Shown here: piece by piece, positions 1 through 63,461 of the stretch
How positions within the stretch are numbered: position 1 is the stretch's first letter
Layout: each line of letters opens with the position of its first letter
Origin: Candidatus Nitrosopumilus sp.
GTDB lineage: Archaea > Thermoproteota > Nitrososphaeria > Nitrososphaerales > Nitrosopumilaceae
Length of the DNA stretch: 63,461 nucleotides
NCBI GenBank assembly: GCA_003702495.1
Contig: REGH01000003.1
Location: forward strand, 1 to 63,461
Direction: 5' to 3'
The notes under the pieces: generated by a model
What the model was told of the DNA's origin: nothing
Seen by the model: the letters and a program-made list of their open reading frames with translations, nothing else
The model's database searches: none
Translations under genes and position numbers: made by a program

Positions 1-464
1 GATGATTTTTTCCCAAGTGCTGCATCATACAATTTTTCTTTGACTGATGCTGCTGAAAGTGATTTCCTTTCTCCAACCTTTGGTTTTAGTCTGTAGATTT
101 TCAACATGTATCCTTCGGCTTTATCTCCAGTATACGAAAAATATTCCCCTTCAACACCACGTAAAATTTGCTTTCGTAATTGCCATGATTTTGGTGACAG
201 TAATGGTGGCATGTATTTCTTAAATGGTGCAAAAAATGCATAGTCATCTGTAATTTGAATAGAATCTCCAAATACTGATTCTAACATCTTCTTTCTAGTT
301 TTAAAATTAAATGGAAAACTTTTACTGTTGATTTCATTTTCACCATCTTTGAAAACAACAGGCATCACTTTAACAACGTCAGCATCTTTTTTTAATTCCT
401 CAATAATTTCTACATGAGCTTTTGTTACTGGATTGAGATGTGCAAGATATAGTGCAGTAATCAA
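1..464 (-). CDS. Nucleotidylyltransferase-like protein (C-terminus off the window)
   Basis: The reading frame is open to the window edge, so only the first ~154 residues are visible. It starts at a TTG directly after an in-frame TAA. The first residues (MITALYLAHLNPVTKAHVEII) resemble the N-terminal NPxHxGH nucleotide-binding signature of the HIGH-superfamily cytidylyl/adenylyltransferases, here NPVTKAH, followed by a hydrophobic helix. No substrate can be assigned. The rest is Lys- and Phe-rich and was not recognised. It lies 51 bp downstream of the FNR-like gene on the same strand and may be its co-transcribed partner. The family call is by motif only. Confidence 0.6.
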   Translation of the reverse strand, partial: MITALYLAHLNPVTKAHVEIIEELKKDADVVKVMPVVFKDGENEINSKSFPFNFKTRKKMLESVFGDSIQITDDYAFFAPFKKYMPPLLSPKSWQLRKQILRGVEGEYFSYTGDKAEGYMLKIYRLKPKVGERKSLSAASVKEKLYDAALGKKS

Positions 465-515
465 TTAGACTCACTAAACAAATCTCATATTTCAATGATG
501 ATTTTTCTAAAAATT

Positions 516-1361
516 TTATCCGTATGATTCGTATTTGACTTCAAAACTACCGTCTTCGCGCTTATCATGTTCTGTAACAAAGCCTTTTGGTTTTAGGAAA
601 TCCATTACACCATCTATTGTACCTTGCCAGCCACAAACATAGAAAATTGTGTTTTCTTTAGTAATTTTATCTCCAATTAATTCTTCTAATGGTGACATTC
701 CACTATCTCGTGGTCTTAGGAATGTTTCAACTCTACCTACTTGACCTGCCCATGATCTGTTAAACCACTCTTGAGGTCTACTAATTGCTGCTCTATATTT
801 GAAATTCCATTCATCTTTACCTCTACTGATACTTTCATTTTCTAATTCTGTTAGTAAATCCTTGTAACTTAATTCATCCACATAACTGGCGCCATGTAAT
901 ACAACAATCTCTCGTTTATCTCCTGAATCATGTAGATGTTGTGCAAAACTAACAAAAGGTGCAAGACCTGTTCCTCCTCCAATACAGATGATTCTTCTGT
1001 TGTCCTTTTCACCATTTGGTAACTCTTCATTGATTAACAATGCTCTACCTGTTGGTTTTAACCAGAGAATTTCATCTCCTTCTTTTGCATTGAATAACTG
1101 TGTAGTTAATCTTCCTGGAAGTGGTTTTCTAACCCATCTGATTACAAGCTCAATGTAATCTCTGTTTTCTGGATGTGATGCAATTGAATAGGCCCTTCTA
1201 ACAATTTTTCCACCTTCAACTGGATTAGGTAATCCAAGTGTGATAAATTGACCAGCTTTGTACTCTGGAACCGGACCTTCTTTTGGAACTAATCTAATAA
1301 TTACAAGATCTTCTTTTAATAACTGTACATATGTGACTGTAGCTTTGTTATCTACTACCAT
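516..1361 (-). CDS. Ferredoxin-NADP reductase-like flavoprotein, paralogue 1
   Basis: A 281-residue protein of the ferredoxin/flavodoxin-NADP+ reductase fold. An N-terminal FAD-binding barrel carries the RAYS motif at residues 56-59 (RxYS family signature). An NAD(P)-binding domain follows, with GGGTG at 128-132 and a late CGWQGT motif that normally orders the nicotinamide pocket. The length is close to bacterial Fpr (~250-260 residues). It would move electrons between NAD(P)H and a ferredoxin or other small carrier in the cytosol; the true partner is unknown. A close paralogue lies at 11623-12465. It has its own AT-rich promoter region upstream, shared with the intergenic space before tRNA-Ala. 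Confidence 0.85.
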   Translation of the reverse strand: MVVDNKATVTYVQLLKEDLVIIRLVPKEGPVPEYKAGQFITLGLPNPVEGGKIVRRAYSIASHPENRDYIELVIRWVRKPLPGRLTTQLFNAKEGDEILWLKPTGRALLINEELPNGEKDNRRIICIGGGTGLAPFVSFAQHLHDSGDKREIVVLHGASYVDELSYKDLLTELENESISRGKDEWNFKYRAAISRPQEWFNRSWAGQVGRVETFLRPRDSGMSPLEELIGDKITKENTIFYVCGWQGTIDGVMDFLKPKGFVTEHDKREDGSFEVKYESYG

Positions 1362-1467
1362 AACGATTCAATCATTATATTGACGGTTAAATATATTGTG
1401 TTAATTTCATAAATCGATTTTGCTTTTGACCGCTAAACGTTAATAACCAATTTGAAAAATATTATTG

Positions 1468-1483
1468 ATTCAGAATTCTGAAT
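1468..1483. promoter_or_regulatory. 16-bp perfect palindrome just upstream of tRNA-Ala
   Basis: ATTCAGAATTCTGAAT is a perfect dyad ending two bases before the tRNA-Ala gene, between an AT-rich TATA-like stretch and the mature 5' end. It could be an operator, a processing signal in the tRNA leader, or chance. Confidence 0.35.
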
Positions 1484-1485
1484 GT

Positions 1486-1562
1486 GGGCCGGTCGTCTAG
1501 TCTGGTAGGATAGGTGCATGGCATGCATCGGATCAAGGGTTCAAATCCCTTCCGGTCCACCA
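1486..1562 (+). tRNA. tRNA-Ala (GGC)
   Basis: A complete cloverleaf with acceptor GGGCCGG/CCGGTCC, which includes the G3:U70 wobble that is the alanine identity element. The anticodon stem GGTGC/GCATC encloses loop ATGGCAT, giving anticodon GGC. The T-arm is standard (AAGGG, TTCAAAT, CCCTT). The discriminator A at 1559 is followed by a genome-encoded CCA (1560-1562), which abuts the stop codon of the convergent HEAT gene. No intron is seen. Confidence 0.97.
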
Positions 1563-2099
1563 TTACTTTTTTAATTTTGAAAGCATTTTTAACAATTCAG
1601 AATCAGCATCTTTTGAAATTTCATTAACTTTATCTTCTGAAATTGGAAATTTTAGATTAATTATTGCATGTAATGCACTTTTTCTTACTTCTACATTTGT
1701 ATCTAAAACTGAATCTAGAAAAATATCTTTTGCTTCTTTAGCTTTTAAATGCCCTAGTGCACCAATTGCACATGATCTTACCATAGAACGTTCATCCTTT
1801 GCAAGTTTTGTTATATTGGGAATTGAATCAATTTCATTTCTATTTGCTAATGCTAGTGCTGCAAAACCTCTGATATTTTTACTAGTAGAATTTAAATTCT
1901 GAATTAAAATATTTGAAATTTTATTTTTATTTAATACAAGTGAACTAAACGCTTCTCCACGTACTTGAATATCATTATCATCTAATTTTGAAATAATTTT
2001 TTCTAAAACTTCTGGATTGTCTGTTTTATCCAGAGTTTCCAAAATTTTGATTTTTTCTTGACTACTTCCAGATTCTAAAACTTTTACAATATTTTCCAA
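1563..2099 (-). CDS. HEAT-repeat protein
   Basis: A 178-residue all-helical protein built from about five HEAT-like (PBS-lyase type) repeats of ~30 residues. Recurring patterns such as NPEVLEKIISKLDDNDIQVR and VRSCAIGALGHLKAKEA show alternating hydrophobic positions and conserved Asp/Arg turns. Such proteins are usually scaffolds for protein-protein contacts. No catalytic residues are seen. The stop codon directly adjoins the CCA end of the opposing tRNA-Ala gene. No operon partner is evident, since the upstream neighbour alba is divergent. Function beyond scaffolding cannot be stated. Confidence 0.75.
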   Translation of the reverse strand: MENIVKVLESGSSQEKIKILETLDKTDNPEVLEKIISKLDDNDIQVRGEAFSSLVLNKNKISNILIQNLNSTSKNIRGFAALALANRNEIDSIPNITKLAKDERSMVRSCAIGALGHLKAKEAKDIFLDSVLDTNVEVRKSALHAIINLKFPISEDKVNEISKDADSELLKMLSKLKK

Positions 2100-2162
2100 A
2101 TCTTAAACAAATCCTGTTTTCTAGTTAATAATAGTTCAAATCTTTCAAAAAACTTTACTCAT

Positions 2163-2183
2163 GCTAGAAAAAATGCTTCTAGC
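2163..2183. promoter_or_regulatory. Inverted repeat abutting the alba TATA box
   Basis: GCTAGAA-N7-TTCTAGC is a perfect 7-bp inverted repeat. It ends where the alba TATA-like element (CTTTAAATTAT, centre ~2188) begins, i.e. at or over the BRE position. The TATA centre lies about 25 bp before the ATG at 2214, so alba is probably leaderless. A repressor or activator site is a reasonable inference. Confidence 0.4.
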
Positions 2184-2213
2184 TTTAAATTATCGTTAAA
2201 TAGCAAATTCTCC

Positions 2214-2501
2214 ATGTCGACTGAAGCAAGAGACACCATATTCATTGGTAAAAAGCCATTGATGGCATATGTTACATCAACATTAATTCAACTGGCAAAC
2301 ATACCATCCGTAAACATCAAAGCTAGAGGACTCAGCATTGGACGTGCTGTAGATGTAGCTCAAATCATTGCAAGAAAAACAGAAAATGCAGGATACTCTA
2401 TCGGAGAAATCAAAATAGGCTCAGAATCTTTAGAGTCTCAAGACGGTAGAACAAGAAATGTTTCAACAATAGAAATTGAAGTAAAGAGAAACCAGTCATA
2501 A
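2214..2501 (+). CDS. alba: DNA/RNA-binding chromatin protein Alba
   Basis: A 95-residue protein of the Alba family, which coats DNA and RNA as dimers and is a major archaeal nucleoid protein. The family N-terminal motif is present as IGKKPLMAYV; the paired lysines include the nucleic-acid-contacting, acetylatable lysine known in Sulfolobus. The central helix motif SIGRAVDVAQIIARK and the C-terminal basic beta-hairpin, with an RTRN loop, are also conserved. The leaderless start is supported by a TATA-like element ~25 bp upstream. An inverted repeat upstream of that element may regulate it. Confidence 0.95.
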   Translation: MSTEARDTIFIGKKPLMAYVTSTLIQLANIPSVNIKARGLSIGRAVDVAQIIARKTENAGYSIGEIKIGSESLESQDGRTRNVSTIEIEVKRNQS

Positions 2502-2526
2502 CTGGCTTTACTTGTAATTTTTTATT

Positions 2527-3393
2527 TTATTCTCTTTTTGAAAATCCGTACTTCTTTTCCATCTTTCTGAACTTTGAAAGTTCTACAAGATCATTGAATT
2601 GATCAAAATTCACGACTTTGTTCTTGTATTTTGAAGTGGTTCCAGTTTTCTTTAACTCTTGAAGTATGTTCATTGTAGCAAAAGTATTTGCAAACAATAC
2701 TGATAATGGATACAAGATTATTTTGAATCCCATCTTGTGTAGTTCTTGAGCTGAACTTATTGGAGTTGCTCCACCTTCAATCATATTTGCTACAAGTGGT
2801 GCTTTTATTGACTTTCCAATTTGTTTCATCTCTTCAATTGATCTTGGGGCTTCAACAAATACTGCATCAGCTCCTGTTTTTTTATTTTGTAATCCTCTTT
2901 CTATTGCAGCATCAAGTCCTTCTGTTGCTCTTGCATCTGTTCTTGCAACAATAATGAAATTTTTATTTTCTCTTGCATCTATTGCAGCACCAAGTTTTTC
3001 TGTGTATTCCTCTTGTGAAACAACTTCTTTTCCTTGCATATGTCCACATCTTTTAGGCCATCTTTGATCTTCTAGAAAAATTCCTGATGCTCCTGCAGAC
3101 TCTAATTCTTTTACAAGTTTCCAAACACTAAGAGCATTTCCATAACCTGTATCTGAATCAACTATAACTGGAACTTTCACTGCTCTGCAAATCCTCCTTG
3201 CGTTGTCAACTGTTTCTGTTGCACCTATGAATCCATAATCTGGCATTCCAAAGAGTGTGGCTGATGTGCCATACCCTGTTTGAAACATTGCATCAAATCC
3301 TACTTTTTCTGCAATTTTTGCACCGATTGCATCATAAACTCCAGGAATAACCAAAGGTTTGTTTGATTTTAACATACTACGTAAATTTTTCAT
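2527..3393 (-). CDS. Isocitrate lyase/PEP mutase family lyase
   Basis: A 288-residue single-domain TIM-barrel enzyme of the isocitrate lyase/phosphoenolpyruvate mutase superfamily. The signature PKRCGHMQGKE corresponds to the catalytic KRCGH loop of 2-methylisocitrate lyase (PrpB) and isocitrate lyase. DSDTGYGNA and EDQRWPKRC carry the Mg-binding acidic residues, and VARTDAR is conserved. Retention of the loop cysteine argues for a C-C lyase rather than a PEP mutase. No citrate-synthase-like prpC or malate synthase lies nearby, so the substrate (methylisocitrate, oxaloacetate or another 2-hydroxy diacid) cannot be decided. It is transcribed alone, convergent with alba. Confidence 0.8.
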   Translation of the reverse strand: MKNLRSMLKSNKPLVIPGVYDAIGAKIAEKVGFDAMFQTGYGTSATLFGMPDYGFIGATETVDNARRICRAVKVPVIVDSDTGYGNALSVWKLVKELESAGASGIFLEDQRWPKRCGHMQGKEVVSQEEYTEKLGAAIDARENKNFIIVARTDARATEGLDAAIERGLQNKKTGADAVFVEAPRSIEEMKQIGKSIKAPLVANMIEGGATPISSAQELHKMGFKIILYPLSVLFANTFATMNILQELKKTGTTSKYKNKVVNFDQFNDLVELSKFRKMEKKYGFSKRE

Positions 3394-3484
3394 AAACTTG
3401 TTGTTTCTATGAATTATTTATGATTTTAAAACTATTGAGTGATGTCAACATCTCTTGTTTGAGGATATCTTCACTTTTCAAAAA

Positions 3485-3994
3485 TTATTCTATTTTGATC
3501 TCTTTGCCTTTATTTTGAACGTCTTTCGCATCAATTTTTTTTAGTTCATCTTGAAGAAATTTTCTATATTTTTCAGTTTCCTCTGTAGTCATGTTTGCTA
3601 CATTTGAACTCAAAATTGCTCCCATTGAAGATATTTTTTCTAATAGATCCATTGCAACAAATCTTCCAACATTTCCCAATCTGAATAGAACATCTAATTG
3701 CTTTTTTATAATGTCATTAACTTTGTCTACGTCTTGTGCGGTTTCAGCACCCTTCTTGGTTAGTTGATACTTTCCACCTTTTGTTTCCTGAATTAATCCT
3801 TCATCTAACAATCTCCCAAGTAATGGATAGATCAATCCTGGTGATGGTTTCCAAATTCCGTTACTTTGCTCTACTGCATAATCTATGATCTCTTTTCCAG
3901 TTTGCTCTTTTTTCTTTAATAATTCAAGTATGAAATATCTTGAAAATCCTCTGGGTACTGAGCTTCCTACTCTCTGAAACCACTCAGAAATCAT
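3485..3994 (-). CDS. PadR-family transcriptional regulator
   Basis: A ~169-residue PadR-type winged-helix protein. The N-terminal HTH (SRYFILELLKKKEQTGKEII) is followed by the family motif PSPGLIYPLLGRLLDEGLI, a wing KGGKYQLTKKG and a C-terminal helical dimerisation domain. A GTG at 4009 is in frame, but the ATG at 3994 is preferred. A TATA element (about 4014-4023) sits 25 bp upstream of this ATG, and a tandem palindrome fills the gap and would lie inside the coding region if GTG were used. The architecture indicates autorepression. The ligand is unknown. The nearest divergent target is sdhACDB. Confidence 0.88.
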   Translation of the reverse strand: MISEWFQRVGSSVPRGFSRYFILELLKKKEQTGKEIIDYAVEQSNGIWKPSPGLIYPLLGRLLDEGLIQETKGGKYQLTKKGAETAQDVDKVNDIIKKQLDVLFRLGNVGRFVAMDLLEKISSMGAILSSNVANMTTEETEKYRKFLQDELKKIDAKDVQNKGKEIKIE

Positions 3995-4016
3995 CACTAG
4001 TGATATCACTAGTGAT
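3993..4016. promoter_or_regulatory. Tandem palindromic operator at the padR start
   Basis: The 12-bp palindrome ATCACTAGTGAT occurs twice in immediate succession (3993-4004 and 4005-4016), making a 24-bp perfect dyad. It spans the predicted transcription start of the leaderless PadR gene and touches its TATA box. Binding here would block initiation, as is usual for PadR autorepression. No second copy was noticed in the window. Confidence 0.75.
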
Positions 4017-4088
4017 ATATATGAAGATTTTGGATCCCTCCTAACAATTACTACATATTTATCCCGCTCTAACCAAGTTTATCTTAAA

Positions 4089-5801
4089 ATGGTCGATTCA
4101 ATCGAGTTTGATTTGATAATTTGTGGTTCTGGGTTAGCTGGTCTTAGGGCAGCAATTGCAGCTGCAAAAAAAGGACCTCATTTGAAAATTGGTATTGTTT
4201 CAAAATTACAGGTAATGCGTTCTCACTCTGTTTCTGCAGAAGGTGGAACTGCTGCAGTTATTCAAGAAGATGCAGGTGATACAATTGAATCTCATGTTTA
4301 TGACACCGTAAAGGGTAGTGACTTTCTTGCAGACCAAGATGTTGCAGAAAGACTTTGTGTTGAAATGCCACAAGAAATTCATCAACTAGATCATTGGGGC
4401 ATGCCATGGTCTAGAAAAGAAGATGGAAGAATTGATCAACGAAACTTTGGTGGTTATAGTTTCCCAAGAGCAACTTATGCATCTGACAAAGTTGGTTTCT
4501 TTGAAATGCAAACATTGTATGACACTTGTCAAAAACATGAAAATATAGAATATCTTAACGAATGGTTTGCAACCTCCATTGTTCATGACGGAAAAAAATT
4601 CATGGGTCTTACTGCAATTGAATTAGGTTCTGGAACATTTTACACAATCAAAGGAAAAGCTCTCATCATTGCAACTGGTGGTGCTGGTAGATTGTACAGT
4701 TTTTCAACTTATGCTTTGTCATCAACACCTGATGGATTGGATATGGGATTGCGTGCAGGCATGGCTCTCAAAGATATGGAGTTTGTACAATTCCATCCAA
4801 CTGGAATTTTGCCATCTGGTATTTTGATTACTGAAGGTGCAAGAGGAGAAGGTGGTTATCTTCTAAACAATAAAGGTGAGAGATTCATGAAAACTTATGC
4901 TGCTGGAAAAATGGAATTAGCTCCGCGCGATATTGTTTCTCGTTCAATTATGACAGAAATTCAAGAAGGTCGTGGTTTCAAACATGAAACAGGAGTTGAT
5001 TGTATGAAACTTGATTTGAGACATCTTGGTGATGAAAAGATCAAAGAGAAGTTAGGTGGAATTAGAGAAATTTCTATCAAGTTTTCAGGAATTGATCCTG
5101 CTGAAGAATTACTTGACATTAGACCTGTTTGCCATTACATGATGGGTGGACTTCATACTGACATTGATGGTGCAACCGAAATCCAAGGTGTTTGGGCTGC
5201 AGGTGAGGTTGCATGTAACAGTGTACATGGCTCAAATAGATTGGGGGCAAACTCCACCTCAGAATGTATTGTTTGGGGAAAAATCACAGGAGAACTTGCA
5301 GCTGAATATGCTATGAATAATACAACTGCAGATCAATGGCCACATCACTTGGTTGCAGCAGAAGAGAAGAGAATCTATGATGGAATTTTTAGAGGAAATG
5401 GTGATGCAAATCCATATGAAATTAGACAAGCATTAACTGATGTAATGAATGAGAAAGCTTACGTTTATAGAAATGAAACAGATCTTGTTGCTGGTCTTAA
5501 GAAAATCCGTGAACTCAAAGCACAAACTTGGAAACATGTTGATGATAAAGCAAAAGAGTACAATACGAACTTTTCAAATGTTATGGAGCTTGATTCTATG
5601 TTTAGAGTTGCTGAAATTGTACTGATTGGTGCAATTAACAGAAAAGAATCTCGTGGTGCTCATGCCAGAACAGATTACACTAAAAGAGATGATACAAACT
5701 TTCTACATCATACCCTTGCTTACTATGATCCAAACGAACCAATAATGAAAACACATCCAGTAACAATCACTAAGTATCAACCAGTGGAGAGGAAATACTA
5801 A
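4089..5801 (+). CDS. sdhA: Succinate dehydrogenase flavoprotein subunit
   Basis: A 570-residue subunit A of complex II, oxidising succinate to fumarate with covalently bound FAD. Residues 6-25 hold the dinucleotide-binding GSGLAGLRAA. RSHSVSAEGG holds the histidine expected to bind FAD covalently. QFHPTG, TEGARGEGG and the late HGSNRLGANS motif form the active site and FAD pocket. The length matches bacterial SdhA. It heads sdhACDB, with the next start directly after its stop. A TATA-like TATTTATCC lies ~25-30 bp upstream of the ATG, giving a very short or absent leader. It serves the reductive/oxidative arms of central carbon flow and quinone reduction. Confidence 0.97.
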   Translation: MVDSIEFDLIICGSGLAGLRAAIAAAKKGPHLKIGIVSKLQVMRSHSVSAEGGTAAVIQEDAGDTIESHVYDTVKGSDFLADQDVAERLCVEMPQEIHQLDHWGMPWSRKEDGRIDQRNFGGYSFPRATYASDKVGFFEMQTLYDTCQKHENIEYLNEWFATSIVHDGKKFMGLTAIELGSGTFYTIKGKALIIATGGAGRLYSFSTYALSSTPDGLDMGLRAGMALKDMEFVQFHPTGILPSGILITEGARGEGGYLLNNKGERFMKTYAAGKMELAPRDIVSRSIMTEIQEGRGFKHETGVDCMKLDLRHLGDEKIKEKLGGIREISIKFSGIDPAEELLDIRPVCHYMMGGLHTDIDGATEIQGVWAAGEVACNSVHGSNRLGANSTSECIVWGKITGELAAEYAMNNTTADQWPHHLVAAEEKRIYDGIFRGNGDANPYEIRQALTDVMNEKAYVYRNETDLVAGLKKIRELKAQTWKHVDDKAKEYNTNFSNVMELDSMFRVAEIVLIGAINRKESRGAHARTDYTKRDDTNFLHHTLAYYDPNEPIMKTHPVTITKYQPVERKY

Positions 5802-6233
5802 ATGACTCAAGATGAACACAAAGAAGGCTTCAAAGGAATGGCTAATCCTAGTCGTTATGGAATTGAAAGAGTAGCCTATTGGTTAATGAGATTAAGTGGA
5901 TTGGGATTACTTGCATATTTTGTAGCTCACATTTACGAAACAAGCAATATTTTGAGAGGACGTGTAGGATGGGATGACTTTCTTGCATTAACTCAAACTC
6001 CTGAAGGACATGTTGGTATGGGAATTGTCATTGCAATGTGTGTCTTCCATACTGTTAATGGGATTAGAGTGATGTTAGGCCATGGTGGAGTTGGTGTAGG
6101 AAAACCTACAAGACCTGATTATCCATATGATCCAGCATCTCAAAACTATAGACACAAGATAGGAATCTATTCAGCTATAATTCTTGCAGCAATTGCTTTC
6201 ATGTACGGTATGGCCGTAATGTTTGGTGAGTGA
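5802..6233 (+). CDS. sdhC: Succinate dehydrogenase membrane anchor subunit C
   Basis: A 143-residue cytochrome b556-type anchor with three membrane spans at about 23-46, 70-92 and 118-141. Histidines in FVAHIYE (span 1) and FHTVNGIRV (span 2) are placed like haem b ligands, and HTVNGIR is the family signature. The ATG follows the sdhA stop with no gap, and the stop is one base before the chosen sdhD ATG, so translation is tightly coupled. A pre-span His/Arg-containing loop faces the Fe-S subunit. Confidence 0.9.
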   Translation: MTQDEHKEGFKGMANPSRYGIERVAYWLMRLSGLGLLAYFVAHIYETSNILRGRVGWDDFLALTQTPEGHVGMGIVIAMCVFHTVNGIRVMLGHGGVGVGKPTRPDYPYDPASQNYRHKIGIYSAIILAAIAFMYGMAVMFGE

Positions 6234-6234
6234 T

Positions 6235-6579
6235 ATGAGAGAAAGCACAATAATGAAAATTCACTATGGAACTGCTTTGGCAGCAGTTGCTTTAGTTGCA
6301 GTTCACATACTAATGCGTATGACTATGAATTTTGCTGATTCCTTAGAATATGAAACAGTTCTTGCAAACTACAAATTCATTCCTTATGCAATAATGCTAG
6401 AATTGATCCTAGTTTTGCTTTCAATACATGGATTTAATGGTCTAAGAGTTATTTTATTGGAACTCAAACAAGGTCGTACCTATGAAAAAGCAGTTTCTTA
6501 CGGTTGTCTTACGGCAATGTTTGTATTAATTGCATATGGTTCACGAACAATTATTATGACTAACATGGGGATGGTATAG
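6235..6579 (+). CDS. sdhD: Succinate dehydrogenase membrane anchor subunit D
   Basis: A ~114-residue second anchor subunit with three membrane spans (residues ~5-26, 40-66 and 82-104). IHGFNGLRVIL at the end of span 2 resembles the SdhC motif and carries a candidate haem-binding histidine; another His is in span 1 (VAVHILM). Upstream TTG and GTG codons at 6223 and 6226 are in frame, but the ATG at 6235, one base after the sdhC stop, is the more economical start. With SdhC it anchors the SdhA-SdhB dimer and forms the quinone site. Confidence 0.85.
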   Translation: MRESTIMKIHYGTALAAVALVAVHILMRMTMNFADSLEYETVLANYKFIPYAIMLELILVLLSIHGFNGLRVILLELKQGRTYEKAVSYGCLTAMFVLIAYGSRTIIMTNMGMV

Positions 6580-6581
6580 AG

Positions 6582-7331
6582 ATGGCACAAGTTTCTGATG
6601 TTGCAGATAATCAACCTCCACAAACAAAAACACTACGAATTGCAAGATTCAATCCTGAAAAGGATAATGAAAAACAATTCGTGGAATTTTCTGTTCCAGT
6701 TGAAAAATGGACAACTGTTTTAGAAACAATCCTTGATGTCAAACAACATCATGATCACTCTGTTGCTGTTCGTTATTCATGCAGACAAGCTACATGTGGT
6801 TCATGTGGAATGATAATTAATGGAAAACCAAGATTAGCATGCTTTACCAAAGTTAGTGAATTGGATTCTGATGTTGTAACTGTTGAACCCATGAATAATT
6901 TCCCAATCATCAGAGATTTGGCAGTAAAGTTTGAAAGATTATTTGACACTCATCACAAAATCAAACCCTATCTTGATAGAGAAGATACTGAATTGGAATC
7001 TGATGCAAAAGAATTCTTACAATCTCCTGAAGAATTAGAAAAATACATCCAATTTGCAAATTGTATCAAATGTGGATTGTGTAATTCAGCATGTCCAACT
7101 ATGGCTACTGATTCTTCATTTGTTGGACCACAAGCTCTTGCTCAAGCCTATAGATATGTGGCTGATAGCAGAGATAAAGGAAAAGATTCCAGACTAAAAA
7201 TCATTGATGACTCACATGGAATTTGGAGATGTCACTTTGCAGGTTCTTGTAGCCAAGTATGTCCGAAAGGTGTTGACCCAGCAATGGGAATTCAACTTCT
7301 TAGAGGATATATGCTTGGTTTTAGAAGCTAA
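6582..7331 (+). CDS. sdhB: Succinate dehydrogenase iron-sulfur subunit
   Basis: A 249-residue subunit B carrying electrons from FAD to the quinone site. The N-terminal plant-type ferredoxin domain binds [2Fe-2S] through C67, C72, C75 and C87. The C-terminal domain has C161-x2-C164-x2-C167-x3-C171-P for [4Fe-4S] and C217, C223 and C227-P for the third cluster. The last set is spaced like the [3Fe-4S] site of standard SdhB. The start lies two bases after the sdhD stop. The 3' end overlaps the convergent MIP18-family gene by four bases. Confidence 0.96.
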   Translation: MAQVSDVADNQPPQTKTLRIARFNPEKDNEKQFVEFSVPVEKWTTVLETILDVKQHHDHSVAVRYSCRQATCGSCGMIINGKPRLACFTKVSELDSDVVTVEPMNNFPIIRDLAVKFERLFDTHHKIKPYLDREDTELESDAKEFLQSPEELEKYIQFANCIKCGLCNSACPTMATDSSFVGPQALAQAYRYVADSRDKGKDSRLKIIDDSHGIWRCHFAGSCSQVCPKGVDPAMGIQLLRGYMLGFRS

Positions 7332-7651
7332 CCAAGTTTTTTTGGATTTGGACTATTGTTAACTTGATTGTTAATCTGTTCTGCCATGAAGTGATTTGAC
7401 ACATTAACTTTAACATCATCAACTCCATCCACTTTCAAAAGATTATCATGTATGTCTTGACAAATTTTGAAACCGAACACAGCTGGACAGAATGGACTTG
7501 TTAAGTGCAAATCAACTTTGACATCACTACCATTGATATCAACTTCATCAATTAATTCTAGTTCTACAATTGATGTGTTAATTTCTGGATCTACAATCTT
7601 TGATAACTCGTCGAATAGTTTTACTCGAAGCTGTTTGATATCTTGACTCAT
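7328..7651 (-). CDS. MIP18/DUF59 family Fe-S cluster assembly protein (SufT/PaaD-like)
   Basis: A 107-residue protein of the MIP18 (DUF59) family. The core pattern IVDPEINTSIVELELI corresponds to the family DPE-x-IVDLGLV signature, and LTSPFCPA carries the conserved cysteine of the TxxxCP motif. Relatives help deliver or mature Fe-S clusters. The ATG at 7651 is preferred over an upstream in-frame start at 7684 because the TATA box (7672-7680) would otherwise lie inside the gene and is ~25 bp from 7651. It runs convergent to sdhB, a large Fe-S client, which fits such a role but does not prove it. Confidence 0.85.
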   Translation of the reverse strand: MSQDIKQLRVKLFDELSKIVDPEINTSIVELELIDEVDINGSDVKVDLHLTSPFCPAVFGFKICQDIHDNLLKVDGVDDVKVNVSNHFMAEQINNQVNNSPNPKKLG

Positions 7652-7671
7652 GTGGGCAAAAGCGTCGATGC

Positions 7672-7680
7672 TATATATAA
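7672..7680. promoter_or_regulatory. Shared bidirectional TATA box between MIP18-like gene and argH
   Basis: TATATATAA is nearly self-complementary. Its centre (~7676) lies 25 bp from the argH ATG at 7701 on the plus strand and 25 bp from the MIP18-like ATG at 7651 on the minus strand. Both transcripts would therefore be leaderless and driven from one TBP site. Confidence 0.7.
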
Positions 7681-7700
7681 CCATTCTAGAACCTTAGGTA

Positions 7701-9158
7701 ATGTATCGTTCACGTCTTGGAAATGATTTGAGTGATATTACTTTAGATTATGTTTCATCCATTGATGATGATAATGCAATCGCTTTTTATGACATTGTTG
7801 GAAGTCAAGCTCATGCTCTGATGTTATATCAACAAAACATAATCACAAAAAATGATGCAAAAAAGATCCTTTCTTCTTTGGAGAGTTTAAAAGATGAAAC
7901 ATTTGATTCCTCATCAGGTGCTGAAGATATTCATGAATTGATTGAAGCACTCGTAATCAAACAAGCTGGAATGGCCAGTGGCGGTAAAATGCATACAGCA
8001 CGTTCAAGAAATGATCAAGTTGTTTTAGATATTCGAATGAAAATTAGAGATGACATCAATATTATCTGTAATTGCCTCTTAGATACTATCGAAGCACTAG
8101 TTTCTGTGGCTAAAAATCACCAAAAAACCATTATGCCGCTTTACACTCATCTTCAACAAGCTCAAGCTGGCTTATTCTCTCATTATCTTCTTGCACATGC
8201 GGATGTTTTATCAAGAGACTTTCAAAGACTCTATGGAACATTTGAAAGAATTAACCAAAGTCCATTAGGAGCAGGACCTGTTGGCGGAACAAGTATCCCA
8301 ATTGATAGACATAGCACTGCAAAGATGCTGGGATTCGATGATGTAGTTGAAAATTCAATTGATGCAACTAGTACTCGTGACTTTGTAGCAGAATACGTTT
8401 CAATGATCTCAATTTTGATGACTAACCTAAGTAAAATTGCTGAAGATTTTGTAATTTGGTCTACGTCTGAATTTTCTTTTATTGAATTAGCCGATGAATT
8501 TACATCACCATCAAGTGTAATGCCTCAAAAGAAAAATCCTGATATCTTAGAACTAACTCGTGGAAAAACAGCTGAAGTAATTGGAAATCTTACTGCAATT
8601 CTAACTACTGTTAAAGGATTAGCATCTGGTTACGGACGTGACTTGCAACAAATAAAATCTTCAATTTGGTCCACATCAAAAATTTCAATAAATGCACTTT
8701 TAATTTTCAAATCAATGCTTCTTACTTTGAAAGTAAATGAAAAACAAATGAAAAAAGTGACAGAATCTAGTAATCTTATTGCATTAGATATTGCAGAAAA
8801 GTTAGTTAAAGAAGGAATACCCTTTCGTGTAACTCATAAAATTGCTGGCTCTTTGGTTCAGTTGGCACATTTATCAAAAAAACCAATTTCAAAACTTACT
8901 TCATCGGATATCAAAAAATCTGTCGCTGACACAAAAGTTGATCCTAAACTAGTCTCAGAAATTATTTCTTCTATAACTGTGATATCCTCACTCAAGGAAA
9001 GAAAATCTTTTGGTTCTTCAGGATATGATGAACAAAAACGAATGATTTCAGATAGAATTAAAAAAATTAATGATTTTAGAACCAATCTTACTCATAGAGA
9101 AAATAAGATCAACTCTTCTCTTGAAGATTTGAAAAAACAAATTGATGAAATTATTTAA
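7701..9158 (+). CDS. argH: Argininosuccinate lyase
   Basis: A 485-residue enzyme of the fumarase/aspartase superfamily that splits argininosuccinate into arginine and fumarate, the last step of arginine synthesis. The superfamily signature SSVMPQKKNPD is intact near residues 271-281. The N-terminal AEDIHELIE and HTARSRNDQV segments, with the catalytic Thr-His region YTHLQQAQ, are also present. The length is close to the usual ~460. The start is leaderless from the shared TATA box. No other arg genes are adjacent. Confidence 0.97.
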   Translation: MYRSRLGNDLSDITLDYVSSIDDDNAIAFYDIVGSQAHALMLYQQNIITKNDAKKILSSLESLKDETFDSSSGAEDIHELIEALVIKQAGMASGGKMHTARSRNDQVVLDIRMKIRDDINIICNCLLDTIEALVSVAKNHQKTIMPLYTHLQQAQAGLFSHYLLAHADVLSRDFQRLYGTFERINQSPLGAGPVGGTSIPIDRHSTAKMLGFDDVVENSIDATSTRDFVAEYVSMISILMTNLSKIAEDFVIWSTSEFSFIELADEFTSPSSVMPQKKNPDILELTRGKTAEVIGNLTAILTTVKGLASGYGRDLQQIKSSIWSTSKISINALLIFKSMLLTLKVNEKQMKKVTESSNLIALDIAEKLVKEGIPFRVTHKIAGSLVQLAHLSKKPISKLTSSDIKKSVADTKVDPKLVSEIISSITVISSLKERKSFGSSGYDEQKRMISDRIKKINDFRTNLTHRENKINSSLEDLKKQIDEII

Positions 9159-9174
9159 TGAAAAAGAAAAGTAG

Positions 9175-9248
9175 CGGGTCTAAAGGGATTCGGACCCTTG
9201 ACAACCGGATTAAAAGTCCGGTGCGCTACCTGGCTGCGCCATAGACCC
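9175..9248 (-). tRNA. tRNA-Lys (TTT)
   Basis: The cloverleaf has acceptor GGGTCTA/TAGACCC, anticodon stem CCGGA/TCCGG and loop CTTTTAA, giving anticodon TTT. The discriminator is G and no CCA is encoded. The T-loop reads TCCGAAT, so position 55 is C where U (pseudouridine) is nearly universal; the T-stem AAGGG/CCCTT is perfect. No intron is seen. Confidence 0.95.
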
Positions 9249-9344
9249 TCACGAAAAATGCTTTACGTGTATAATTTAGTCTTTTACAAAATTTATTTTA
9301 GTGACAGAAACTTTTAATCTGGCAATTTGACTCAGTGAACTTGT

Positions 9345-9422
9345 GCCCTTGTAGTATAGCCCGGTCTAGAATTCGGCCCTGTCACGGCTGAGACGCGTGT
9401 TCAAATCCCGCCGAGGGCGCCA
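9345..9422 (+). tRNA. tRNA-Asp (GTC)
   Basis: The acceptor is GCCCTTG/CGAGGGC, and the anticodon stem CGGCC/GGCTG encloses loop CTGTCAC, giving anticodon GTC. Discriminator G (9419) is the aspartate identity base, and CCA is encoded (9420-9422). The T-stem is GCGTG/CCCGC, with a T52-C62 mismatch where a G-C pair is normal; the loop TTCAAAT is standard. Confidence 0.95.
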
Positions 9423-9548
9423 TCTTTTTCATTTAGTCATTATAGAACCGATCAAAATTGTTTTTTCATGATTATTCGTTCAAAAATTAATGATTTACAG
9501 TCTTTATCACAAGAATATTAAAATTCAGGCAAATTTTTGATTATTTTG

Positions 9549-10268
9549 TTGTCTGAAGAGAAAAAAGAATCTGAAGTAGAAGCAAAACCTACTGAAGATT
9601 CTACATCAGAGAAACCATCTGCTGAAGATACAGCAAAAGCAGAAGCTGCAAAAGCTGTTGAAGAGGCAAAACAAGCATCTGAAGCAACAGCAAAAGCAGA
9701 AGCTGCCGCAAAGGCCGCAGAAGAAGCTGAAAACGCTGTAAAAGAAGCTCTTGCAAAAGCACAAGCAGCAAAAGCAGAAGCTGAAGCTGCTGCTGAAGAG
9801 GAATACAAAGCAATTGCAGCTGAAGTAAAGGCAGATGCTGCAAAAGCTCCTGATTATAGCTTTAAACGACAAGGTGAGGAAATCTTTAGACGTGAAATGG
9901 GTGAACCTGAATTTTGGTTAGAAAAAGAAGATCGTTTCCCACGACCGATTCTTACTGCAGAACAACAAGAATCCCTTACATTAAAAGCAGAAACTCCTCA
10001 GGATCAAACTCCTGCATATGTTCCTGAACATGTACTTAGTCCCGAATTCGAAGGAAAATCAAATTATGAACGTGGTGTAGGGGAAATTCTAGAAGTTGCA
10101 AAATTAAAACTTGAAACATTAAAAAATTATCCTGATGCATCTGAAAAAGAAATTAAAGATTTAGAAGATGAAATTACTTATTTGGAATCATTGCATGAAA
10201 ATTACTTTATTGGCATGAATGTATTTAGAACAGCTCATGGTGGAAGAAGCAAAATAACAGCTAAATGA
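9549..10268 (+). CDS. Ala/Glu/Lys-rich coiled-coil protein of unknown function
   Basis: A ~239-residue protein. TTG at 9549 (MSEEKKE) is preferred to TTG at 9537 because a TATA-like stretch lies ~29 bp upstream of it. Residues ~15-100 are a low-complexity Ala/Glu/Lys run (KAEAAAKAAEEAE-like heptads) that should form a long charged helix or coiled coil. The C-terminal half is a different, ordered-looking domain with FRREMGEPEFWLEKEDRF and a terminal FIGMNVFRTAHGGRSK. No known family was recognised. It is followed after 12 bp by the HemA-like gene and is probably co-transcribed, so a link to tetrapyrrole metabolism is possible but unproven. Confidence 0.7.
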   Translation: MSEEKKESEVEAKPTEDSTSEKPSAEDTAKAEAAKAVEEAKQASEATAKAEAAAKAAEEAENAVKEALAKAQAAKAEAEAAAEEEYKAIAAEVKADAAKAPDYSFKRQGEEIFRREMGEPEFWLEKEDRFPRPILTAEQQESLTLKAETPQDQTPAYVPEHVLSPEFEGKSNYERGVGEILEVAKLKLETLKNYPDASEKEIKDLEDEITYLESLHENYFIGMNVFRTAHGGRSKITAK

Positions 10269-10280
10269 GGATGAGATGAT

Positions 10281-11357
10281 TTGGGTAACGTAAGTTTTGA
10301 TGTAATGAATGCACGTGTGACTTTTAAAAATGTGCCAATTCACTCTTTATCAAAATTTGAGTTTGAAGATGTTGGAGCAGCATGTGAAGAATTCAAAAAA
10401 ATTCCTGGTGTTGATGAATGTATAATTATTCAAACTGCAAGTAGAGTTGAAATATTTACAGTAAGTAATGTTGAAGATGAAGATTCTCCTGATGCAAGAA
10501 GAGATGAAGCAAAAGGTCTTATCTTAAATCAAGTCAAAGACACTTGGGTATCGTTATCTTCTTTAGAACAAATAGATATTGATCATTTTGATCAAACTAT
10601 CGAAGTCTACAAAGGCAATGATGTCTATTTGCATTTATTACGCTTAGCTGCAGGACTAGATTCTTTTGTTGTAGGTAAAAAAGAAGTTTATGATGAAATT
10701 GTTCAATCTCTTGAAAAAGCAAAACAAGCAGGAACTTCTGGCAAGATTTTGAATAAATTATTTGAAAGTGTTATTAGATTAGCCACAAAAATGAGAGATG
10801 CTACTGGAATAGAAAAAGATGTTATCTCTCTTGGTGATGTTGCAGTCAAATTAGTTGATGAAAAAGCAGGTTTGGATTCAAAAAAGAAGGTATTGTTAAT
10901 GGGAACTGGTGAATCTGCAGCACAAGTTGCAAAGACACTCAATAAGAAAGAAGTTCCTTATGATGTTGCCAGCAGAACCCTTGATAGGGCTACGGGCTTT
11001 TCAACAGTTGTCGGTGGAACTCCTGTTAATTTTGATGATGCGTTGGCAGGTTTAGACAAGTATGATATTGTCTTTGTTGCTACAACTGCAGACTATTTCA
11101 TAATCACTCATGAGAGAATACGATTGGTTATGGAGGAAAAGAAGAAAGGTACTCTTATCATGGATATTTCAGAACCAAGAGCTGTAAATGAGGACATCAC
11201 ATCCCTTCCGGGAATCAAATTGTTGTTTAGAGATCAAATTGCTGAACTCTATGAAGAAAGTGTTAAAGCTAGAAAAGGTATTGTTCCAGCAGTTGAAAAA
11301 ATTATAGATAAAGAACTACCTGTATTGTCAATTAGAATGCAAAAATTAGAAAATTAA
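10281..11357 (+). CDS. hemA: Glutamyl-tRNA reductase homologue lacking the catalytic cysteine
   Basis: A 358-residue protein colinear with glutamyl-tRNA reductase, the NADPH enzyme that makes glutamate-1-semialdehyde for haem, sirohaem and cobalamin. Recognisable parts are the N-terminal catalytic domain, HLLRLAAGLDSFVVG, the NAD-binding VLLMGTGESA (residues ~204-213) and the C-terminal dimerisation helix. However, the invariant TCNRxE active-site motif reads TASRVE (Ala53, Ser54), and the conserved GExQI reads GKKEV (132-136). Either the chemistry differs or this is a repurposed paralogue. It starts at a TTG preceded by GGATGAG, a possible ribosome-binding site. Confidence 0.85.
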   Translation: MGNVSFDVMNARVTFKNVPIHSLSKFEFEDVGAACEEFKKIPGVDECIIIQTASRVEIFTVSNVEDEDSPDARRDEAKGLILNQVKDTWVSLSSLEQIDIDHFDQTIEVYKGNDVYLHLLRLAAGLDSFVVGKKEVYDEIVQSLEKAKQAGTSGKILNKLFESVIRLATKMRDATGIEKDVISLGDVAVKLVDEKAGLDSKKKVLLMGTGESAAQVAKTLNKKEVPYDVASRTLDRATGFSTVVGGTPVNFDDALAGLDKYDIVFVATTADYFIITHERIRLVMEEKKKGTLIMDISEPRAVNEDITSLPGIKLLFRDQIAELYEESVKARKGIVPAVEKIIDKELPVLSIRMQKLEN

Positions 11358-11362
11358 TTTTC

Positions 11363-11530
11363 TTAAAGACCCTGTTTTCTAAGTAGAAACTGCATAATTG
11401 CTTCTTTTGAATAATCAATTCCATGTTCCTCTTCAGTGTGATTTCTAAAGTTTTCAATAACTTGTTCTGTCTCTCCACTGGCTACAAAATCACATTCAAA
11501 ACCATAATCTCTACACTTGAGTTCTGTCAT
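11363..11530 (-). CDS. DUF1059 family small protein
   Basis: A 55-residue protein starting MTELKCRDYGFECDF. The pattern Cys-x6-Cys followed by a GETEQVIENFRNHTEEEHG helix matches DUF1059, a short family whose Cys and His residues suggest metal binding. The ATG at 11530 is chosen because TTTTATAGTG (centre ~11556) lies 25 bp upstream; an in-frame ATG at 11581 would put the TATA box inside the gene. It ends a few bases from the convergent hemA stop and is transcribed in the same direction as the FNR paralogue. Confidence 0.75.
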   Translation of the reverse strand: MTELKCRDYGFECDFVASGETEQVIENFRNHTEEEHGIDYSKEAIMQFLLRKQGL

Positions 11531-11622
11531 ACTTATGAAAAAAAAAGATTCACTATAAAAATCCACAGGTAATGTTGACATAGTGACAACATTTCTTGAA
11601 AATATAATTTGAAGTCTATGTT

Positions 11623-12465
11623 CTATCCGTAGGATTCAAACTTGATTCCAAAACTTCCATCTGGTTTCTTTTCATGTTCTGTAACAAAACCCTGTGGTCC
11701 TAGAGAATCAATTACTCCATCAATAGTACCTTGATAACCACAAATGTAGATGATTGTATTTTCAGGAGTAATCTTTTCTCCTACCATCTCTTCTACAGGT
11801 GACATTCCCGTTTTTTTATCCGGTGCAAAGAATGATTCAACTCTGCCTACGTGACCATTCCATGATCTGTTGAAAAATTCTTTTGGTCTGCTAATGGCTG
11901 CTCTGTATCTAAAGTTCCATTGATCCCTTCCTCGTTTTTCACTTTCATTCTCCAAATCAGTAAACAGACGTTTGTAACTTAATTCATCGACATAACTTGC
12001 ACCATGTAAAACAACAACTTCTCTTTTGTCATTTGTATCATGGAAATGTTTTGCAAAAGCAACAAATGGTGCAATTCCTGTACCTCCACCAACACAGATT
12101 ACTCTTCTTTTATCTTCTTGTCCGTTTGGCAATACATCACTAATTTGTAATGCAGTTCCACTAGGATCTCCTAACCAAACTTCATCACCTACACTTGAAT
12201 AGAATAATTCTGTAGTAACTCTACCTGGTAGTGGTTTTCTTACCCATCTAATTACAAATTCAAAATAATCTCTATTTTCAGCATGTGATGCAATTGAATA
12301 TGCTCTTCTTACAATTTTTTTTTCTGCTGGTATTGGAACGCCTATTGTTAAAAATTGACCAGTCTTGTATTCTGGCATTCCTCCTTCTGGTAGTAATCTA
12401 ATGATCACAAGGTCTTCTTTTAATAATTCTCTGTAAATGACCTTGGCCTTAGTCTCACTAACCAT
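11623..12465 (-). CDS. Ferredoxin-NADP reductase-like flavoprotein, paralogue 2
   Basis: A 280-residue protein that aligns end to end with the product of 516-1361. It shares the RRAYSIASH FAD motif, WVRKPLPGR, GGGTGIAPF, the ASYVDELSYK segment, SRP-FFNRSW and the late CGYQGT motif. Differences cluster around the FAD adenosine side (LGDPSGTALQ here, LKPTGRALL there), so partner or cofactor preference may differ. Both should be cytosolic NAD(P)H-dependent flavoproteins acting on ferredoxin-like carriers. The spread of two copies ~10 kb apart, each alone, points to an old duplication rather than a tandem one. Confidence 0.85.
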   Translation of the reverse strand: MVSETKAKVIYRELLKEDLVIIRLLPEGGMPEYKTGQFLTIGVPIPAEKKIVRRAYSIASHAENRDYFEFVIRWVRKPLPGRVTTELFYSSVGDEVWLGDPSGTALQISDVLPNGQEDKRRVICVGGGTGIAPFVAFAKHFHDTNDKREVVVLHGASYVDELSYKRLFTDLENESEKRGRDQWNFRYRAAISRPKEFFNRSWNGHVGRVESFFAPDKKTGMSPVEEMVGEKITPENTIIYICGYQGTIDGVIDSLGPQGFVTEHEKKPDGSFGIKFESYG

Positions 12466-12550
12466 ACCACAAGTTTTTTCGCTACTTTGGATAAATATAT
12501 TTCTGTTAAACTTGATAAAAAAATTAATTTCTTAACGAAAAATTGAATTT

Positions 12551-13351
12551 TTATTCATTGATCTGTGACATTATTTCATCAAGAATTTTCTGATTTGCAG
12601 CTGCAATAAAAGAAACTCTCGTATCGTAGCTAAGATCTGCATCCAATGGATTTAGATTTGCATCTAACAATAAACCTCCAGCTTCTTTGACAATCAAATA
12701 ACCTGCTGCAATATCTTGAATCCTGATTTTATCTCGTAAATCGATAAAAATATCCATTAATCCTCTTGCAAACAATGCCATTTCTAGTGCATTTGCTCCA
12801 AAATGTCTTGTATGGTTATGATTTTCAAATATTGGGTAAAGTTTTTTCATTAACTCAGTCGATGCACCTGATGTGTTTATTCCAACAATTTTGTAAATTG
12901 GATCTTTGTTGTGTACTTTCATTTGTTCTTGATTGAAGTACGAACCTTTGTTTTTTGAAGCCCAATACATTTCACCATTATGCAGATTTGTGATAACTCC
13001 ATCTGTGATGGAACTAAGTTTGTTTTCTGTTGCAAAAGCTAATGAACTACAAAAGAAAGGTACTCCTCTTACTGCATTTGCAGAACCATCAATTGCATCC
13101 ATTATTACAAAGCCTTTTGGCTCTTTTGATAATTCAACTCTCCCACATTCTTCACCTAAAACGATACATGGAAAATTAATTTCTCTTAAAAAATCTAGAA
13201 CTGTTTTTTCAGCAATAATGTCTATGTTTCTTGAAATATCTCCACCTGCTCCTCTTCCAAAATCTCCAGCAGCATGTTCAGTTCCTGCAATATCTTTTAC
13301 ATTTTGATAAATCTTGTTTGAAACTTCACGAAGAATTTCAATAACTTCCAT
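12551..13351 (-). CDS. Inositol monophosphatase family sugar phosphatase (archaeal FBPase/IMPase type)
   Basis: A 266-residue member of the Li-sensitive phosphatase superfamily. GEECG (metal-1 Glu), MDAIDGSANAVRG (the DPxDGT-like metal loop, here DAIDGS) and the C-terminal IQDIAAGYLIVKEAGG (the WD-x-AAG-like motif) mark the metal sites. Archaeal members often hydrolyse both inositol-1-phosphate and fructose-1,6-bisphosphate. With the pentose phosphate and enolase genes elsewhere in the window, a gluconeogenic role is reasonable. The substrate remains undecided because inositol-containing lipids are also possible. Confidence 0.85.
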   Translation of the reverse strand: MEVIEILREVSNKIYQNVKDIAGTEHAAGDFGRGAGGDISRNIDIIAEKTVLDFLREINFPCIVLGEECGRVELSKEPKGFVIMDAIDGSANAVRGVPFFCSSLAFATENKLSSITDGVITNLHNGEMYWASKNKGSYFNQEQMKVHNKDPIYKIVGINTSGASTELMKKLYPIFENHNHTRHFGANALEMALFARGLMDIFIDLRDKIRIQDIAAGYLIVKEAGGLLLDANLNPLDADLSYDTRVSFIAAANQKILDEIMSQINE

Positions 13352-13433
13352 GAGAAAATATACTTGATTCGTAATTTAAGTGAAGAAAATTTTTGTTTTG
13401 AAAGCATAAATAACAACACATTGAATTTTGATT

Positions 13434-14555
13434 GTGAGTGGAAAAGACGAATCAATTTTTAGTAAAAGTGCTTTAATGGGAACAAAACCTGGAAAACAAA
13501 TCATCAAACAGGGTTTATTCAAATCAAAGGGATTCAAATTATTTAATCAATACAAGCAAGAGGCTGAAGATGCATTTCCTACATTTGCAGAAAGATTTGC
13601 AAAAAATCTATTTGAACAAATTAAGACTGATCAATCTCCAAATACAACTCAACAACAATTTGCTGAAGAAGTAGGTTCTACTGAAATTATTTTGAATGCA
13701 TCTGAAATTGAGCCTATAAAATCAAAACTACAAGATTTTGACACCTTACACGATAGAGTACTTAGAATTTTAAATTCTAATTTTGTTAAAATGACATTTC
13801 CTGTTTTTAATGGTCTTTTTGATGCATCTACAGATTATTTCAAAGACGACCCAAACACCACAATGAGAGAAGATATTGTTGATGGTCACATTATTGCAAT
13901 TGATCTTAGTGAACCAATGGATAGAATTGTGGATAAAGATGAAGATTTGGAATACTTGGACGATTACAAATTGATGAATCCGTATATTTTGAAACTTGCA
14001 AGAGAAAAAATTTCAAAGGGTGGGGAAGATGTACTAAAAGAATTTGAAGAAGGTTTCAAACAAGCAAGAATTGGACAATATCTTGATACAAAATTAAAAG
14101 ATAAGCCTACTGAAATTACTGAAGAAGAATTAATTGAAAGTTACAAAAAATATCGTTCTGTTATGGGAACTGCCGGTAGAAACATGGCTCTAAATCGTGC
14201 ACCTTTAGCTGACATTTTTTACACTGGAATGGCAAAAGCTGCAGAATCTGTAGGATGTGGAAATGAAATTGAAGATAGCATTAGGGATAGAGCTGCAAAA
14301 ATTCCTTCTTGGCCATTATTTTATTCATTAAAAATGAATGATGCAAAACGTGGATTTGAAGAAACAATGAAACATAGCGAATCCTATTTGAAAGAAGCAA
14401 GAGATGCACTAGAAAAATTACCCGATAATTTCTCACATACCAAATTTTTAGAATTCCTATTTCTTACTGTAGAACATTATAATCAATTCTGGTATAAGAA
14501 ATTGCAAGAAGAAAACATCTGGTCAGATTTGAACAAAAATCTTCCAAGAAAGTGA
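13434..14555 (+). CDS. Conserved protein of unknown function coupled to rfcL
   Basis: A ~373-residue soluble protein, mostly charged helices, not recognised as any known family. GTG at 13434 (MSGKDESIFSK) is preferred over TTG at 13428 because a TATA element CATAAATAAC (centre ~13409) lies 25 bp upstream. No membrane span or Cys cluster is seen. Residues near the C-terminus, such as HSESYLKEARDALEKLP and FLTVEHYNQFWY, look like a helical bundle. Its stop overlaps the GTG of rfcL as GTGA, so the two are translationally coupled and may act in the same replication process. Confidence 0.7.
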   Translation: MSGKDESIFSKSALMGTKPGKQIIKQGLFKSKGFKLFNQYKQEAEDAFPTFAERFAKNLFEQIKTDQSPNTTQQQFAEEVGSTEIILNASEIEPIKSKLQDFDTLHDRVLRILNSNFVKMTFPVFNGLFDASTDYFKDDPNTTMREDIVDGHIIAIDLSEPMDRIVDKDEDLEYLDDYKLMNPYILKLAREKISKGGEDVLKEFEEGFKQARIGQYLDTKLKDKPTEITEEELIESYKKYRSVMGTAGRNMALNRAPLADIFYTGMAKAAESVGCGNEIEDSIRDRAAKIPSWPLFYSLKMNDAKRGFEETMKHSESYLKEARDALEKLPDNFSHTKFLEFLFLTVEHYNQFWYKKLQEENIWSDLNKNLPRK

Positions 14556-15721
14556 TAAAATTGATGTGGTCTGAAAAATACCGACCTCAGAATATTTCTG
14601 ACATGGTTGGAAATGAAGAATCTCGCGCTGCAATCATGGAATGGTTTGTTAAATGGAAAAAAGGTACAAAACCTCTCCTTTTAGTTGGCCCTCCTGGAAT
14701 AGGGAAAACTACAATGGCCTTTCTTGTAGCCAAAAAATTTGGCTATGATATGATTGGGCTTAATGCAAGTGATGTTAGAAGTAAATCCAGAATTAATGAG
14801 ATTCTTACTCCTGTATTGGGAAACGTAAGCGTTCTTGGAACTCCAATGATATTTGTTGATGAGGTAGATGGAATTCATGGTCGTGGAGATTATGGTGGTG
14901 TGGCGGCACTAGTTGATATTCTAAAAGAACCAACTGTTCCAATCATCCTTGCTGCAAACGATGACACATCTGATAAAATGAAAAATATCAAAAAAGCTGT
15001 CAAAACAATTTCTTTCAAAAAAATTCCACCACGTCTACTTCGAGTTTATCTGGAAAATGTTTTGAAAAAAGAAAATGCAAAACTTAGTCCTGGTTCTTTA
15101 ATCAAAGTAATTGACAAGTCTAGAGGTGACATACGTTCGATGATTAATTTGACACAATCAATGGTTACAGGATTTAATCCACAAACAGAAACAACATTTG
15201 AAAATATTCATGTTGAAGATGGTGTTAATGCATTTTTCAAATCAAAATCTGTTGAGGAAGCTAGAGGTGTTTTGTATTCAATGCAAATTGATCCTAGAGA
15301 AAAAATTAATGCATTTTACTCTAGCATTGTTACGAGTAATTTGGATACTGAAACACTTGCAAAATATTTGGAAATAATTTCTGAAGCTGACATGCTATAT
15401 GGAAAAATTGTTAGAACACAAAATTGGAGATTACTAAGATATCTTAATGATATTTTGATTAAACTTTATCAAAATGATGATAGAGTTAGATATGCACAAT
15501 ACAATCTTTCGTGGCCTTTACTCAATAGAATTCGTTGGGATGGAGCAAAAATAAAATCGCTTTCTTCTATTATGGCAAAAAAATTACATTTGTCATCTAG
15601 TGCATTTGTTACCTTTGGATTACCTTTTGTTTTATTTTGTATAAAAAATAATTCATTAGAGTTGGAACTAGAAGAAACGTTTAGTGATATTATTGAAAAG
15701 GAGATTGAACTGATACAATGA
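14552..15721 (+). CDS. rfcL: Replication factor C large subunit
   Basis: A 385-389-residue AAA+ clamp-loader subunit that, with RFC small, opens PCNA at primer-template junctions. It begins WSEKYRPQ (RFC box), with Walker A GPPGIGKTT, Walker B FVDEVDG and the arginine-rich sensor region DIRSMIN. Translation may start at GTG 14552 (overlapping the upstream stop) or ATG 14564 (MWSEKYRP); the latter better matches the family. It is shorter than many archaeal RfcL proteins (~450-500) and ends without an obvious PCNA-interacting QxxLxxFF peptide. The next gene overlaps its stop by four bases. Confidence 0.92.
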   Translation: MIKLMWSEKYRPQNISDMVGNEESRAAIMEWFVKWKKGTKPLLLVGPPGIGKTTMAFLVAKKFGYDMIGLNASDVRSKSRINEILTPVLGNVSVLGTPMIFVDEVDGIHGRGDYGGVAALVDILKEPTVPIILAANDDTSDKMKNIKKAVKTISFKKIPPRLLRVYLENVLKKENAKLSPGSLIKVIDKSRGDIRSMINLTQSMVTGFNPQTETTFENIHVEDGVNAFFKSKSVEEARGVLYSMQIDPREKINAFYSSIVTSNLDTETLAKYLEIISEADMLYGKIVRTQNWRLLRYLNDILIKLYQNDDRVRYAQYNLSWPLLNRIRWDGAKIKSLSSIMAKKLHLSSSAFVTFGLPFVLFCIKNNSLELELEETFSDIIEKEIELIQ

Positions 15722-16029
15722 GTTGGAGAAAAATACCTATGAAGTTCCCTGGAACTTGTATTGTATGCAATGAAAAAATTGAAATTAATGAAATTGGTCT
15801 GTGGGCAAAAGGACTTGGGGTAAAGCATGAAAAATGTGCTGAAGTTCATGAACTACAGTGTATAGTTTGTGGTGGTTCAGCTGGATGCGAACAATGTGAA
15901 TTTCAGGAAAGCTGTGATATTCCAAACGTCTCTCAATTCTGTATATGTAAAAAATGTAGTGAAAAAACCCACACCTTTGCCTCCTACCAAAAAGCTACTA
16001 ACAAAAAATTTCCAATTATTAACTCATAA
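15718..16029 (+). CDS. Cys-rich zinc-binding protein of unknown function
   Basis: A 103-residue protein with CIVC-x22-C, CIVCGG, CEQC, and CIC-x2-C clusters, altogether enough cysteines and histidines for two or three zinc or Fe-S sites. The first part (KFPGTCIVCNEKIEINEIGLW) resembles zinc fingers that read nucleic acid. Its ATG overlaps the rfcL stop (ATGA), so it belongs to the same operon as the unknown 373-residue protein and RfcL. No name is warranted. A replication or repair accessory role is an inference from coupling only. Confidence 0.7.
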   Translation: MSWRKIPMKFPGTCIVCNEKIEINEIGLWAKGLGVKHEKCAEVHELQCIVCGGSAGCEQCEFQESCDIPNVSQFCICKKCSEKTHTFASYQKATNKKFPIINS

Positions 16030-16135
16030 TTTTCTAAAATTCTTAAATTTCTACATGGTATTTTCTAAAAAAATTAGATAGAAATTTCTTCAAACTAAAT
16101 TAATATAGGAAATCATTTTTGACTAGATAACTGCT

Positions 16136-17683
16136 ATGCATTCAGAAAAACTTGAAAATTATAGTAATAAACACAAAACTTCTCAACAAGGTGGTGGTCA
16201 AGATAGGATCAAGGCCCAACATGATAAAGGCAAATTAACTGCTCGAGAGAGAATCGATCTACTATTAGATGAGGGTAGTTTTACCGAAATCGATCCAATG
16301 GTGACCCATCATTATCATGAATATGATATGCAGAAAAAGAAATTCTTTACTGATGGTGTAGTTGGCGGATATGGAAATGTTAATGGTAGACAAATCTTCG
16401 TATTTGCTTATGATTTTACAGTTCTTGGTGGAACTCTAAGTCAAATGGGGGCCAAAAAAATTACTAAACTAATGGATCATGCAGTTAGAACTGGATGTCC
16501 AGTCATTGGAATTATGGATTCTGGTGGTGCAAGAATTCAAGAAGGAATAATGAGTCTTGATGGATTTGCAGATATATTTTATCATAATCAATTAGCCTCA
16601 GGTGTTGTTCCTCAAATTACAGCAAGTATTGGTCCTTCTGCTGGTGGTTCAGTGTATTCACCAGCTATGACAGACTTTGTCGTAATGGTAGAAAAGGCAG
16701 GATCAATGTTTGTTACTGGTCCTGATGTTGTAAAGACTGTTTTAGGTGAAGAAATTTCAATGGATGATCTTGGTGGTGCTATGACACATGGATCAAAAAG
16801 TGGAGTTGCACACTTTGTTGCACAAAACGAATACGAATGTATGGATTATATCAAGAAATTAATCTCTTTCATACCACAAAATAATTCTGAAGAACCACCA
16901 AAAATTAAAACCGATGATGATCCAAATAGATTAGATCATAATCTCATTAATGTTATCCCAGAAAATCCACTACAACCTTACGATATGAAAGAAATTATCA
17001 ACTCCATTGTAGATAATCACGAGTTCTTTGAAGTACATGAACTATTTGCACCAAATATTGTTGTAGGTTATGCTAGAATGGATGGTCAAGTAGTTGGAAT
17101 TATTGCAAACAATCCAATGCACTTGGCAGGAGCACTTGATATTGATTCCTCAAACAAATCTGCACGGTTCATTAGATTCTGTGATGCGTTTAACATCCCC
17201 ATTATCACACTAGTAGATACACCAGGTTACATGCCAGGTTCTAATCAAGAACATAACGGTATCATTAGACATGGTAGTAAATTACTCTATGCATATTGTG
17301 AAGCAACCGTTCCAAGAATTACACTTGTAATTGGAAAGGCATATGGTGGAGCATACATTGCAATGGGAAGTAAGAACCTCAGAACTGATATTAATTATGC
17401 ATGGCCAACTGCACGTTGTGCTGTATTAGGTGGAGAGGCTGCTGTAAAAATTATGAACAGAAAAGACTTGGCAGATGCAGACAATCCTGAAGAACTCAAA
17501 AAGAAATTGATTGATGAGTTCACAGAAAAATTTGAAAACCCATACGTTGCAGCATCACACGGAACAGTTGATAATGTAATTGATCCTGCAGAAACAAGAC
17601 CTATGTTGATTAAAGCTCTCAAAATGCTTGCAAACAAAAGAGAAAAACAACTTCCTAGAAAACATGGAAATATCAATTTGTGA
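16136..17683 (+). CDS. pccB: Acetyl/propionyl-CoA carboxylase, carboxyltransferase subunit
   Basis: A 515-residue carboxyltransferase of the biotin-dependent acyl-CoA carboxylases, transferring CO2 from carboxybiotin to acetyl- and propionyl-CoA. It has two crotonase-like halves, with the first-half acyl-CoA site GARIQEG, the oxyanion GPSAGG near residues 165-170 and the second-half GYMPGSNQE and GKAYGGAYIAM. The length matches PccB (~510-540). In ammonia-oxidising archaea this enzyme serves both carboxylations of the 3-hydroxypropionate/4-hydroxybutyrate cycle. It heads a three-gene operon with the biotin carboxylase, whose upstream GTG overlaps its stop. Confidence 0.95.
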   Translation: MHSEKLENYSNKHKTSQQGGGQDRIKAQHDKGKLTARERIDLLLDEGSFTEIDPMVTHHYHEYDMQKKKFFTDGVVGGYGNVNGRQIFVFAYDFTVLGGTLSQMGAKKITKLMDHAVRTGCPVIGIMDSGGARIQEGIMSLDGFADIFYHNQLASGVVPQITASIGPSAGGSVYSPAMTDFVVMVEKAGSMFVTGPDVVKTVLGEEISMDDLGGAMTHGSKSGVAHFVAQNEYECMDYIKKLISFIPQNNSEEPPKIKTDDDPNRLDHNLINVIPENPLQPYDMKEIINSIVDNHEFFEVHELFAPNIVVGYARMDGQVVGIIANNPMHLAGALDIDSSNKSARFIRFCDAFNIPIITLVDTPGYMPGSNQEHNGIIRHGSKLLYAYCEATVPRITLVIGKAYGGAYIAMGSKNLRTDINYAWPTARCAVLGGEAAVKIMNRKDLADADNPEELKKKLIDEFTEKFENPYVAASHGTVDNVIDPAETRPMLIKALKMLANKREKQLPRKHGNINL

Positions 17684-17688
17684 TTAAA

Positions 17689-19176
17689 ATGATTGAGAAA
17701 GTACTTATCGCAAACAGAGGAGAGATTGCTCTCAGAGTCATTAGAACATGTAATGCATTAGGTATCAAGACTGTTGCAGTATACTCTGATGAAGATTACA
17801 ATTCTTTACATGTAAAGAAAGCTGATGAATCTTATCACATTGGAGAAGCAGCTCCAGCAAAATCCTATCTTAATCAAGAAAAAATTCTTGAAGTGATGTT
17901 GTCAGCAGGTGCAGATGCTGTACATCCAGGTTATGGTTTCCTTTCTGAAAACGATGACTTTGCAAGATTATGTGAAAAAAACAAAATTAATTTCATTGGT
18001 CCATCTGCTGACTCCATGAATCTATGTGGTGATAAAATGGAATGTAAAGCAGCAATGCTAAAGGCTGAAGTTCCAACTGTACCTGGAAGTCCAGGACTAG
18101 TGGATACTGCAGATGAAGCAGAAAAAATTGCAAATGAAATTGGCTATCCTGTACTCTTGAAATCAGTTTATGGTGGTGGAGGTCGTGGAATCAGATTAGT
18201 TACTAATGATAAAGAACTACAAGAAGGCTTTGAAACAGTAACTTCTGAATCTATTGCTGCTGTAGGAAAATCTGCCATAATTGTTGAAAAATTCCTAGAA
18301 AAGACAAGACACATTGAATACCAAATGTGTAGAGATCATCATGGTAATGCTGTACATCTCTTTGAAAGAGAGTGTTCTATTCAAAGAAGAAATCAAAAAC
18401 TAATTGAACAAACTCCTTCTCCTGTTGTAGATGAAGCAAAAAGAGAAGAGATTGGTGAATTAGTTGTTAAAGCAGCAGAAGCAGTTGATTACACTAACCT
18501 TGGTACTGCCGAATTCCTTAGAGCAGATAATGGTGAATTTTACTTTATTGAGATTAATGCAAGACTCCAAGTAGAACATCCAATTAGTGAAATGGTTTCA
18601 GGATTAGACTTTGTCAAATTACAAATTGATATTGCAAATGGCGAACCACTTCCATTCAAACAAAAAGATCTAAAGATGAATGGTTATGCAATTGAATGTA
18701 GAATCAATGCTGAAGATACATTTTTGGACTTTGCACCTTCAACTGGACCTGTTCCAGATGTAACAATTCCTGCAGGACCAAATGTTAGATGTGACACTTA
18801 TCTGTATCCTGGATGTACAGTATCTCCATTTTACGATTCATTGATGGCAAAACTCTGTACATGGGGACCAACATTTGAAGAATCTAGAACTAGAATGCTT
18901 ACTGCATTAAATGACATGTATGTTCAAGGTGTTGAAACATCAATTCCACTTTACAAAACAATTCTAAACTCTGAAGAGTACAAAAATGGACAACTCTCAA
19001 CTGACTTTTTGAAACGTTATGGTATGATTGATAAACTATCTGAGGATCTTAAGAAAGAAAAAGAAGATAAGAGTGAAGCTGCTTTAGCTGCAGCCATTAT
19101 TCATTCTGAATACTTTAAGAACAGAGTTCAAAACGATAACTCTAGCAGTGCAACTTGGAAAAATAAACTGGATTGA
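17689..19176 (+). CDS. accC: Acetyl/propionyl-CoA carboxylase, biotin carboxylase subunit
   Basis: A ~495-residue ATP-grasp biotin carboxylase that carboxylates biotin on the carrier protein using ATP and bicarbonate. It opens IEKVLIANRGEIA; the glycine-rich ATP loop KSVYGGGGRGIR lies near residues 164-175; the catalytic EINARLQVEHPISE and the bicarbonate-site Arg are conserved. An in-frame GTG at 17680 overlaps the upstream stop, but the ATG at 17689 matches the family start. The ~45-residue Lys/Glu/Ala tail after the core is longer than in bacterial AccC. It is the second gene of the carboxylase operon. Confidence 0.95.
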   Translation: MIEKVLIANRGEIALRVIRTCNALGIKTVAVYSDEDYNSLHVKKADESYHIGEAAPAKSYLNQEKILEVMLSAGADAVHPGYGFLSENDDFARLCEKNKINFIGPSADSMNLCGDKMECKAAMLKAEVPTVPGSPGLVDTADEAEKIANEIGYPVLLKSVYGGGGRGIRLVTNDKELQEGFETVTSESIAAVGKSAIIVEKFLEKTRHIEYQMCRDHHGNAVHLFERECSIQRRNQKLIEQTPSPVVDEAKREEIGELVVKAAEAVDYTNLGTAEFLRADNGEFYFIEINARLQVEHPISEMVSGLDFVKLQIDIANGEPLPFKQKDLKMNGYAIECRINAEDTFLDFAPSTGPVPDVTIPAGPNVRCDTYLYPGCTVSPFYDSLMAKLCTWGPTFEESRTRMLTALNDMYVQGVETSIPLYKTILNSEEYKNGQLSTDFLKRYGMIDKLSEDLKKEKEDKSEAALAAAIIHSEYFKNRVQNDNSSSATWKNKLD

Positions 19177-19182
19177 TGATTA

Positions 19183-19695
19183 ATGGACTATAAGGTAGCT
19201 GACGTTGAAAAATCATTTGAAGGAAAAATCACTGAAAACTTAGGTAACAATGATTATGTGATAAAGATCAATGACAAAGAACATCAATTAAAAATCCTCA
19301 GTATGAATGCAAAAGGTATAGAATTCATTTTAGATCAACAATATCATAAAGCAAAATATCTTGAGACTGCAACTAACGAAATGAATCTTGTAATTGATAA
19401 TGTTCCAGTTACACTAAACATGAATACTCACTTTGACGAAATTGTTTACAAAAACTCTGGCGGTGGCGGTGCAGGTGGTGCCCAAGTAGCACTCAAAAGT
19501 CAAATCCCTGGTAAAGTTGTTTCAATCTCAGTTGCTGATGGTGATTCAATCAAGAAAGGTGATGTCGTTTGTACTTTAGAATCAATGAAAATGCAAGTTG
19601 GAGTAAAGGCACACAAAGATGGTGAAGTTAAAAATCTCAAAATTAAAGAAGGCGCAACTGTCGCAAAAGGCGACGTTATTGCAGATATAGAATAA
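19183..19695 (+). CDS. accB: Biotin carboxyl carrier protein of acyl-CoA carboxylase
   Basis: A 170-residue carrier. The C-terminal ~70 residues are a biotinyl/lipoyl hammerhead domain with the biotinylation site ESMKMQ (Lys136) and flanking GKVVSISVADGDSIKKGD. A Gly-rich hinge (SGGGGAGGA, 92-100) separates it from an N-terminal beta-rich domain resembling the BT-like domain of acyl-CoA carboxylases, which binds the carboxyltransferase. It carries carboxybiotin between the two preceding enzymes. Biotin protein ligase is needed but not in the window. Confidence 0.93.
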   Translation: MDYKVADVEKSFEGKITENLGNNDYVIKINDKEHQLKILSMNAKGIEFILDQQYHKAKYLETATNEMNLVIDNVPVTLNMNTHFDEIVYKNSGGGGAGGAQVALKSQIPGKVVSISVADGDSIKKGDVVCTLESMKMQVGVKAHKDGEVKNLKIKEGATVAKGDVIADIE

Positions 19696-19709
19696 AAAAG
19701 AAATTTTTC

Positions 19710-20174
19710 CTACTTGAGGAAATTTTTAATCTCTTCGTAGTTTGGTTCCTTTAATGGATCTTCTGAAACCCACTTGTAACCAATCTTTCCGTCTTCCATT
19801 ATTACAAATACAGAACGTTTTGCTGCGTTGTAGTCTTTAATGTGAAGCAAGTCTTTCATCAAAATGTCATAGTCGCTAATTGTTTTGCTGTTGTAATCTC
19901 CCAATAACGGAAAATTGAAGTTATGTTTTTCTGCAAATGCTTTATTTGCAAAAGGACCATCATTACTAATTGCAACTATTTGTGCACCAGTATCTGCAAT
20001 TTCTTGCCAAGAATCCCTCAGTGTACATAATTCTGTCTCACAGACAGGAGAGCTTGCTGCCACAATGAATGTAAGAACGATCTTTTTTCCTTTGAATTCA
20101 TCCAAAGTCCGCAATTTTAGTTCTGTATCTGGAAGCTCAAAATTTGGAGCTGCATCCCCGACATTCAATGACAT
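19710..20174 (-). CDS. Peroxiredoxin, Bcp/PrxQ type
   Basis: A 154-residue thioredoxin-fold peroxidase. Cys45 (peroxidatic) and Cys50 (candidate resolving) in SPVCETELC have the C-x4-C spacing of Bcp/PrxQ, which reduce hydroperoxides with thioredoxin-like donors. The start at 20174 (MSLNVGDAAPNFELP) matches the family N-terminus. A longer open frame reaches 20309 but would run into nuoA on the other strand. It sits between the carboxylase operon and the complex I operon, running against both, and may protect those oxygen-sensitive enzymes. Confidence 0.92.
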   Translation of the reverse strand: MSLNVGDAAPNFELPDTELKLRTLDEFKGKKIVLTFIVAASSPVCETELCTLRDSWQEIADTGAQIVAISNDGPFANKAFAEKHNFNFPLLGDYNSKTISDYDILMKDLLHIKDYNAAKRSVFVIMEDGKIGYKWVSEDPLKEPNYEEIKNFLK

Positions 20175-20286
20175 GATCGCATTTTGCCAATGTTCTATAA
20201 AGTAGTTTAGAAAAAATATTTTTTCGATCAAACCCCTAAAATCTGAAACATACCTTTTTATACAAAAATCTGGGTGAAAAGCTAAA

Positions 20287-20661
20287 TTGGTCGGGGAATT
20301 AGCGGGCAATTACAGTACGGTGGTATTGATGTTTGCCTTTGGTATAGCAGCGATGGCGCCTGCATTGATCATTTCACGAATGGTTTCACCCCGAAAACGT
20401 AGTAATCCTGTAAAATTTTTGCCAATGGAATGTGGCCAAGTTCCGTCTGGAGAAGGTAGAACTCATTTTATGATGCAGTATTATCCGTACATTCTCATGT
20501 TTGTCGTTTTTGATGTGATGGCGATTTTCTTGTATGCATGGGGAAGTGCATTGTTGGAATTACCAAAGAGTGCAACTTTGCCTATGATGGGCTTTTTAGC
20601 TATAATGTTTGGTGCAATGGCATTTGCGTTATATCAATCAGGGAGACGAAGAATATGGTAG
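20287..20661 (+). CDS. nuoA: NADH-quinone oxidoreductase-like complex I subunit A
   Basis: A 124-residue membrane subunit with three spans (about 10-31, 62-86 and 93-115) and the family motif FLPMECGQVPSGEGRT in the long matrix-side loop, whose Cys-Gly is conserved in NuoA/ND3. It starts at TTG, about 25-30 bp after a TATA-like TTTTTATAC, so it is probably leaderless. It is the first of eleven nuo genes in the order ABCDHIJKMLN. Confidence 0.93.
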   Translation: MVGELAGNYSTVVLMFAFGIAAMAPALIISRMVSPRKRSNPVKFLPMECGQVPSGEGRTHFMMQYYPYILMFVVFDVMAIFLYAWGSALLELPKSATLPMMGFLAIMFGAMAFALYQSGRRRIW

Positions 20662-20701
20662 TTTTTTATACAAATCAAATTAAAGAGGATAGGAGATAAG
20701 A

Positions 20702-21226
20702 TTGCTTAAAGACTTAGTAACACCAGAAAATGCAAATGTCTTTGTAGGAAAACTCGGAGATATTTTAGAAAAAGCAATCGACAAACCATTGGGCTACGCC
20801 ATCAATTGGGGTAGAATTTGGTCACTCTGGCCTGTCCATATTGAAACAGCTTGTTGCAGTGTAGAATTTGGTGCAGCATCAAGTCCAAGATATGATGTTG
20901 AGAGATTTGGTATCATTGAAGCATTTGGATCATTAAGACAATGTGATCTAGTTGTTGTTCAAGGAACCATTACAAGAAAGATGGCACCACGTCTCAGATT
21001 AGTTTATGATCAAATGCCAGAACCAAAGTACGTAATTGCTATGGGAGCTTGTGCAATTACTGGAGGATTGTATTTTGATTCATACAATGTACTTCCAGGA
21101 ATTGACGGAGTAATTCCAGTTGATGTCTATGTTCCGGGTTGCCCACCTAGACCTGAAACTCTAATACAAGGATGTATTTTGTTACAAGAGAAAATTAAGA
21201 GAATGAAGGCTAGGAAGTTTGTATAA
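20702..21226 (+). CDS. nuoB: Complex I subunit B (N2 cluster subunit)
   Basis: A 174-residue hydrophilic connecting subunit that binds the terminal [4Fe-4S] cluster N2 through C51, C52, C117 and C147. The motifs are ETACCSVEFG, GACAITGG and VPGCPPRPE. It hands electrons to quinone at the interface with NuoD. The start is TTG at 20702, preceded by GGATAGGAGATAA, which could act as a ribosome-binding site. The length is normal. Confidence 0.96.
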   Translation: MLKDLVTPENANVFVGKLGDILEKAIDKPLGYAINWGRIWSLWPVHIETACCSVEFGAASSPRYDVERFGIIEAFGSLRQCDLVVVQGTITRKMAPRLRLVYDQMPEPKYVIAMGACAITGGLYFDSYNVLPGIDGVIPVDVYVPGCPPRPETLIQGCILLQEKIKRMKARKFV

Positions 21227-21819
21227 TGAGTAGTGATTCTGAAAAACCAGTAGTAGAGGCAAAACCTGAAGAAAAACCAACTCCAGCTAAACCTACAGCA
21301 AAACCTGAAGAAAAACCTGTAGAACTCCCTGCATTTGAAAAAGGCATTTCTGATAAACTAGTTGAAAAATTCGGTGATAAGGTTGAAGTAGACTTTGTCA
21401 AAGACGACAGAGTGGGAATTAAAACAAGTAAAGAAAATGTTCATGATGTAGCACAATTCATTCGTGATGATCTACATTATGACCATGCAGAATCCGTTAC
21501 AGGTGTTGATTATCCTGCAGATAATGAAATTGAGGTAGTTTATCACCTTGGCTCTTATACTGAATCATCTCTTGCAAGACAAGTTCTCACATTATCAACA
21601 CGTGCACCCCGAGAATCAAACCCAATTCCTGGACAAGACTCTACAAAACTTCCTAGTCTAAGAGATATTTTTTACAGTGTAGAATTCGGTGAAAGAGAAG
21701 TTTTTGAAATGTTAGGTGTTTACTTTGATGGTCATCCAGATAATAGACGATTACTTTTGCCTGAAGATTGGGCAGACTTACCACCACTTCGAAAGGACTT
21801 TGCAATAAAGGGTAGATGA
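21226..21819 (+). CDS. nuoC: Complex I subunit C
   Basis: A 197-residue hydrophilic subunit (30 kDa family). The family signature REVFEMLGVYFDGHPDNRRLLLPEDW is followed by LRKDFAIKGR, which contacts NuoD. Residues 5-32 are an added Lys/Pro/Glu tail with three KPEEKP-like units, absent from typical NuoC and probably disordered. The ATG overlaps the last base of the nuoB stop. Confidence 0.93.
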   Translation: MSSDSEKPVVEAKPEEKPTPAKPTAKPEEKPVELPAFEKGISDKLVEKFGDKVEVDFVKDDRVGIKTSKENVHDVAQFIRDDLHYDHAESVTGVDYPADNEIEVVYHLGSYTESSLARQVLTLSTRAPRESNPIPGQDSTKLPSLRDIFYSVEFGEREVFEMLGVYFDGHPDNRRLLLPEDWADLPPLRKDFAIKGR

Positions 21820-22958
21820 TAATGACTGATATAATGCCACCAGGATTAGCCCTGAAAAAAGTAGATGAGAGAATAATGACTCTTAATGTTGGACCACAAC
21901 ATCCGGGTTCTGGTCACATGAGAATTGTTGTTCAAATTGATGGTGACTATATTGTTGCATGTGATCCAGATCCAGGATATGTACATCGTGGAGAAGAAAA
22001 AATGGCAGAATATAGAAACTACATTACCAACGTTCCTCACTTAGAAAGACCTGTCATTCATGACTCATGTAATGTTCTTTATCCATACGTTTTAGGTGCT
22101 GAAGAAATTCTTGGAATTGAAGTTCCAGAACGTGCAAAGTATGTTAGAGTAATTTGTTCTGAACTAAATCGTTGTATCTATACCATGTACTGGCTTGCAA
22201 TTTACGGAATTTTCTTAGGTCACTCTACAATGTTCATGTGGCCTGCAGGTGATAGAGAACTCTTAATTGATCTTATGGAAAAAGTATCTGGTGCTAGAGT
22301 AACACATGCACACTTTATCCCAGGTGGAGTGAGAAATGACTTACCTGCAAACTTTGAAGATGTTTGTTTACGCCAAGTAAATTACTTTGAAAAACGTATC
22401 AAAGAATATGCTGCAGTGTTTTATGATAATCCTATTTTGATTTCAAGAACTCAAGACACTGGTGTTTTATCACGTGAAAATGCAATAAGATATGGAACAA
22501 CTGGTTCAGTACTTAGAGCAAGTGGTGTAGATTATGATTTGAGAGTGAAAGCACCATATGATGTCTATGATGAATTAGATGTTCACACCAATGTGATGAA
22601 AGAAGGTGATTCGTATGCTCGCTCGAAAGTGCCATGGCTTGACATGATGGAAAGCTGTAACATTATTCGACAAGCATTACAAAAAATGCCAAAGTCTGGT
22701 TCTGTTAGAACAAAACTAAAACCAAATCCTAAGACTAAAGGACCTGCTACTGTATACAAACGTGTAGAATCTGGTAGAGGTTCTCTTGGATGTTATATTG
22801 TATCTGATGGTAAAACCGAACCTTACAGAGTAAAAATGAGTGTTCCTTCATTTAGAAACTTACTTGCAATGCCTAATCTATTGATTGGTGAAAAACTTGG
22901 TAACATGCCATCAGTATATTGGAGTCTTAATTATTGGCCAGTGGAGGCAGATAGATAA
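21816..22958 (+). CDS. nuoD: Complex I subunit D (49 kDa, quinone site)
   Basis: A 378-380-residue subunit homologous to the large subunit of NiFe hydrogenases without the metal cysteines. GPQHPGSGHMR near the N-terminus forms the quinone-head pocket (His-x-x-x-x-His), and EKVSGARVTHAHFIPGG and DPGYVHRGEEKMAE are conserved. The start may be ATG 21816 or ATG 21822; the former overlaps the nuoC stop by four bases. It forms the Q chamber with NuoB. Confidence 0.96.
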   Translation: MIMTDIMPPGLALKKVDERIMTLNVGPQHPGSGHMRIVVQIDGDYIVACDPDPGYVHRGEEKMAEYRNYITNVPHLERPVIHDSCNVLYPYVLGAEEILGIEVPERAKYVRVICSELNRCIYTMYWLAIYGIFLGHSTMFMWPAGDRELLIDLMEKVSGARVTHAHFIPGGVRNDLPANFEDVCLRQVNYFEKRIKEYAAVFYDNPILISRTQDTGVLSRENAIRYGTTGSVLRASGVDYDLRVKAPYDVYDELDVHTNVMKEGDSYARSKVPWLDMMESCNIIRQALQKMPKSGSVRTKLKPNPKTKGPATVYKRVESGRGSLGCYIVSDGKTEPYRVKMSVPSFRNLLAMPNLLIGEKLGNMPSVYWSLNYWPVEADR

Positions 22959-24257
22959 ATGTCTGCTATAGCACCAAAGTTCAAACTAAGTGAATTTATC
23001 AAATCTCTTCTTGATAATGCATTTTGGGCAGTACTTCTTGCATCACTTATCGGATTACCCATAATTCAAATAGTTTTGTTCTATATTGAAATGCCAGTAA
23101 TTGATGGTGAATTACTTACACCATTCCTTGCACTGACTTGGTTGGCTGACCCTACACGTAGTTTACCAATTCTCAAAGCATTCATGGCAACTGACATGTT
23201 TAGAGTGATGGCATTTCCTGGATTTGGATTTGCAGCTCTCATAGCTGCTGGAACAATTTTTATTGAAAGAAAGATGCTCGCTAAATTACAACTAAGAGTT
23301 GGTCCTTTCTATTGTGGAAAGATTGAGGGTATTTTACAATTAGCAGGTGATGGTCTCAAACTCATTTCAAAGGAAATTATTATTCCTGCAAAAGCAGATA
23401 AACCGATATTTTGGGCAGCTCCTGTAATCTTTGTTGCAACTGCTGCAGCATTTGTTGCTTTGATTCCTGTTGCTCCTGGCTGGGTAGTTGCAGATATAGA
23501 CTTGGGATTACTAGGTGTTTTTGCAGTTATTGGTTTCTTCCCAATCATAACAATTCTTTCAGCATGGTCTGCTAACAGTAAATTCCCATTCATTGGTGGA
23601 ATTAGAGCCTTATTCCAAATGGTTTCATTTGAAATTCCATTAATCTTGTCTTTATTGGGAGTTGTGATTCTTACAGGTACTCTTAATCTATCTGAAATTG
23701 CAGCTAGTCAATCAAGTTTCCCATGGATTGTATTTTTGCCAGTTGGTGCTATTGTCTTCTTTATCACAATGCTTGCAGAACTAGAAAGAATTCCATTTGA
23801 TTTACCAGAGGCAGAAAGTGAAATTGTAGCTGGTTGGTTAACTGAATTTTCTGGAATGATGTATGGTTTAGTCCAATTAGGAACATATCTGAAACTTTAT
23901 GCCTTTGCAGGACTGTTTGTTGTTTTGTTCTTAGGTGGATGGAATGGTCCAATGGTTGTTCCTCCATTCCCAGAAGAATTACTTGTTGGAGTTGAATTGG
24001 GTCCTCTTACTGTAGGTCCATTCCCTGGATTGCCATTATTTGATCAAGAAATGCTAAATGGAACACTTTGGTTTGTTCTAAAAACAGTTGGCGTGATTTT
24101 CTTTATTCTGTTACCTAGAGGTGTGTTCCCAAGAATCAGAATTGATATGTTATTGAGTCTTGGTTGGACAAAATTAATTGGATTGGCATTCGTTAACATC
24201 TTTATTGCACTAGGCTTGCTTTACGCTGGAGTCTTGGGACCAGGAGGATTACAATAA
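22959..24257 (+). CDS. nuoH: Complex I subunit H
   Basis: A 432-residue membrane subunit, about 100 residues longer than bacterial NuoH. RVGPFYCGKIEGILQLAGDGLKLISKE and LAELERIPFDLPEAESEIVAGW are the ND1 family signatures; the acidic residues form the E-channel linking quinone reduction to proton pumping. At least eight hydrophobic segments are visible. Extra length lies in the N-terminal leader before the first conserved loop and in the late loop rich in Pro/Gly (WNGPMVVPPFPEELLVG). Confidence 0.95.
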   Translation: MSAIAPKFKLSEFIKSLLDNAFWAVLLASLIGLPIIQIVLFYIEMPVIDGELLTPFLALTWLADPTRSLPILKAFMATDMFRVMAFPGFGFAALIAAGTIFIERKMLAKLQLRVGPFYCGKIEGILQLAGDGLKLISKEIIIPAKADKPIFWAAPVIFVATAAAFVALIPVAPGWVVADIDLGLLGVFAVIGFFPIITILSAWSANSKFPFIGGIRALFQMVSFEIPLILSLLGVVILTGTLNLSEIAASQSSFPWIVFLPVGAIVFFITMLAELERIPFDLPEAESEIVAGWLTEFSGMMYGLVQLGTYLKLYAFAGLFVVLFLGGWNGPMVVPPFPEELLVGVELGPLTVGPFPGLPLFDQEMLNGTLWFVLKTVGVIFFILLPRGVFPRIRIDMLLSLGWTKLIGLAFVNIFIALGLLYAGVLGPGGLQ

Positions 24258-24754
24258 TGGGAACTGCAACTGGAATTATTCGTGCATTAAACTCAGGAAT
24301 CAAACACCTTGCAATTAAACGATTTACTCTTCGTTATCCTGAAGAGAAACTCAAGTTTGTAGGTGATGGTTATCAATTTGATCCTTCAACTGGTGTCGGT
24401 ATAGCTGGACTTAAAGGACGTCATATGCTATTCCATGACCACTGTACTGGCTGTCAATTATGTTCAATTGCTTGTGAAGGTGTTGCAGAAGCAATAGCAA
24501 TGGTAAAAGTCCCTGAGGAACAAAAACAAAATAAAAAATCTATCATGCCTCAAATTGATTATGGAAAATGTGTTTTCTGTGGTCTATGTGTTGATGCATG
24601 TCCTTTCTATGCCCTTTACATGACAAATGATTATGAACTATCTTCATTTACTAAAGAAGGTCTAATTTACACACCTGCACAACTTGCAGTAAAACCATAT
24701 CTTACACAAGATAGTGAAATTCAAATCACTGATAGAGGTGCAACACATGGCTGA
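24257..24754 (+). CDS. nuoI: Complex I subunit I (2x[4Fe-4S] ferredoxin)
   Basis: A 165-residue peripheral subunit carrying clusters N6a/N6b. C63, C66, C69 and C73 form the first motif and C105, C108, C111 and C115 the second. In the first motif the residue after the last cysteine is Glu instead of the usual Pro. With no NuoEFG in the operon, this subunit is the likely electron entry point from ferredoxin or another unknown donor. The start overlaps the nuoH stop by one base. Confidence 0.95.
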   Translation: MGTATGIIRALNSGIKHLAIKRFTLRYPEEKLKFVGDGYQFDPSTGVGIAGLKGRHMLFHDHCTGCQLCSIACEGVAEAIAMVKVPEEQKQNKKSIMPQIDYGKCVFCGLCVDACPFYALYMTNDYELSSFTKEGLIYTPAQLAVKPYLTQDSEIQITDRGATHG

Positions 24755-25259
24755 TGCTGTATTTTTAGCTCTTACTGTAATTACTATTGGTTCTGCAATT
24801 GCAGCACTTGAATTGAGATCATTGATTTATGGTTCTATTGCATTAATGGGAACTCTTGGTGGTATCGCAGGATTCTTCTTTTTGTTAGATGCACCATTTG
24901 TTGCATTGTTCCAGCTAGCAGTTTATGTTGGTTCTATTGCTGTTCTGATTTTGTTTACTGTAATGTTGGTAAAAAGAGAACTCATTTTCAATAAAATTGA
25001 AGATAAAAGAAGAAAGTTTGCTGGAATTGGACTAATGATGGTTGTCATGGTTGGATTAGGCGCAGTCTTTTTAGATTCTGGAATTAAAACAATTACTACT
25101 GATGAACCAGCTGTTGACTTTAGGGATATTGGTACTGACTTTGTAACATATTATTGGCCTGCATTAATCTTGATGGGATTAATTTTAGCTGGTTCTGTAA
25201 CTGGCGCACTTGTTTTAGCTAAACGAGAGGATGTGGAGAATGACCAACGAACTAATTGA
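24747..25259 (+). CDS. nuoJ: Complex I subunit J
   Basis: A ~170-residue membrane subunit (ND6 family) with five hydrophobic spans and the conserved VYVGSIAVLILFTVML pi-bulge helix. The ATG at 24747 (MADAVFLALTVI) overlaps the end of nuoI by eight bases and is preferred to an in-frame upstream start at 24714 that would lie far inside nuoI. Confidence 0.92.
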   Translation: MADAVFLALTVITIGSAIAALELRSLIYGSIALMGTLGGIAGFFFLLDAPFVALFQLAVYVGSIAVLILFTVMLVKRELIFNKIEDKRRKFAGIGLMMVVMVGLGAVFLDSGIKTITTDEPAVDFRDIGTDFVTYYWPALILMGLILAGSVTGALVLAKREDVENDQRTN

Positions 25260-25545
25260 TTTTACACTTGTATCTGTAGCCTTGTTAGGTATAGGTATCT
25301 ATGGTCTTGCTGTTAAGCGTAATTTCATCAGAATGCTGTTTGCAGTTGAAATTATCATAAATGCTGCAAATCTCAGTTTAGTTGCATTTGGTAGATTTTT
25401 GCCACATAGTGGTGGTCAAACACTGGCATTATTTTCTATTGCAATTGCAGCTGCAGAAGTAGCAGTTGGCCTATCTTTAATCATTGTAGCATATCGTATG
25501 TATCAGAATGTCGATATTGCTGACTTCAGGAGCTTGAAAGGATAA
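25240..25545 (+). CDS. nuoK: Complex I subunit K
   Basis: A 101-residue, three-span subunit (ND4L family). FAVEIIINAANLSLVAF holds the membrane-buried Glu of the proton channel, and AAEVAVGLSLIIVAYR holds the second one. The ATG at 25240 (MTNELIDF) lies within the end of nuoJ (20-bp overlap); an upstream ATG at 25231 is also in frame. Confidence 0.93.
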   Translation: MTNELIDFTLVSVALLGIGIYGLAVKRNFIRMLFAVEIIINAANLSLVAFGRFLPHSGGQTLALFSIAIAAAEVAVGLSLIIVAYRMYQNVDIADFRSLKG

Positions 25546-27098
25546 TGGAATACGCATTATTACAGGCAGTTTTCTTGCCACTACTCTTATCTCCAATAGC
25601 CTACATCTTGGGTAGAAAAGTAGGACCAACTCCTGCTATGTGGTTTACATTTGCAATATTACTTTACACCACAATCCTTGTAGTGAATGCAGCATTATCT
25701 GGAACTGTAGAGGAACATTATCCTTGGACAGAGCAATTTGGTGAATTTGGTTTCTTACTTGATGGTTTAGCATCTCCATTTGCAATAATCATCTATGTAC
25801 TGTCAACAATTTTGGTACTTTATTCAAAACCATACATGATTCACAAATTCCATGAACAATTTGAAGAAGAACAAAAAATCAATCCTTCATCAAGTGGACA
25901 AAGCTCTGTGGTTGAATCATCTGCTCTTTCTAATTATGTAAATGCAAAATCTGGTCTTTACTTTGCGCTTTATCTTGTATTTGCAATGGGAATGCTTGGA
26001 ACAGTTATGTCCACAAATCTAATTGAATTTTACATATTCTTTGAGGTTATGTTGATCCCTGGTTTCTTCTTAGTTGCTATTTGGGGTGATGGTCCAAGAA
26101 GAAAGATTGGTTTAATGTTCCTCTTTTGGACTCACGCTGGTGCAGTTGTTTTACTATTGGGATTCTTAATGATCGGTCTAACTATTGGCAGCTTTGACTT
26201 TGCTGATATCAAAGAATCTGAAATTCCTCAAGACATTGTAATGATTTCAGCGATTGCAATTTCGATTGGTCTTGGAGTAAAACTAGCCGTCTTTATGTAC
26301 CATGTTTGGTTACCTTATGTTCACGGTTCAGCACCTACACCAATTAGTGCACTTTTGTCCCCTGCTATGATCGGAATTGGTGCATATGGTATATTCAGAT
26401 TAATTGTTGAATTCTTACCCTCCACATTTGCAGAACTATCAATTTGGTTCCACATTTGGGGTCTTGTAACAATGCTCTATGGTGGTGCAATGGCTTTGAT
26501 GCAAGATGATCTAAAACGATTACTTGCTTATTCTAGTATCAGCCAGATGGGATATTTGCTGTTTGGTATTGGTTCCATGTCTACAATGGGTCTTGCAGGT
26601 GCTGAGATGATGTACATCACTCATGGACTTGGTAAGGGCATTCTCTTCATGATGGCTGGAATTATCATTGTCAAAGTTGGTACACGTAGTATCTCCAAAC
26701 TTGGTGGTCTTGCTGGAAAGATGCCAATCACTGCAGTTTGTGCAGTTATTGGCGCACTAACAATTATGGGTGTTCCACCAACCAGTGGATTTATGGGAGA
26801 ATGGATTCTATTTTACGGAGTATTAGAAACTGCTATTGAAGAAGGTTCTACACTTAGAGCAGTAACATTTGGTCTTGGACTTGTTGCAACTGCACTTACA
26901 ATGTCTTACATGCTTTGGATGCTAAAACGTGTATTCTTTGGTAAAACACCTGAACATCTAGAGAACGTCAAAGAAGGAAGTTGGTATATGACCGCACCAA
27001 TGATGGTACTAGCTGGATTTACTGTTGTATTGGGAATTTACCCAGATATTTTCTTGAAGACAATCTTACCTTACATGAACGGAGTATTGGGAATCTAA
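25545..27098 (+). CDS. nuoM: Complex I antiporter-like subunit M
   Basis: A 517-residue proton-pumping subunit of the Mrp antiporter family with ~14 membrane spans. Conserved channel residues are visible in EVMLIPGFFLVAIWG (Glu), KLAVFMYHVWLPYVHGSAPTP (Lys) and the family motif LLAYSSISQMGY. It overlaps the nuoK stop (TAATG). A hydrophilic loop (EEEQKINPSSSGQSS) after span 3 is unusual in its Ser content. Confidence 0.95.
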   Translation: MEYALLQAVFLPLLLSPIAYILGRKVGPTPAMWFTFAILLYTTILVVNAALSGTVEEHYPWTEQFGEFGFLLDGLASPFAIIIYVLSTILVLYSKPYMIHKFHEQFEEEQKINPSSSGQSSVVESSALSNYVNAKSGLYFALYLVFAMGMLGTVMSTNLIEFYIFFEVMLIPGFFLVAIWGDGPRRKIGLMFLFWTHAGAVVLLLGFLMIGLTIGSFDFADIKESEIPQDIVMISAIAISIGLGVKLAVFMYHVWLPYVHGSAPTPISALLSPAMIGIGAYGIFRLIVEFLPSTFAELSIWFHIWGLVTMLYGGAMALMQDDLKRLLAYSSISQMGYLLFGIGSMSTMGLAGAEMMYITHGLGKGILFMMAGIIIVKVGTRSISKLGGLAGKMPITAVCAVIGALTIMGVPPTSGFMGEWILFYGVLETAIEEGSTLRAVTFGLGLVATALTMSYMLWMLKRVFFGKTPEHLENVKEGSWYMTAPMMVLAGFTVVLGIYPDIFLKTILPYMNGVLGI

Positions 27099-27099
27099 T

Positions 27100-29178
27100 A
27101 TGGCTACTGAATCTATAGGATTACCATTTGAAGCAACATCTGCTGCAGCCTGGCTAGTTTGGATTTTACCGTTCGCAGCTGCAATGATCATGCCAGGTGT
27201 TGGCAAGATTTCAAAAAGAGCAACAGGTTATGTCGCAGTAGGATTTGCATTGATGAGTGCATTATCTGCAGCATCTCTGTTACCACTTGCAGTTGAAGGT
27301 TCAGAAATTCACCATCAAATTATGTGGATTGAAGCTATTGGTCTGAAGGCTGGTGTTCTTGCTGACCCATTGTCTGTGATTATGGCAAATGTTGTTGGTT
27401 GGATTTCATTCCTCATTATGATTTACAGTACAGGTTACATGAAAGGCGATAAAGATATCACAAGATTTTGGTTCTGGATGATGTTCTTTATTGGTTCAAT
27501 GCAAATTATTGTTTTATCTGACAACTTACTACAAGTCTTCTTTGGTTGGGAAGGTGTAGGTCTTGCATCTTATGCATTGATCAGCTTTTGGTATCGTGAT
27601 AAAAAGAAGGATCATGTTGGACAAGAAGGGCGTACCGTTCTTGGTTTACTAGATTACTATGCTCCAACACACGCTGGTATGAAGGCCTTCATCATGACCA
27701 AAGTTGGGGATGTGATGATGATTGCAGGCATGCTTTTGATATTCTTGTTTGCTGGAACATTTGGTTTCAAGGAACTGATGGGAGATCATGAATGGGCTAT
27801 TGCTATGAATGCTCAAGGATTGTTGGTTCCTGCATTTGTGTTGTTATTTGGTGGTGCTGTAGGTAAATCTGCACAATTCCCATTAAACGAATGGCTCTTA
27901 GAAGCAATGACTGGTCCAACTGCAGTTTCAGCATTGATTCATGCAGCAACAATGGTAAAAGCTGGCGTATTCTTAGTTGCAAGAATAGGACCAATCGTAT
28001 TTGCATTAGGCGCTGCAGGAATTATGGCTGATCAATTCTTTGAGATCGTTGCATGGGTTGGTGCAATAACTGCATTGTTACTTGCAACTCAAGGGATGGT
28101 TAATCCCGAAATCAAGAAAGTTCTCGCATATTCTACTGGTTCGCAAATTGGTTACATGATGATGGCATTAGGTGTTGCAGGACTTTCTCATCAATATGTA
28201 GATGGTTACACTGCAGGATTCTTCCACTTAATTTCTCACGCAATGTTCAAAGCATCATTATTCATGGCAGCAGGTTCTTTGCTCCATATTGTTGGTTCTC
28301 GTTTTATGACTGATATGGGTGGTTTGCGAAAACACATGAAAAAGACATATGCTTTCATGTGGGCTGCCGGTCTTGGTTTAATGGGTGCTCCATTTATCAC
28401 AACAGGTTTCTGGAGTAAAGATGCAATATTTGCAGCAGTTTATACATCTGGTAACGAATGGGCATTACCACTATTTGCAATTGCAGTACTGACTGCAATA
28501 ATTACAGCATTCTATACTACAAGAATGATTGGTATGGTATTCTTTGGTGAAAAGAGCAAGCATATCCAAAAGATGGAAGAAGAAGGACATCATATCCATG
28601 AAGCATCATTATCAATGTGGGCTCCATATGGAATTCTTGCAGTTTTAACTATTGGAATTGGATTAATCGGATTATCAACTGAACATGGATTGCATCATAT
28701 GTTTGAGGTATACCTTGAAGATTCATTTGGAATTCATAGTGAATACGCAAAAGCTGAAGCCTCAATATTGCCTGAATTCTTGGAAGGTATTAACCCAGTA
28801 GCACTTGGTGCATCGCTTGTTGCATTTGCAACCGGAATTGGATTGGGCTACATATTCTATATTGGAAGATGGGTTGATCCTGTCAAATTTGTAAATTCAA
28901 ACATTTTCTTTTATGCCATTCACAAAGTCATCTTAAGTAGATGGTATCTTAATGCAATAGTGTATTGGTGCTTTGTAGTAGCTCCATTATGGCTAGCAAG
29001 AGGTATATTCAGATACTTTGAAAAGACCGCTATCGATTACGGTATGAATGATGGATTCCAGAAAGCAGTTGGATGGAGTGCAAAAGTTGTCCAAGGAACT
29101 CAAACTGGTGTTTCCCAATCATATCTATTTGTATTTGGAGCAGGATTACTATTCGTGGTTCTGATATTGTTGATGTAG
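27100..29178 (+). CDS. nuoL: Complex I antiporter-like subunit L
   Basis: A 692-residue subunit and the largest antiporter-like one, with ~16 spans and a long C-terminal lateral helix region (HMFEVYLEDSFG onwards). GWEGVGLASYALISFW, GKSAQFPLNEWLLEAM and LAYSTGSQIGYMM are family motifs carrying the channel Glu, Lys and His residues. In this operon it follows nuoM, reversing the bacterial L-M order. Confidence 0.95.
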   Translation: MATESIGLPFEATSAAAWLVWILPFAAAMIMPGVGKISKRATGYVAVGFALMSALSAASLLPLAVEGSEIHHQIMWIEAIGLKAGVLADPLSVIMANVVGWISFLIMIYSTGYMKGDKDITRFWFWMMFFIGSMQIIVLSDNLLQVFFGWEGVGLASYALISFWYRDKKKDHVGQEGRTVLGLLDYYAPTHAGMKAFIMTKVGDVMMIAGMLLIFLFAGTFGFKELMGDHEWAIAMNAQGLLVPAFVLLFGGAVGKSAQFPLNEWLLEAMTGPTAVSALIHAATMVKAGVFLVARIGPIVFALGAAGIMADQFFEIVAWVGAITALLLATQGMVNPEIKKVLAYSTGSQIGYMMMALGVAGLSHQYVDGYTAGFFHLISHAMFKASLFMAAGSLLHIVGSRFMTDMGGLRKHMKKTYAFMWAAGLGLMGAPFITTGFWSKDAIFAAVYTSGNEWALPLFAIAVLTAIITAFYTTRMIGMVFFGEKSKHIQKMEEEGHHIHEASLSMWAPYGILAVLTIGIGLIGLSTEHGLHHMFEVYLEDSFGIHSEYAKAEASILPEFLEGINPVALGASLVAFATGIGLGYIFYIGRWVDPVKFVNSNIFFYAIHKVILSRWYLNAIVYWCFVVAPLWLARGIFRYFEKTAIDYGMNDGFQKAVGWSAKVVQGTQTGVSQSYLFVFGAGLLFVVLILLM

Positions 29179-29190
29179 GAGAGATATGAA

Positions 29191-30675
29191 ATGTTAGAAA
29201 TTACTTCCACACCGTTAATACTAATTGCAATTTTAGGTACTGTTGGGGTCATTCTTCCAATAATCAGCATTGCAAGAAAAGAAAAAGGCTCCAACTCATT
29301 TTATGCTGTAATTGCATTTGCAGCATTAATTGTGTCAATGGCATATGTTGGCTATGAATTCATTAATGAAAACGTTGCAGCATCTGCTCTTTTCTCTGAT
29401 GATGTCATTGTAAATGATGCATTTGGTGGATTCTTTGCAATTGCCATGTTGATTGTTGCATTGTTCACAACAGTTGGCTCCTTTAATTACATGAGAAAAC
29501 ACAACTCTCCAGCTGTTTACTATTCACTAATCTTACTAGCAACAATTGGTATGATTCTTGTTGCATATTCAACTGATTTGGTAATGCTGTTTGTTGCATG
29601 GGAACTCATGAGTATTCCAACATACATCTTGGTTGGATACATGAAAAAGAACCCAAGTTCAAATGAAGCTGCATTAAAGTACTTCTTATTTGGTGCATTA
29701 TCTTCTGCAATAATCGTTTACGGTATTGCAATATCTTATGGATTAACTGGCTCTACAAACATTGGAGAAGTCATTGAAGGATACTCAACACTTGATCCAT
29801 CATTATTACCATTAGCATTACTGTCAGTTGGAATGTTTATTGCGGGATTTGGATTCAAGATGGGACTTGTTCCTTTCCATCAATGGTTACCAGATACCTA
29901 TGAAGGTGCACCATCTCCAGTCACTGCACTCCTTGCAGCTGCAACCAAGAAAGCAGGATTTGCTGCTGCTATCAGAATCATAGTACTTGGAATGGTTGCT
30001 CTAAACCTTGATTGGACTTTGGCACTTGGAATTATTGCCGTAATGACTATGACAATAGGTAATGTTGCAGCAATTATGCAAAAGAATCTCTCAAGAATGT
30101 TGGCTTATTCTAGTATTGCACATGCTGGATACATTTTGATTGGATTGGCAGTTGCTCCGTATAGCTCTCTTGGTTTACAAGGTTCATTGTATCAAATATT
30201 CAACCATGCCGTGATGAAAGGCGCTGCATTTATTGCAATTGCAGGAATTGTAACAACTCTTGCTGTAACTCATATAGATAAACTCAAAGGACTTGGAAGA
30301 CGAATGCCTATTACTGCTTTAGGTATGGTGATTTCATTATTTGCACTTGCAGGCGTTCCTCCACTTTCAGGATTTTGGAGTAAATTGATGTTGTTTGGAA
30401 GTGCATTAGATGCTAGTACTGCATTATGGTGGGCCCCATGGCTTGCAATTGCAGGTGTTCTTAACAGTGCATTATCGCTTGCTTACTATGGTTGGATTAC
30501 AAGAAAGATGTACTTTGAAGGTGAAACCGAAAAGAGAGTTTCAGAACCAAAATCAATTGTTGCAGTTATGATTTTCTCTATAATCTTCTTGGTAGGCTTT
30601 GGTGTCTATCCAGAACCATTACTCAAATTCGTAGAATTTGCAACACCTGTAGTTAGTTTAGGACTTATGCCTTAA
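29191..30675 (+). CDS. nuoN: Complex I antiporter-like subunit N
   Basis: A 494-residue third antiporter-like subunit with 14 spans. WELMSIPTYILVGY has the channel Glu, KMGLVPFHQWLPDTYEGAPSPV the broken-helix Lys/His, and MLAYSSIAHAGYILIG the third site. It ends the complex I operon; its last 11 bases overlap the convergent prenyl synthase gene. Translation begins 12 bp after the nuoL stop, following GGAGAGATATGAA, a likely ribosome-binding site. Confidence 0.95.
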   Translation: MLEITSTPLILIAILGTVGVILPIISIARKEKGSNSFYAVIAFAALIVSMAYVGYEFINENVAASALFSDDVIVNDAFGGFFAIAMLIVALFTTVGSFNYMRKHNSPAVYYSLILLATIGMILVAYSTDLVMLFVAWELMSIPTYILVGYMKKNPSSNEAALKYFLFGALSSAIIVYGIAISYGLTGSTNIGEVIEGYSTLDPSLLPLALLSVGMFIAGFGFKMGLVPFHQWLPDTYEGAPSPVTALLAAATKKAGFAAAIRIIVLGMVALNLDWTLALGIIAVMTMTIGNVAAIMQKNLSRMLAYSSIAHAGYILIGLAVAPYSSLGLQGSLYQIFNHAVMKGAAFIAIAGIVTTLAVTHIDKLKGLGRRMPITALGMVISLFALAGVPPLSGFWSKLMLFGSALDASTALWWAPWLAIAGVLNSALSLAYYGWITRKMYFEGETEKRVSEPKSIVAVMIFSIIFLVGFGVYPEPLLKFVEFATPVVSLGLMP

Positions 30676-31546
30676 ACGAAGTAAATTTAATTAAATTATC
30701 TAGATTTACTTTTGCATTATTATCTGGAATCTTTCTTAAACTTATTCTTGCTTTTTCAGAATACTCTTTTAACAATTCTTCCATTTTGTTAAAAACATCT
30801 CTTGGGTCTGAACTCTTTTTAATCAATATATTGAATAACTTATCCTCATTTTTCCAATCTAACAAATCATCCCTAATTTGATAGGCAATTCCAATATTTT
30901 TTCCGTATTCTGTTAATCCTTCAATTTGCTCTTCCGTCCCATTTGCAATAATTGCACCTGTTCTAGCAGCTACCTCAAATGCAGTTGCAGTTTTGTATTC
31001 TATGACTTTAAGATAATCATCAAATGTAACATCTTCACTTGTTTCTAATCTATTTTCAATCATTTCTCCTTCACTCATTAACATTGCAGTAGTTGCCAAA
31101 TCTTTTGTTATTCTTGGATTATCTAATCTAGAACATACTGCTAAAATTAATCCCAAAACAAAATCTCCAGTAAGTACACTTGTATTATATCCGTATTTGA
31201 TGTGGAATGGATCCTTTTGTCTTCTCATTGTTTCATTGTCAATAATATCATCGTGGATTATGGATTCCATATGCAAAAATTCAACTGCGCATGAAGCTGC
31301 AAATGTATTTTCATCAACCTTTCCAATACTCTCAGCTGATAGTGTGAGAATTATAGGTCTAATTCGTTTTCCACCTTCTAATGAATATTTCAAAGGCTCA
31401 ATAAATTCTGATTCTGAGTATAGGTTCAGTTCTCTGTCTAGAGCCTGATCAATTTTTTTGATATATTCTCCATATGTCTCAAGTAAAGGATTAATCTCGA
31501 TATTTTTTCTGTCCAAGATGACCTCTATTGAAAAAATTTTCCCCAT
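30665..31546 (-). CDS. Prenyl diphosphate synthase, paralogue 1
   Basis: A 293-residue trans-isoprenyl diphosphate synthase. The first aspartate-rich motif is HDDIIDN and the second RDDLLDW, with GGKRIRP at the substrate end, so both metal sites are intact. It condenses IPP with allylic diphosphates to make C15-C25 chains, likely geranylgeranyl diphosphate for archaeal lipids or a quinone side-chain precursor. It is divergent from the second copy at 52314-53294, which sits in the mevalonate operon. Chain length cannot be read securely without alignment of the residues before the first motif (AVEFLHMESI). Confidence 0.9.
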   Translation of the reverse strand: MGKIFSIEVILDRKNIEINPLLETYGEYIKKIDQALDRELNLYSESEFIEPLKYSLEGGKRIRPIILTLSAESIGKVDENTFAASCAVEFLHMESIIHDDIIDNETMRRQKDPFHIKYGYNTSVLTGDFVLGLILAVCSRLDNPRITKDLATTAMLMSEGEMIENRLETSEDVTFDDYLKVIEYKTATAFEVAARTGAIIANGTEEQIEGLTEYGKNIGIAYQIRDDLLDWKNEDKLFNILIKKSSDPRDVFNKMEELLKEYSEKARISLRKIPDNNAKVNLDNLIKFTSFKA

Positions 31547-31560
31547 TGTTAATTAAATCT

Positions 31561-31654
31561 TGGTGCTCCAGCCGGGATTTTCATCGATTGATTTTGAACC
31601 CGGGATCACTGCCTTGAAAGGGCAGTATGCTTGACCGGTCTACACCACTGGAAC
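31561..31654 (-). tRNA. tRNA-Glu (TTC) with a T-loop intron
   Basis: The acceptor is GTTCCAG/CTGGAGC, and the anticodon stem CTGCC/GGCAG encloses loop CTTTCAA, giving anticodon TTC. The T-stem CCGGG/CCCGG is separated by 22 nt instead of 7; removing 15 nt restores the standard loop TTCAAAT. Discriminator A (31564) is followed by an encoded CCA (31563-31561). The anticodon loop itself has no intron. Confidence 0.93.
31578..31592 (-). other. 15-nt non-canonical tRNA intron in the T-loop of tRNA-Glu
   Basis: Because AAAA flanks both splice regions, the cut could fall at four equivalent sites (31578-31592 up to 31581-31595). The intron can form a TCA/TGA mini-helix between A-rich bulges, a relaxed bulge-helix-bulge for the archaeal splicing endonuclease. 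The position corresponds to 57-60 of the tRNA. Confidence 0.8.
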
Positions 31655-31734
31655 CCAATTAAATTATGTATTTTGACCATAAAATCTTTTGTAAACCGCA
31701 AAGATTTTTTTATTGGCTGATTGGGAGTCAAACC

Positions 31735-32367
31735 ATGAACATAACTAAAAAAATTGATGAAATGATTGAAGAAAGAAGTTTACTAAAACATCCATTTTAC
31801 CAAGCATGGTCTGATGGAAAATTAACAAAAGAATCTCTAGCAGGATATTCAAAAGAATACTTCCAATTAGTAAAGGAGGTTCCATCTTTTATGGCTCCAA
31901 TTATTCAAAAAGCCCCAGAATCTGTTTTAAAAGAATTAGTTGAAAATCAACAAGAAGAATCTGATCATATCAAGCCATGGATTGCTTTTGCAGGCGAACT
32001 TGGAATTTCTGAAGATGAATTATTGTCTTATTCAGGTTTACCCAAAACAAGACAAGCCGTATCTGATTTGAATGACTTGATGGATACTTTTGAAGGTGGT
32101 GCATGTGCAATGTATGCATTTGAAAAAGAAATTCCAAAAATAAGTCAAACAAAACTTGATGGTTTAGCAGAATTCTATGGTATGACTAGTGATGAAGCTA
32201 CAGAATACTTCAAACTACATACAGAAGCTGACATTAGACATGCAGCATCATGGAGAAATATTCTTGAAAAGTCTTCAACTGATTATGACAAATTAATTGA
32301 GATTGCAGAAAAATCTATCTCTGCACAAAATTTGTTATTGGACAGTTGTTTTGAAGAATACTGTTAA
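31735..32367 (+). CDS. CADD-like, PqqC/TenA-fold protein; candidate self-sacrificing p-aminobenzoate synthase
   Basis: A 210-residue all-helical protein of the haem-oxygenase-like/PqqC fold. It resembles Chlamydia CADD: the N-terminal LLKHPFYQAWSDGKLTKE, the central NQQEESDH metal motif (Glu74/75, His78), FEKEIPKIS (Glu130) and HTEADIRHA (His162, Asp166, His169) give the expected dimetal ligands. Tyr22 in HPFY aligns with CADD Tyr27, the residue consumed to make p-aminobenzoate. The ATG at 31735 is preferred because a TATA-like stretch lies ~25 bp upstream. pABA would feed folate or methanopterin-type cofactors. It is monocistronic. Confidence 0.8.
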   Translation: MNITKKIDEMIEERSLLKHPFYQAWSDGKLTKESLAGYSKEYFQLVKEVPSFMAPIIQKAPESVLKELVENQQEESDHIKPWIAFAGELGISEDELLSYSGLPKTRQAVSDLNDLMDTFEGGACAMYAFEKEIPKISQTKLDGLAEFYGMTSDEATEYFKLHTEADIRHAASWRNILEKSSTDYDKLIEIAEKSISAQNLLLDSCFEEYC

Positions 32368-32377
32368 TCTCATAACA

Positions 32378-32385
32378 TTTTATAC
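32378..32385 (+). promoter_or_regulatory. TATA box of tRNA-Met
   Basis: TTTTATAC is centred ~28 bp before the mature 5' end of the tRNA-Met gene, the normal distance for archaeal TBP/TFB promoters. Confidence 0.6.
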
Positions 32386-32408
32386 CTAAGAAAAAATTCA
32401 TCTGCTTA

Positions 32409-32482
32409 GGGCCCATAACTCAGCTTGGTAGAGTAACCGGCTCATAACCGGTGAGCCAAGGGATCGAAGCCCTTTGGGCCCA
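32409..32482 (+). tRNA. tRNA-Met (CAT), elongator type
   Basis: The acceptor is GGGCCCA/TGGGCCC, D-stem ACTC/GAGT, anticodon stem ACCGG/CCGGT, and loop CTCATAA gives CAT. The anticodon stem lacks the three G-C pairs of initiators and the acceptor starts with a paired G, so it is elongator Met (or, less likely, the CAU-anticodon Ile tRNA). The T-loop is ATCGAAG instead of TTCGAAT (A54 and G60). No CCA is encoded. Confidence 0.92.
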
Positions 32483-32525
32483 TTATTTTCAATTAGTTTT
32501 AAAATAAGCAAAATCAAATTTTACT

Positions 32526-32588
32526 GGCTGCAATGAAGAATCAGAGTTATATCTGAATGATGATTGGAAGGCATTTGTCTGAGCTGCC
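32526..32588 (+). ncRNA. Candidate box C/D guide sRNA
   Basis: In the gap between tRNA-Met and pyrE the order is: terminal strand GGCTGC, box C ATGAAGA (32533-32539), a 13-nt spacer, box D' CTGA (32553-32556), box C' ATGATGA (32557-32563), a 15-nt spacer, box D CTGA (32579-32582), and closing strand GCTGCC. The two ends pair with one T-T mismatch. Total size and spacer lengths fit archaeal 2'-O-methylation guides (50-65 nt). Targets were not determined. The missing gap between D' and C' is unusual. Confidence 0.65.
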
Positions 32589-32592
32589 AAAC

Positions 32593-33198
32593 TCATTTGC
32601 CAATTTGGTTTTTCACTTTTTCTAAAATTTCATCATCTACTAGATTTTGATCATGTAATGCTTCAGTAATTTGCAAAATATTTAGAATTGAATGCATTTT
32701 AACGCCTAATTCTTCTAAGGCCTCATCTGCCCCCTCCATTCTATTTACAATCACATATGCATCTTTTACTGAAATGTTGACTTCCTTTAATGATTTGATT
32801 GCATTAACAACGGAACCTCCAGTTGTTGCAACATCGTCAATCATAACTACGTGCATTCCATCATGAATTTTTCCCTCTACTGATTTTGAAGTTCCATAAT
32901 CTTTTGGCTTACTTCTAACATAGATTAATGGTTTTACTGTTTCAATTGCTAATGCGGATGCAATAACTAGACCGCCTGTAGGTACTGAAACTATTGAATC
33001 AAACTTGTCTAATCCAATATTTTGCGCAATCTCATTTTCTAGATATTTGACCATTTTCCTAAATTCTTGAGGATAACTTGGTACTAATCTTAGATCCACA
33101 TAGTATGAACTCTTTTTTCCACTGGCTAGTGTAAAATCTCCAAATTTTATGATGCCTTTTTGGTGCAAAAAGGTTGCAAACTCTTTTACAAATTCCAT
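32593..33198 (-). CDS. pyrE: Orotate phosphoribosyltransferase
   Basis: A 201-residue type I phosphoribosyltransferase joining orotate to PRPP in UMP synthesis. The PRPP-binding loop VVMIDDVATTGGS is intact, with an N-terminal FGDFTLASGKKSSYYVDLR and the flexible-loop Lys region RSKPKDYGTSKSVEG. It is leaderless: a TATA-like AAAATAAAT centred ~33223 is 25 bp from its ATG. It is divergent from the LarA-like gene and convergent with the sRNA candidate. Confidence 0.96.
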   Translation of the reverse strand: MEFVKEFATFLHQKGIIKFGDFTLASGKKSSYYVDLRLVPSYPQEFRKMVKYLENEIAQNIGLDKFDSIVSVPTGGLVIASALAIETVKPLIYVRSKPKDYGTSKSVEGKIHDGMHVVMIDDVATTGGSVVNAIKSLKEVNISVKDAYVIVNRMEGADEALEELGVKMHSILNILQITEALHDQNLVDDEILEKVKNQIGK

Positions 33199-33218
33199 AC
33201 CAAAATTAACTACACTGG

Positions 33219-33228
33219 ATTTATTTTG
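33219..33228. promoter_or_regulatory. Central TATA-like element shared by pyrE and the LarA-like gene
   Basis: GATTTATTTT is centred at ~33223, 25 bp from each of the two divergent ATG codons (33198 and 33249). It can be read as TTTATTTT on plus and AAAATAAAT on minus, so a single site may serve both leaderless transcripts. Confidence 0.5.
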
Positions 33229-33248
33229 GTTTGTATTATGAATGAATT

Positions 33249-34331
33249 ATGCCTGAAATTTGGTTAAATTATGGTATTACGGACGTTGTTTTGGACATTA
33301 GAGCAGAGAATTTAGAGCAAAAAATTGATTCTGATGGTAAAGTTTTAGACGATTCAGCCATAAATGAAAAACTGAGTACCATAGATTTGTCTAAACCTAT
33401 GGAACTGGTGGTTTTACATAACTCCAAATCAGTTCAGAAGATTATCTCATCTATGTTTACATTATGTGAGCAAAAATCACAGCCTTTTCCAAAAATACTC
33501 ACTGATAAAAAAATACTAAATCAAGTTAAAGCAGGACTCCCAGAGGGAAGCTCAATTAATGAATTTGATAATTTTGAAAACCCAAACTCAAATCTAGTAT
33601 TTCTAAGTGAAATGGAATTTGATGGTCTTTTTGGCTATGAAACAATTTCAACTCGTCTTATCAAAAAATTTGGTTTAGACTCTATGCTCTCAGCATATGC
33701 AAAAAGACAAGGAAATCTACCTGCTCCTGGACAATATCCTGAAAGTCTACAAGAAGCAAAGAAATTCTCTGATAATTTTGAAATTCAAGGAATTGAAATT
33801 ATTGCAAATTCTCAAGGTATTGTTGATTTTTCAATTGGACATCCTGCAGAAACAATGTCTAATACAAAGATTCTAGAATCTAATTCCATCAAGGATATTG
33901 GTCAACATAAAACAATGATAATTAGTACTGGTAAAGATGCAAGTAATGACAACCTTGGAAAATCTTTCTCATCTTTATGGAATTGCTCAAATGCCATCAA
34001 AAAAGATGGACTTGCAATTTTAGTTGCTGAATGTAAAGGCGGTTTGGGCTCTGATGCAATTCAACAATTTATTGAAGACAGATTGACTTTGGAACAATTA
34101 CGAAACCCAACCAAATATCTTAGCGGTATGGAAGATCTTTTATTCCTCTCAGAAGTGCAGAAAAATTTCCAAATCGGTCTTGTTTCAATTTTACCTGAAT
34201 TTTACGCAAAGAAATTAAACATGATTTCTCTTCCTGGAATAAAATATTCTATGGATTATATCTTGAAAACACAAGGTCCTAGACAGAAGGTTGCTGTAGT
34301 TGCAGATGGTGCTAGACTCTTACTACGGTAG
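33249..34331 (+). CDS. LarA-like (DUF2088) protein, divergent
   Basis: A 360-residue protein matching the lactate racemase LarA family in outline. The start IWLNYGITDVVLDIRAENL fits the N-terminal domain. The C-terminal half DGLAILVAECKGGLGSDAIQQF matches the ILVAEC-x-GLG signature of the LarA C-terminal domain. I do not see the nickel-pincer lysine motif or the His pair expected between them, so it may not be a racemase. No larB, larC or larE homologue is nearby. It overlaps the convergent S2P gene by nine bases. Confidence 0.6.
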   Translation: MPEIWLNYGITDVVLDIRAENLEQKIDSDGKVLDDSAINEKLSTIDLSKPMELVVLHNSKSVQKIISSMFTLCEQKSQPFPKILTDKKILNQVKAGLPEGSSINEFDNFENPNSNLVFLSEMEFDGLFGYETISTRLIKKFGLDSMLSAYAKRQGNLPAPGQYPESLQEAKKFSDNFEIQGIEIIANSQGIVDFSIGHPAETMSNTKILESNSIKDIGQHKTMIISTGKDASNDNLGKSFSSLWNCSNAIKKDGLAILVAECKGGLGSDAIQQFIEDRLTLEQLRNPTKYLSGMEDLLFLSEVQKNFQIGLVSILPEFYAKKLNMISLPGIKYSMDYILKTQGPRQKVAVVADGARLLLR

Positions 34332-35429
34332 AAAATTAGGTAAGAAATCTGATGGTAGTGGTGCACATAGAATTGCTAACCCTATAATTCCAATGTATGC
34401 TAATTTCCTATTTCTTGAAAGTGGTGAAATATCATCTAATGGCATTGCACTAGGATTCCTTGAACTCATTATTAGAATTAAAATTGCCATTAACCAGTAA
34501 TTTAACAAAACTAGTATTGCCATACTGCCAAAAGTTGCATACCTGTGTAACTTTGGACCTAATAGAGTTCTGGCCATATGGCCCCCATCTAATTGCCATG
34601 CAGGTAGTAAATTCAAAAAAGTAATCAGAAATCCAATCCATGCAGCAAACATCACAGGAGTCATAAGTACTTCATGCCCTGGTCCACCCTTTCCAAACAT
34701 TGCAAGACTTGCAGTCATTAACAGCGGTTCTCCTTGTTCCCATTCCGTCAATCTTGATTCTTCAAATAATCCTGCAGCAATTTCAGGTTCTAAAATTGGT
34801 GCTGTGTATGCCCCATAAATTGAAACAATTACTGCAATTACCAATCCTGCTATTGGTCCGGCTATTGCAACATCGAACAAAATTTCTCTATTGATTGTTA
34901 ATCCTCTTGATTGAATAAATGCCCCAAATGTTGGAATTCCTATTACTGGTAAACCTGGAATAAAGTATGGCCATGTGGTTTTTAGTTTGTGAGCTTTTGC
35001 TGCAATAATGTGTCCTAATTCATGAATTCCTAAAATTCCTAGTAAAGATAATGTGTAAACTGCTGCCATCTCAAGAGGTTCTCCAATTTCCACAATTGAA
35101 TTAGTTCCTGATGTTCTATAGTATCCGTCTATCATTACAAATGCAATCACAATTGCAAATAAAGCTCTAGGGGTCCATGCAGTTTTCATCCACCTTCTTT
35201 GTTTTTTGATTGCAAATTTTTGAATTATAACAAATTTCTCCCCTTCCTTTTGTTCTAATCTGCATGCAAAACTCATGCCTTCTAACTTTCTTGCCAATTG
35301 CTCAAATTTTGATTTGAACTCAATATCCTCAATTTGGAATTCCATTGAAAATTCTGTTTTTATAAAATCACTTACATTGAATATGGAATTTACTAAAGAA
35401 ATTATATCATCTTGAGAATGTTCTTCCAT
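34323..35429 (-). CDS. Site-2 protease family membrane metalloprotease
   Basis: A 368-residue polytopic M50 protease that cuts substrates within the membrane. Zinc motif HELGH sits in span GILGIHELGHIIAAKAH, and the third ligand is in LLPAWQLDGGHMARTLLG, the family LDG motif. An N-terminal ~85-residue soluble domain precedes the first span (ALFAIVIAFVMIDGYY). About seven spans are visible, and there is no PDZ domain. Substrates are unknown; in other archaea and bacteria such enzymes release anti-sigma or membrane-bound regulators. Confidence 0.9.
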   Translation of the reverse strand: MEEHSQDDIISLVNSIFNVSDFIKTEFSMEFQIEDIEFKSKFEQLARKLEGMSFACRLEQKEGEKFVIIQKFAIKKQRRWMKTAWTPRALFAIVIAFVMIDGYYRTSGTNSIVEIGEPLEMAAVYTLSLLGILGIHELGHIIAAKAHKLKTTWPYFIPGLPVIGIPTFGAFIQSRGLTINREILFDVAIAGPIAGLVIAVIVSIYGAYTAPILEPEIAAGLFEESRLTEWEQGEPLLMTASLAMFGKGGPGHEVLMTPVMFAAWIGFLITFLNLLPAWQLDGGHMARTLLGPKLHRYATFGSMAILVLLNYWLMAILILIMSSRNPSAMPLDDISPLSRNRKLAYIGIIGLAILCAPLPSDFLPNFLP

Positions 35430-35502
35430 TCTTTATGACTAATTCTTTCCATTAAATGGTTTTTTGGTTTAAAATTAAATATTGATAGTAGTATCTCTTA
35501 GT

Positions 35503-36000
35503 ATGCAAGTAATTCTAAGACAGTTGGGTGATTGTAATATTCGACGCGCTGAGCCAAGCGATCTTATCCCAGTCATGGAAATTAATTTGAAAACACTTCC
35601 TGAACATTATTCCGATTATTTCTATGAGAGTTTGCTTGCAGAACTACCTGAAGCATTTATTGTTGCTGAAATTGGGGGAAAACATGTTGGATACATAATG
35701 TGTAAAACTGAATATGGGTTTTCAAATTTTAAAAAACTTGGATTTGTTAAAAAAGGCCATGTTGTTTCAGTTGCAGTTCTTGATGATTATCGAAAACGAG
35801 GAATAGGTAAAGCACTGGTTGAAGAATCTGTAAATGGAGTCAAATTACGAAAATGTGATGAATTCTATTTGGAAGTAAGATGTAGTAACGTTGAGGCTGT
35901 AAGGCTATATGAAAAACTCGGATTTGTAATACGACAACAACTAAACGCCTATTATCGTGATGGTGAAGATGCATATCTCATGGCCATTGAATTAACATAG
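35503..36000 (+). CDS. rimI: N-alpha-acetyltransferase, RimI/Ard1 type
   Basis: A 165-residue GNAT enzyme that acetylates protein N-termini. The acetyl-CoA loop DYRKRGIGKALV fits Q/RxxGxG/A, and the C-terminal EAVRLYEKLGFV is the typical RimI/Ard1 strand-helix. The ATG at 35503 is preferred to an upstream start at 35482, since AAATTAAAT lies 25 bp upstream. Archaeal Ard1 acts broadly on N-termini after Met removal. It is followed by a small membrane protein gene. Confidence 0.9.
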   Translation: MQVILRQLGDCNIRRAEPSDLIPVMEINLKTLPEHYSDYFYESLLAELPEAFIVAEIGGKHVGYIMCKTEYGFSNFKKLGFVKKGHVVSVAVLDDYRKRGIGKALVEESVNGVKLRKCDEFYLEVRCSNVEAVRLYEKLGFVIRQQLNAYYRDGEDAYLMAIELT

Positions 36001-36037
36001 ATAAAACCAATAAATAACTCGCATAAAATTTTCCGCC

Positions 36038-36256
36038 ATGGACAAACGTAAAGGAATGGGAATTACAATTTTTGTTCTTTGTATTGGTGGATTTTTTCTA
36101 TATGCCTACTTGTTAATGTTATCTGAATGGAGTCCTATTGTTTTACAATTATCTGTATTAATGATTGCAGGGGGAATTCTTGGAGTCGTTGCATGGATAG
36201 GATATGTAATGGCAACAACAAAACCCTCACCTGCATCAATTACTTCAGATGATTAG
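36038..36256 (+). CDS. Small two-span membrane protein
   Basis: A 72-residue protein: a short basic N-terminus (MDKRKGMG), span 1 at ~9-29, span 2 at ~37-61, and a polar tail TTKPSPASITSDD. The positive-inside rule would place both ends in the cytosol. No family was recognised. An AATAAATAAC promoter element lies ~25 bp upstream. It ends one base before the convergent trm5 gene. Confidence 0.65.
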   Translation: MDKRKGMGITIFVLCIGGFFLYAYLLMLSEWSPIVLQLSVLMIAGGILGVVAWIGYVMATTKPSPASITSDD

Positions 36257-36257
36257 T

Positions 36258-37094
36258 TTACTTGGAAATTCTTACATCTACAACTGTTTGATAATATCTT
36301 GGACCTACAGGTCTCACAATTTTTGATCCTAATATCTCTGATTTTACTGGTGAAACTTGCAAATAATGTTCTTCTGAAAGTTTTCCTGCATCTGATTTTT
36401 TATCAGCATGTATGTGTGAATAATAGTGAATTATTCCTCCATTCTTAGTTGTTTTAATTGCTGACTCCAAAAATTCATCAGATCTTTCGGGGAGTAGCAT
36501 TAACGTTCTGTCTGATTTATTTTCTAATTGCTCATTGATTATCTGTCTAGCATCACCGCTAATTGAGATAACTTCTCCAGCAAGTTTGTTTAGTTTGATA
36601 TTCCTTTCACACAAATTTGATGCAACTGGGTTGATATCCAAACTGTAAACTTCACATTTCTTCTTTTTTGCAGCAATTATTGAAAACATTCCAACTCCTG
36701 CAAACATGTTGGTCATGACTTCTCCCTCTTGAATCAAGTTTGCAATTCTATCTCTTTCAGTGGATAATCTAGGGGAAAAAAATGCATTTTGCACATCTAC
36801 GATGAATTTACACCCAAATTCTCTGTATTCTGTCTCCGTATTGTCTTCTCCTGCAATTACTTCAAGATTTCGTGTACGAAAATCCCCTTCCACTGCTGAT
36901 GCTTGATAAAATACACTTCTTACAATCTTTACATCCTTCAATAATGCCTCTCCGATAATATTTTTCTTAGGTAAGAGTGAATCTGGTATTCTTACAATAA
37001 TTATCTCACCAATCTGATCAAATGCTGAAATCAATTCTTCACTTTCTTTTGGAGACAGTATGCTTTCAAGTGATTTTTTAAGCATTCGAGTCAT
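36258..37094 (-). CDS. trm5: tRNA (guanine37-N1)-methyltransferase Trm5 family
   Basis: A 278-residue class I methyltransferase that methylates G37 next to the anticodon, or, in archaeal relatives, works in wyosine synthesis. SAM motif NMFAGVGMFSIIAAKK and SLDINPVA define the Rossmann domain, and MLLPERSDEFLESA matches the NLP-x-x-x family loop. The N-terminal D2-like domain precedes it. It is smaller than typical aTrm5a/b (~330), consistent with lack of the D1 domain, so Trm5a/Taw2 type cannot be separated. It overlaps the rli1 stop as ATGA, so the two are coupled. Confidence 0.88.
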   Translation of the reverse strand: MTRMLKKSLESILSPKESEELISAFDQIGEIIIVRIPDSLLPKKNIIGEALLKDVKIVRSVFYQASAVEGDFRTRNLEVIAGEDNTETEYREFGCKFIVDVQNAFFSPRLSTERDRIANLIQEGEVMTNMFAGVGMFSIIAAKKKKCEVYSLDINPVASNLCERNIKLNKLAGEVISISGDARQIINEQLENKSDRTLMLLPERSDEFLESAIKTTKNGGIIHYYSHIHADKKSDAGKLSEEHYLQVSPVKSEILGSKIVRPVGPRYYQTVVDVRISK

Positions 37095-38878
37095 TTTTTG
37101 TAATAGAAATTTCCAGATGATTTCTGGTCTTTATCTAATCTACTTTCTAGCTTGTTTACTCTTGGTCTGAGACTTTTTTCATCCCGTCTAAATGACATGT
37201 CGAGTGATCTTAGGAATCTATTCATTGCATCTGCTTTTGGTAGTGGTGATGTAGCTTTTCCTGTAGCACCGGACTCTCCTTCAAAAATTACCATTGTGTC
37301 TGAAATCAAATCCATCAATTGTAAATCATGATCAATGACTATTGCTGATTTTCCAAATGAACGAACAAACTTTTGTAAGAATTTTGCAACTGCAATTCTA
37401 TCTTCAACATCTAAGAATGCTGATGGTTCATCTAATGCATAAAGGTCAACTTTTTGTAAAAGACAGGATGCAACTGCTACTTTTTGGAGTTCTCCGCCAG
37501 AGAGATTCTTTACTGATTTATTGTACAGTTTTTTGATTTTTAGAGGATCAATAATCTGTTCTTCTTCAAGACTCCCTTCTATAGGACCCCCATTTGCTTT
37601 ATCTAATAACGCAACAACTTCTACATCTACATCATTTTGAAGATATTGTGGCTTGTATGCTATCTTTATTTTTTTATCAACATCACCTGAATCTGGTTTC
37701 TCAACTCCTGCGATCATTTTCATCATGGTTGTTTTACCAAGTGCGTTTGCACCCATAATTCCAAGAACTTCGCCTTTTCTCACTTTTCCAGGCTCAATTT
37801 CTACCGCAAAAGAAGGATATTTTTTTGTCAATTTTGGATAGTTTACAATTTCACTTCCTTCTTGAAATTCATCAGTAGATGTCGATGACACATCAAAGGA
37901 AAATGCCTTGTCTCTAAATCTTACATTTTCATTTGGTAGATATCCATCAAGAAAAACATTGATTCCAACTTTGGTTGAAAGAATATTTGATACAATACCG
38001 TATGCTGATGGCTCTCCATAAAGTACTTCAATGTAATCACTAAGAAAATCAAGTAAAGTCAGGTCATGTTCTACAACCATCACACTTTTTCCAATTTTTG
38101 CAAGACTTTGAATAACTCTCGCAACACCTGTTCTTTGAAAAACGTCATTATAAGATGATGGCTCATCAAAAAAGTAAAACTCTGTATCCTTAGATGCAGC
38201 AGCTGCTACCGCAATTCTTTGAAGTTCTCCTCCACTTAATTCTTTTAAGCTTTGATCAACAGAGTTCTCTAGTCCTAATTCTTTGATTAACTCTCTTGAC
38301 ACTCCTCGCTCATCATATTTTTCAATCAATTCTTTTCCAGTACCGTCAAATGCTTGTGCAATATGATGAACTTGTTGAGGTTTTATCGATGCACGAATTT
38401 GTTTTTGTTTGATTTTTTCAAAATGTTGTTTCAGTTCTGTTCCACTATAATATTTCAATATCTCATCCCATTCTGGAGGATCTTCATATCTTCCAAGATT
38501 AGGTTTTAGATTACCTGATAGGATGTTCACAACAGTACTTTTTCCCATACCGTTTCTCCCAAGTAAGCCAACTACCTCTCCTTTCTTTGGAGTTGGCAAT
38601 TTGTATAATCGAAATGAATTTGGGCCATATTGATGAATTTTATCAGTAGCTAATTCACTTGCTAAATTCACAATTGTAATTGCATCAAATGGGCATACTT
38701 TGACACATATTCCGCACCCATTACAGATATCTTCATCAATTTGGGCTTTTTTTGATTCCTCATTTAGTACAATGCAATCTGCGCCTGATTTGTTGACTGG
38801 ACAGTATTTTATGCACTCTAAACCACATTTTTTAGGCTGACAGAGTTCATGATCTAAAACCCCGACTCTATGCGTCAT
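37091..38878 (-). CDS. rli1: Ribosome recycling ATPase ABCE1/Rli1
   Basis: A 595-residue soluble ABC protein that splits ribosomes after termination. An N-terminal pair of [4Fe-4S] clusters (CQPKKCGLECIKYCPV and CNGCGICVKVCPF) is followed by two nucleotide-binding domains with Walker A GRNGMGKST and GANALGKTT, and signature motifs LSGGELQRIAVA and LSGGELQKVAVA. The hinge segment precedes the C-terminal basic tail. The length matches the family. It is the first gene of a two-gene operon with trm5. Confidence 0.97.
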   Translation of the reverse strand: MTHRVGVLDHELCQPKKCGLECIKYCPVNKSGADCIVLNEESKKAQIDEDICNGCGICVKVCPFDAITIVNLASELATDKIHQYGPNSFRLYKLPTPKKGEVVGLLGRNGMGKSTVVNILSGNLKPNLGRYEDPPEWDEILKYYSGTELKQHFEKIKQKQIRASIKPQQVHHIAQAFDGTGKELIEKYDERGVSRELIKELGLENSVDQSLKELSGGELQRIAVAAAASKDTEFYFFDEPSSYNDVFQRTGVARVIQSLAKIGKSVMVVEHDLTLLDFLSDYIEVLYGEPSAYGIVSNILSTKVGINVFLDGYLPNENVRFRDKAFSFDVSSTSTDEFQEGSEIVNYPKLTKKYPSFAVEIEPGKVRKGEVLGIMGANALGKTTMMKMIAGVEKPDSGDVDKKIKIAYKPQYLQNDVDVEVVALLDKANGGPIEGSLEEEQIIDPLKIKKLYNKSVKNLSGGELQKVAVASCLLQKVDLYALDEPSAFLDVEDRIAVAKFLQKFVRSFGKSAIVIDHDLQLMDLISDTMVIFEGESGATGKATSPLPKADAMNRFLRSLDMSFRRDEKSLRPRVNKLESRLDKDQKSSGNFYYKK

Positions 38879-38970
38879 GTGCTAGAACGGTAATCTCTTT
38901 GTTTTATACCTATTTTGGAGTAATATCCGATTTCGTTACGTTAATAATTGAGATTTTAACAATGATTTTC

Positions 38971-39087
38971 AAGCCGGCCATAGCGTTAGGGTGCGACCCA
39001 ATCCCTTTCCGAACTTGGAAGTCAAACCTGACGTCGCTGTTGTGCTACTAAGATGCGAGAGCCCTTGGGAAGCAACAGTGCTGGCAT
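38971..39087 (+). rRNA. rrf: 5S ribosomal RNA
   Basis: Typical archaeal 5S features: terminal helix GCCGGC (38973) with GCTGGC (39080), loop segment CCCTTTCCGAACTTGGAAGTCAAACCTG, and TACTAAGATGCGAGAGCC followed by TTGGGAA. The length is about 115-117 nt. No 16S or 23S lies in the window, so the gene is unlinked from the large rRNA operon, which is known in this phylum. Upstream ACGTTAATAATTG is the likely promoter region. Ends are placed to within two bases. Confidence 0.93.
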
Positions 39088-39133
39088 TTTCTAATTTACA
39101 ATCTATTAATAATGAAATTATTCAAAACAATGT

Positions 39134-39262
39134 ATGCCAAATTGTTCTGTTTGTGGAGAAATATGTGATAATGATATTAGATTGATGAATCACATGATGG
39201 AAAAACATGGCTGGAGAAATCCAAACGTTGGAAAACCTGATAGAAACAGTAGAGGTTACTAA
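39134..39262 (+). CDS. 42-residue C2H2-type zinc-finger microprotein
   Basis: The ORF MPNCSVCGEICDNDIRLMNH... to RNSRGY has C4-x2-C7, then H20-x4-H25, the geometry of a classical C2H2 finger (C-x2-C-x12-H-x4-H). A TATA-like CTATTAATAA centred ~39108 lies 25 bp before the ATG, so it is probably a leaderless gene directly after 5S rRNA. The C-terminal tail (KHGWRNPNVGKPDRNSRGY) is basic and could touch nucleic acid. It ends one base before the convergent pepA stop. It is short enough to be missed by length cut-offs. Confidence 0.7.
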   Translation: MPNCSVCGEICDNDIRLMNHMMEKHGWRNPNVGKPDRNSRGY

Positions 39263-39263
39263 T

Positions 39264-40730
39264 TTACAATTTTTGTAAATAATCTAAAATCAATCTTACT
39301 CCAAAACCTGTTGCCCCTTTGGGATTATATGATTTTTCTTTTGTAGCTATTTGTGTCCATGCAACTCCAGCAATATCCAAATGTGTCCATGGTGTATTTT
39401 CAATTGCATTTCTCAAAAATGCTGCAGCAGTTATCGTTCCTGCTGCTCTTCCTATACCCATGTTTTTCATATCTGCAACATCTGACTTTATCATATCCAT
39501 GAACTCTTGATTTAGGGGGAGCTCCCAAATTTGCTCTGTAGTATTTTTTGATGCTTCAAAAATCTTCTTTGATAACTTTTCATCATTTGAAACCATTCCA
39601 GCAACATTAGTTCCTAATGCTATGATACATGCACCTGTTAGTGTTGCAAAGTCAATAATTGCTTTAGGTGAATAATGTTTTTCTCCATATGTTAGAGCAT
39701 CAGCCAAAATCAATCTCCCTTCAGCATCTGTATTGAGAATTTCTGCAGTCTTTCCACTGTATAGTTTTATTATGTCTCCTGGTCTGTATGATTCTCCTCC
39801 TGGCATGTTTTCAACAGATGGAACTATTCCAATCACATTAATTGGTAATTTTAATTCTGAAACTGCTTTCATGATTCCTAATACTGTACAACCACCACAT
39901 TTGTCAAATTTCATTTCATCCATGTTTGCTCCAGGCTTTAATGAAATTCCTCCGGTGTCAAATGTTACAGCTTTTCCAACAAGTACAATTGGTTTTTCAT
40001 TTTTTGAACCTTTATTATGTTCTAAAATGATTAATTTTGGTTCATTTTTACTCCCTTGTCCTACTGCAGTAATTCCTCCAAATCCTTTCTTTTTTAATTC
40101 TGGTTTAGAAATGATTTTGCACTTCATTTTATTTTTGGAGATAGTCTTTGCAAAATCTGCCAGTACTGACGGTGTACATTCGTTTGGGGGTAAATTGGCA
40201 ATACTTTTTGTAAATATTGCACCATCTGCAACAACCTCTGCGGTCTTAATGGATTGAAGAACATTGTTTGATTTTGAAACAATTATTGTCAGATCTGGAG
40301 AATTTTCTTCTTTTTCAGCCTTGAATTTTTCAAATTTGTATAATCCCATCTTTGCTCCTTCAACAATCTGTGCTGAAGAAGAAATCTGATCCATGACAAA
40401 CGTAGGGGGAACAATAATTGAAAATTCTTTTAATTTCAACTCACGTGCTTTTTGAGCAATTCTCCCTGAAATCTGTCTAAAAGTGTCTTTTGTGATATCT
40501 TCTTTTCTTCCAATACCTGCAATCAAAATTCTTTGAAATTGCTTTTTACCTGTCGATGGAATAATTGATAATTTTCCTGCTTTCCCTTCTATATCTTTGA
40601 GAGATTGATTTACTGCAAATGATGTTTTTGCATCTAATTTTGGCAATCCTAAAACTTTATCTGATTTTTCTAATACAAATCCACAAAGAAGATGTGTTTT
40701 CTTTGGAGTATTTTGTACTTTGATCTTCAT
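39264..40730 (-). CDS. pepA: Cytosolic leucyl aminopeptidase (M17)
   Basis: A 488-residue M17 aminopeptidase removing N-terminal residues from peptides. The C-terminal catalytic domain has the two-metal motifs VTFDTGGISLKPGANM, MKFDKCGG and NTDAEGRLILADAL (the family signature). The N-terminal domain is the smaller regulatory part. The length matches E. coli PepA (~500). A TATA-like TAAATAAGAC is 25 bp upstream of the ATG at 40730. It usually forms hexamers. Confidence 0.95.
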   Translation of the reverse strand: MKIKVQNTPKKTHLLCGFVLEKSDKVLGLPKLDAKTSFAVNQSLKDIEGKAGKLSIIPSTGKKQFQRILIAGIGRKEDITKDTFRQISGRIAQKARELKLKEFSIIVPPTFVMDQISSSAQIVEGAKMGLYKFEKFKAEKEENSPDLTIIVSKSNNVLQSIKTAEVVADGAIFTKSIANLPPNECTPSVLADFAKTISKNKMKCKIISKPELKKKGFGGITAVGQGSKNEPKLIILEHNKGSKNEKPIVLVGKAVTFDTGGISLKPGANMDEMKFDKCGGCTVLGIMKAVSELKLPINVIGIVPSVENMPGGESYRPGDIIKLYSGKTAEILNTDAEGRLILADALTYGEKHYSPKAIIDFATLTGACIIALGTNVAGMVSNDEKLSKKIFEASKNTTEQIWELPLNQEFMDMIKSDVADMKNMGIGRAAGTITAAAFLRNAIENTPWTHLDIAGVAWTQIATKEKSYNPKGATGFGVRLILDYLQKL

Positions 40731-40974
40731 ACGTATCTATAGTTTTCATAGTCTTATTTAGATTTATGATTTGATGCAGTCTCTTAACATTTCGTAAATA
40801 AGTGTAGAAAAACCTGGTTCGTGAAGTTTCTTTAATTTTCTTATATTCAAGATTTCTTACTTTTTTTGGTACGTCATCACCAATCATAATCGTTTTTCTT
40901 TGTATCTTTTGTTTGATTTTTTTAATTTTTTTAAGTCTATTTTTAAGAATAAAATACAATCTTCATCATTGATT

Positions 40975-41002
40975 AGAAATTTTTTTAAAAAATTTTTTAA
41001 TA
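40975..41002 (-). terminator. Poly-U terminator after the DCC-family gene
   Basis: Immediately downstream of the DUF393 stop, read on the minus strand, there are runs of six or seven T (AAAAAATTTTTT then AAAAAAATTTC). Archaeal termination needs only such U-runs. Confidence 0.4.
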
Positions 41003-41003
41003 T

Positions 41004-41399
41004 TCAAATATGAACTTCATCGTTAATTTTGATAATTTTGCTATTTGTAAGCAAACTTGCTGATCTAACAAAAACTGCTTTTACAGATTTACAATCTTGG
41101 GAACACTGATCATTAATTATCTTTGTTGGGAATTTTCTTAATTTGTTTGAAAAAATTGTTTTTATGACTGGCAGTAAAGCAGATCTTCCCCCATGTGCTG
41201 TTTTCCCATCAATAAACCAAAACATATCAAGTGCTGATTCATCTAAAATTTTTTCTCTAATGTTTTTTCCTTCTTCAGTGTAATGACCTACCATCTTCAT
41301 TTTCCCTCTGGCAAAAAAATCAACAATTTTTGCAAATTTTGTGCATAAATAACACTGATTATCAAAAACCATCATTGGAAAATTATCTTCATTTTTCAT
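41004..41399 (-). CDS. DCC/DUF393 thiol-disulfide oxidoreductase-like protein
   Basis: A 131-residue protein with FDNQCYLCTKF near the N-terminus, the D-x-x-C-x-x-C motif of the DCC (DUF393) family. That family has a thioredoxin-like fold and a predicted redox-active cysteine pair. FWFIDGKTAHGGRSALLPVIKTI fits the second conserved block, in which the Gly-Gly-Ser precedes a helix. Partner proteins are unknown. No membrane span or signal peptide is seen. It may be co-transcribed with the zinc-ribbon gene upstream on the same strand. Confidence 0.8.
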   Translation of the reverse strand: MKNEDNFPMMVFDNQCYLCTKFAKIVDFFARGKMKMVGHYTEEGKNIREKILDESALDMFWFIDGKTAHGGRSALLPVIKTIFSNKLRKFPTKIINDQCSQDCKSVKAVFVRSASLLTNSKIIKINDEVHI

Positions 41400-41440
41400 A
41401 TCATAATTCTTGTGAATTTAACTAAAAATTCTTACTAATT

Positions 41441-41761
41441 CTAAACACTAGGAGTCTGTCTGTGATTTGGGAAGCATTCTCTACAATAAACAGGTCTGTC
41501 TTCTTTAGGTTTGAATGGTACTTGACATTCATTTCCGCAATCACCACATGTTGCGGTGTGCATCTCTCTTTGTCTATTGAATCTAGATCTTCCTCCAAAT
41601 CTGTCTCCACTACGTCTTTGAGGTCTGTGATTTGGGAAGCATTCTCTACAATAAACAGGTCTGTCTTCTTTAGGTTTGAATGGTACTTGACATTCATTTC
41701 CGCAATCACCACATGTTGCGGTGTGCATCTCTCTATCCTCTTCAAAAGACATATCTTTCAA
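41441..41761 (-). CDS. Duplicated zinc-ribbon protein (CxxC-CxxC family)
   Basis: A ~106-residue protein made of two near-identical ~37-residue modules. Each reads EMHTATCGDCGNECQVPF followed by a DRPVYCRECFPNH end, so each has two CxxC pairs for one zinc. A linker of Arg/Gly/Ser (RPQRRSGDRFGGRSRFNRQR) with RGG-like character joins them, pointing to nucleic-acid binding. The start may be ATG 41761 or 41752 (MSFEEDRE). The modules belong to the short CxxC-x(11-12)-CxxC family common next to cold-shock-like proteins in bacteria. Function is unknown. Confidence 0.85.
   Translation of the reverse strand: MKDMSFEEDREMHTATCGDCGNECQVPFKPKEDRPVYCRECFPNHRPQRRSGDRFGGRSRFNRQREMHTATCGDCGNECQVPFKPKEDRPVYCRECFPNHRQTPSV
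41458..41569. repeat. 112-bp perfect direct repeat, copy 1
   Basis: Identical to 41623-41734 at every base (offset 165 bp = 55 codons). It encodes one zinc-ribbon module of the 106-residue protein. Confidence 0.95.
41623..41734. repeat. 112-bp perfect direct repeat, copy 2
   Basis: Second copy of the direct repeat, separated from copy 1 by 53 bp that encode the Arg/Gly linker. Identity at synonymous sites implies recent duplication or gene conversion. Confidence 0.95.
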
Positions 41762-41909
41762 AAATTTGAAAGATTCTACAGTAATTAAACTATTGTAAAT
41801 TCTTTGAAGACTTGTGATCGATTCTATTTTCTAATTCTAAGTCCTTTGAATTTTTGTCAAAGTGTTTTAGAAGTAGATTTTTATTAAATTTGGAGTCAAA
41901 ACGATCGAT

Positions 41910-43577
41910 ATGGGGCTCAATTATTATCAAATTAAGAAAAATATTTTGAGAGCTCGAAAATTAGTTATCAAAGCCACAAATACTGCTGGCTCAGGTCATC
42001 CAGGTGGTTCATTTTCAATGGCTGAGATTTTGGGTTGCTTATTCTACAAGTATCTAAAATTTGATCCTAAAAATCCACAATGGGAAGATAGAGATCGTTT
42101 AGTATTATCAAAAGGTCACGCAGCTCCTGGGTTGTTTTCAAATATGGCAGTTGCAGGATATTTTCCAGAATCAGAACTTGAAACATTGAGAAAATTTGGA
42201 AGTAAATTACAAGGCCATCCTGATTTGAAATGCCCTGGAGTTGAATTTTGTGGTGGTTCGTTAGGTACTGGCTTATCATATTCTGTAGGAATTGCACTTG
42301 CAGGTAAAATTGACTCTAAAGATTACCATGTCTACACCATTATTGGTGATGGTGAATCTGATGAAGGTCAAGTTTGGGAGGCTGCTATGACTGCAGCAAA
42401 ATACAAAGTTGATAATCTTACTGTCTTTCTTGACAGAAATTTCATCCAACAAGATTCCTACACTGAAAAAATTATGCCCCTTGATAAAAAATTAGAAACT
42501 GATAATATTTCTGAAATGTGGAAAGATGCTTCTAGATGGAAGACTGGTGACAAATGGAGATCTTTTGGTTGGAATGTAATTGAAATTGATGGTCATAGAG
42601 TAGAACAGATTGATGCGGCTATTGCAAAAGCAAATACAACAAAAGGGGTACCGACAATGATTATCTCAAGAACTATCAAAGGGAAATCTATTGAACATAT
42701 GGAAGATAATCCTGCATGGCATGGAAAAGCACCTGATTCTGATGTTGTTCCGATTATCAACATGGAATTAGATTCTCAGTTTATGATTGCACCATCAATT
42801 ATTGCAGGTGATATGTCAAATCTTGAAAATGAAGTCAAAAGATGTGTTGCTGGAAGAGCTGATTATATTCATCTAGATGTTATGGATGGTCAATTTGTTC
42901 CAAACAAAACATTTGATCATACTAAAATCAAAGAACTACGATCGCTTACTGTACTACCATTTGATTCTCATTTAATGATTAACGAACCTCTAAAACATGT
43001 TAGAGATTACATTGATGCAGGTAGTGATATCATTACCGTACATGCAGAAGTAACTGACGAATCTAGTTTTGGAGAAATTCATGATTTGTTAAAACAAAAT
43101 CAAGTTGGTGTTGGTTTTGCAATAAATCCTGATACTGAATTACCTGAGTGGTCTTACAAATTCATATCTTCACTTGACCAACTTATTGTAATGTCCGTAG
43201 TTCCTGGAAAATCTGGTCAGAAATACATTGAAGAAACTCATGTGAAAATGGCTAGACTGAACACTCTTCTAAAAGAAAACAATTTTTCAGGATATATTGA
43301 GGCTGATGGTGGAGTGAATCTTGAAAATATTGGTTCGGTCTTTGCAGATGGTGCACGTGCTTTTGTTGGAGGTGGTGCAATTATTGGACAACAAGATGTC
43401 CGGGCTGCAATTAGAGACTTTAGAACAGAAGTGCTGTCTTCTAGAAGGCAACTATTACTCGATAAAGCAAATGAACTGGGTGGAATTGAACTAGTGAACA
43501 AATGGATTGGATTGCATGTTGTTGGAGAAAAACAAGAACAAATTAAAAAAATCGCAAAGGAGAGAGGATATCTTTGA
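41910..43577 (+). CDS. Transketolase N-terminal subunit fused to ribulose-phosphate 3-epimerase
   Basis: A 555-residue fusion. Residues 1-285 are the thiamine diphosphate-binding half of transketolase: HPGGS (30-34), KGHAAPG, GDGESDEGQ (147-154), LDRN and the terminal HGKAP. Residues ~292-507 are a complete ribulose-5-phosphate 3-epimerase barrel with Ser296 in APSIIAGD, HLDVMDGQFVPN (321-332), His354 and Asp467 in DGGVN. A 48-residue helical tail follows (508-555). The partner half of transketolase is the next gene, overlapping by four bases. The product would couple ribulose-5-P to xylulose-5-P conversion directly to transketolase. A leaderless TATA lies 25 bp upstream. Confidence 0.93.
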   Translation: MGLNYYQIKKNILRARKLVIKATNTAGSGHPGGSFSMAEILGCLFYKYLKFDPKNPQWEDRDRLVLSKGHAAPGLFSNMAVAGYFPESELETLRKFGSKLQGHPDLKCPGVEFCGGSLGTGLSYSVGIALAGKIDSKDYHVYTIIGDGESDEGQVWEAAMTAAKYKVDNLTVFLDRNFIQQDSYTEKIMPLDKKLETDNISEMWKDASRWKTGDKWRSFGWNVIEIDGHRVEQIDAAIAKANTTKGVPTMIISRTIKGKSIEHMEDNPAWHGKAPDSDVVPIINMELDSQFMIAPSIIAGDMSNLENEVKRCVAGRADYIHLDVMDGQFVPNKTFDHTKIKELRSLTVLPFDSHLMINEPLKHVRDYIDAGSDIITVHAEVTDESSFGEIHDLLKQNQVGVGFAINPDTELPEWSYKFISSLDQLIVMSVVPGKSGQKYIEETHVKMARLNTLLKENNFSGYIEADGGVNLENIGSVFADGARAFVGGGAIIGQQDVRAAIRDFRTEVLSSRRQLLLDKANELGGIELVNKWIGLHVVGEKQEQIKKIAKERGYL

Positions 43578-44548
43578 ATGAACCAGTAATGACTGACATG
43601 CGTTCAGAATATTCAAAGGCTCTAATTCAACTTGGAAAAGAAAACCCAAACGTAGTTGTATTGGGTGCCGATACTACTGATTCGCTAAAAACATCTGGTT
43701 TTGGAAAAGAATTTCCAAACAGATTCTTCAATGTTGGTATTGCAGAGGCAAATCTTGTTACCACCTCTGCGGGTTTGGCAGTATCTGGCAAAATTCCATT
43801 TGCAAGTACTTACGCCATATTTTTACCTGGGAGAGCAGTCGATCAAATCCGAAATAATGTAGCTTATCCTTCTCCTCCTGGAAAAAAAGGTCTTAATGTA
43901 AAATTTGTTGTTTCTCATGGAGGTCTATCAGTTGGACCTGATGGTGGTTCCCATCAACAAATTGAAGATATTGGAATAATGAGAGTAATTCCCAATCTCC
44001 GAGTTTTCATCCCTGCAGACACAATTGCAGTTTCTAAACTAACTTCTTTAATGGCAAATGAATATGGTCCATTTTACATGAGAATGGCTAGATCAAAAAC
44101 ACCTTTGGTTCATTCAGATTCTCAAAACTTTGAAACTGGAAAAGCAATTACCTTGAGAGATGGTTCTGATTGCACAATTGCTGCATGTGGAATTACTGTA
44201 AGAATGGCATTGGAAGCTGCTGAATTACTTCAACAAGATGGCATATCTTGTAGGGTTTTGGATATATTTTCTATAAAACCAATTGATGGTACAACTTTAG
44301 AAAAAGCTGCTCGTGAAACTGGATGTATTGTTACTGCTGAAGAACACAATATTTTGGGTGGTATGGGTTCTGCCGTTGCAGAATCTGTTTCTGAATCATA
44401 TCCTGTACCCATAAAAAGAATTGGCGCTCAAGATATGTTTGGAGAGTCTGCTCGTGATAAAGAAATTCCTTTACTTTTAGAAAAGCATGGAATAACATCT
44501 TTTAATATGGTAAAACAAGTCAAAGAAGTTAGGAGTAAAAAATTATGA
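43574..44548 (+). CDS. Transketolase C-terminal subunit
   Basis: A 324-residue protein covering the pyrimidine-binding and C-terminal domains of transketolase. ADTTDSLKTSGF, FNVGIAEANLVTTSAGLA (with the catalytic Glu that activates thiamine) and VSHGGLSVGPDGGSHQQIEDIGIMR are typical. It should form a heterotetramer with the N-terminal half of the upstream fusion protein to move two-carbon units between sugar phosphates. The ATG overlaps the upstream stop, as does that of the next gene, so the three products are made together. Confidence 0.93.
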   Translation: MNEPVMTDMRSEYSKALIQLGKENPNVVVLGADTTDSLKTSGFGKEFPNRFFNVGIAEANLVTTSAGLAVSGKIPFASTYAIFLPGRAVDQIRNNVAYPSPPGKKGLNVKFVVSHGGLSVGPDGGSHQQIEDIGIMRVIPNLRVFIPADTIAVSKLTSLMANEYGPFYMRMARSKTPLVHSDSQNFETGKAITLRDGSDCTIAACGITVRMALEAAELLQQDGISCRVLDIFSIKPIDGTTLEKAARETGCIVTAEEHNILGGMGSAVAESVSESYPVPIKRIGAQDMFGESARDKEIPLLLEKHGITSFNMVKQVKEVRSKKL

Positions 44549-45213
44549 AAATTTTTCTTGACACTGCCAACTTAGAATCTATAAAGAAATTCAATGATAT
44601 GGGATTGCTTGATGGAATTACGACAAACCCATCTCTCATGTCAAAAGAAAAAGGTAATCCTAAAGATGCAATGGAAGAAATTACAAAAATTATCAAAGGT
44701 GATGTCAGTCTAGAAGTTGTTAGTACTGACTTTTCCGGAATGATTGAAGAAGGAAAACGATTACGACAATATGGGGAAAATGTTGTTGTTAAAGTTCCTA
44801 TGACTCCTGATGGTCTAAAAGCTTGTAAATCCCTTTCATCTGAAGGTATTCCTGTAAATGTAACCTTGGTTTTTTCACCAAATCAGGCTCTCCTTGCTGC
44901 AAAATCTGGTGCAAAATATGTCAGTCCCTTTATTGGAAGATTAGACGATATTGGTCAAGATGGTATGAATTTAATTCAAGACATTAAAGATATTTTCAAA
45001 AATTACCCTCATCTCAAAACTGAAATTCTAGTCGCAAGTGTTCGTCACCCTATGCATGTAGTTGATGCTGCAAAAATTGGAGCCGATGTGGTAACTTTGC
45101 CTCCGGGAGTTTTAGATAAAATGCTTCAACACCCACTAACAAAAATCGGTTTGGAAAACTTCCTAAAGGATTGGGAAAAAGTTAAAGCTGAAAACCCTGA
45201 TATCAAAATTTAG
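44545..45213 (+). CDS. tal: Transaldolase / fructose-6-phosphate aldolase family
   Basis: A 222-residue short transaldolase of the TalC/MipB/Fsa type. MKIFLDTANLESIKKFNDMGLLDGITTNPSL is the family opening; the Schiff-base lysine is in VVKVPMTPDG and the C-terminal VTLPPGVLDKML is also conserved. It moves dihydroxyacetone units between sugar phosphates, completing the non-oxidative pentose phosphate set with the two transketolase halves and the fused epimerase. The start overlaps the upstream stop (ATGA). Confidence 0.94.
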   Translation: MKIFLDTANLESIKKFNDMGLLDGITTNPSLMSKEKGNPKDAMEEITKIIKGDVSLEVVSTDFSGMIEEGKRLRQYGENVVVKVPMTPDGLKACKSLSSEGIPVNVTLVFSPNQALLAAKSGAKYVSPFIGRLDDIGQDGMNLIQDIKDIFKNYPHLKTEILVASVRHPMHVVDAAKIGADVVTLPPGVLDKMLQHPLTKIGLENFLKDWEKVKAENPDIKI

Positions 45214-45260
45214 TATTAGATGTTAAAGAAATATTATAAAAATAGAGTTTTGAGGAAAAA

Positions 45261-45530
45261 CTAAGAACCTGTATTCTTACTTTTTCTGGAACCAGTTCCT
45301 CTACCTGTAACTCTGGTCATACCTTCTGTTGATGGCCTTGATTTTGGTTCTGGCATATCACTTAGTTTTCTGGAACCAGTTCCTCTACCTGTATGCACCA
45401 TTCTGTTTCCGGCAGCTTTTTTCCTTGCTTCTTGAATTTTTCTAAATTCATCTCCTGACCATTTTTTGGGATCATCGTCAACTTCAATAGTTCCTGTTCC
45501 CCTTCCAGTTCGTATTCTGATTTTACCCAT
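45261..45530 (-). CDS. Small basic protein with RGTG repeats
   Basis: An 89-residue basic, Gly/Arg/Lys/Ser-rich protein. The unit TGRGTG occurs three times (near residues 8, 47 and 75); the last two are followed by SRK. Between them are charged helices (DEFRKIQEARKKAAGN). No hydrophobic core is evident, so it may be disordered and nucleic-acid binding, somewhat like AT-hook (GRP) or RGG proteins, but the exact unit matches neither. A TATA-like AGATAAATAC centred ~45556 lies 25 bp upstream of the ATG. Not recognised as a named family. Confidence 0.65.
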   Translation of the reverse strand: MGKIRIRTGRGTGTIEVDDDPKKWSGDEFRKIQEARKKAAGNRMVHTGRGTGSRKLSDMPEPKSRPSTEGMTRVTGRGTGSRKSKNTGS

Positions 45531-45596
45531 GAATTTAGTAAAATTCTCTGGTATTTATCTAATCTTATTTTTGAAAATAGTTGGATTTTGATATCT

Positions 45597-46619
45597 CTAG
45601 TTATTGATCCAGCCTAATTTCTTGAAATATGTAAACATCATGATTGCAGGTATTGCTGATGCAAGAATCACAATTATGAAAGTCGTAAATGGTCCTAAGA
45701 ACATTGGATTCTCTTCAACTCCTCCAGGCAAATTGACGTTCATTCCATAAAATGTCCCAATGACTGTTGCTGGTATTGCTAATGTGAATATTATTGTCAA
45801 TACTGCCAGTACTTTGTTTGTTTTTTCTGTACTTAACACAAAATCAGTATCTTTGTAAATCTCCATTGTCTCTCTTGACTCTTCAAGTGTTTCAATTACT
45901 TTGTCAATATGATCGATTACGTCATCGAAATACAATGAAAGATCTTCTTCGTCTCTTTCGGAGAATTTTTTAACATTTTTTGTGATTTCCAAAACAAATT
46001 TCTTTAATGGAGTGGCTATTCTTCTTAATCTGTTAATTTCTCGTCTAAGTAATGCAATGCTTCTTGCTACTGGTTTTGTTTCATCAAATACCCTATCTTC
46101 AATTTCATCCAAATTTGCAATAATTTTTCTAGAGGTATGTAAAAGATCATCCACTAACACGTCTATGATTTCATGAAGTAATAGTCCTGATGATTTCTGT
46201 AAAATTCGATTTTTTCTATGTTCATCTGAATTTGATTTACAAATATTTACCAATTCTACAAGTGGTCTTAGATCTCCCTGATGAACTGTTACTAGGAAGT
46301 CCTTTCCTATGAATATGGACAATTGACTATTTTTTGAAATTCCTACTTTTTGAGTAAGTGGTGGAAAGTGAAGAATTACGAAGAAATGATCCTCATAACT
46401 ATCTAATTTTGGAAGCTCAAATTTTGTCATACAGTCTTCAATGTTCAAAGCATTGAAATTGTATTTTTCAGCTAATTTTTCAACATCCTCTCTATCTGGA
46501 TTCTGCAGGTCAATCCATACAAATTTCTCTGCATGTGTTGTTTCGGTTTTTTTCTCAATAGAACTCTCTATAGTTTTTCTACCTGAACGTAATCTATTGG
46601 AGATGAATCCTTTTCTCAT
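45597..46619 (-). CDS. corA: CorA family magnesium transporter
   Basis: A 340-residue CorA channel: a long cytosolic alpha/beta and coiled-coil domain (residues 1-~270) followed by two C-terminal membrane spans. The selectivity motif YGMN is followed by NLPGGVEENP in the external loop. Pentamers import Mg2+ and can carry Co2+/Ni2+. The promoter TTAAATTTGT is 25 bp upstream. It is monocistronic. Confidence 0.95.
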   Translation of the reverse strand: MRKGFISNRLRSGRKTIESSIEKKTETTHAEKFVWIDLQNPDREDVEKLAEKYNFNALNIEDCMTKFELPKLDSYEDHFFVILHFPPLTQKVGISKNSQLSIFIGKDFLVTVHQGDLRPLVELVNICKSNSDEHRKNRILQKSSGLLLHEIIDVLVDDLLHTSRKIIANLDEIEDRVFDETKPVARSIALLRREINRLRRIATPLKKFVLEITKNVKKFSERDEEDLSLYFDDVIDHIDKVIETLEESRETMEIYKDTDFVLSTEKTNKVLAVLTIIFTLAIPATVIGTFYGMNVNLPGGVEENPMFLGPFTTFIIVILASAIPAIMMFTYFKKLGWINN

Positions 46620-46725
46620 GTCGAAAGATACCCCGATACAACAAATTTAAAGCGATCGTTAACAGCCTAGAGAAAATCTATGATTGATTGTAAATAAATA
46701 ACTGTGCTAAAATTTTAGGCTCCGA

Positions 46726-46806
46726 CTACTTGTATGGAAGTAAATACATTCCACCGTAATAGGTTAATCCGATTGTAATGGCCATTGCAACCCACCAAAA
46801 TCTCAT
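46726..46806 (-). CDS. 26-residue membrane peptide
   Basis: The ORF MRFWWVAMAITIGLTYYGGM... ends LLPYK, with one hydrophobic span of ~20 residues after Arg2 and a Lys at the end. A clear TATA-like TTTATTATTAACC (46823-46835) lies ~25 bp before the ATG, giving a leaderless transcript like the annotated neighbours. Aromatic residues flank the span. Small single-span peptides of this sort often stabilise respiratory or transport complexes; the partner here is unknown. No homologue is claimed. Confidence 0.55.
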   Translation of the reverse strand: MRFWWVAMAITIGLTYYGGMYLLPYK

Positions 46807-46822
46807 AATAGAAATTTCACAT

Positions 46823-46835
46823 GGTTAATAATAAA
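46823..46835 (-). promoter_or_regulatory. TATA element of the 26-residue membrane peptide
   Basis: Read on minus, TTTATTATTAACC is centred about 25 bp upstream of the ATG at 46806, matching the spacing of other leaderless genes here. Confidence 0.5.
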
Positions 46836-46899
46836 TCTACAGTCTGATTTTCATAAAAAATCAAAGATTATTACTGGATACTCTTTTTTTCTTATTTGT

Positions 46900-46972
46900 G
46901 GCCTTCGTAGTACAGTGGTTAGTATAGAGGATTGTGGATCCTCGGACAGGAGTTCGATTCCCCTCGAGGGCC
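46900..46972 (+). tRNA. tRNA-His (GTG)
   Basis: The acceptor is GCCTTCG/CGAGGGC, with the histidine-specific extra G(-1) at 46900 opposite C73 (46972). The anticodon stem GAGGA/TCCTC encloses loop TTGTGGA, giving GTG. The T-stem AGGAG/CCCCT has an A52-C62 mismatch; the loop TTCGATT is normal. No CCA is encoded. Confidence 0.95.
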
Positions 46973-47109
46973 CTTCTTTTTGTATTTATGATTAATTGAT
47001 GATTTATCTACAAATATGTCCTATCTGACAAATTTTAAACAAAACAATATTTGGTGGACAAATTATGACTTGGAAAAACTAGTTAAAACTTGATACAAAG
47101 AAATCTATT

Positions 47110-47457
47110 TTAAAATACTCCAAATTTACTTGATTCCATTTCTTCTTTAATTGCCAACTTGAATCTAGGTGATTTATTTTCCAAATTATTGGTTAACCAA
47201 GTAAGAAACTTTTTTTCAGTCCCTTTGCCCTTCAATTTATCGAAATCGGGACCCATCATATCTGCTAATTTTTGAACTAGTGATTTGTTTACACTAAGTA
47301 CGAAAAAATGCCATCCAAATGCAAATTCTGAATCCGTCATAACAAAATCTTCTTCACTATGAACCATCTCTTCTAATAATGATAATTGTCTAGTTAGCGC
47401 CTTGCTTGTTTTGTCATAATCTACTGCTGATACATTAATGTGCATTCTTCCATCCAT
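47110..47457 (-). CDS. Conserved small protein of unknown function
   Basis: A 115-residue soluble helical protein. Visible features are a helical segment SKALTRQLSLLEEMVHSEEDF, an aromatic patch FAFGWHFFVLSVNKSLVQKLADMMG, and a basic C-terminal region KGTEKKFLTWLTNNLENKSPRFKLAIKEEME. No Cys, membrane span or known motif is present. It is on the same strand as, and 40 bp downstream of, the methyltransferase-like gene, so the two may share a transcript. Confidence 0.6.
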   Translation of the reverse strand: MDGRMHINVSAVDYDKTSKALTRQLSLLEEMVHSEEDFVMTDSEFAFGWHFFVLSVNKSLVQKLADMMGPDFDKLKGKGTEKKFLTWLTNNLENKSPRFKLAIKEEMESSKFGVF

Positions 47458-47497
47458 AATTAATTCATGTTAAAACAAAATAAAAGGATTACATAGA

Positions 47498-48265
47498 TTA
47501 TTCTTTTAACATGGGTTCAAAATCTATGTCAAAATTCATTTTCATGAGTTTTATGTATGTCTGAATCGATTCTGGAATCTCATCTCCACATGCAACTCCT
47601 AATTTTTTTGCGTTGATCCATATGACTAGAGTTTGAATAATTGTAAGGAACCGATCATTTTTGATTTCAGGTGAACCTATTGCTTTTGTGTATCTTTCTG
47701 CAAATTCCCATGCAGTAACAAAATCCACACATTTTACGCCAAATACGGCTAACAATTGTTCTTGTATGTTTTTAGCTTTTCTAAATGGCACTTTGTTAAT
47801 GATGTATGGGAAATCCACTTTATCTGGAATGCATTCTGGCAGAGGTCCCCAAATAGTAATTATTTTTGTATCTGATTTTAACGATTCAAATTTTTTTAAC
47901 ATTTGATTTGTAATACTTTCATTTGTAAACCAAAACAAAATTACTGTCGCATCAGAAATTTCTGAATCCAAAACATCTTGACATCTTAATTCCATCTGAG
48001 TCGGTTCTCCTTTCAATTTTTTTTTAGCATTTTCAATTTTTTCACAATTTTTGTCAATTCCTACTGCTTTTTTCACTTGGAATTCCTTAACAGCAATCTC
48101 TATTCCTTTTTCGTCCCCGCATCCTAAATGATAAAAAATATCATCTTTTTCTAGTCCTGCAAATTTGAAAATATTTCTTAGAGATTTTTCTGGTAATTGG
48201 ACATCTTCCCCGCTGAGTACATTTTCAGGTAATGTTTCTAAATATTCGTCAATTCTCAATAACAC
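47498..48265 (-). CDS. Class I SAM-dependent methyltransferase-like protein
   Basis: A 255-residue protein whose first half is a Rossmann methyltransferase domain: FKFAGLEKDDIFYHLGCGDEKG (motif I, E/D-x-G-x-G with LGCGD) and AVGIDKNCEKIENAKKK (motif II acidic Asp), then VILFWFTN at the motif IV position. The layout resembles Dot1-like and small RNA methylases, but the usual NPPY/DLPP catalytic motif is not seen. The C-terminal helical half is unfamiliar. The substrate is unknown. Confidence 0.7.
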   Translation of the reverse strand: MLLRIDEYLETLPENVLSGEDVQLPEKSLRNIFKFAGLEKDDIFYHLGCGDEKGIEIAVKEFQVKKAVGIDKNCEKIENAKKKLKGEPTQMELRCQDVLDSEISDATVILFWFTNESITNQMLKKFESLKSDTKIITIWGPLPECIPDKVDFPYIINKVPFRKAKNIQEQLLAVFGVKCVDFVTAWEFAERYTKAIGSPEIKNDRFLTIIQTLVIWINAKKLGVACGDEIPESIQTYIKLMKMNFDIDFEPMLKE

Positions 48266-48284
48266 TTGTTTTAAAAGCGAGAAT

Positions 48285-48554
48285 TTATTCTCTTATGCTT
48301 TCTAATTTGGAAACAGCTTGCCATAGTTGAGTTCTGACGTATGATGGCATATTGGGATCTTGTGTGACGTCATCAAGTAAACTAATTGTGTTTGCAGCTC
48401 TCACTGATAACGAATATTCTTCATTATTCAAATCAGCAATTAAATCCGAAATTGATTTTTTTATAGTTTTTGGGGTTGAACTACTCCCAATAATTTGATT
48501 TAATGTTTCTATTGCTTCTTTCATTGATTCTTTATTTTGTTGTTCGTCTGCCAT
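48285..48554 (-). CDS. UPF0147 family protein
   Basis: An 89-residue all-helical protein of the archaeal UPF0147 family, recognised by TLNQIIGSSSTPKTIKKSI and the SVRAANTISLLDDVTQDPNMP segment. It resembles a two-repeat HEAT-like bundle. Function is unknown. It sits between the Rieske and methyltransferase-like genes on the same strand. Confidence 0.85.
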   Translation of the reverse strand: MADEQQNKESMKEAIETLNQIIGSSSTPKTIKKSISDLIADLNNEEYSLSVRAANTISLLDDVTQDPNMPSYVRTQLWQAVSKLESIRE

Positions 48555-48589
48555 TTTTCCACCTTATCTTAAAAATTAGAAGTATATAG

Positions 48590-48898
48590 TTACATCTCCA
48601 CAAACACGCTATCTGATTCAACAGTAACGTTGTATGATGTCAAATCTCTAATTTTTGTTGGGAATTTAACTAATTTTCCTGTTTTACAATCAAATTCTGC
48701 TGCATGCCATCCACATGTGACGACACACCCTTCTAATTTTCCTTCTGAAAGACTTGCGCCAGAATGAGTACAAGAATCATCGGTTGCACAATATTCACCA
48801 TCAATGTTTGCAACTAGAATGTCTCTGCCATCAATTGACACTTTGATCATTTTTCCAGGAGGAATATCTGATGTTTTTCCTGCAATGATTTTTCCCAT
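48590..48898 (-). CDS. Rieske-type [2Fe-2S] ferredoxin
   Basis: A 102-residue soluble Rieske protein. C-x-H in CTHSGASL and C-x2-H in CGWHAAEFD bind the cluster through two Cys and two His. The short length and lack of a membrane anchor or disulfide cysteines mark it as the ferredoxin type that feeds oxygenases or assimilatory reductases, not the bc1 type. It may be a partner for the FNR-like flavoproteins in this window, but that is inference. Confidence 0.92.
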   Translation of the reverse strand: MGKIIAGKTSDIPPGKMIKVSIDGRDILVANIDGEYCATDDSCTHSGASLSEGKLEGCVVTCGWHAAEFDCKTGKLVKFPTKIRDLTSYNVTVESDSVFVEM

Positions 48899-48939
48899 CG
48901 AAGTCTTTATCTGATGATGCTTAATATTTTTTCGTATAT

Positions 48940-49716
48940 ATGATTAGAAATGCAAAATTTTCTGACAAATCCCACGTTTTGAATTTTTGTCAAAATACTT
49001 TTTCTTGGGGTGATTATGTTGAACATGTTTGGGATTATTGGTTAAACGAAGATTTGTTATTTGTTTATGAAAAACAATTCCCTGTTGGTATTTGTCATGG
49101 ATTTTTTTCAAAAAACCAAATATGGATTGAAGGAATTCGAGTAGACCAAAATTTTCGCAAACAAAAAATTGCATCTCTATTAGTGAATCATATTGAATCC
49201 CTGGGACAGAAAAATGGTGCATTATTTTCTTTTATGTTGATTGACGTTGAAAATTCAACTTCACTCTCCATGGCAAAATCCCTCAAATATGATATCTTAG
49301 AAACTTGGAATTTTTATTCGCTTGAACCCAAAAAAAACTCAAATTTTGACATCGTATTCTTAAAATCCTTTGATACTACCTTTTACACGCATTATGTTAA
49401 ATCTTGGAGATGGCTTCCACTTGATAGTGAAACAATATTTGAACTTCTTAAACAAAATAAAATAATTCAATCAAAAATTGATGGTAAAGTTTCCACTGCA
49501 ATAATTTCTAATTCTGAACATTTTGATAACACTCTAATTGTTACATTGTTTTCAGATTCAGAGAAGACGTTATTACAAATAATTTTGTTTTTACAAAATC
49601 ATGCTATACAAAATAACTACAGTAGAATTCAAATCTTAACTAAAGAGAAATTATTTGATTTTGAATTTTTAGAACACAAACTTTCTTTTCATTTGTTAAG
49701 AAAAAACCTAGTTTGA
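48940..49716 (+). CDS. GNAT family N-acetyltransferase
   Basis: A 258-residue protein. Residues ~1-130 form a GNAT domain: IRNAKFSDKSHVLNFC opening and IEGIRVDQNFRKQKIASLLVNHIE, where RKQKIA takes the place of the acetyl-CoA loop R/QxxGxG/A (the glycines are replaced by Lys/Ile, a weakened match). The C-terminal half looks like a second, degenerate GNAT-like domain. The substrate is unknown. The end overlaps the convergent FAH-family gene by nine bases. Confidence 0.75.
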   Translation: MIRNAKFSDKSHVLNFCQNTFSWGDYVEHVWDYWLNEDLLFVYEKQFPVGICHGFFSKNQIWIEGIRVDQNFRKQKIASLLVNHIESLGQKNGALFSFMLIDVENSTSLSMAKSLKYDILETWNFYSLEPKKNSNFDIVFLKSFDTTFYTHYVKSWRWLPLDSETIFELLKQNKIIQSKIDGKVSTAIISNSEHFDNTLIVTLFSDSEKTLLQIILFLQNHAIQNNYSRIQILTKEKLFDFEFLEHKLSFHLLRKNLV

Positions 49717-50586
49717 TTTTACAACTTTGATTGTATTGTTTAAAATTCCTAAACCCTCAATTTCCATCTCAACTTTATCTCCATCTTTTAAGAAGACTGC
49801 ATTTGGCTTGTTTAGCATTACTCCTGCTGGTGTACCTGTAGAAATAATGTCTCCTTTTTCTAGTGTCATCACCTTGGAAATCTTTGAGATTATTTGAGGT
49901 ATTTTGATAAACATATTGCTTGTAGATGAATTCTGTCTTATTTCTCCATTGATTTTGGTTGTTAATTTTAGATTTTGTGGATCCTGAATTTCATCTGCAG
50001 TTGTGATCCATGGTCCACATGGTGCAAATGAATCAAAGCCTTTCCCTCTAGTGAATTGTTTGTCTTTAAACTGAATGTCTCTAGCTGAAACATCATTGAA
50101 TACCATATATCCAAAAATTACTTTTTTAGCTTCTTCAACACTGATATTTTTACAATTTTTTCCAATTATCAAGGCTAACTCTACCTCATAATCTAATTGT
50201 GTAATAAAATCTGGGCACTCAATATTACCATTATTTCCATTAAGAGCTGTTATGGGTTTAATGACAATTGCAGGATCTTCTGGTGCTGTTAATCCCTGTT
50301 CTTTGGCATGATCTATGTAGTTGAATGCTAAACAAATTATCTTATTTGGATTTGGAATTGGTGCTAATAATTTGAATTTTGAGAGATTTTCTTCATAAGG
50401 TAAATCTTGTATTTTATTTTTAATTTCATCAAACCAACCATCAAAAAGAAAATCTTTGACATTATATGGAATTGGGACTCCTGTAAGGTAAGTTATCTCG
50501 TCTTTTGTTGCAACTTTGTCTCCTTTGATGAATCCATAGGTTTCATTATTTTCATGTATCAATCGTGCTATTTTCATCTCAATCAC
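49708..50586 (-). CDS. Fumarylacetoacetate hydrolase family protein
   Basis: A 292-residue FAH-domain enzyme. IICLAFNYIDHAKEQG, DYEVELALIIGKNCKNIS (metal Glu pair), VFNDVSARDIQFKDKQFTRGKGFDSFAPCGPW and STGTPAGV are family signatures binding Mg2+/Mn2+. Members hydrolyse or decarboxylate 2-oxo acids, for example acylpyruvates or oxaloacetate. The GTG start at 50586 overlaps the gltX stop (GTGA); an ATG three codons later is an alternative. It is the last gene of the isoprenoid operon, and a metabolite-repair role such as oxaloacetate tautomerase/decarboxylase is possible. Confidence 0.88.
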   Translation of the reverse strand: MIEMKIARLIHENNETYGFIKGDKVATKDEITYLTGVPIPYNVKDFLFDGWFDEIKNKIQDLPYEENLSKFKLLAPIPNPNKIICLAFNYIDHAKEQGLTAPEDPAIVIKPITALNGNNGNIECPDFITQLDYEVELALIIGKNCKNISVEEAKKVIFGYMVFNDVSARDIQFKDKQFTRGKGFDSFAPCGPWITTADEIQDPQNLKLTTKINGEIRQNSSTSNMFIKIPQIISKISKVMTLEKGDIISTGTPAGVMLNKPNAVFLKDGDKVEMEIEGLGILNNTIKVVKSN

Positions 50587-52292
50587 TTATGTGTAAAAAT
50601 TGCTTGATTCTGTGAATCTTTTCTACAATATCCAAATCTAACAAACTGAATTTCTTCTCCTTCTTTTAATTGTAGATATTGAGGTTCTGTATAAACGTCT
50701 AATTCTTCTAAACTATCTTCATTGAACTCTTCATCATTAAACAAAATTTTTGGAATAATCATTTTAATTTCATGTGCTGTTTCTTGTGGAACCCATTGAA
50801 TTTTTAATATATTGGCTGAATCTCCTTCACCTTCAAACTCTCCTTCAAATTCAGTACCAATTTTTTTTATTTTGACATTTCCTAATCCTAAAAGCCTGAT
50901 TGTTGATTCTTCTCTGATTGAATCTGCATCATCTCCAGAAATGTAGAAATTTTCAGTAATTTTGATTTTTCTTTTTCCCATGTCGTTAATTGGATGGTTA
51001 GGTATTTCAATTACTGATGTTGACAAATTTTTTATTTTTAATTTTTTGGCGTCTTTTACCATGAACAATCTCATACTATTTCCATCTACAAATTTTCGAT
51101 TGAATGACTCAAGTGCATCAAATGGAGCAAGTGTGTTTGCTTTTGTTAGTCCCAAAGACATGATGAATTTTCTTATTGCCTCGGGCTTTATTCCTCTCCT
51201 TCTTAGTGCCTCAAGAGTGGGGAGTCTTGGATCATCATACCATGACACCTTTCCCTCCTCAATCAAAGGCTTGATTATCCTCTTTGATATTGGCATTCCC
51301 TTGAATTCGAGCCTAGAGAAAAAGCCTTGTTGTGGTTTTCTCATGCCTAATGCATCCAAAATTGCATCAATGAGTTCTTTTCTTAATTCAAATTCTTTTG
51401 AACGAAATGCATGTGTTACTCCATCTATGCTGTCTTCAATTGCCACTGCGAAGTCATAACTTGGCCATATTCTGTATTTGTTTCCTACCGTGTAATGCTT
51501 TTCATCAATAATTCGTAATAATACAGGATCCCTCATTACTGCATTATCTGCTTTCATATCTCCGCGGAATCTAACTATAGCTTCTCCTGGTTTGAATTTA
51601 TTTTGCATCTTTTCCCAATTTTTATTATTTTTTCCAATGTCATCCATACTGCATTTACAAGCTTTTCTTTCTCTTCTATTTTGACTAATGTCCTCTCTTT
51701 TACAAGTACAAATGTATGCTTTACCCGAATTAATTAACTCCATTCCTTTTTCATAAAATAATTCCATATCGTCTGAAGTGTTTTTTACTTGATCAAATTC
51801 AATCCCCAACCATTCTAACCCTACTTTGATTGCAGCATGATACTCCATTCTTTCAGCTTCTGGATTTGTATCATCCATTCTAAGTATGAACTTCCCTTTG
51901 TACATCTTTGCATATTCTGAATTAATTATTGCAGCTTTTGCATGACCTATGTGTGGATAGCCATTTGGTTCTGGTGGAAATCTTGTAACAACTTTTCCTT
52001 GTACTGCATCTTTTAATTCTGGCAATCCTTCTCTTTCCTCTATTTTTTCTTTGGGTGCTAACGCATCTGGAAAATTTTCTTCCAACTCTTTTTGTTGTTC
52101 TTCTGATGACAGTTGATTTACTACCGCAACAATTTCTGAAATTTCTATTGAAACCTCTTTTACTTTTGTTCTAAACTCTGGTTTTGTTCCAAGAATTTTT
52201 CCTAAAATTATTTTGTCTTGAGTTTGGCCTCCGTGCTCAAAGGCATTCTGAAGAGCCATTTTTCTAATTTCTTTTCTAATTTCGTCATCCAT
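50583..52292 (-). CDS. gltX: Glutamyl-tRNA synthetase (archaeal, probably non-discriminating)
   Basis: A 569-residue class I aminoacyl-tRNA synthetase of the archaeal/eukaryotic GluRS-GlnRS type. HIGH motif is PNGYPHIGHAK, and the KMSKS-equivalent is GMPISKRI. A Cys cluster CTCKREDISQNRRERKACKC may bind zinc. The C-terminal beta-barrel anticodon domain is typical of this group. Archaea normally charge both tRNA-Glu and tRNA-Gln with Glu, then amidate with GatDE. It also supplies Glu-tRNA for the HemA route. It lies in the isoprenoid operon. Confidence 0.95.
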   Translation of the reverse strand: MDDEIRKEIRKMALQNAFEHGGQTQDKIILGKILGTKPEFRTKVKEVSIEISEIVAVVNQLSSEEQQKELEENFPDALAPKEKIEEREGLPELKDAVQGKVVTRFPPEPNGYPHIGHAKAAIINSEYAKMYKGKFILRMDDTNPEAERMEYHAAIKVGLEWLGIEFDQVKNTSDDMELFYEKGMELINSGKAYICTCKREDISQNRRERKACKCSMDDIGKNNKNWEKMQNKFKPGEAIVRFRGDMKADNAVMRDPVLLRIIDEKHYTVGNKYRIWPSYDFAVAIEDSIDGVTHAFRSKEFELRKELIDAILDALGMRKPQQGFFSRLEFKGMPISKRIIKPLIEEGKVSWYDDPRLPTLEALRRRGIKPEAIRKFIMSLGLTKANTLAPFDALESFNRKFVDGNSMRLFMVKDAKKLKIKNLSTSVIEIPNHPINDMGKRKIKITENFYISGDDADSIREESTIRLLGLGNVKIKKIGTEFEGEFEGEGDSANILKIQWVPQETAHEIKMIIPKILFNDEEFNEDSLEELDVYTEPQYLQLKEGEEIQFVRFGYCRKDSQNQAIFTHK

Positions 52293-52313
52293 TGTGATTT
52301 ACCTGTATAATGT

Positions 52314-53294
52314 CTAGACACTTCTCTTAACTACAAAATCTAATAATGCAACAAGTTCGGTTTTGGCAGAACCCGAGTATTTTGAGAGTGATTTTTCAGC
52401 TTTTTCAGCATATTTTAGTGCCTGTTTTCTTACACTGTCCTCTATACCTAGAGAACGAATTACATCTACAGCCTTGTTGAGATCATTTCTTGAAATCTTA
52501 GAATTACCAAAGGCCTTCAAAATAATTTTCTTGTCTTTCCCTTTTGCAAGTTTTATTGCCATGAGTATTGGAAGTGATTTTTTACCTTCTCTGAGATCAT
52601 TACCTACTGGTTTTTTGGTGATTTTTGGATCTCCCATCACTCCAATCAAGTCATCAGTAATTTGAAATGCAATTCCTAGGTTTCTTCCAAACGAAGAAAG
52701 ATTTGAAATGTCTTTCACTTTGTTTGTTGCGCAAATTGCTCCCATCGCACATGATACATCAAACAATGCTGCAGTTTTCTTCCCAATCATTTCTATGTAT
52801 TGTGATTGTGTGGGAATTTTTCTCTCTTCTGCCATTTTGACATCAAGTAATTGTCCTTCACAAACATCAACACATGCTTTTGCAAGTCTTGAAATTAGAT
52901 GTGTAGTTGCGATTGGAGATAATTTTGTATCTGATATGACTTGATATGCTTTTGAAAATAATACATCTCCTGCAAGAATTGCAACCGGCATTCCATATTT
53001 TCTATGTGTGGTTGGAACACCGTGACGCATTTCATCATTATCCATAATGTCATCATGAACTAGAGTAAAATTATGAACCATTTCTACTGCACTAGCAGCT
53101 GGCATTGCATTGGAAGTTTTCCCACCTAAAATTTGACAACTTCTAATTACCATGTATGGTCTAAGTCTTTTTCCACCGTGTACTATTAGATGACCCGCTG
53201 CATCGTAGAGTTTTTTTGGATTTCCTTTTAATTTTAATTTAAGGTACTTGTTTACAGTTTTTGCATTTTTTTCAATCTGTTTAGTTTTTTTCAT
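52314..53294 (-). CDS. idsA: Geranylgeranyl diphosphate synthase-type prenyltransferase, paralogue 2
   Basis: A 326-residue trans-prenyl diphosphate synthase with GGKRLRP, first aspartate motif HDDIMDN, and second motif TDDLIGV. It makes allylic diphosphates for ether lipids by stepwise IPP addition. Placement in the mvk-ipk-idi operon suggests it is the main C20 synthase. Residues before the first motif (AVEMVHNFTLV) include Phe, which often limits chain length. Its start overlaps the idi stop by 14 bases. Confidence 0.93.
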   Translation of the reverse strand: MKKTKQIEKNAKTVNKYLKLKLKGNPKKLYDAAGHLIVHGGKRLRPYMVIRSCQILGGKTSNAMPAASAVEMVHNFTLVHDDIMDNDEMRHGVPTTHRKYGMPVAILAGDVLFSKAYQVISDTKLSPIATTHLISRLAKACVDVCEGQLLDVKMAEERKIPTQSQYIEMIGKKTAALFDVSCAMGAICATNKVKDISNLSSFGRNLGIAFQITDDLIGVMGDPKITKKPVGNDLREGKKSLPILMAIKLAKGKDKKIILKAFGNSKISRNDLNKAVDVIRSLGIEDSVRKQALKYAEKAEKSLSKYSGSAKTELVALLDFVVKRSV

Positions 53295-53931
53295 TTACTA
53301 ATCTCCATTTTTCTTGTGGCAAATGTATTTTGATTGCATTTTGTAATCCTTCATGAACATCATTTGTTATCCACGTTGATAATACATTTTCATGCTTTTT
53401 GAGCATAGATTTGTCTGATTTATCGAGTAATTCTAGTGCAATTAGCATCCATGGGCAATAAATTTCTGGATTTGTTTTAATTTCTGAAAGTAATTGACTA
53501 GATGAAATCCATTTTATTTCGTCAATCTCGCCTTCAATTTCTTTTAATTCTGTAGATTTGTCAATTATTCCAATCAATGTTCCACAAATTTCATTTTCAG
53601 AACCCACATCTTTGTATGGTACGTGATATTCAAATTTGTGGAGGTAATCTAATTTCCCTTTGATTCCTAATTCTTCTGGCATTCTTCTTTCTCCTGATGA
53701 AACATAAGTTTCTGATTCTCTAGGATGACTTGCAAATGTACCGTCCCAATCTCCAGGCCACAACATTTTTTCTTTGGCTCTCCTTGTTAGAACTAATCTT
53801 CCATTTTCATCAAACAATAATGCAGTAAATGCTCTGTGAAGTTTCCCATCTGGTAAATGACATTTTACTTTCTCTTCTTTTCCAATCGGATTGTCATTTT
53901 CATCTACTAATATAACAAATTCTTCAGCCAT
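53281..53931 (-). CDS. idi: Isopentenyl-diphosphate isomerase, type I-like, catalytic Cys replaced
   Basis: A 216-residue Nudix-fold protein aligning with type I IDI: His25, His32 (KCHLPDGKLHRA) and His69 metal ligands, the Nudix-like GERRMPEELGI, and ENEIC with the catalytic glutamate. The residue at the E. coli Cys67 position is Ala67 (TFASHP). It should convert IPP and DMAPP, providing the starter for the prenyl synthase next to it, if the cysteine is dispensable. An additional ~35-residue C-terminal helix is present. Its start shares one base with the IPK stop. Confidence 0.85.
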   Translation of the reverse strand: MAEEFVILVDENDNPIGKEEKVKCHLPDGKLHRAFTALLFDENGRLVLTRRAKEKMLWPGDWDGTFASHPRESETYVSSGERRMPEELGIKGKLDYLHKFEYHVPYKDVGSENEICGTLIGIIDKSTELKEIEGEIDEIKWISSSQLLSEIKTNPEIYCPWMLIALELLDKSDKSMLKKHENVLSTWITNDVHEGLQNAIKIHLPQEKWRLVNEKN

Positions 53932-54674
53932 TATTTTCCTCTAAACACAGTTCCTTCAAATTTCCTATTTTTAACCGCTTTCACGATCCTTTCAGGTTTG
54001 TTTCCATTTACAAAAAATACATTCATCCCCATCTTAGAAATTTTTGATGCTTCTTCTATTTTTCTAGTCATTCCACCTGTCACATCCATTTTATTTTCTG
54101 ATATTAATGGACGCTCTCCTTTTAATTCATGAATCAGTTCTTTGGATTTAAGATCAGAATAGACTCCATCCTCATTTAATGCAAAAATACACAGTTTAGG
54201 TTTTAGAATTTTTGCAATATGTGTCATTATTTTATCTCCTGATAAAATGAATGTCTTGTTTTGTCCATACCATAATGCGTCTCCAAAAGTGACTGGAATC
54301 AAGCCTGATTTAGAAATTTTTTCAATTTCTCTTACTTTTTTTGTTATTGGTTTGTTACCTGCCATAAAATCTGTAGGTGGAAGACAATATGGTTTTAATT
54401 TATTTTTTAGAAATGAATCTAGAATTATCTTGTTTAGTTCTATCATAGAATTTTTTACAATTGCAACACCTCTCAAATCATATTTTTTCTCTTTAGTATG
54501 CATGTCGTATTTGACAGACCAATAATGTCCATAAGAACCGCCTCCGTGAACTATTACTATTGGCTCTTGAATTTTTTTTAAACTCTTTGCAAGATTGTCA
54601 ATAGTTTTTTTTCTTGCCGATAGTGGTTTTTCTTTATTTGTAATAATTGAACCGCCTAATTTTATTAGAATCAT
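53931..54674 (-). CDS. ipk: Isopentenyl phosphate kinase
   Basis: A 247-residue amino acid kinase-fold enzyme phosphorylating isopentenyl phosphate to IPP, the last step of the archaeal (alternate) mevalonate pathway. KLGGSIITNKE binds ATP phosphates, and VHGGGSYGHYW holds the His that defines IPK over other family members. VTGGMTRKIEEA is the nucleotide site. Its presence means a phosphomevalonate decarboxylase or dehydratase route elsewhere in the genome. Confidence 0.95.
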   Translation of the reverse strand: MILIKLGGSIITNKEKPLSARKKTIDNLAKSLKKIQEPIVIVHGGGSYGHYWSVKYDMHTKEKKYDLRGVAIVKNSMIELNKIILDSFLKNKLKPYCLPPTDFMAGNKPITKKVREIEKISKSGLIPVTFGDALWYGQNKTFILSGDKIMTHIAKILKPKLCIFALNEDGVYSDLKSKELIHELKGERPLISENKMDVTGGMTRKIEEASKISKMGMNVFFVNGNKPERIVKAVKNRKFEGTVFRGK

Positions 54675-54698
54675 GTTTGTTCCAAACTATCTATATAA

Positions 54699-55640
54699 TT
54701 AAAAAGTATCCAGTCCTTTGAAATCAATCTTAACAGAAAAACATTCGTGATTTTTTTCTTTGAATTCTTTAATTGTATTTTCTAGATTTGATTCATCTGT
54801 AAGGGCAAAAATGCATCCGCCACCGCCTGCTCCTGTTATTTTTGCTCCAAATGATGATTTTTGTCCAATCTGAACCATATCTCTGAGTTTGTCATTTGAA
54901 ATTCCAATTCTTTCTAAGTATTCTTGATTTTGAATTGCTTTCTGGCCAAGTTCTTTAATGTTGTTTCTTTTCAACAATTCTAAGACATTTTCAATTAAAC
55001 TTGATTCGTTTTCACATAATTTTGAAAATTCTTCTCCATTATTTTCTTTGAATTTTCTAACTTCTGCAACAACACTGTCTGTTGAATGTTCTACATTTGA
55101 ATTTGCTATGACCAGATGAAAATTAGGCTCGGATTCTATTTTTGAAAATCCATTTTCCTTGTCATATTCCATTAATCCTCCAAAAGTACAAACTGTACAA
55201 TCTGCGCCTGATGTGTTTTGAAAAATTGTCTTTTCAGCTTCTATTGCAAGTTTTAAAATCTCTTCTTTTGAAATACTTCCAAATAATTTTGAAATTGCTG
55301 CTGCTCCTGCTACACAACAAGCAGATGATGAACCTAAACCAACTCCTAATGGGATTTCTGATTCAACCTCTATCTTGATTCCTGAATTCTTATTTTGAAT
55401 AATCTTATTTGCTAAATAATAAAATGGCTTTAATGGTGAATTAATTTCAGAAATCGGTTTGTTTGGTTCTGATTCAAGTTCACCAATATTGGATTTTATT
55501 GAAATTTTTCTCTGATCAATTTCTTCTGCAGTAACTGTAATTCTTTTGTTAATTGCACAAAGAATAGCTTTTACACCGTACACAACAAAATGTTCTCCAA
55601 AAAGAATAACTTTTCCAGGAGCTGATGCTTTAGATTTCAA
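54699..55640 (-). CDS. mvk: Mevalonate kinase
   Basis: A 313-residue GHMP kinase making 5-phosphomevalonate. GKVILFGEHFVVYG opens the protein, and PLGVGLGSSSACCVAGAAA is the ATP loop. NTSGADCTVCTFGG includes the catalytic Asp, and KITGAGGGGCIFAL is the C-terminal GHMP motif. It is short but complete. In archaea it usually follows rps2, as here (25 bp downstream). Confidence 0.95.
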   Translation of the reverse strand: MKSKASAPGKVILFGEHFVVYGVKAILCAINKRITVTAEEIDQRKISIKSNIGELESEPNKPISEINSPLKPFYYLANKIIQNKNSGIKIEVESEIPLGVGLGSSSACCVAGAAAISKLFGSISKEEILKLAIEAEKTIFQNTSGADCTVCTFGGLMEYDKENGFSKIESEPNFHLVIANSNVEHSTDSVVAEVRKFKENNGEEFSKLCENESSLIENVLELLKRNNIKELGQKAIQNQEYLERIGISNDKLRDMVQIGQKSSFGAKITGAGGGGCIFALTDESNLENTIKEFKEKNHECFSVKIDFKGLDTF

Positions 55641-55665
55641 GTAAACACTTTGGGTTTTGATTTAT

Positions 55666-56289
55666 TTATTCGATTTCCTCTTCGGTAATCTTTGTTTCAA
55701 AATCATCAATTTCCATGTTCATTGGATCATCTTCTTTCAACTCTCCTTTTTCAATGAGAATTTGACGCACCAATAACCAGTAAACTGTTGCTAATGCTTT
55801 TCTTCCTCTGTTATTTGCTGGTATGATTACATCAACATTTGATGTAATGTTATCAGTATTTGCAATTCCGATTACTGGAATTCCTGCATTGGTTGCTTCA
55901 GTAATTGCTTGTTCATCAACTTGAGGATCTGAGATTAAAACTAATTTTGGTTCAATGTAATATGGTAATGATGGATTTGTTAAAGTACCTGGCATGAATC
56001 TTCCAAGTAATTTCTTTGAACCTAATGTCTCACAGAATTTTTCAATTGGTGTTTCTGCATATTGTCTGCCAGAACAGACAATGAGGTTCTCAACTCCGAG
56101 TCTGTTGATAAATTTGGCTGCAGTCTTAATTTTGTCTAATGTGATGTCTAAATCAAGCATGTAGAGTCCTTCTGGGCTAGCCTTTGTGATGAAAGGTCTC
56201 ATGAATTTTGTCTTAACTTGAGTACCTACCCTAATTCCTGTAGATAGGATCTTCTTTTTGATGTCTGTTGTTTCTGCTTGTTGGCTCAT
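55666..56289 (-). CDS. rps2: Small-subunit ribosomal protein S2 (uS2)
   Basis: A 207-residue archaeal/eukaryotic-type uS2. VGTQVKTKFMRPFITKASPEGLYMLDLD, NLIVCSGRQYAETPIEKF and MPGTLTNPSLPYYIEPKLVLISDPQVDEQAI are diagnostic. The C-terminal tail is acidic (EDDPMNMEIDDFETKITEEEIE). It lies between enolase and mevalonate kinase, an order kept in many archaea. Confidence 0.97.
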   Translation of the reverse strand: MSQQAETTDIKKKILSTGIRVGTQVKTKFMRPFITKASPEGLYMLDLDITLDKIKTAAKFINRLGVENLIVCSGRQYAETPIEKFCETLGSKKLLGRFMPGTLTNPSLPYYIEPKLVLISDPQVDEQAITEATNAGIPVIGIANTDNITSNVDVIIPANNRGRKALATVYWLLVRQILIEKGELKEDDPMNMEIDDFETKITEEEIE

Positions 56290-56296
56290 AGCGATT

Positions 56297-57535
56297 TTAA
56301 ATCTCTGCCATACCGCGTATTAAATCATGCTCTGATAGGCGTAATAATTCATTTAATTTTGCCACTCTTTCTCCTCCTACAACGCCAACTTTGAGCATTT
56401 TTGACTTGGTTGCAAGACCAATGTGGGAAATTTGTGAATCTGTAGACTCGCCTGATCTATGTGATGTGATTAATCTGATATCATTTTCATTTGCTAGATT
56501 TGCAAATTCTAGGGCATCATAAAGACTACCTGCTTGATTAACTTTCAAAATTGCAGCATTACATGATTTCTTGTCAATGGCTTTTGAAAGAATTCCCTTG
56601 TTTGTTACGGTCAAATCATCCCCCGTAATCAAAGTGCTTGGGAATTTGGCTGTTAATTCTGACATGTCTTCAAATGCTTCTTCATGAACCGCATCTTCTG
56701 CATAAATTAATTTAAATTTTTCAATAATATCTGCTGCAAAATCAATTTGTTCTGATGTTGAATTTTCAAAACCTGCTCTTTCGTAAACATACTTTGATTT
56801 TTCTTCATTCCATTGAGTTGATGATGCAAAATCAACTCCTAATGCCACTTCTTTTCCTAAAGTAAATCCTAAATTCTCACAAGCTTTTGCAGAAACTTCT
56901 AGTGCTTTTTGATTTTCTAATTTTGGTGCCCATCCTCCTTCATCTCCTCTTCCGTTTGTAAAGTTAGGATCTTCTTTTTCTAAAACACTGCGTAGTTCTT
57001 TGTGTACAACTAAGTTTGTCTCAATTGCTTCTTCAATAGTTTTTGATCCTATTGCACAAATCAGGATTTCCTGAATGTCTGGAGTACCTGGTCCAGCATG
57101 AGCTCCTCCACCTAAGATATTTCCTAAAGGAAATGGAAACTTAAATGATGATTCATTTGATAGTGTTTTGAATAATGGTTGATCAAGTGCTCTTGATGCT
57201 GATTCCATAGATGCAATTGTTACTGCAAAAGCAAGTGCTCCTCCAATTTCTGAATAGTTTGATGAACTATCAAAACCTTTGAGGGTGTCATGAATTCCTT
57301 TAAGATCTGATGACTCTAACCCGATAAATTTTTGAGAATTTTCTTTCAAAACTTGAAGGCTGTCTTCTGGTTTCCCATTGCGAAAACTCACTGCTTCATA
57401 TTTTCCAACACTTGCACCTGATGGAGCACAAACTCTTCCTAAGAATTTCCCATCAGATTCTACATCTACTTCAATTGTTTTGCTTCCTCGACTATTGTAT
57501 AGAATACGTCCTTCAATTGAAGTAATCTTGGCCAA
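56297..57535 (-). CDS. eno: Enolase
   Basis: A 412-residue enolase interconverting 2-phosphoglycerate and phosphoenolpyruvate. GGGAHAG, NGRGDEGGWAPKL (catalytic Glu), LGVDFASS, ITGDDLTVTN and LKVNQAGSL (catalytic Lys), and the signature SHRSGESTDSQISHI are intact. The length matches the family. It is the second gene of the rpoN-led operon, two bases after its stop. Confidence 0.97.
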   Translation of the reverse strand: MAKITSIEGRILYNSRGSKTIEVDVESDGKFLGRVCAPSGASVGKYEAVSFRNGKPEDSLQVLKENSQKFIGLESSDLKGIHDTLKGFDSSSNYSEIGGALAFAVTIASMESASRALDQPLFKTLSNESSFKFPFPLGNILGGGAHAGPGTPDIQEILICAIGSKTIEEAIETNLVVHKELRSVLEKEDPNFTNGRGDEGGWAPKLENQKALEVSAKACENLGFTLGKEVALGVDFASSTQWNEEKSKYVYERAGFENSTSEQIDFAADIIEKFKLIYAEDAVHEEAFEDMSELTAKFPSTLITGDDLTVTNKGILSKAIDKKSCNAAILKVNQAGSLYDALEFANLANENDIRLITSHRSGESTDSQISHIGLATKSKMLKVGVVGGERVAKLNELLRLSEHDLIRGMAEI

Positions 57536-57536
57536 G

Positions 57537-57773
57537 TTATTCTAACTCAGATTGAACTTCTTGTTTTCTTCTCTGAATTGCTTCATAGAATGGAATTACT
57601 TGTTGAATTGTTTCAACGGTAGTCAATAACATTCTTCTACAACAATATCTCTCGACTCCAACGGAATCAAGAGTTTTCTCTGGATCTTCTCCAGCTTTGA
57701 TTTTATTTTGATAATCGTCATATTTATCAGCAATTAGATTTCCACATGTAAAACATCTAACAGGAATTAACAT
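57537..57773 (-). CDS. rpoN: DNA-directed RNA polymerase subunit N (Rpb10)
   Basis: A 78-residue archaeal RNAP subunit N. MLIPVRCFTCGNLIADK contains the first zinc pair (CxxC) and VERYCCRRML the CC pair of the Rpb10 atypical finger. An in-frame start at 57809 is rejected because a TATA-like TTTTTATAAT lies ~25-28 bp upstream of 57773, and MLIPVRCF is the family start. It heads the operon rpoN-eno-rps2-mvk-ipk-idi-idsA-gltX-fah. Confidence 0.96.
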   Translation of the reverse strand: MLIPVRCFTCGNLIADKYDDYQNKIKAGEDPEKTLDSVGVERYCCRRMLLTTVETIQQVIPFYEAIQRRKQEVQSELE

Positions 57774-57825
57774 ACGAACGAAAAAGTAATCAAGGATTAT
57801 AAAAACCATACATGGAAATTTCTTT

Positions 57826-57910
57826 GCGGGCGTCGCCCAGCCTGGCCAAAGGCGCTAGCTTGAGGGGCTAGTCTCTTAGGAGTTCGTGGGTTCAAATCCC
57901 ATCGCCCGCA
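57826..57910 (+). tRNA. tRNA-Leu (GAG)
   Basis: The acceptor is GCGGGCG/CGCCCGC, anticodon stem CTAGC/GCTAG, and loop TTGAGGG gives GAG. The long class II variable arm (TCTCTTAGGAGTTC) and discriminator A are typical of leucine. The T-arm GTGGG, TTCAAAT, CCCAT is standard. No intron or encoded CCA. Confidence 0.96.
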
Positions 57911-57925
57911 TACAAACTTTGAAAA

Positions 57926-58540
57926 TTATTTTTCAAATTTTTTGAGTGTTTTAATTAATTCAGTTCTTCTCTTTTCTTCAGTTATTGCAGATCTAACATC
58001 ATCCACTAAAATTCTATTCACATCAATTTTTCTTCTAGCTTCTTTTACCACTTTATCATACATTGAGAATGTGTAAAGTTGGAGGTACAAGTTTTCCATT
58101 ATCTCAAAAATTCTTGTGGCCTCATCAATCTCAGCAATTCTAATTTTATCAAAAACCATTCTTTTCAACTCTCCAATACAATCTAACAATCCCAAAACAT
58201 ATGATTCTGGCATCACTTCTAATTGTTTATCTGATGGGATTTCATTTTTCTCCACAACTGCAATTAGACATGCAGCTTCTACAAATTCTTGTTCAGGTGT
58301 AATGATATATCTTCTCAGATCCCCTGTAGCTTTTTTCTTGTATTTTTTTAAGAGTGACTCAGCTTTTTTTAGATTACTTTTTCCTGTTTTTGTATCGTTT
58401 TTATGAACTGCAATAATTGATCTGCTGCAAAGAACAATTATCTCTCTGGTATTTTTTAGCAAGAACTCTCTTGAATCTTGTGTACTGCCTAGAGTTTTTG
58501 CAATTTTATTCAATGATGGTTTTACATTCTTTAATGTCAT
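57926..58540 (-). CDS. Translin/TRAX family RNA-binding protein
   Basis: A ~204-residue helical protein of the translin family. EFVEAACLIAVVEKNEIP and PESYVLGLLDCIGELKRMVFDKIR match conserved translin/TRAX blocks. In eukaryotes translin-TRAX (C3PO) cuts RNA; some archaeal homologues have RNase activity through acidic residues as in EFVEAA and GEL. The ATG at 58540 is chosen over TTG 58558 since a TATA-like CTTTATCC (centre ~58566) lies 25 bp upstream. Confidence 0.88.
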   Translation of the reverse strand: MTLKNVKPSLNKIAKTLGSTQDSREFLLKNTREIIVLCSRSIIAVHKNDTKTGKSNLKKAESLLKKYKKKATGDLRRYIITPEQEFVEAACLIAVVEKNEIPSDKQLEVMPESYVLGLLDCIGELKRMVFDKIRIAEIDEATRIFEIMENLYLQLYTFSMYDKVVKEARRKIDVNRILVDDVRSAITEEKRRTELIKTLKKFEK

Positions 58541-58612
58541 GTCTTGTGTTTGTAACAACCAGGATAAAGCCGTTTTCTAAACTCTTATTTTAGAATGATT
58601 CTCACATACATT

Positions 58613-59260
58613 ATGGAAATAACAGTTGATCAAATGTACAATATTGAAAATAAAGGTCATGATATGGGATTTTTAAAAAAATTCATGATGGAAAATGCAG
58701 GTGCTGCTGCAGTAAAGAGATTAGTTGAAAAACTTGGAAGTGTGGATTCAAAAAACATCTTGATTTTTGTTGGTATGGGAAATAATGGCGGTGATGGATT
58801 AGTTATGGCACGTCATCTTGCTGGATATGGTGCCAAAATAACTGTCATGCTTCTTGGAAATCCCGAAAATATCAAAACCGAAGAGAGCAATTGGAATTGG
58901 TCTATTTTAGAAAAAATGCCTTCTGTAACACTAATGACTGGAGGTTCTACTGATTTTGATTTTAAACCTGACGTAATTGTTGATGGGATTCTAGGGACTG
59001 GTATATCTGGAGATATACGAGAGCCCTATGCATCTGCAATCAATTACATCAATCAAACTGATTGTTACAAATTTGCCGTTGATGTCCCATCTGGGTTAGA
59101 TCCTCAAACAGGAGAAACTGCCAATATATTTACAAAATGTGACATGACTGTAACATTTCACAAAATGAAACAAGGAATTCCAAAAAGAAAGGATTTGACT
59201 GGTGAATTGTTTGCAGAAAAAATTGGAATTCCTCCAGAGGCTGAGGAGGGAATTTTATGA
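58613..59260 (+). CDS. nnrE: NAD(P)H-hydrate epimerase (YjeF N-terminal type)
   Basis: A ~215-residue epimerase that interconverts R and S forms of hydrated NAD(P)H for repair. VGMGNNGGDGLVMARHLAGYG is the family NxGDG substrate loop, and AVDVPSGLDPQTG is the second motif. The C-terminal ATP-dependent dehydratase domain found in fused proteins is absent. The ATG at 58613 (MEITVDQMYNIE) is preferred to ATG 58595 because CTTATTTTA is centred ~26 bp upstream. It overlaps the next gene by four bases. Confidence 0.92.
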   Translation: MEITVDQMYNIENKGHDMGFLKKFMMENAGAAAVKRLVEKLGSVDSKNILIFVGMGNNGGDGLVMARHLAGYGAKITVMLLGNPENIKTEESNWNWSILEKMPSVTLMTGGSTDFDFKPDVIVDGILGTGISGDIREPYASAINYINQTDCYKFAVDVPSGLDPQTGETANIFTKCDMTVTFHKMKQGIPKRKDLTGELFAEKIGIPPEAEEGIL

Positions 59261-59865
59261 TAGTTCACCAAATCCAAGTTGGAAACATGCAAAATTTTTC
59301 TTACATTGTTGTTGATGACGATACAAACGAATCTATCATAATTGATCCATCTTGGGATCTAATTGAGTTAGAGATGGTGATCAAAGAAAAAAATCTAAAC
59401 ATAAAATACATTGTAAATACACATCATCACTTTGATCACACTATTGGCAATGAAGCAATGGCTGAATCCACCAAAGCTCCAATCGTTCAACATGAAAATT
59501 CTGAATTAAAACATGACATTACAGTCAAAGATGGAGATATTATAGAATTTGGAAATTCAAAATTAAAAGTACTCCACACCCCTGGTCATTCTAAAGATAG
59601 TATTTGTTTGATAGGTGATGGAAAAATTTTCTCAGGTGATACTTTGTTTGTTGGAAATTGTGGTCGTATTGATTTGCCTGGTGGTAGTGCCAAAGAACTC
59701 TATCATAGCCTATTTGATGTTCTTTACTCCTTAGATGATAATTTAGTTCTCTACTGTGGCCACAACTATGGCCACAAAGAGACCTCAACAATTGGACAAG
59801 AAAAAATCACAAATATGGTGATGCAAAAGAGAACTGAGCAACAATTTCTTGATATGATGGGTTAG
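59257..59865 (+). CDS. Metallo-beta-lactamase fold hydrolase (glyoxalase II-like)
   Basis: A 202-residue MBL-fold enzyme. THHHFDHTIGN is the H-x-H-x-D-H metal motif; further ligands are in HTPGHSKDS, FSGDTLF and the late YCGHNYGH. It resembles the short glyoxalase II/YcbL group that hydrolyses thioesters such as hydroxyacyl-thiols. It lacks the C-terminal glutathione domain, as expected for an organism without glutathione. It is translationally coupled to nnrE. Confidence 0.9.
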   Translation: MIVHQIQVGNMQNFSYIVVDDDTNESIIIDPSWDLIELEMVIKEKNLNIKYIVNTHHHFDHTIGNEAMAESTKAPIVQHENSELKHDITVKDGDIIEFGNSKLKVLHTPGHSKDSICLIGDGKIFSGDTLFVGNCGRIDLPGGSAKELYHSLFDVLYSLDDNLVLYCGHNYGHKETSTIGQEKITNMVMQKRTEQQFLDMMG

Positions 59866-59869
59866 TGAT

Positions 59870-60931
59870 TTGTTGGAAGATTTTGAATTATATGGAAATA
59901 TTGAACTTGCTCAAAATTTCATTGATTCTACAAAATCTGGTAGGTTCCTTTTCTCATTTGTAATATCTTATACTGAAACCTCTGAAATTCCTGGAATAAC
60001 TTTTGCAGGTGCTGATAAGGACTCAATTCAGTTTACCCCTCCAGCTGATGCTGAATACCTACATTACGGATATTGTAAAACTATTGATAAAATTCCAATG
60101 ACTCCTGATGGAAAACCAACTCCTGGGCTGTTAACTAAAACTGCTCTTGAATCTGCAAGTATTCCTCATTTAACAATTAATGCTGGAAGTAAAATCCATC
60201 CTCAATTACCTTTCATTGAATCTGGTTTACCTTTTGGAAAAAATATTTCAATTCAAGATGCGATGACTGATACAATAGTATCCCGTGCAGTTGAATATGG
60301 ACAAATTCTTGGAAGAAGTTTGGCATCATTAACTGACTGTTTGATGATTGGTGAATGCATTCCTGGTGGAACAACCACTGCATTAGCTTTGCTAAAAGCA
60401 TTAGATTATGATGCAAAAGTTAGCTCCAGCATTCCAGATAATCCTGTCGAATTAAAAAACCAAATCGTGACATCTGCACTTGAGAGGATTGATTCAGAAC
60501 ATCCTTACAGCATCGTAGCAAAAATTGGTGATCCGATGATTCCTTTTGTTGCTGGAATGCTAAGTTCTGCTTCGAGTATATCTAAAGTAATGTTGGCCGG
60601 TGGAACGCAAATGGCTGCAGTTTTGGCTTTTGCATCAAAAATTGGATTTAATGAAGAAAATACTGCAATTGGAACTACGTCTTATATTACAAATGATAAA
60701 ACTGCAAACTTCAAAGAACTCGTTCATGAAATTGCAGATATTCCAATTATTTCAGTAGATCCAGGCATGAAAAACTCCAAATTCTCTGGTCTAAAGGCAT
60801 TTTCTGAAGGATTTGCAAAGGAAGGTGTTGGAGCTGGTGGCAGTATTGTTTCCTCAATGCTAAAAACTGGTAATAGATCTGAAACCTTTTTGAGTTTAGC
60901 TGAAAAAGAATATCAAAGATTGTTTACTTGA
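59870..60931 (+). CDS. UPF0284/CobT-like phosphoribosyltransferase
   Basis: A 353-residue archaeal CobT-like protein (UPF0284). Relatives activate a lower-ligand base with nicotinate mononucleotide in cobalamin assembly. HLTINAGSKIHPQLPF, GKNISIQDAM, GECIPGGTTTALALLKAL and MLAGGTQMAAVLAFA are the conserved blocks. The start is TTG at 59870 or 59873. Thaumarchaeota make cobalamin, which agrees, but archaeal activity on dimethylbenzimidazole is not shown by sequence. It is coupled to nnrE and the MBL hydrolase; the 3' end overlaps glmS by eight bases. Confidence 0.85.
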   Translation: MLEDFELYGNIELAQNFIDSTKSGRFLFSFVISYTETSEIPGITFAGADKDSIQFTPPADAEYLHYGYCKTIDKIPMTPDGKPTPGLLTKTALESASIPHLTINAGSKIHPQLPFIESGLPFGKNISIQDAMTDTIVSRAVEYGQILGRSLASLTDCLMIGECIPGGTTTALALLKALDYDAKVSSSIPDNPVELKNQIVTSALERIDSEHPYSIVAKIGDPMIPFVAGMLSSASSISKVMLAGGTQMAAVLAFASKIGFNEENTAIGTTSYITNDKTANFKELVHEIADIPIISVDPGMKNSKFSGLKAFSEGFAKEGVGAGGSIVSSMLKTGNRSETFLSLAEKEYQRLFT

Positions 60932-62684
60932 CTGTAACTGATTTTGCAAGATTTCTTGGATAGTCAGGATCTGCATCTTTTTCAAGTGCTGCATAATATG
61001 ATAGTAATTGAATTGGAATTATTTCTGAAATTGGATATAATATCTCATTAATTTTTGGCATTTCAATCCAATGATCATAAACATCACTTTTGATATCTGA
61101 TACTCCAATAATTTTTGCACCACGAGCTTTAATCTCTCTTGCACTAGTTAGAGTATCTGAATATGTTGAATCATTTGGATTCAGAATTATCACATATACT
61201 TTCTCATCCATTAATGCAAGAGGTCCATGTTTTAGCTCTCCTCCTGCAATTCCTTCTGCATGAATGTATGTTAATTCCTTAAGTTTTAGTGCTGATTCTG
61301 TTGCAATTGGAAAATTTATTCCACGTCCTAGAATGTAAATGTCTGAAACTTCTTTCAATTCTCTGGCAATTTCTTGAATATTAGTTGGGTTGTCTAATGT
61401 TTTTGAAATGGATTTTGAAAATTCTTCAAAATTGATTGTTATGTCGTTATTACTTAATTTCTGTACGATCTTGTATAATATTACAAGTTGTGATGTGAAG
61501 CTTTTTGTTGCAGCTACTCCAATTTCTGGACCACAATTCAAACCAATTACAACATTTGCTTCTCTTGCAAGTGAAGATGTTAAGAGATTAACAATTGCAA
61601 TAATTTTACAATTTGCATTTTTTGCAATTTTTACTGCTTCTAAAACATCAGCACTTTCTCCACTTTGAGACATTGCAATTAGAATTGAATTCTCTTCAAT
61701 AGCATTTGGAGCAAACTGAATTTCACTAGATATGATTGGCTCAGCCTTGATTTTCACATATTTTGACAAAATTTGTTTTGCAATTAGTGCTGAATTGTAA
61801 CTTGTTCCACTTCCTGTAATGTAGATATTTTTGGCATGTCTGATGTACTCAGTTGCTCTTTCAATTTCACTAGCTGTTTTTTCTCCTGCTTTCAAAATTG
61901 TCTCAGGTTGTTCGTAAATTTCTTTTAATGTAAAATGTGCATAATCTCCTTTGTATGCATCTCCGAATTCTTTTGAAACTTTGGTAATTGCATATCCAAT
62001 ATGCTCTCCATTAAAATCTAAAATTTGGAATTTATTTTTGTCTAGTATTACAAAAGTCCCATTTTCCATGTAAATTGCATTATCAGTAAACTCAATAAAT
62101 CCTAAAACATCACTTGACAAAAAGAAATCATTTTTTCCAATTCCAATAATTAATGGTTCATGGAATCTTGCAGCTGCTAATTGCCCGTCTTCAAACATTG
62201 CAACAAATGCATAATGTCCTTTTAGTTGAGAGGTTGCTTTCAGAATTGTTTCTTTAACATCTTTTGTTTGCTCATAATTTTTCTGTAGTAAATTTGCAAT
62301 TATTTCACTATCTGTTTCACTTTGGAAACTATATCCATCATTTTCTAATTCCTTTTTCAACTCTTCAAAATTCTCTATTATTCCATTATGCACAATTGCA
62401 ATTTTTCCTGAGTTACTAGGATGTGGATGAGCATTTACATCTGTTACCTTTCCATGAGTTGCCCATCTAGTATGACCTATTCCAACTCTTCCAGGTAGTG
62501 TTTCTAATTGTATTTTTGAATTCACTTCCTGCACTTTTCCAGTTCCTTTTTTCAATCCGATTTGATTCTCTGATTCTGTTGCAACTCCGACACTATCGTA
62601 CCCTCTATACTCCATTCTCTTCAACCCCTTGACGATTATTGGGGCTGCATCTTCTTTTCCGTAGTAGCCGATAATTGAACACAT
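60924..62684 (-). CDS. glmS: Glutamine-fructose-6-phosphate aminotransferase
   Basis: A 586-residue two-domain enzyme making glucosamine-6-phosphate. The N-terminal glutaminase domain starts with the nucleophile Cys2 (MCSIIGYYG), and VGIGHTRWATHG and VHNGIIEN follow. The C-terminal pair of SIS domains has ITGSGTSYNSA, AMSQSGESADVLEA and HAEGIAGGELKHGPLAL with the final DPDYPRNLAKSVTVK. It supplies UDP-GlcNAc for glycoproteins. It has its own promoter in the 53-bp gap before rps4. Confidence 0.96.
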   Translation of the reverse strand: MCSIIGYYGKEDAAPIIVKGLKRMEYRGYDSVGVATESENQIGLKKGTGKVQEVNSKIQLETLPGRVGIGHTRWATHGKVTDVNAHPHPSNSGKIAIVHNGIIENFEELKKELENDGYSFQSETDSEIIANLLQKNYEQTKDVKETILKATSQLKGHYAFVAMFEDGQLAAARFHEPLIIGIGKNDFFLSSDVLGFIEFTDNAIYMENGTFVILDKNKFQILDFNGEHIGYAITKVSKEFGDAYKGDYAHFTLKEIYEQPETILKAGEKTASEIERATEYIRHAKNIYITGSGTSYNSALIAKQILSKYVKIKAEPIISSEIQFAPNAIEENSILIAMSQSGESADVLEAVKIAKNANCKIIAIVNLLTSSLAREANVVIGLNCGPEIGVAATKSFTSQLVILYKIVQKLSNNDITINFEEFSKSISKTLDNPTNIQEIARELKEVSDIYILGRGINFPIATESALKLKELTYIHAEGIAGGELKHGPLALMDEKVYVIILNPNDSTYSDTLTSAREIKARGAKIIGVSDIKSDVYDHWIEMPKINEILYPISEIIPIQLLSYYAALEKDADPDYPRNLAKSVTVK

Positions 62685-62737
62685 AACTATTCTACCTGAT
62701 AATTGGGGGTTATTTACTGATAAGCCTAATTATTCTA

Positions 62738-63385
62738 TCATTCTGTTGAAGAACTTTCATCTTTTGTTTCTTCAGCAGGAGCCTCGACTTTCTCTTCAGC
62801 AGGAGCCTCGACTTTCTCTTCAGCAGGAGCCTCGACTTTCTCTTCAGCAGTATCTTCTGTTATTGACTCAGGAGTTTCTGTTTTTGTCTTTTCTAGCATT
62901 GCTGGAATTTTTGATTCTGGTGCAAAATGTACACTGTCTTCTTCTTCAACTGTCACTGTGTATGATGGGATGTCTACTTTTCTTTCCCCAATCATTATGT
63001 GACCATGAATTACTGCTTGTCTTGCTTGATATGGTGTTTTGAATCCTAATTTCTTTGTAACAATAGTTTGTAATCTTCTTGAAAGTAAATCATGTGCAGT
63101 CAAGTTAAGTACATCGTCTAATGTTGAATCAGAACTAACTAACCCAATTCTTGCTAATGATTTCATTAAGATTGGTTCTTTTTCTGCTCTTACCTCTTGT
63201 CTTAAAGAAAGTAATGATCTAGCTTGTTGTCTTACTCTAGATAATTCCGTATGGGCTTTCCATAATTCCCTTTTTGTTCTTAATCCAAATGTTCCGAGAG
63301 TTTTCAACTCTTCCATTTTTAATTCATAATTAAGAGGTCTCTTTGGTTTTCTCCAAACTCTACGTGGATATTTTGGGTCTCCCAT
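62738..63385 (-). CDS. rps4: Small-subunit ribosomal protein S4 (uS4) with acidic repeat tail
   Basis: A 215-residue archaeal uS4. MGDPKYPRRVWRKPKRP, KTPYQARQAVIHGHIMIGERKVDIPSYTV (the S4 RNA-binding domain) and the helical N-terminal region are standard. After residue ~165 an added tail carries three exact copies of the eight-residue unit EEKVEAPA and ends DESSSTE. Canonical archaeal S4 stops near residue 170. The tail is acidic and probably disordered. The gene directly follows the partial Ala-rich gene (nine bases). Confidence 0.96.
   Translation of the reverse strand: MGDPKYPRRVWRKPKRPLNYELKMEELKTLGTFGLRTKRELWKAHTELSRVRQQARSLLSLRQEVRAEKEPILMKSLARIGLVSSDSTLDDVLNLTAHDLLSRRLQTIVTKKLGFKTPYQARQAVIHGHIMIGERKVDIPSYTVTVEEEDSVHFAPESKIPAMLEKTKTETPESITEDTAEEKVEAPAEEKVEAPAEEKVEAPAEETKDESSSTE
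62771..62842. repeat. 24-bp tandem repeat, three perfect copies, in the rps4 tail
   Basis: Units at 62771-62794, 62795-62818 and 62819-62842 are identical, followed by eight bases of a fourth. The reading frame is kept (8 codons per unit), so copy number can vary without breaking S4. Confidence 0.95.
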
Positions 63386-63394
63386 TCAAAACAC

Positions 63395-63461
63395 CTATTC
63401 TTTTTTCTCCTCTGCAGCTGGTGCTGCTTCTGCAGCTGGTGCTGCAGCTGTTGGTGCTGCA
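63395..63461 (-). CDS. C-terminal tail of the gene upstream of rps4, probably ribosomal protein S13 (partial)
   Basis: Only the last 21 complete codons are in the window: an Ala/Pro-rich tail with AAP repeats ending AAEEKKE and a TAG stop. In archaea rps13 normally precedes rps4, and Lys-rich disordered tails occur on S13 here as on S4, so uS13 is the best guess. The visible part alone does not prove it. Confidence 0.5.
   Translation of the reverse strand, partial: AAPTAAAPAAEAAPAAEEKKE

Follow-up and report, generated by a model that had tools for sequence, protein, structure and literature searches.

A paralogue of glutamyl-tRNA reductase without the catalytic cysteine, and its conserved gene neighbours, in Nitrosopumilaceae

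The stretch of DNA analysed here (the window, 63,461 nt, from Candidatus Nitrosopumilus sp.) carries an ORF, called GTRp below, whose product resembles glutamyl-tRNA reductase (GluTR, the hemA product). Just upstream of it on the same strand is an ORF for an Ala-rich protein (AlaCC), and downstream, on the opposite strand, is one for a reductase of the ferredoxin-NADP-reductase superfamily (FNR2). Coordinates of the three genes and of the GTRp and AlaCC features discussed are collected in Table 1. GTRp has Pfam matches above their cut-offs to GlutR_N (residues 13–175) followed by Shikimate_DH (PF01488, residues 194–318). Residues 11–357 also match the NCBIfam hemA equivalog TIGR01035, but the score of 195 bits is below the model's curated cut-off of 209.55; the window protein alone was scored. 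The initial annotation had drawn attention to an Ala at the nucleophile position and to GKKEV in place of the GExQI motif, and both are there: Ala53, encoded by GCA, lies in QTASRVE, and GKKEV occupies residues 132–136. The accompanying statement that everything else aligns in order with GluTR holds for the two domain matches, but not for an insertion at about residues 65–78, nor for the C-terminal domain, which is missing.

Table 1. Positions in the window of the three genes and of the features discussed in the text
Feature	Position	Strand	Description
AlaCC, long form	9537–10268	+	Ala-rich, with conserved helical C-terminal half; stop codon 12 bases before the GTRp ORF
Conserved C-terminal part of AlaCC	9840–10265	+	Its residues 15–25, IFRREMGEPEF, belong to an extension that the short forms read do not have
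GTRp	10281–11357	+	Cys-less GluTR-fold paralogue; TTG start, 358 aa; Pfam GlutR_N and Shikimate_DH
Codon GCA, Ala53	10437–10439	+	Position of the GluTR catalytic Cys, in QTASRVE; Cys in 0/36 paralogues and 39/39 canonical proteins
Paralogue-specific insertion, about residues 65–78	10473–10514	+	About 14 residues, gap in 37/37 canonical rows; D71 and R73 in 36/36 paralogues
HFDQ, residues 102–105	10584–10595	+	New invariants H102, D104 and Q105, 36/36 paralogues; variable in 39 canonical proteins
GKKEV, residues 132–136	10674–10688	+	Position of GluTR GExQI (canonical E 39/39, Q 38/39); variable in paralogues
GTGESA, residues 208–213	10902–10919	+	Rossmann nucleotide-binding loop; G208, T209, G210 and A213 in 36/36 paralogues
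Asp271	11091–11093	+	New invariant, 36/36 paralogues; Pro in 37/39 canonical proteins
FNR2	11623–12465	-	FAD/NAD(P)-binding reductase, ferredoxin-NADP-reductase superfamily; Pfam FAD_binding_6 and NAD_binding_1 above cut-off

Two GlutR_N genes are present in the genome to which the window belongs (93 contigs, 92.84% complete). The other one is a canonical hemA (G000:C77), encoding 423 aa with QTCNRIE and GEEQI and adjoining hemB and a Met8-like ORF (locus L002), so that a search for a second hemA with TCNR, which the initial annotation had proposed, does find one in the same genome. The two proteins are 45% identical over GTRp residues 5–357. For Nitrosopumilus maritimus, PMC3004389 gives a single hemA, NMAR_0510, although where a gene cluster holds a copy, that copy alone is listed there. 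No earlier paper on the paralogue was found among the matches listed for the open-access part of PMC.

Residues were counted, and a maximum-likelihood tree built, for 75 of the 134 hit ORFs, namely 36 paralogues and 39 canonical proteins. The 36 paralogues form a single clade (support 100/100) nested among the canonical HemA proteins of Nitrosopumilaceae. On this sequence evidence the GTRp clade is a branch of the family's own HemA, and acquisition from outside the family was rejected because of the nesting. At the nucleophile position the paralogues have Ala (21), Ser (7), Gln (3), Thr (2) or Asn, Pro or Gly (one each). Since Cys is found there in none of them but in all 39 canonical proteins, the simplest reading is that it was lost on the stem of the clade. 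Relatives thus do not keep TCNR at this site, as they might if the window contained a local error. Estimates of dN/dS between GTRp and six relatives are 0.044, 0.050, 0.059, 0.052, 0.080 and 0.115, with dS above 1 for the last two; the values for the four close relatives (0.044–0.059) point to strong purifying selection. Taken alone, the missing residues would speak for a sequencing error, a pseudogene or a decaying copy, but the absence of Cys from all 36 paralogues of different genomes, the dN/dS of about 0.04–0.12 and the well-supported clade make that reading negligible, and a local error or pseudogene was rejected on the evidence of the relatives and of dN/dS.

The changes extend well beyond the Cys. 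The Glu and Gln of GExQI (E133 and Q135 in P0001 numbering) occur in none of the 36 paralogues, the window protein having K133 and E135. The conserved His of the helix before GLDS, present in 39/39 canonical proteins, is kept in 22/36 paralogues and in the window protein (H118). What remains of QTCNRxE is invariant (Q51, R55 and E57, 36/36), as are D295, S297, P299 and R300 of the Rossmann DxSxPR motif. R232 of the SRT motif varies (Met in 14 paralogues, Arg in 10, Lys in seven, Gln in four, Leu in one), and this variation probably reflects an altered cofactor specificity. Six polar residues are newly invariant in the paralogues (D71, R73, H102, D104, Q105 and D271, each 36/36), and a 75-row alignment agrees. 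With its insertion, these six new invariants and a retained Rossmann signature, the GTRp clade is, as far as its alignments can tell, not simply decaying.

The suggestion that Ser54 or Cys47 might substitute for the missing nucleophile finds little favour. Cys47 is present in 73/75 paralogue rows but also in 29/37 canonical rows that have the true Cys, while residue 54 is Phe in 6/36 paralogues and residue 53 varies; both were rejected as replacement nucleophiles for the clade. Cys35, present in the window protein, is found in 53/75 paralogue rows and 1/37 canonical ones, and a Cys at position 124 in 23/75 and 0/37. Among the Cys columns of these 75 paralogue and 37 canonical rows, none is both new and invariant in the paralogue clade; Cys35, though not invariant, may still serve as a lineage-specific thiol.

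The C-terminal dimerisation domain is missing from the window protein (358 aa, compared with 423 aa for the canonical enzyme) and from 16/35 scored paralogues, a distribution requiring at least four changes. These figures were obtained with a lowered threshold and with one contig-cut row left out; a stricter first threshold gave 22/36 short proteins and seven changes, but also called proteins of 409–416 residues short. For normal GluTR, PMC6399207 describes what the Cys, hydride transfer and the dimerisation domain do.

An AF2 model of GTRp, built with 43 sequences from the window and the named loci, has a mean pLDDT of 78.6 and a pTM of 0.66. Its top four structural matches are all GluTR (4n7r, 5che, 1gpj and 5yjl), with Z of 23.2–24.4 over 314–324 residues and rmsd of 7.7–8.1 Å; Foldseek gives 8.2–8.7 Å for its GluTR matches. 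The high Foldseek values may reflect hinge movement between the domains. Structures of the shikimate/quinate dehydrogenase superfamily match the Rossmann half. Residues 65–73 of the insertion have pLDDT below 50 and no usable geometry.

GTRp is present in 78 and absent from 39 of 117 scorable Nitrosopumilaceae genomes (121 were drawn; the other four were unscorable because a second match was not listed). In a sample of the class searched at E 1e-10, all 45 genomes of the window's genus have two or three matches, and genomes outside Nitrosopumilaceae have at most one each. At E 1e-150, an alignment search across the order matched 24 of its 151 genomes, all 24 of them in Nitrosopumilaceae. The named loci, the best 80 of 148, are mainly from Nitrosopumilus, Nitrosarchaeum and Nitrosopelagicus, with some titled only thaumarchaeote or archaeon. 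One record titled Nitrososphaeraceae (L212) has a GTRp 71% identical to that of the window, at odds with a distribution restricted to one family; it is possibly a mislabelled MAG. Two close relatives in genus g17 form a natural pair for gene content: G094 (L099) carries GTRp together with long AlaCC and two copies of FNR, while G034 (L106) lacks both GTRp and long AlaCC and has a single FNR. In G027 (genus g6, 95% complete) a hemA of either kind was not found in the genome search.

Of the neighbours, AlaCC is the more constant. It abuts or overlaps GTRp in all 80 named loci (the best 80 of 148), in 76 by a strict distance rule and in four by a larger overlap. Of the options raised in the initial annotation, that of a neofunctionalised paralogue, putatively co-transcribed with an Ala-rich coiled-coil protein, is the one supported. 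Alignments show the C-terminal 140 residues of AlaCC to be conserved. The long form is found in 77/78 genomes with GTRp, the sole miss being G065 (60% complete), and in 0/39 without. When relatedness is taken into account on the canonical-HemA tree (30 family rows, 34 with outgroups), GTRp presence gives five supported independent contrasts (INDEPENDENCE); long AlaCC follows GTRp in 5/5 of them and multiple FNR copies in 4.8 of five on average. This is a gene tree and not a species tree, and five pairs give a p of 0.0625 at best, so that 0.05 is out of reach.

A short AlaCC, without the IFRREMGEPEF segment, is found in genomes lacking GTRp and lies directly upstream of pccB in 9/9 loci where the contig continues. 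These nine come from seven family genomes without GTRp, from G017, which has both forms, and from G158, of another family; a further contig (L146) ends before pccB. The short proteins at these loci (L138, L139, L141–L145, L147 and L148) are unnamed and probably helical, with an ending like NVFRTAKGGR, the G158 match being weak. They may represent an unrecognised carboxylase-associated protein, encoded next to the beta-subunit gene of acetyl/propionyl-CoA carboxylase. In eight loci (L052, L053, L055, L056, L060, L068, L069 and L070) the whole triad of AlaCC, GTRp and FNR lies between the zn gene and pccB/accC. From the short form beside pccB and the triad at pccB, AlaCC appears to derive from a carboxylase-neighbour gene, its extension having been gained with GTRp. 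A 103-aa Cys-rich, zinc-ribbon-like ORF often found upstream of pccB occurs in the window at 15718–16029 (+), with no Pfam match at E 1.

Modelled alone, AlaCC is helical, with a mean pLDDT of 65.7 and a pTM of 0.38, and much of the IFRREMGEPEF segment is below 50, as would fit a segment that becomes ordered when bound to a partner. AlaCC has no Pfam or NCBIfam match at 0.001. The whole protein has no match to PDB sequences at E 1, and a profile search against them gives 17 weak rows, the best at E 0.04.

An FNR gene lies within 3.5 kb of GTRp in 71/80 named loci (again the best 80 of 148); in the other nine, fewer than 700 bases of contig remain downstream. Among 31 loci, the most recurrent families are AlaCC (30), GTRp (30) and FNR (27), followed by one labelled RfcL here (13); the L053 GTRp was dropped by the ORF filter yet is present at the locus. 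A fourth recurring gene of the module was rejected, as the next best candidate, RfcL, is in only 13/31 loci, and no hem gene recurs beside GTRp in the loci examined. A 375-aa ORF conserved beside the cluster (13428–14555, +) has no NCBIfam match at 0.001. For FNR2, all 25 NCBIfam rows listed stay below their cut-offs. The genome's second FNR-like gene, also in the window (519–1361, -), is 70% identical to FNR2 and groups with copies from genomes without GTRp.

At least two FNR copies are found in 66/78 genomes with GTRp and in 0/39 without. In the remaining 12/78, including G036, G052, G096, G107 and G112 (genus g19), there is one, and duplication of the neighbour was not seen there. In a tree of 56 FNR rows, 26 of the 31 triad-locus rows and two non-adjacent g17 copies fall on one side of a branch with support 98/86, while five of the 31 belong to the ordinary FNR lineage (G007, G036, G052, G096 and a second FNR near the G031 locus). 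L064 (G076) and L065 (G082) have no FNR next to GTRp; the G076 FNR, at L248, falls in the FNR2 clade, and the G082 copy is not among the tree rows. Because of the non-adjacent cases, the five ordinary-lineage rows and the 12 single-copy genomes, the link of FNR2 to GTRp is weaker than that of AlaCC.

Compared with GluTR (HemA/GtrR, TIGR01035; 1gpj from M. kandleri, 4n7r, 5che and 5yjl from Arabidopsis), GTRp has the same overall fold, with the GlutR_N and Rossmann domains and Q51, R55 and E57. It differs in lacking the catalytic Cys and, in the window's lineage, the C-terminal domain, in having GKKEV for GExQI, and in its insertion, its six new invariants and the lack of a recurring hem neighbour. 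The canonical HemA of the same genome, to which it is paralogous, keeps TCNRIE, GEEQI, its full length and hemB as a neighbour. With the shikimate/quinate dehydrogenase superfamily (PF01488) it shares the Rossmann domain, but its N-terminal half is GlutR_N instead. What seems to be new is the combination of a GluTR fold carrying a rebuilt site with a conserved gene module.

We are highly confident that GTRp is not a functional GluTR. That it might still reduce glutamyl-tRNA, through another nucleophile or by direct hydride attack on the tRNA ester, and so provide a second ALA supply, is suggested by the retention of Q51, R55 and E57 in 36/36 paralogues and of H118 in the window protein. It is very improbable, however, in a genome that also has a canonical hemA: the clade has no common substitute nucleophile and lacks the Glu and Gln of GExQI, the window protein is without the C-terminal domain, the neighbourhood has no recurring hem gene and the score is below the TIGR01035 cut-off. 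The other route considered in the initial annotation is disfavoured on these grounds. A different possibility is a Cys-free acyl-CoA reductase acting on malonyl-CoA or another carboxylase product. Because a CoA substrate comes as a thioester, such an enzyme could dispense with all but the second, hydride-transfer half of the GluTR reaction, which would explain why the acylation machinery alone (Cys, Glu and Gln) is lost and the Rossmann half kept, and the eight loci with the triad between the zn gene and pccB/accC would fit. This too is unlikely, since GTRp is absent from 39/117 scorable family genomes and the triad lies away from pccB in several lineages. One genome without GTRp is presumably a Nitrosotalea; if it is an autotroph, GTRp is not needed for the carbon cycle.

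The main alternative is a pseudoenzyme that binds NAD(P)H, a tetrapyrrole or an acyl-CoA signal and regulates, for instance, HemA or acetyl-CoA/propionyl-CoA carboxylase through AlaCC. It is a serious possibility, somewhat short of even probability. Cys, Glu and Gln of the old active site have disappeared and the His is no longer constant; the C-terminal domain of the GluTR dimer has been lost repeatedly; the short AlaCC upstream of pccB in 9/9 loci hints at a carboxylase-linked role; and the IFRREMGEPEF segment, though strongly conserved, is for the most part modelled with low confidence, as expected of a partner-binding stretch. Against it, a new invariant set of Asp, Arg and His would, in our judgement, not be expected in a pure scaffold, and an FNR-like redox enzyme encoded nearby hints at redox turnover. 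Having lost the old Cys and glutamate-site residues and fixed new Asp, Arg, His and Gln, with its nucleotide-binding domain intact, GTRp most likely has a new NAD(P)-linked role, in catalysis or in binding. The explanation preferred here, to which we give an even chance, is that GTRp arose by duplication of the family's HemA and now serves as another kind of NAD(P)-binding protein, in all likelihood an oxidoreductase, having ceased to be a GluTR. The invariant polar residues can, however, also mark a binding or sensing site.

GTRp, AlaCC and FNR2 are best read, from their gene order and co-occurrence, as a three-protein module. If GTRp is an oxidoreductase, it would bind a nicotinamide cofactor, probably of altered specificity, and the insertion together with H102, D104, Q105 and D271 would form a new substrate site. 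A small carbonyl-type substrate would receive or give up hydride directly, with no covalent thioester. AlaCC, as a dedicated partner, would hold the complex through its IFRREMGEPEF segment, and FNR2 would connect the module's nicotinamide pool to ferredoxin. A more speculative reading, at long odds, is that GTRp, long AlaCC and FNR2 make up an oxidoreductase complex not described before. In it, a GluTR without the covalent half-reaction would pass hydride directly to a ready-made acyl thioester, such as a carboxylase product, and the redox supply would thereby be coupled to the acetyl-CoA/propionyl-CoA carboxylase of the archaeal 3-hydroxypropionate/4-hydroxybutyrate cycle.

Archaea of the Nitrosopumilus type rank among the ocean's most abundant microbes and are important nitrifiers. 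In most of the scored genomes of the family, a gene easily annotated as hemA appears to encode something else, a protein whose active site is rebuilt and whose partner genes are conserved. If this is true, it would correct reconstructions of the tetrapyrrole pathway, offer a natural example of an enzyme that has given up its nucleophile, and point to an unassigned redox module of three proteins in marine ammonia-oxidising archaea.
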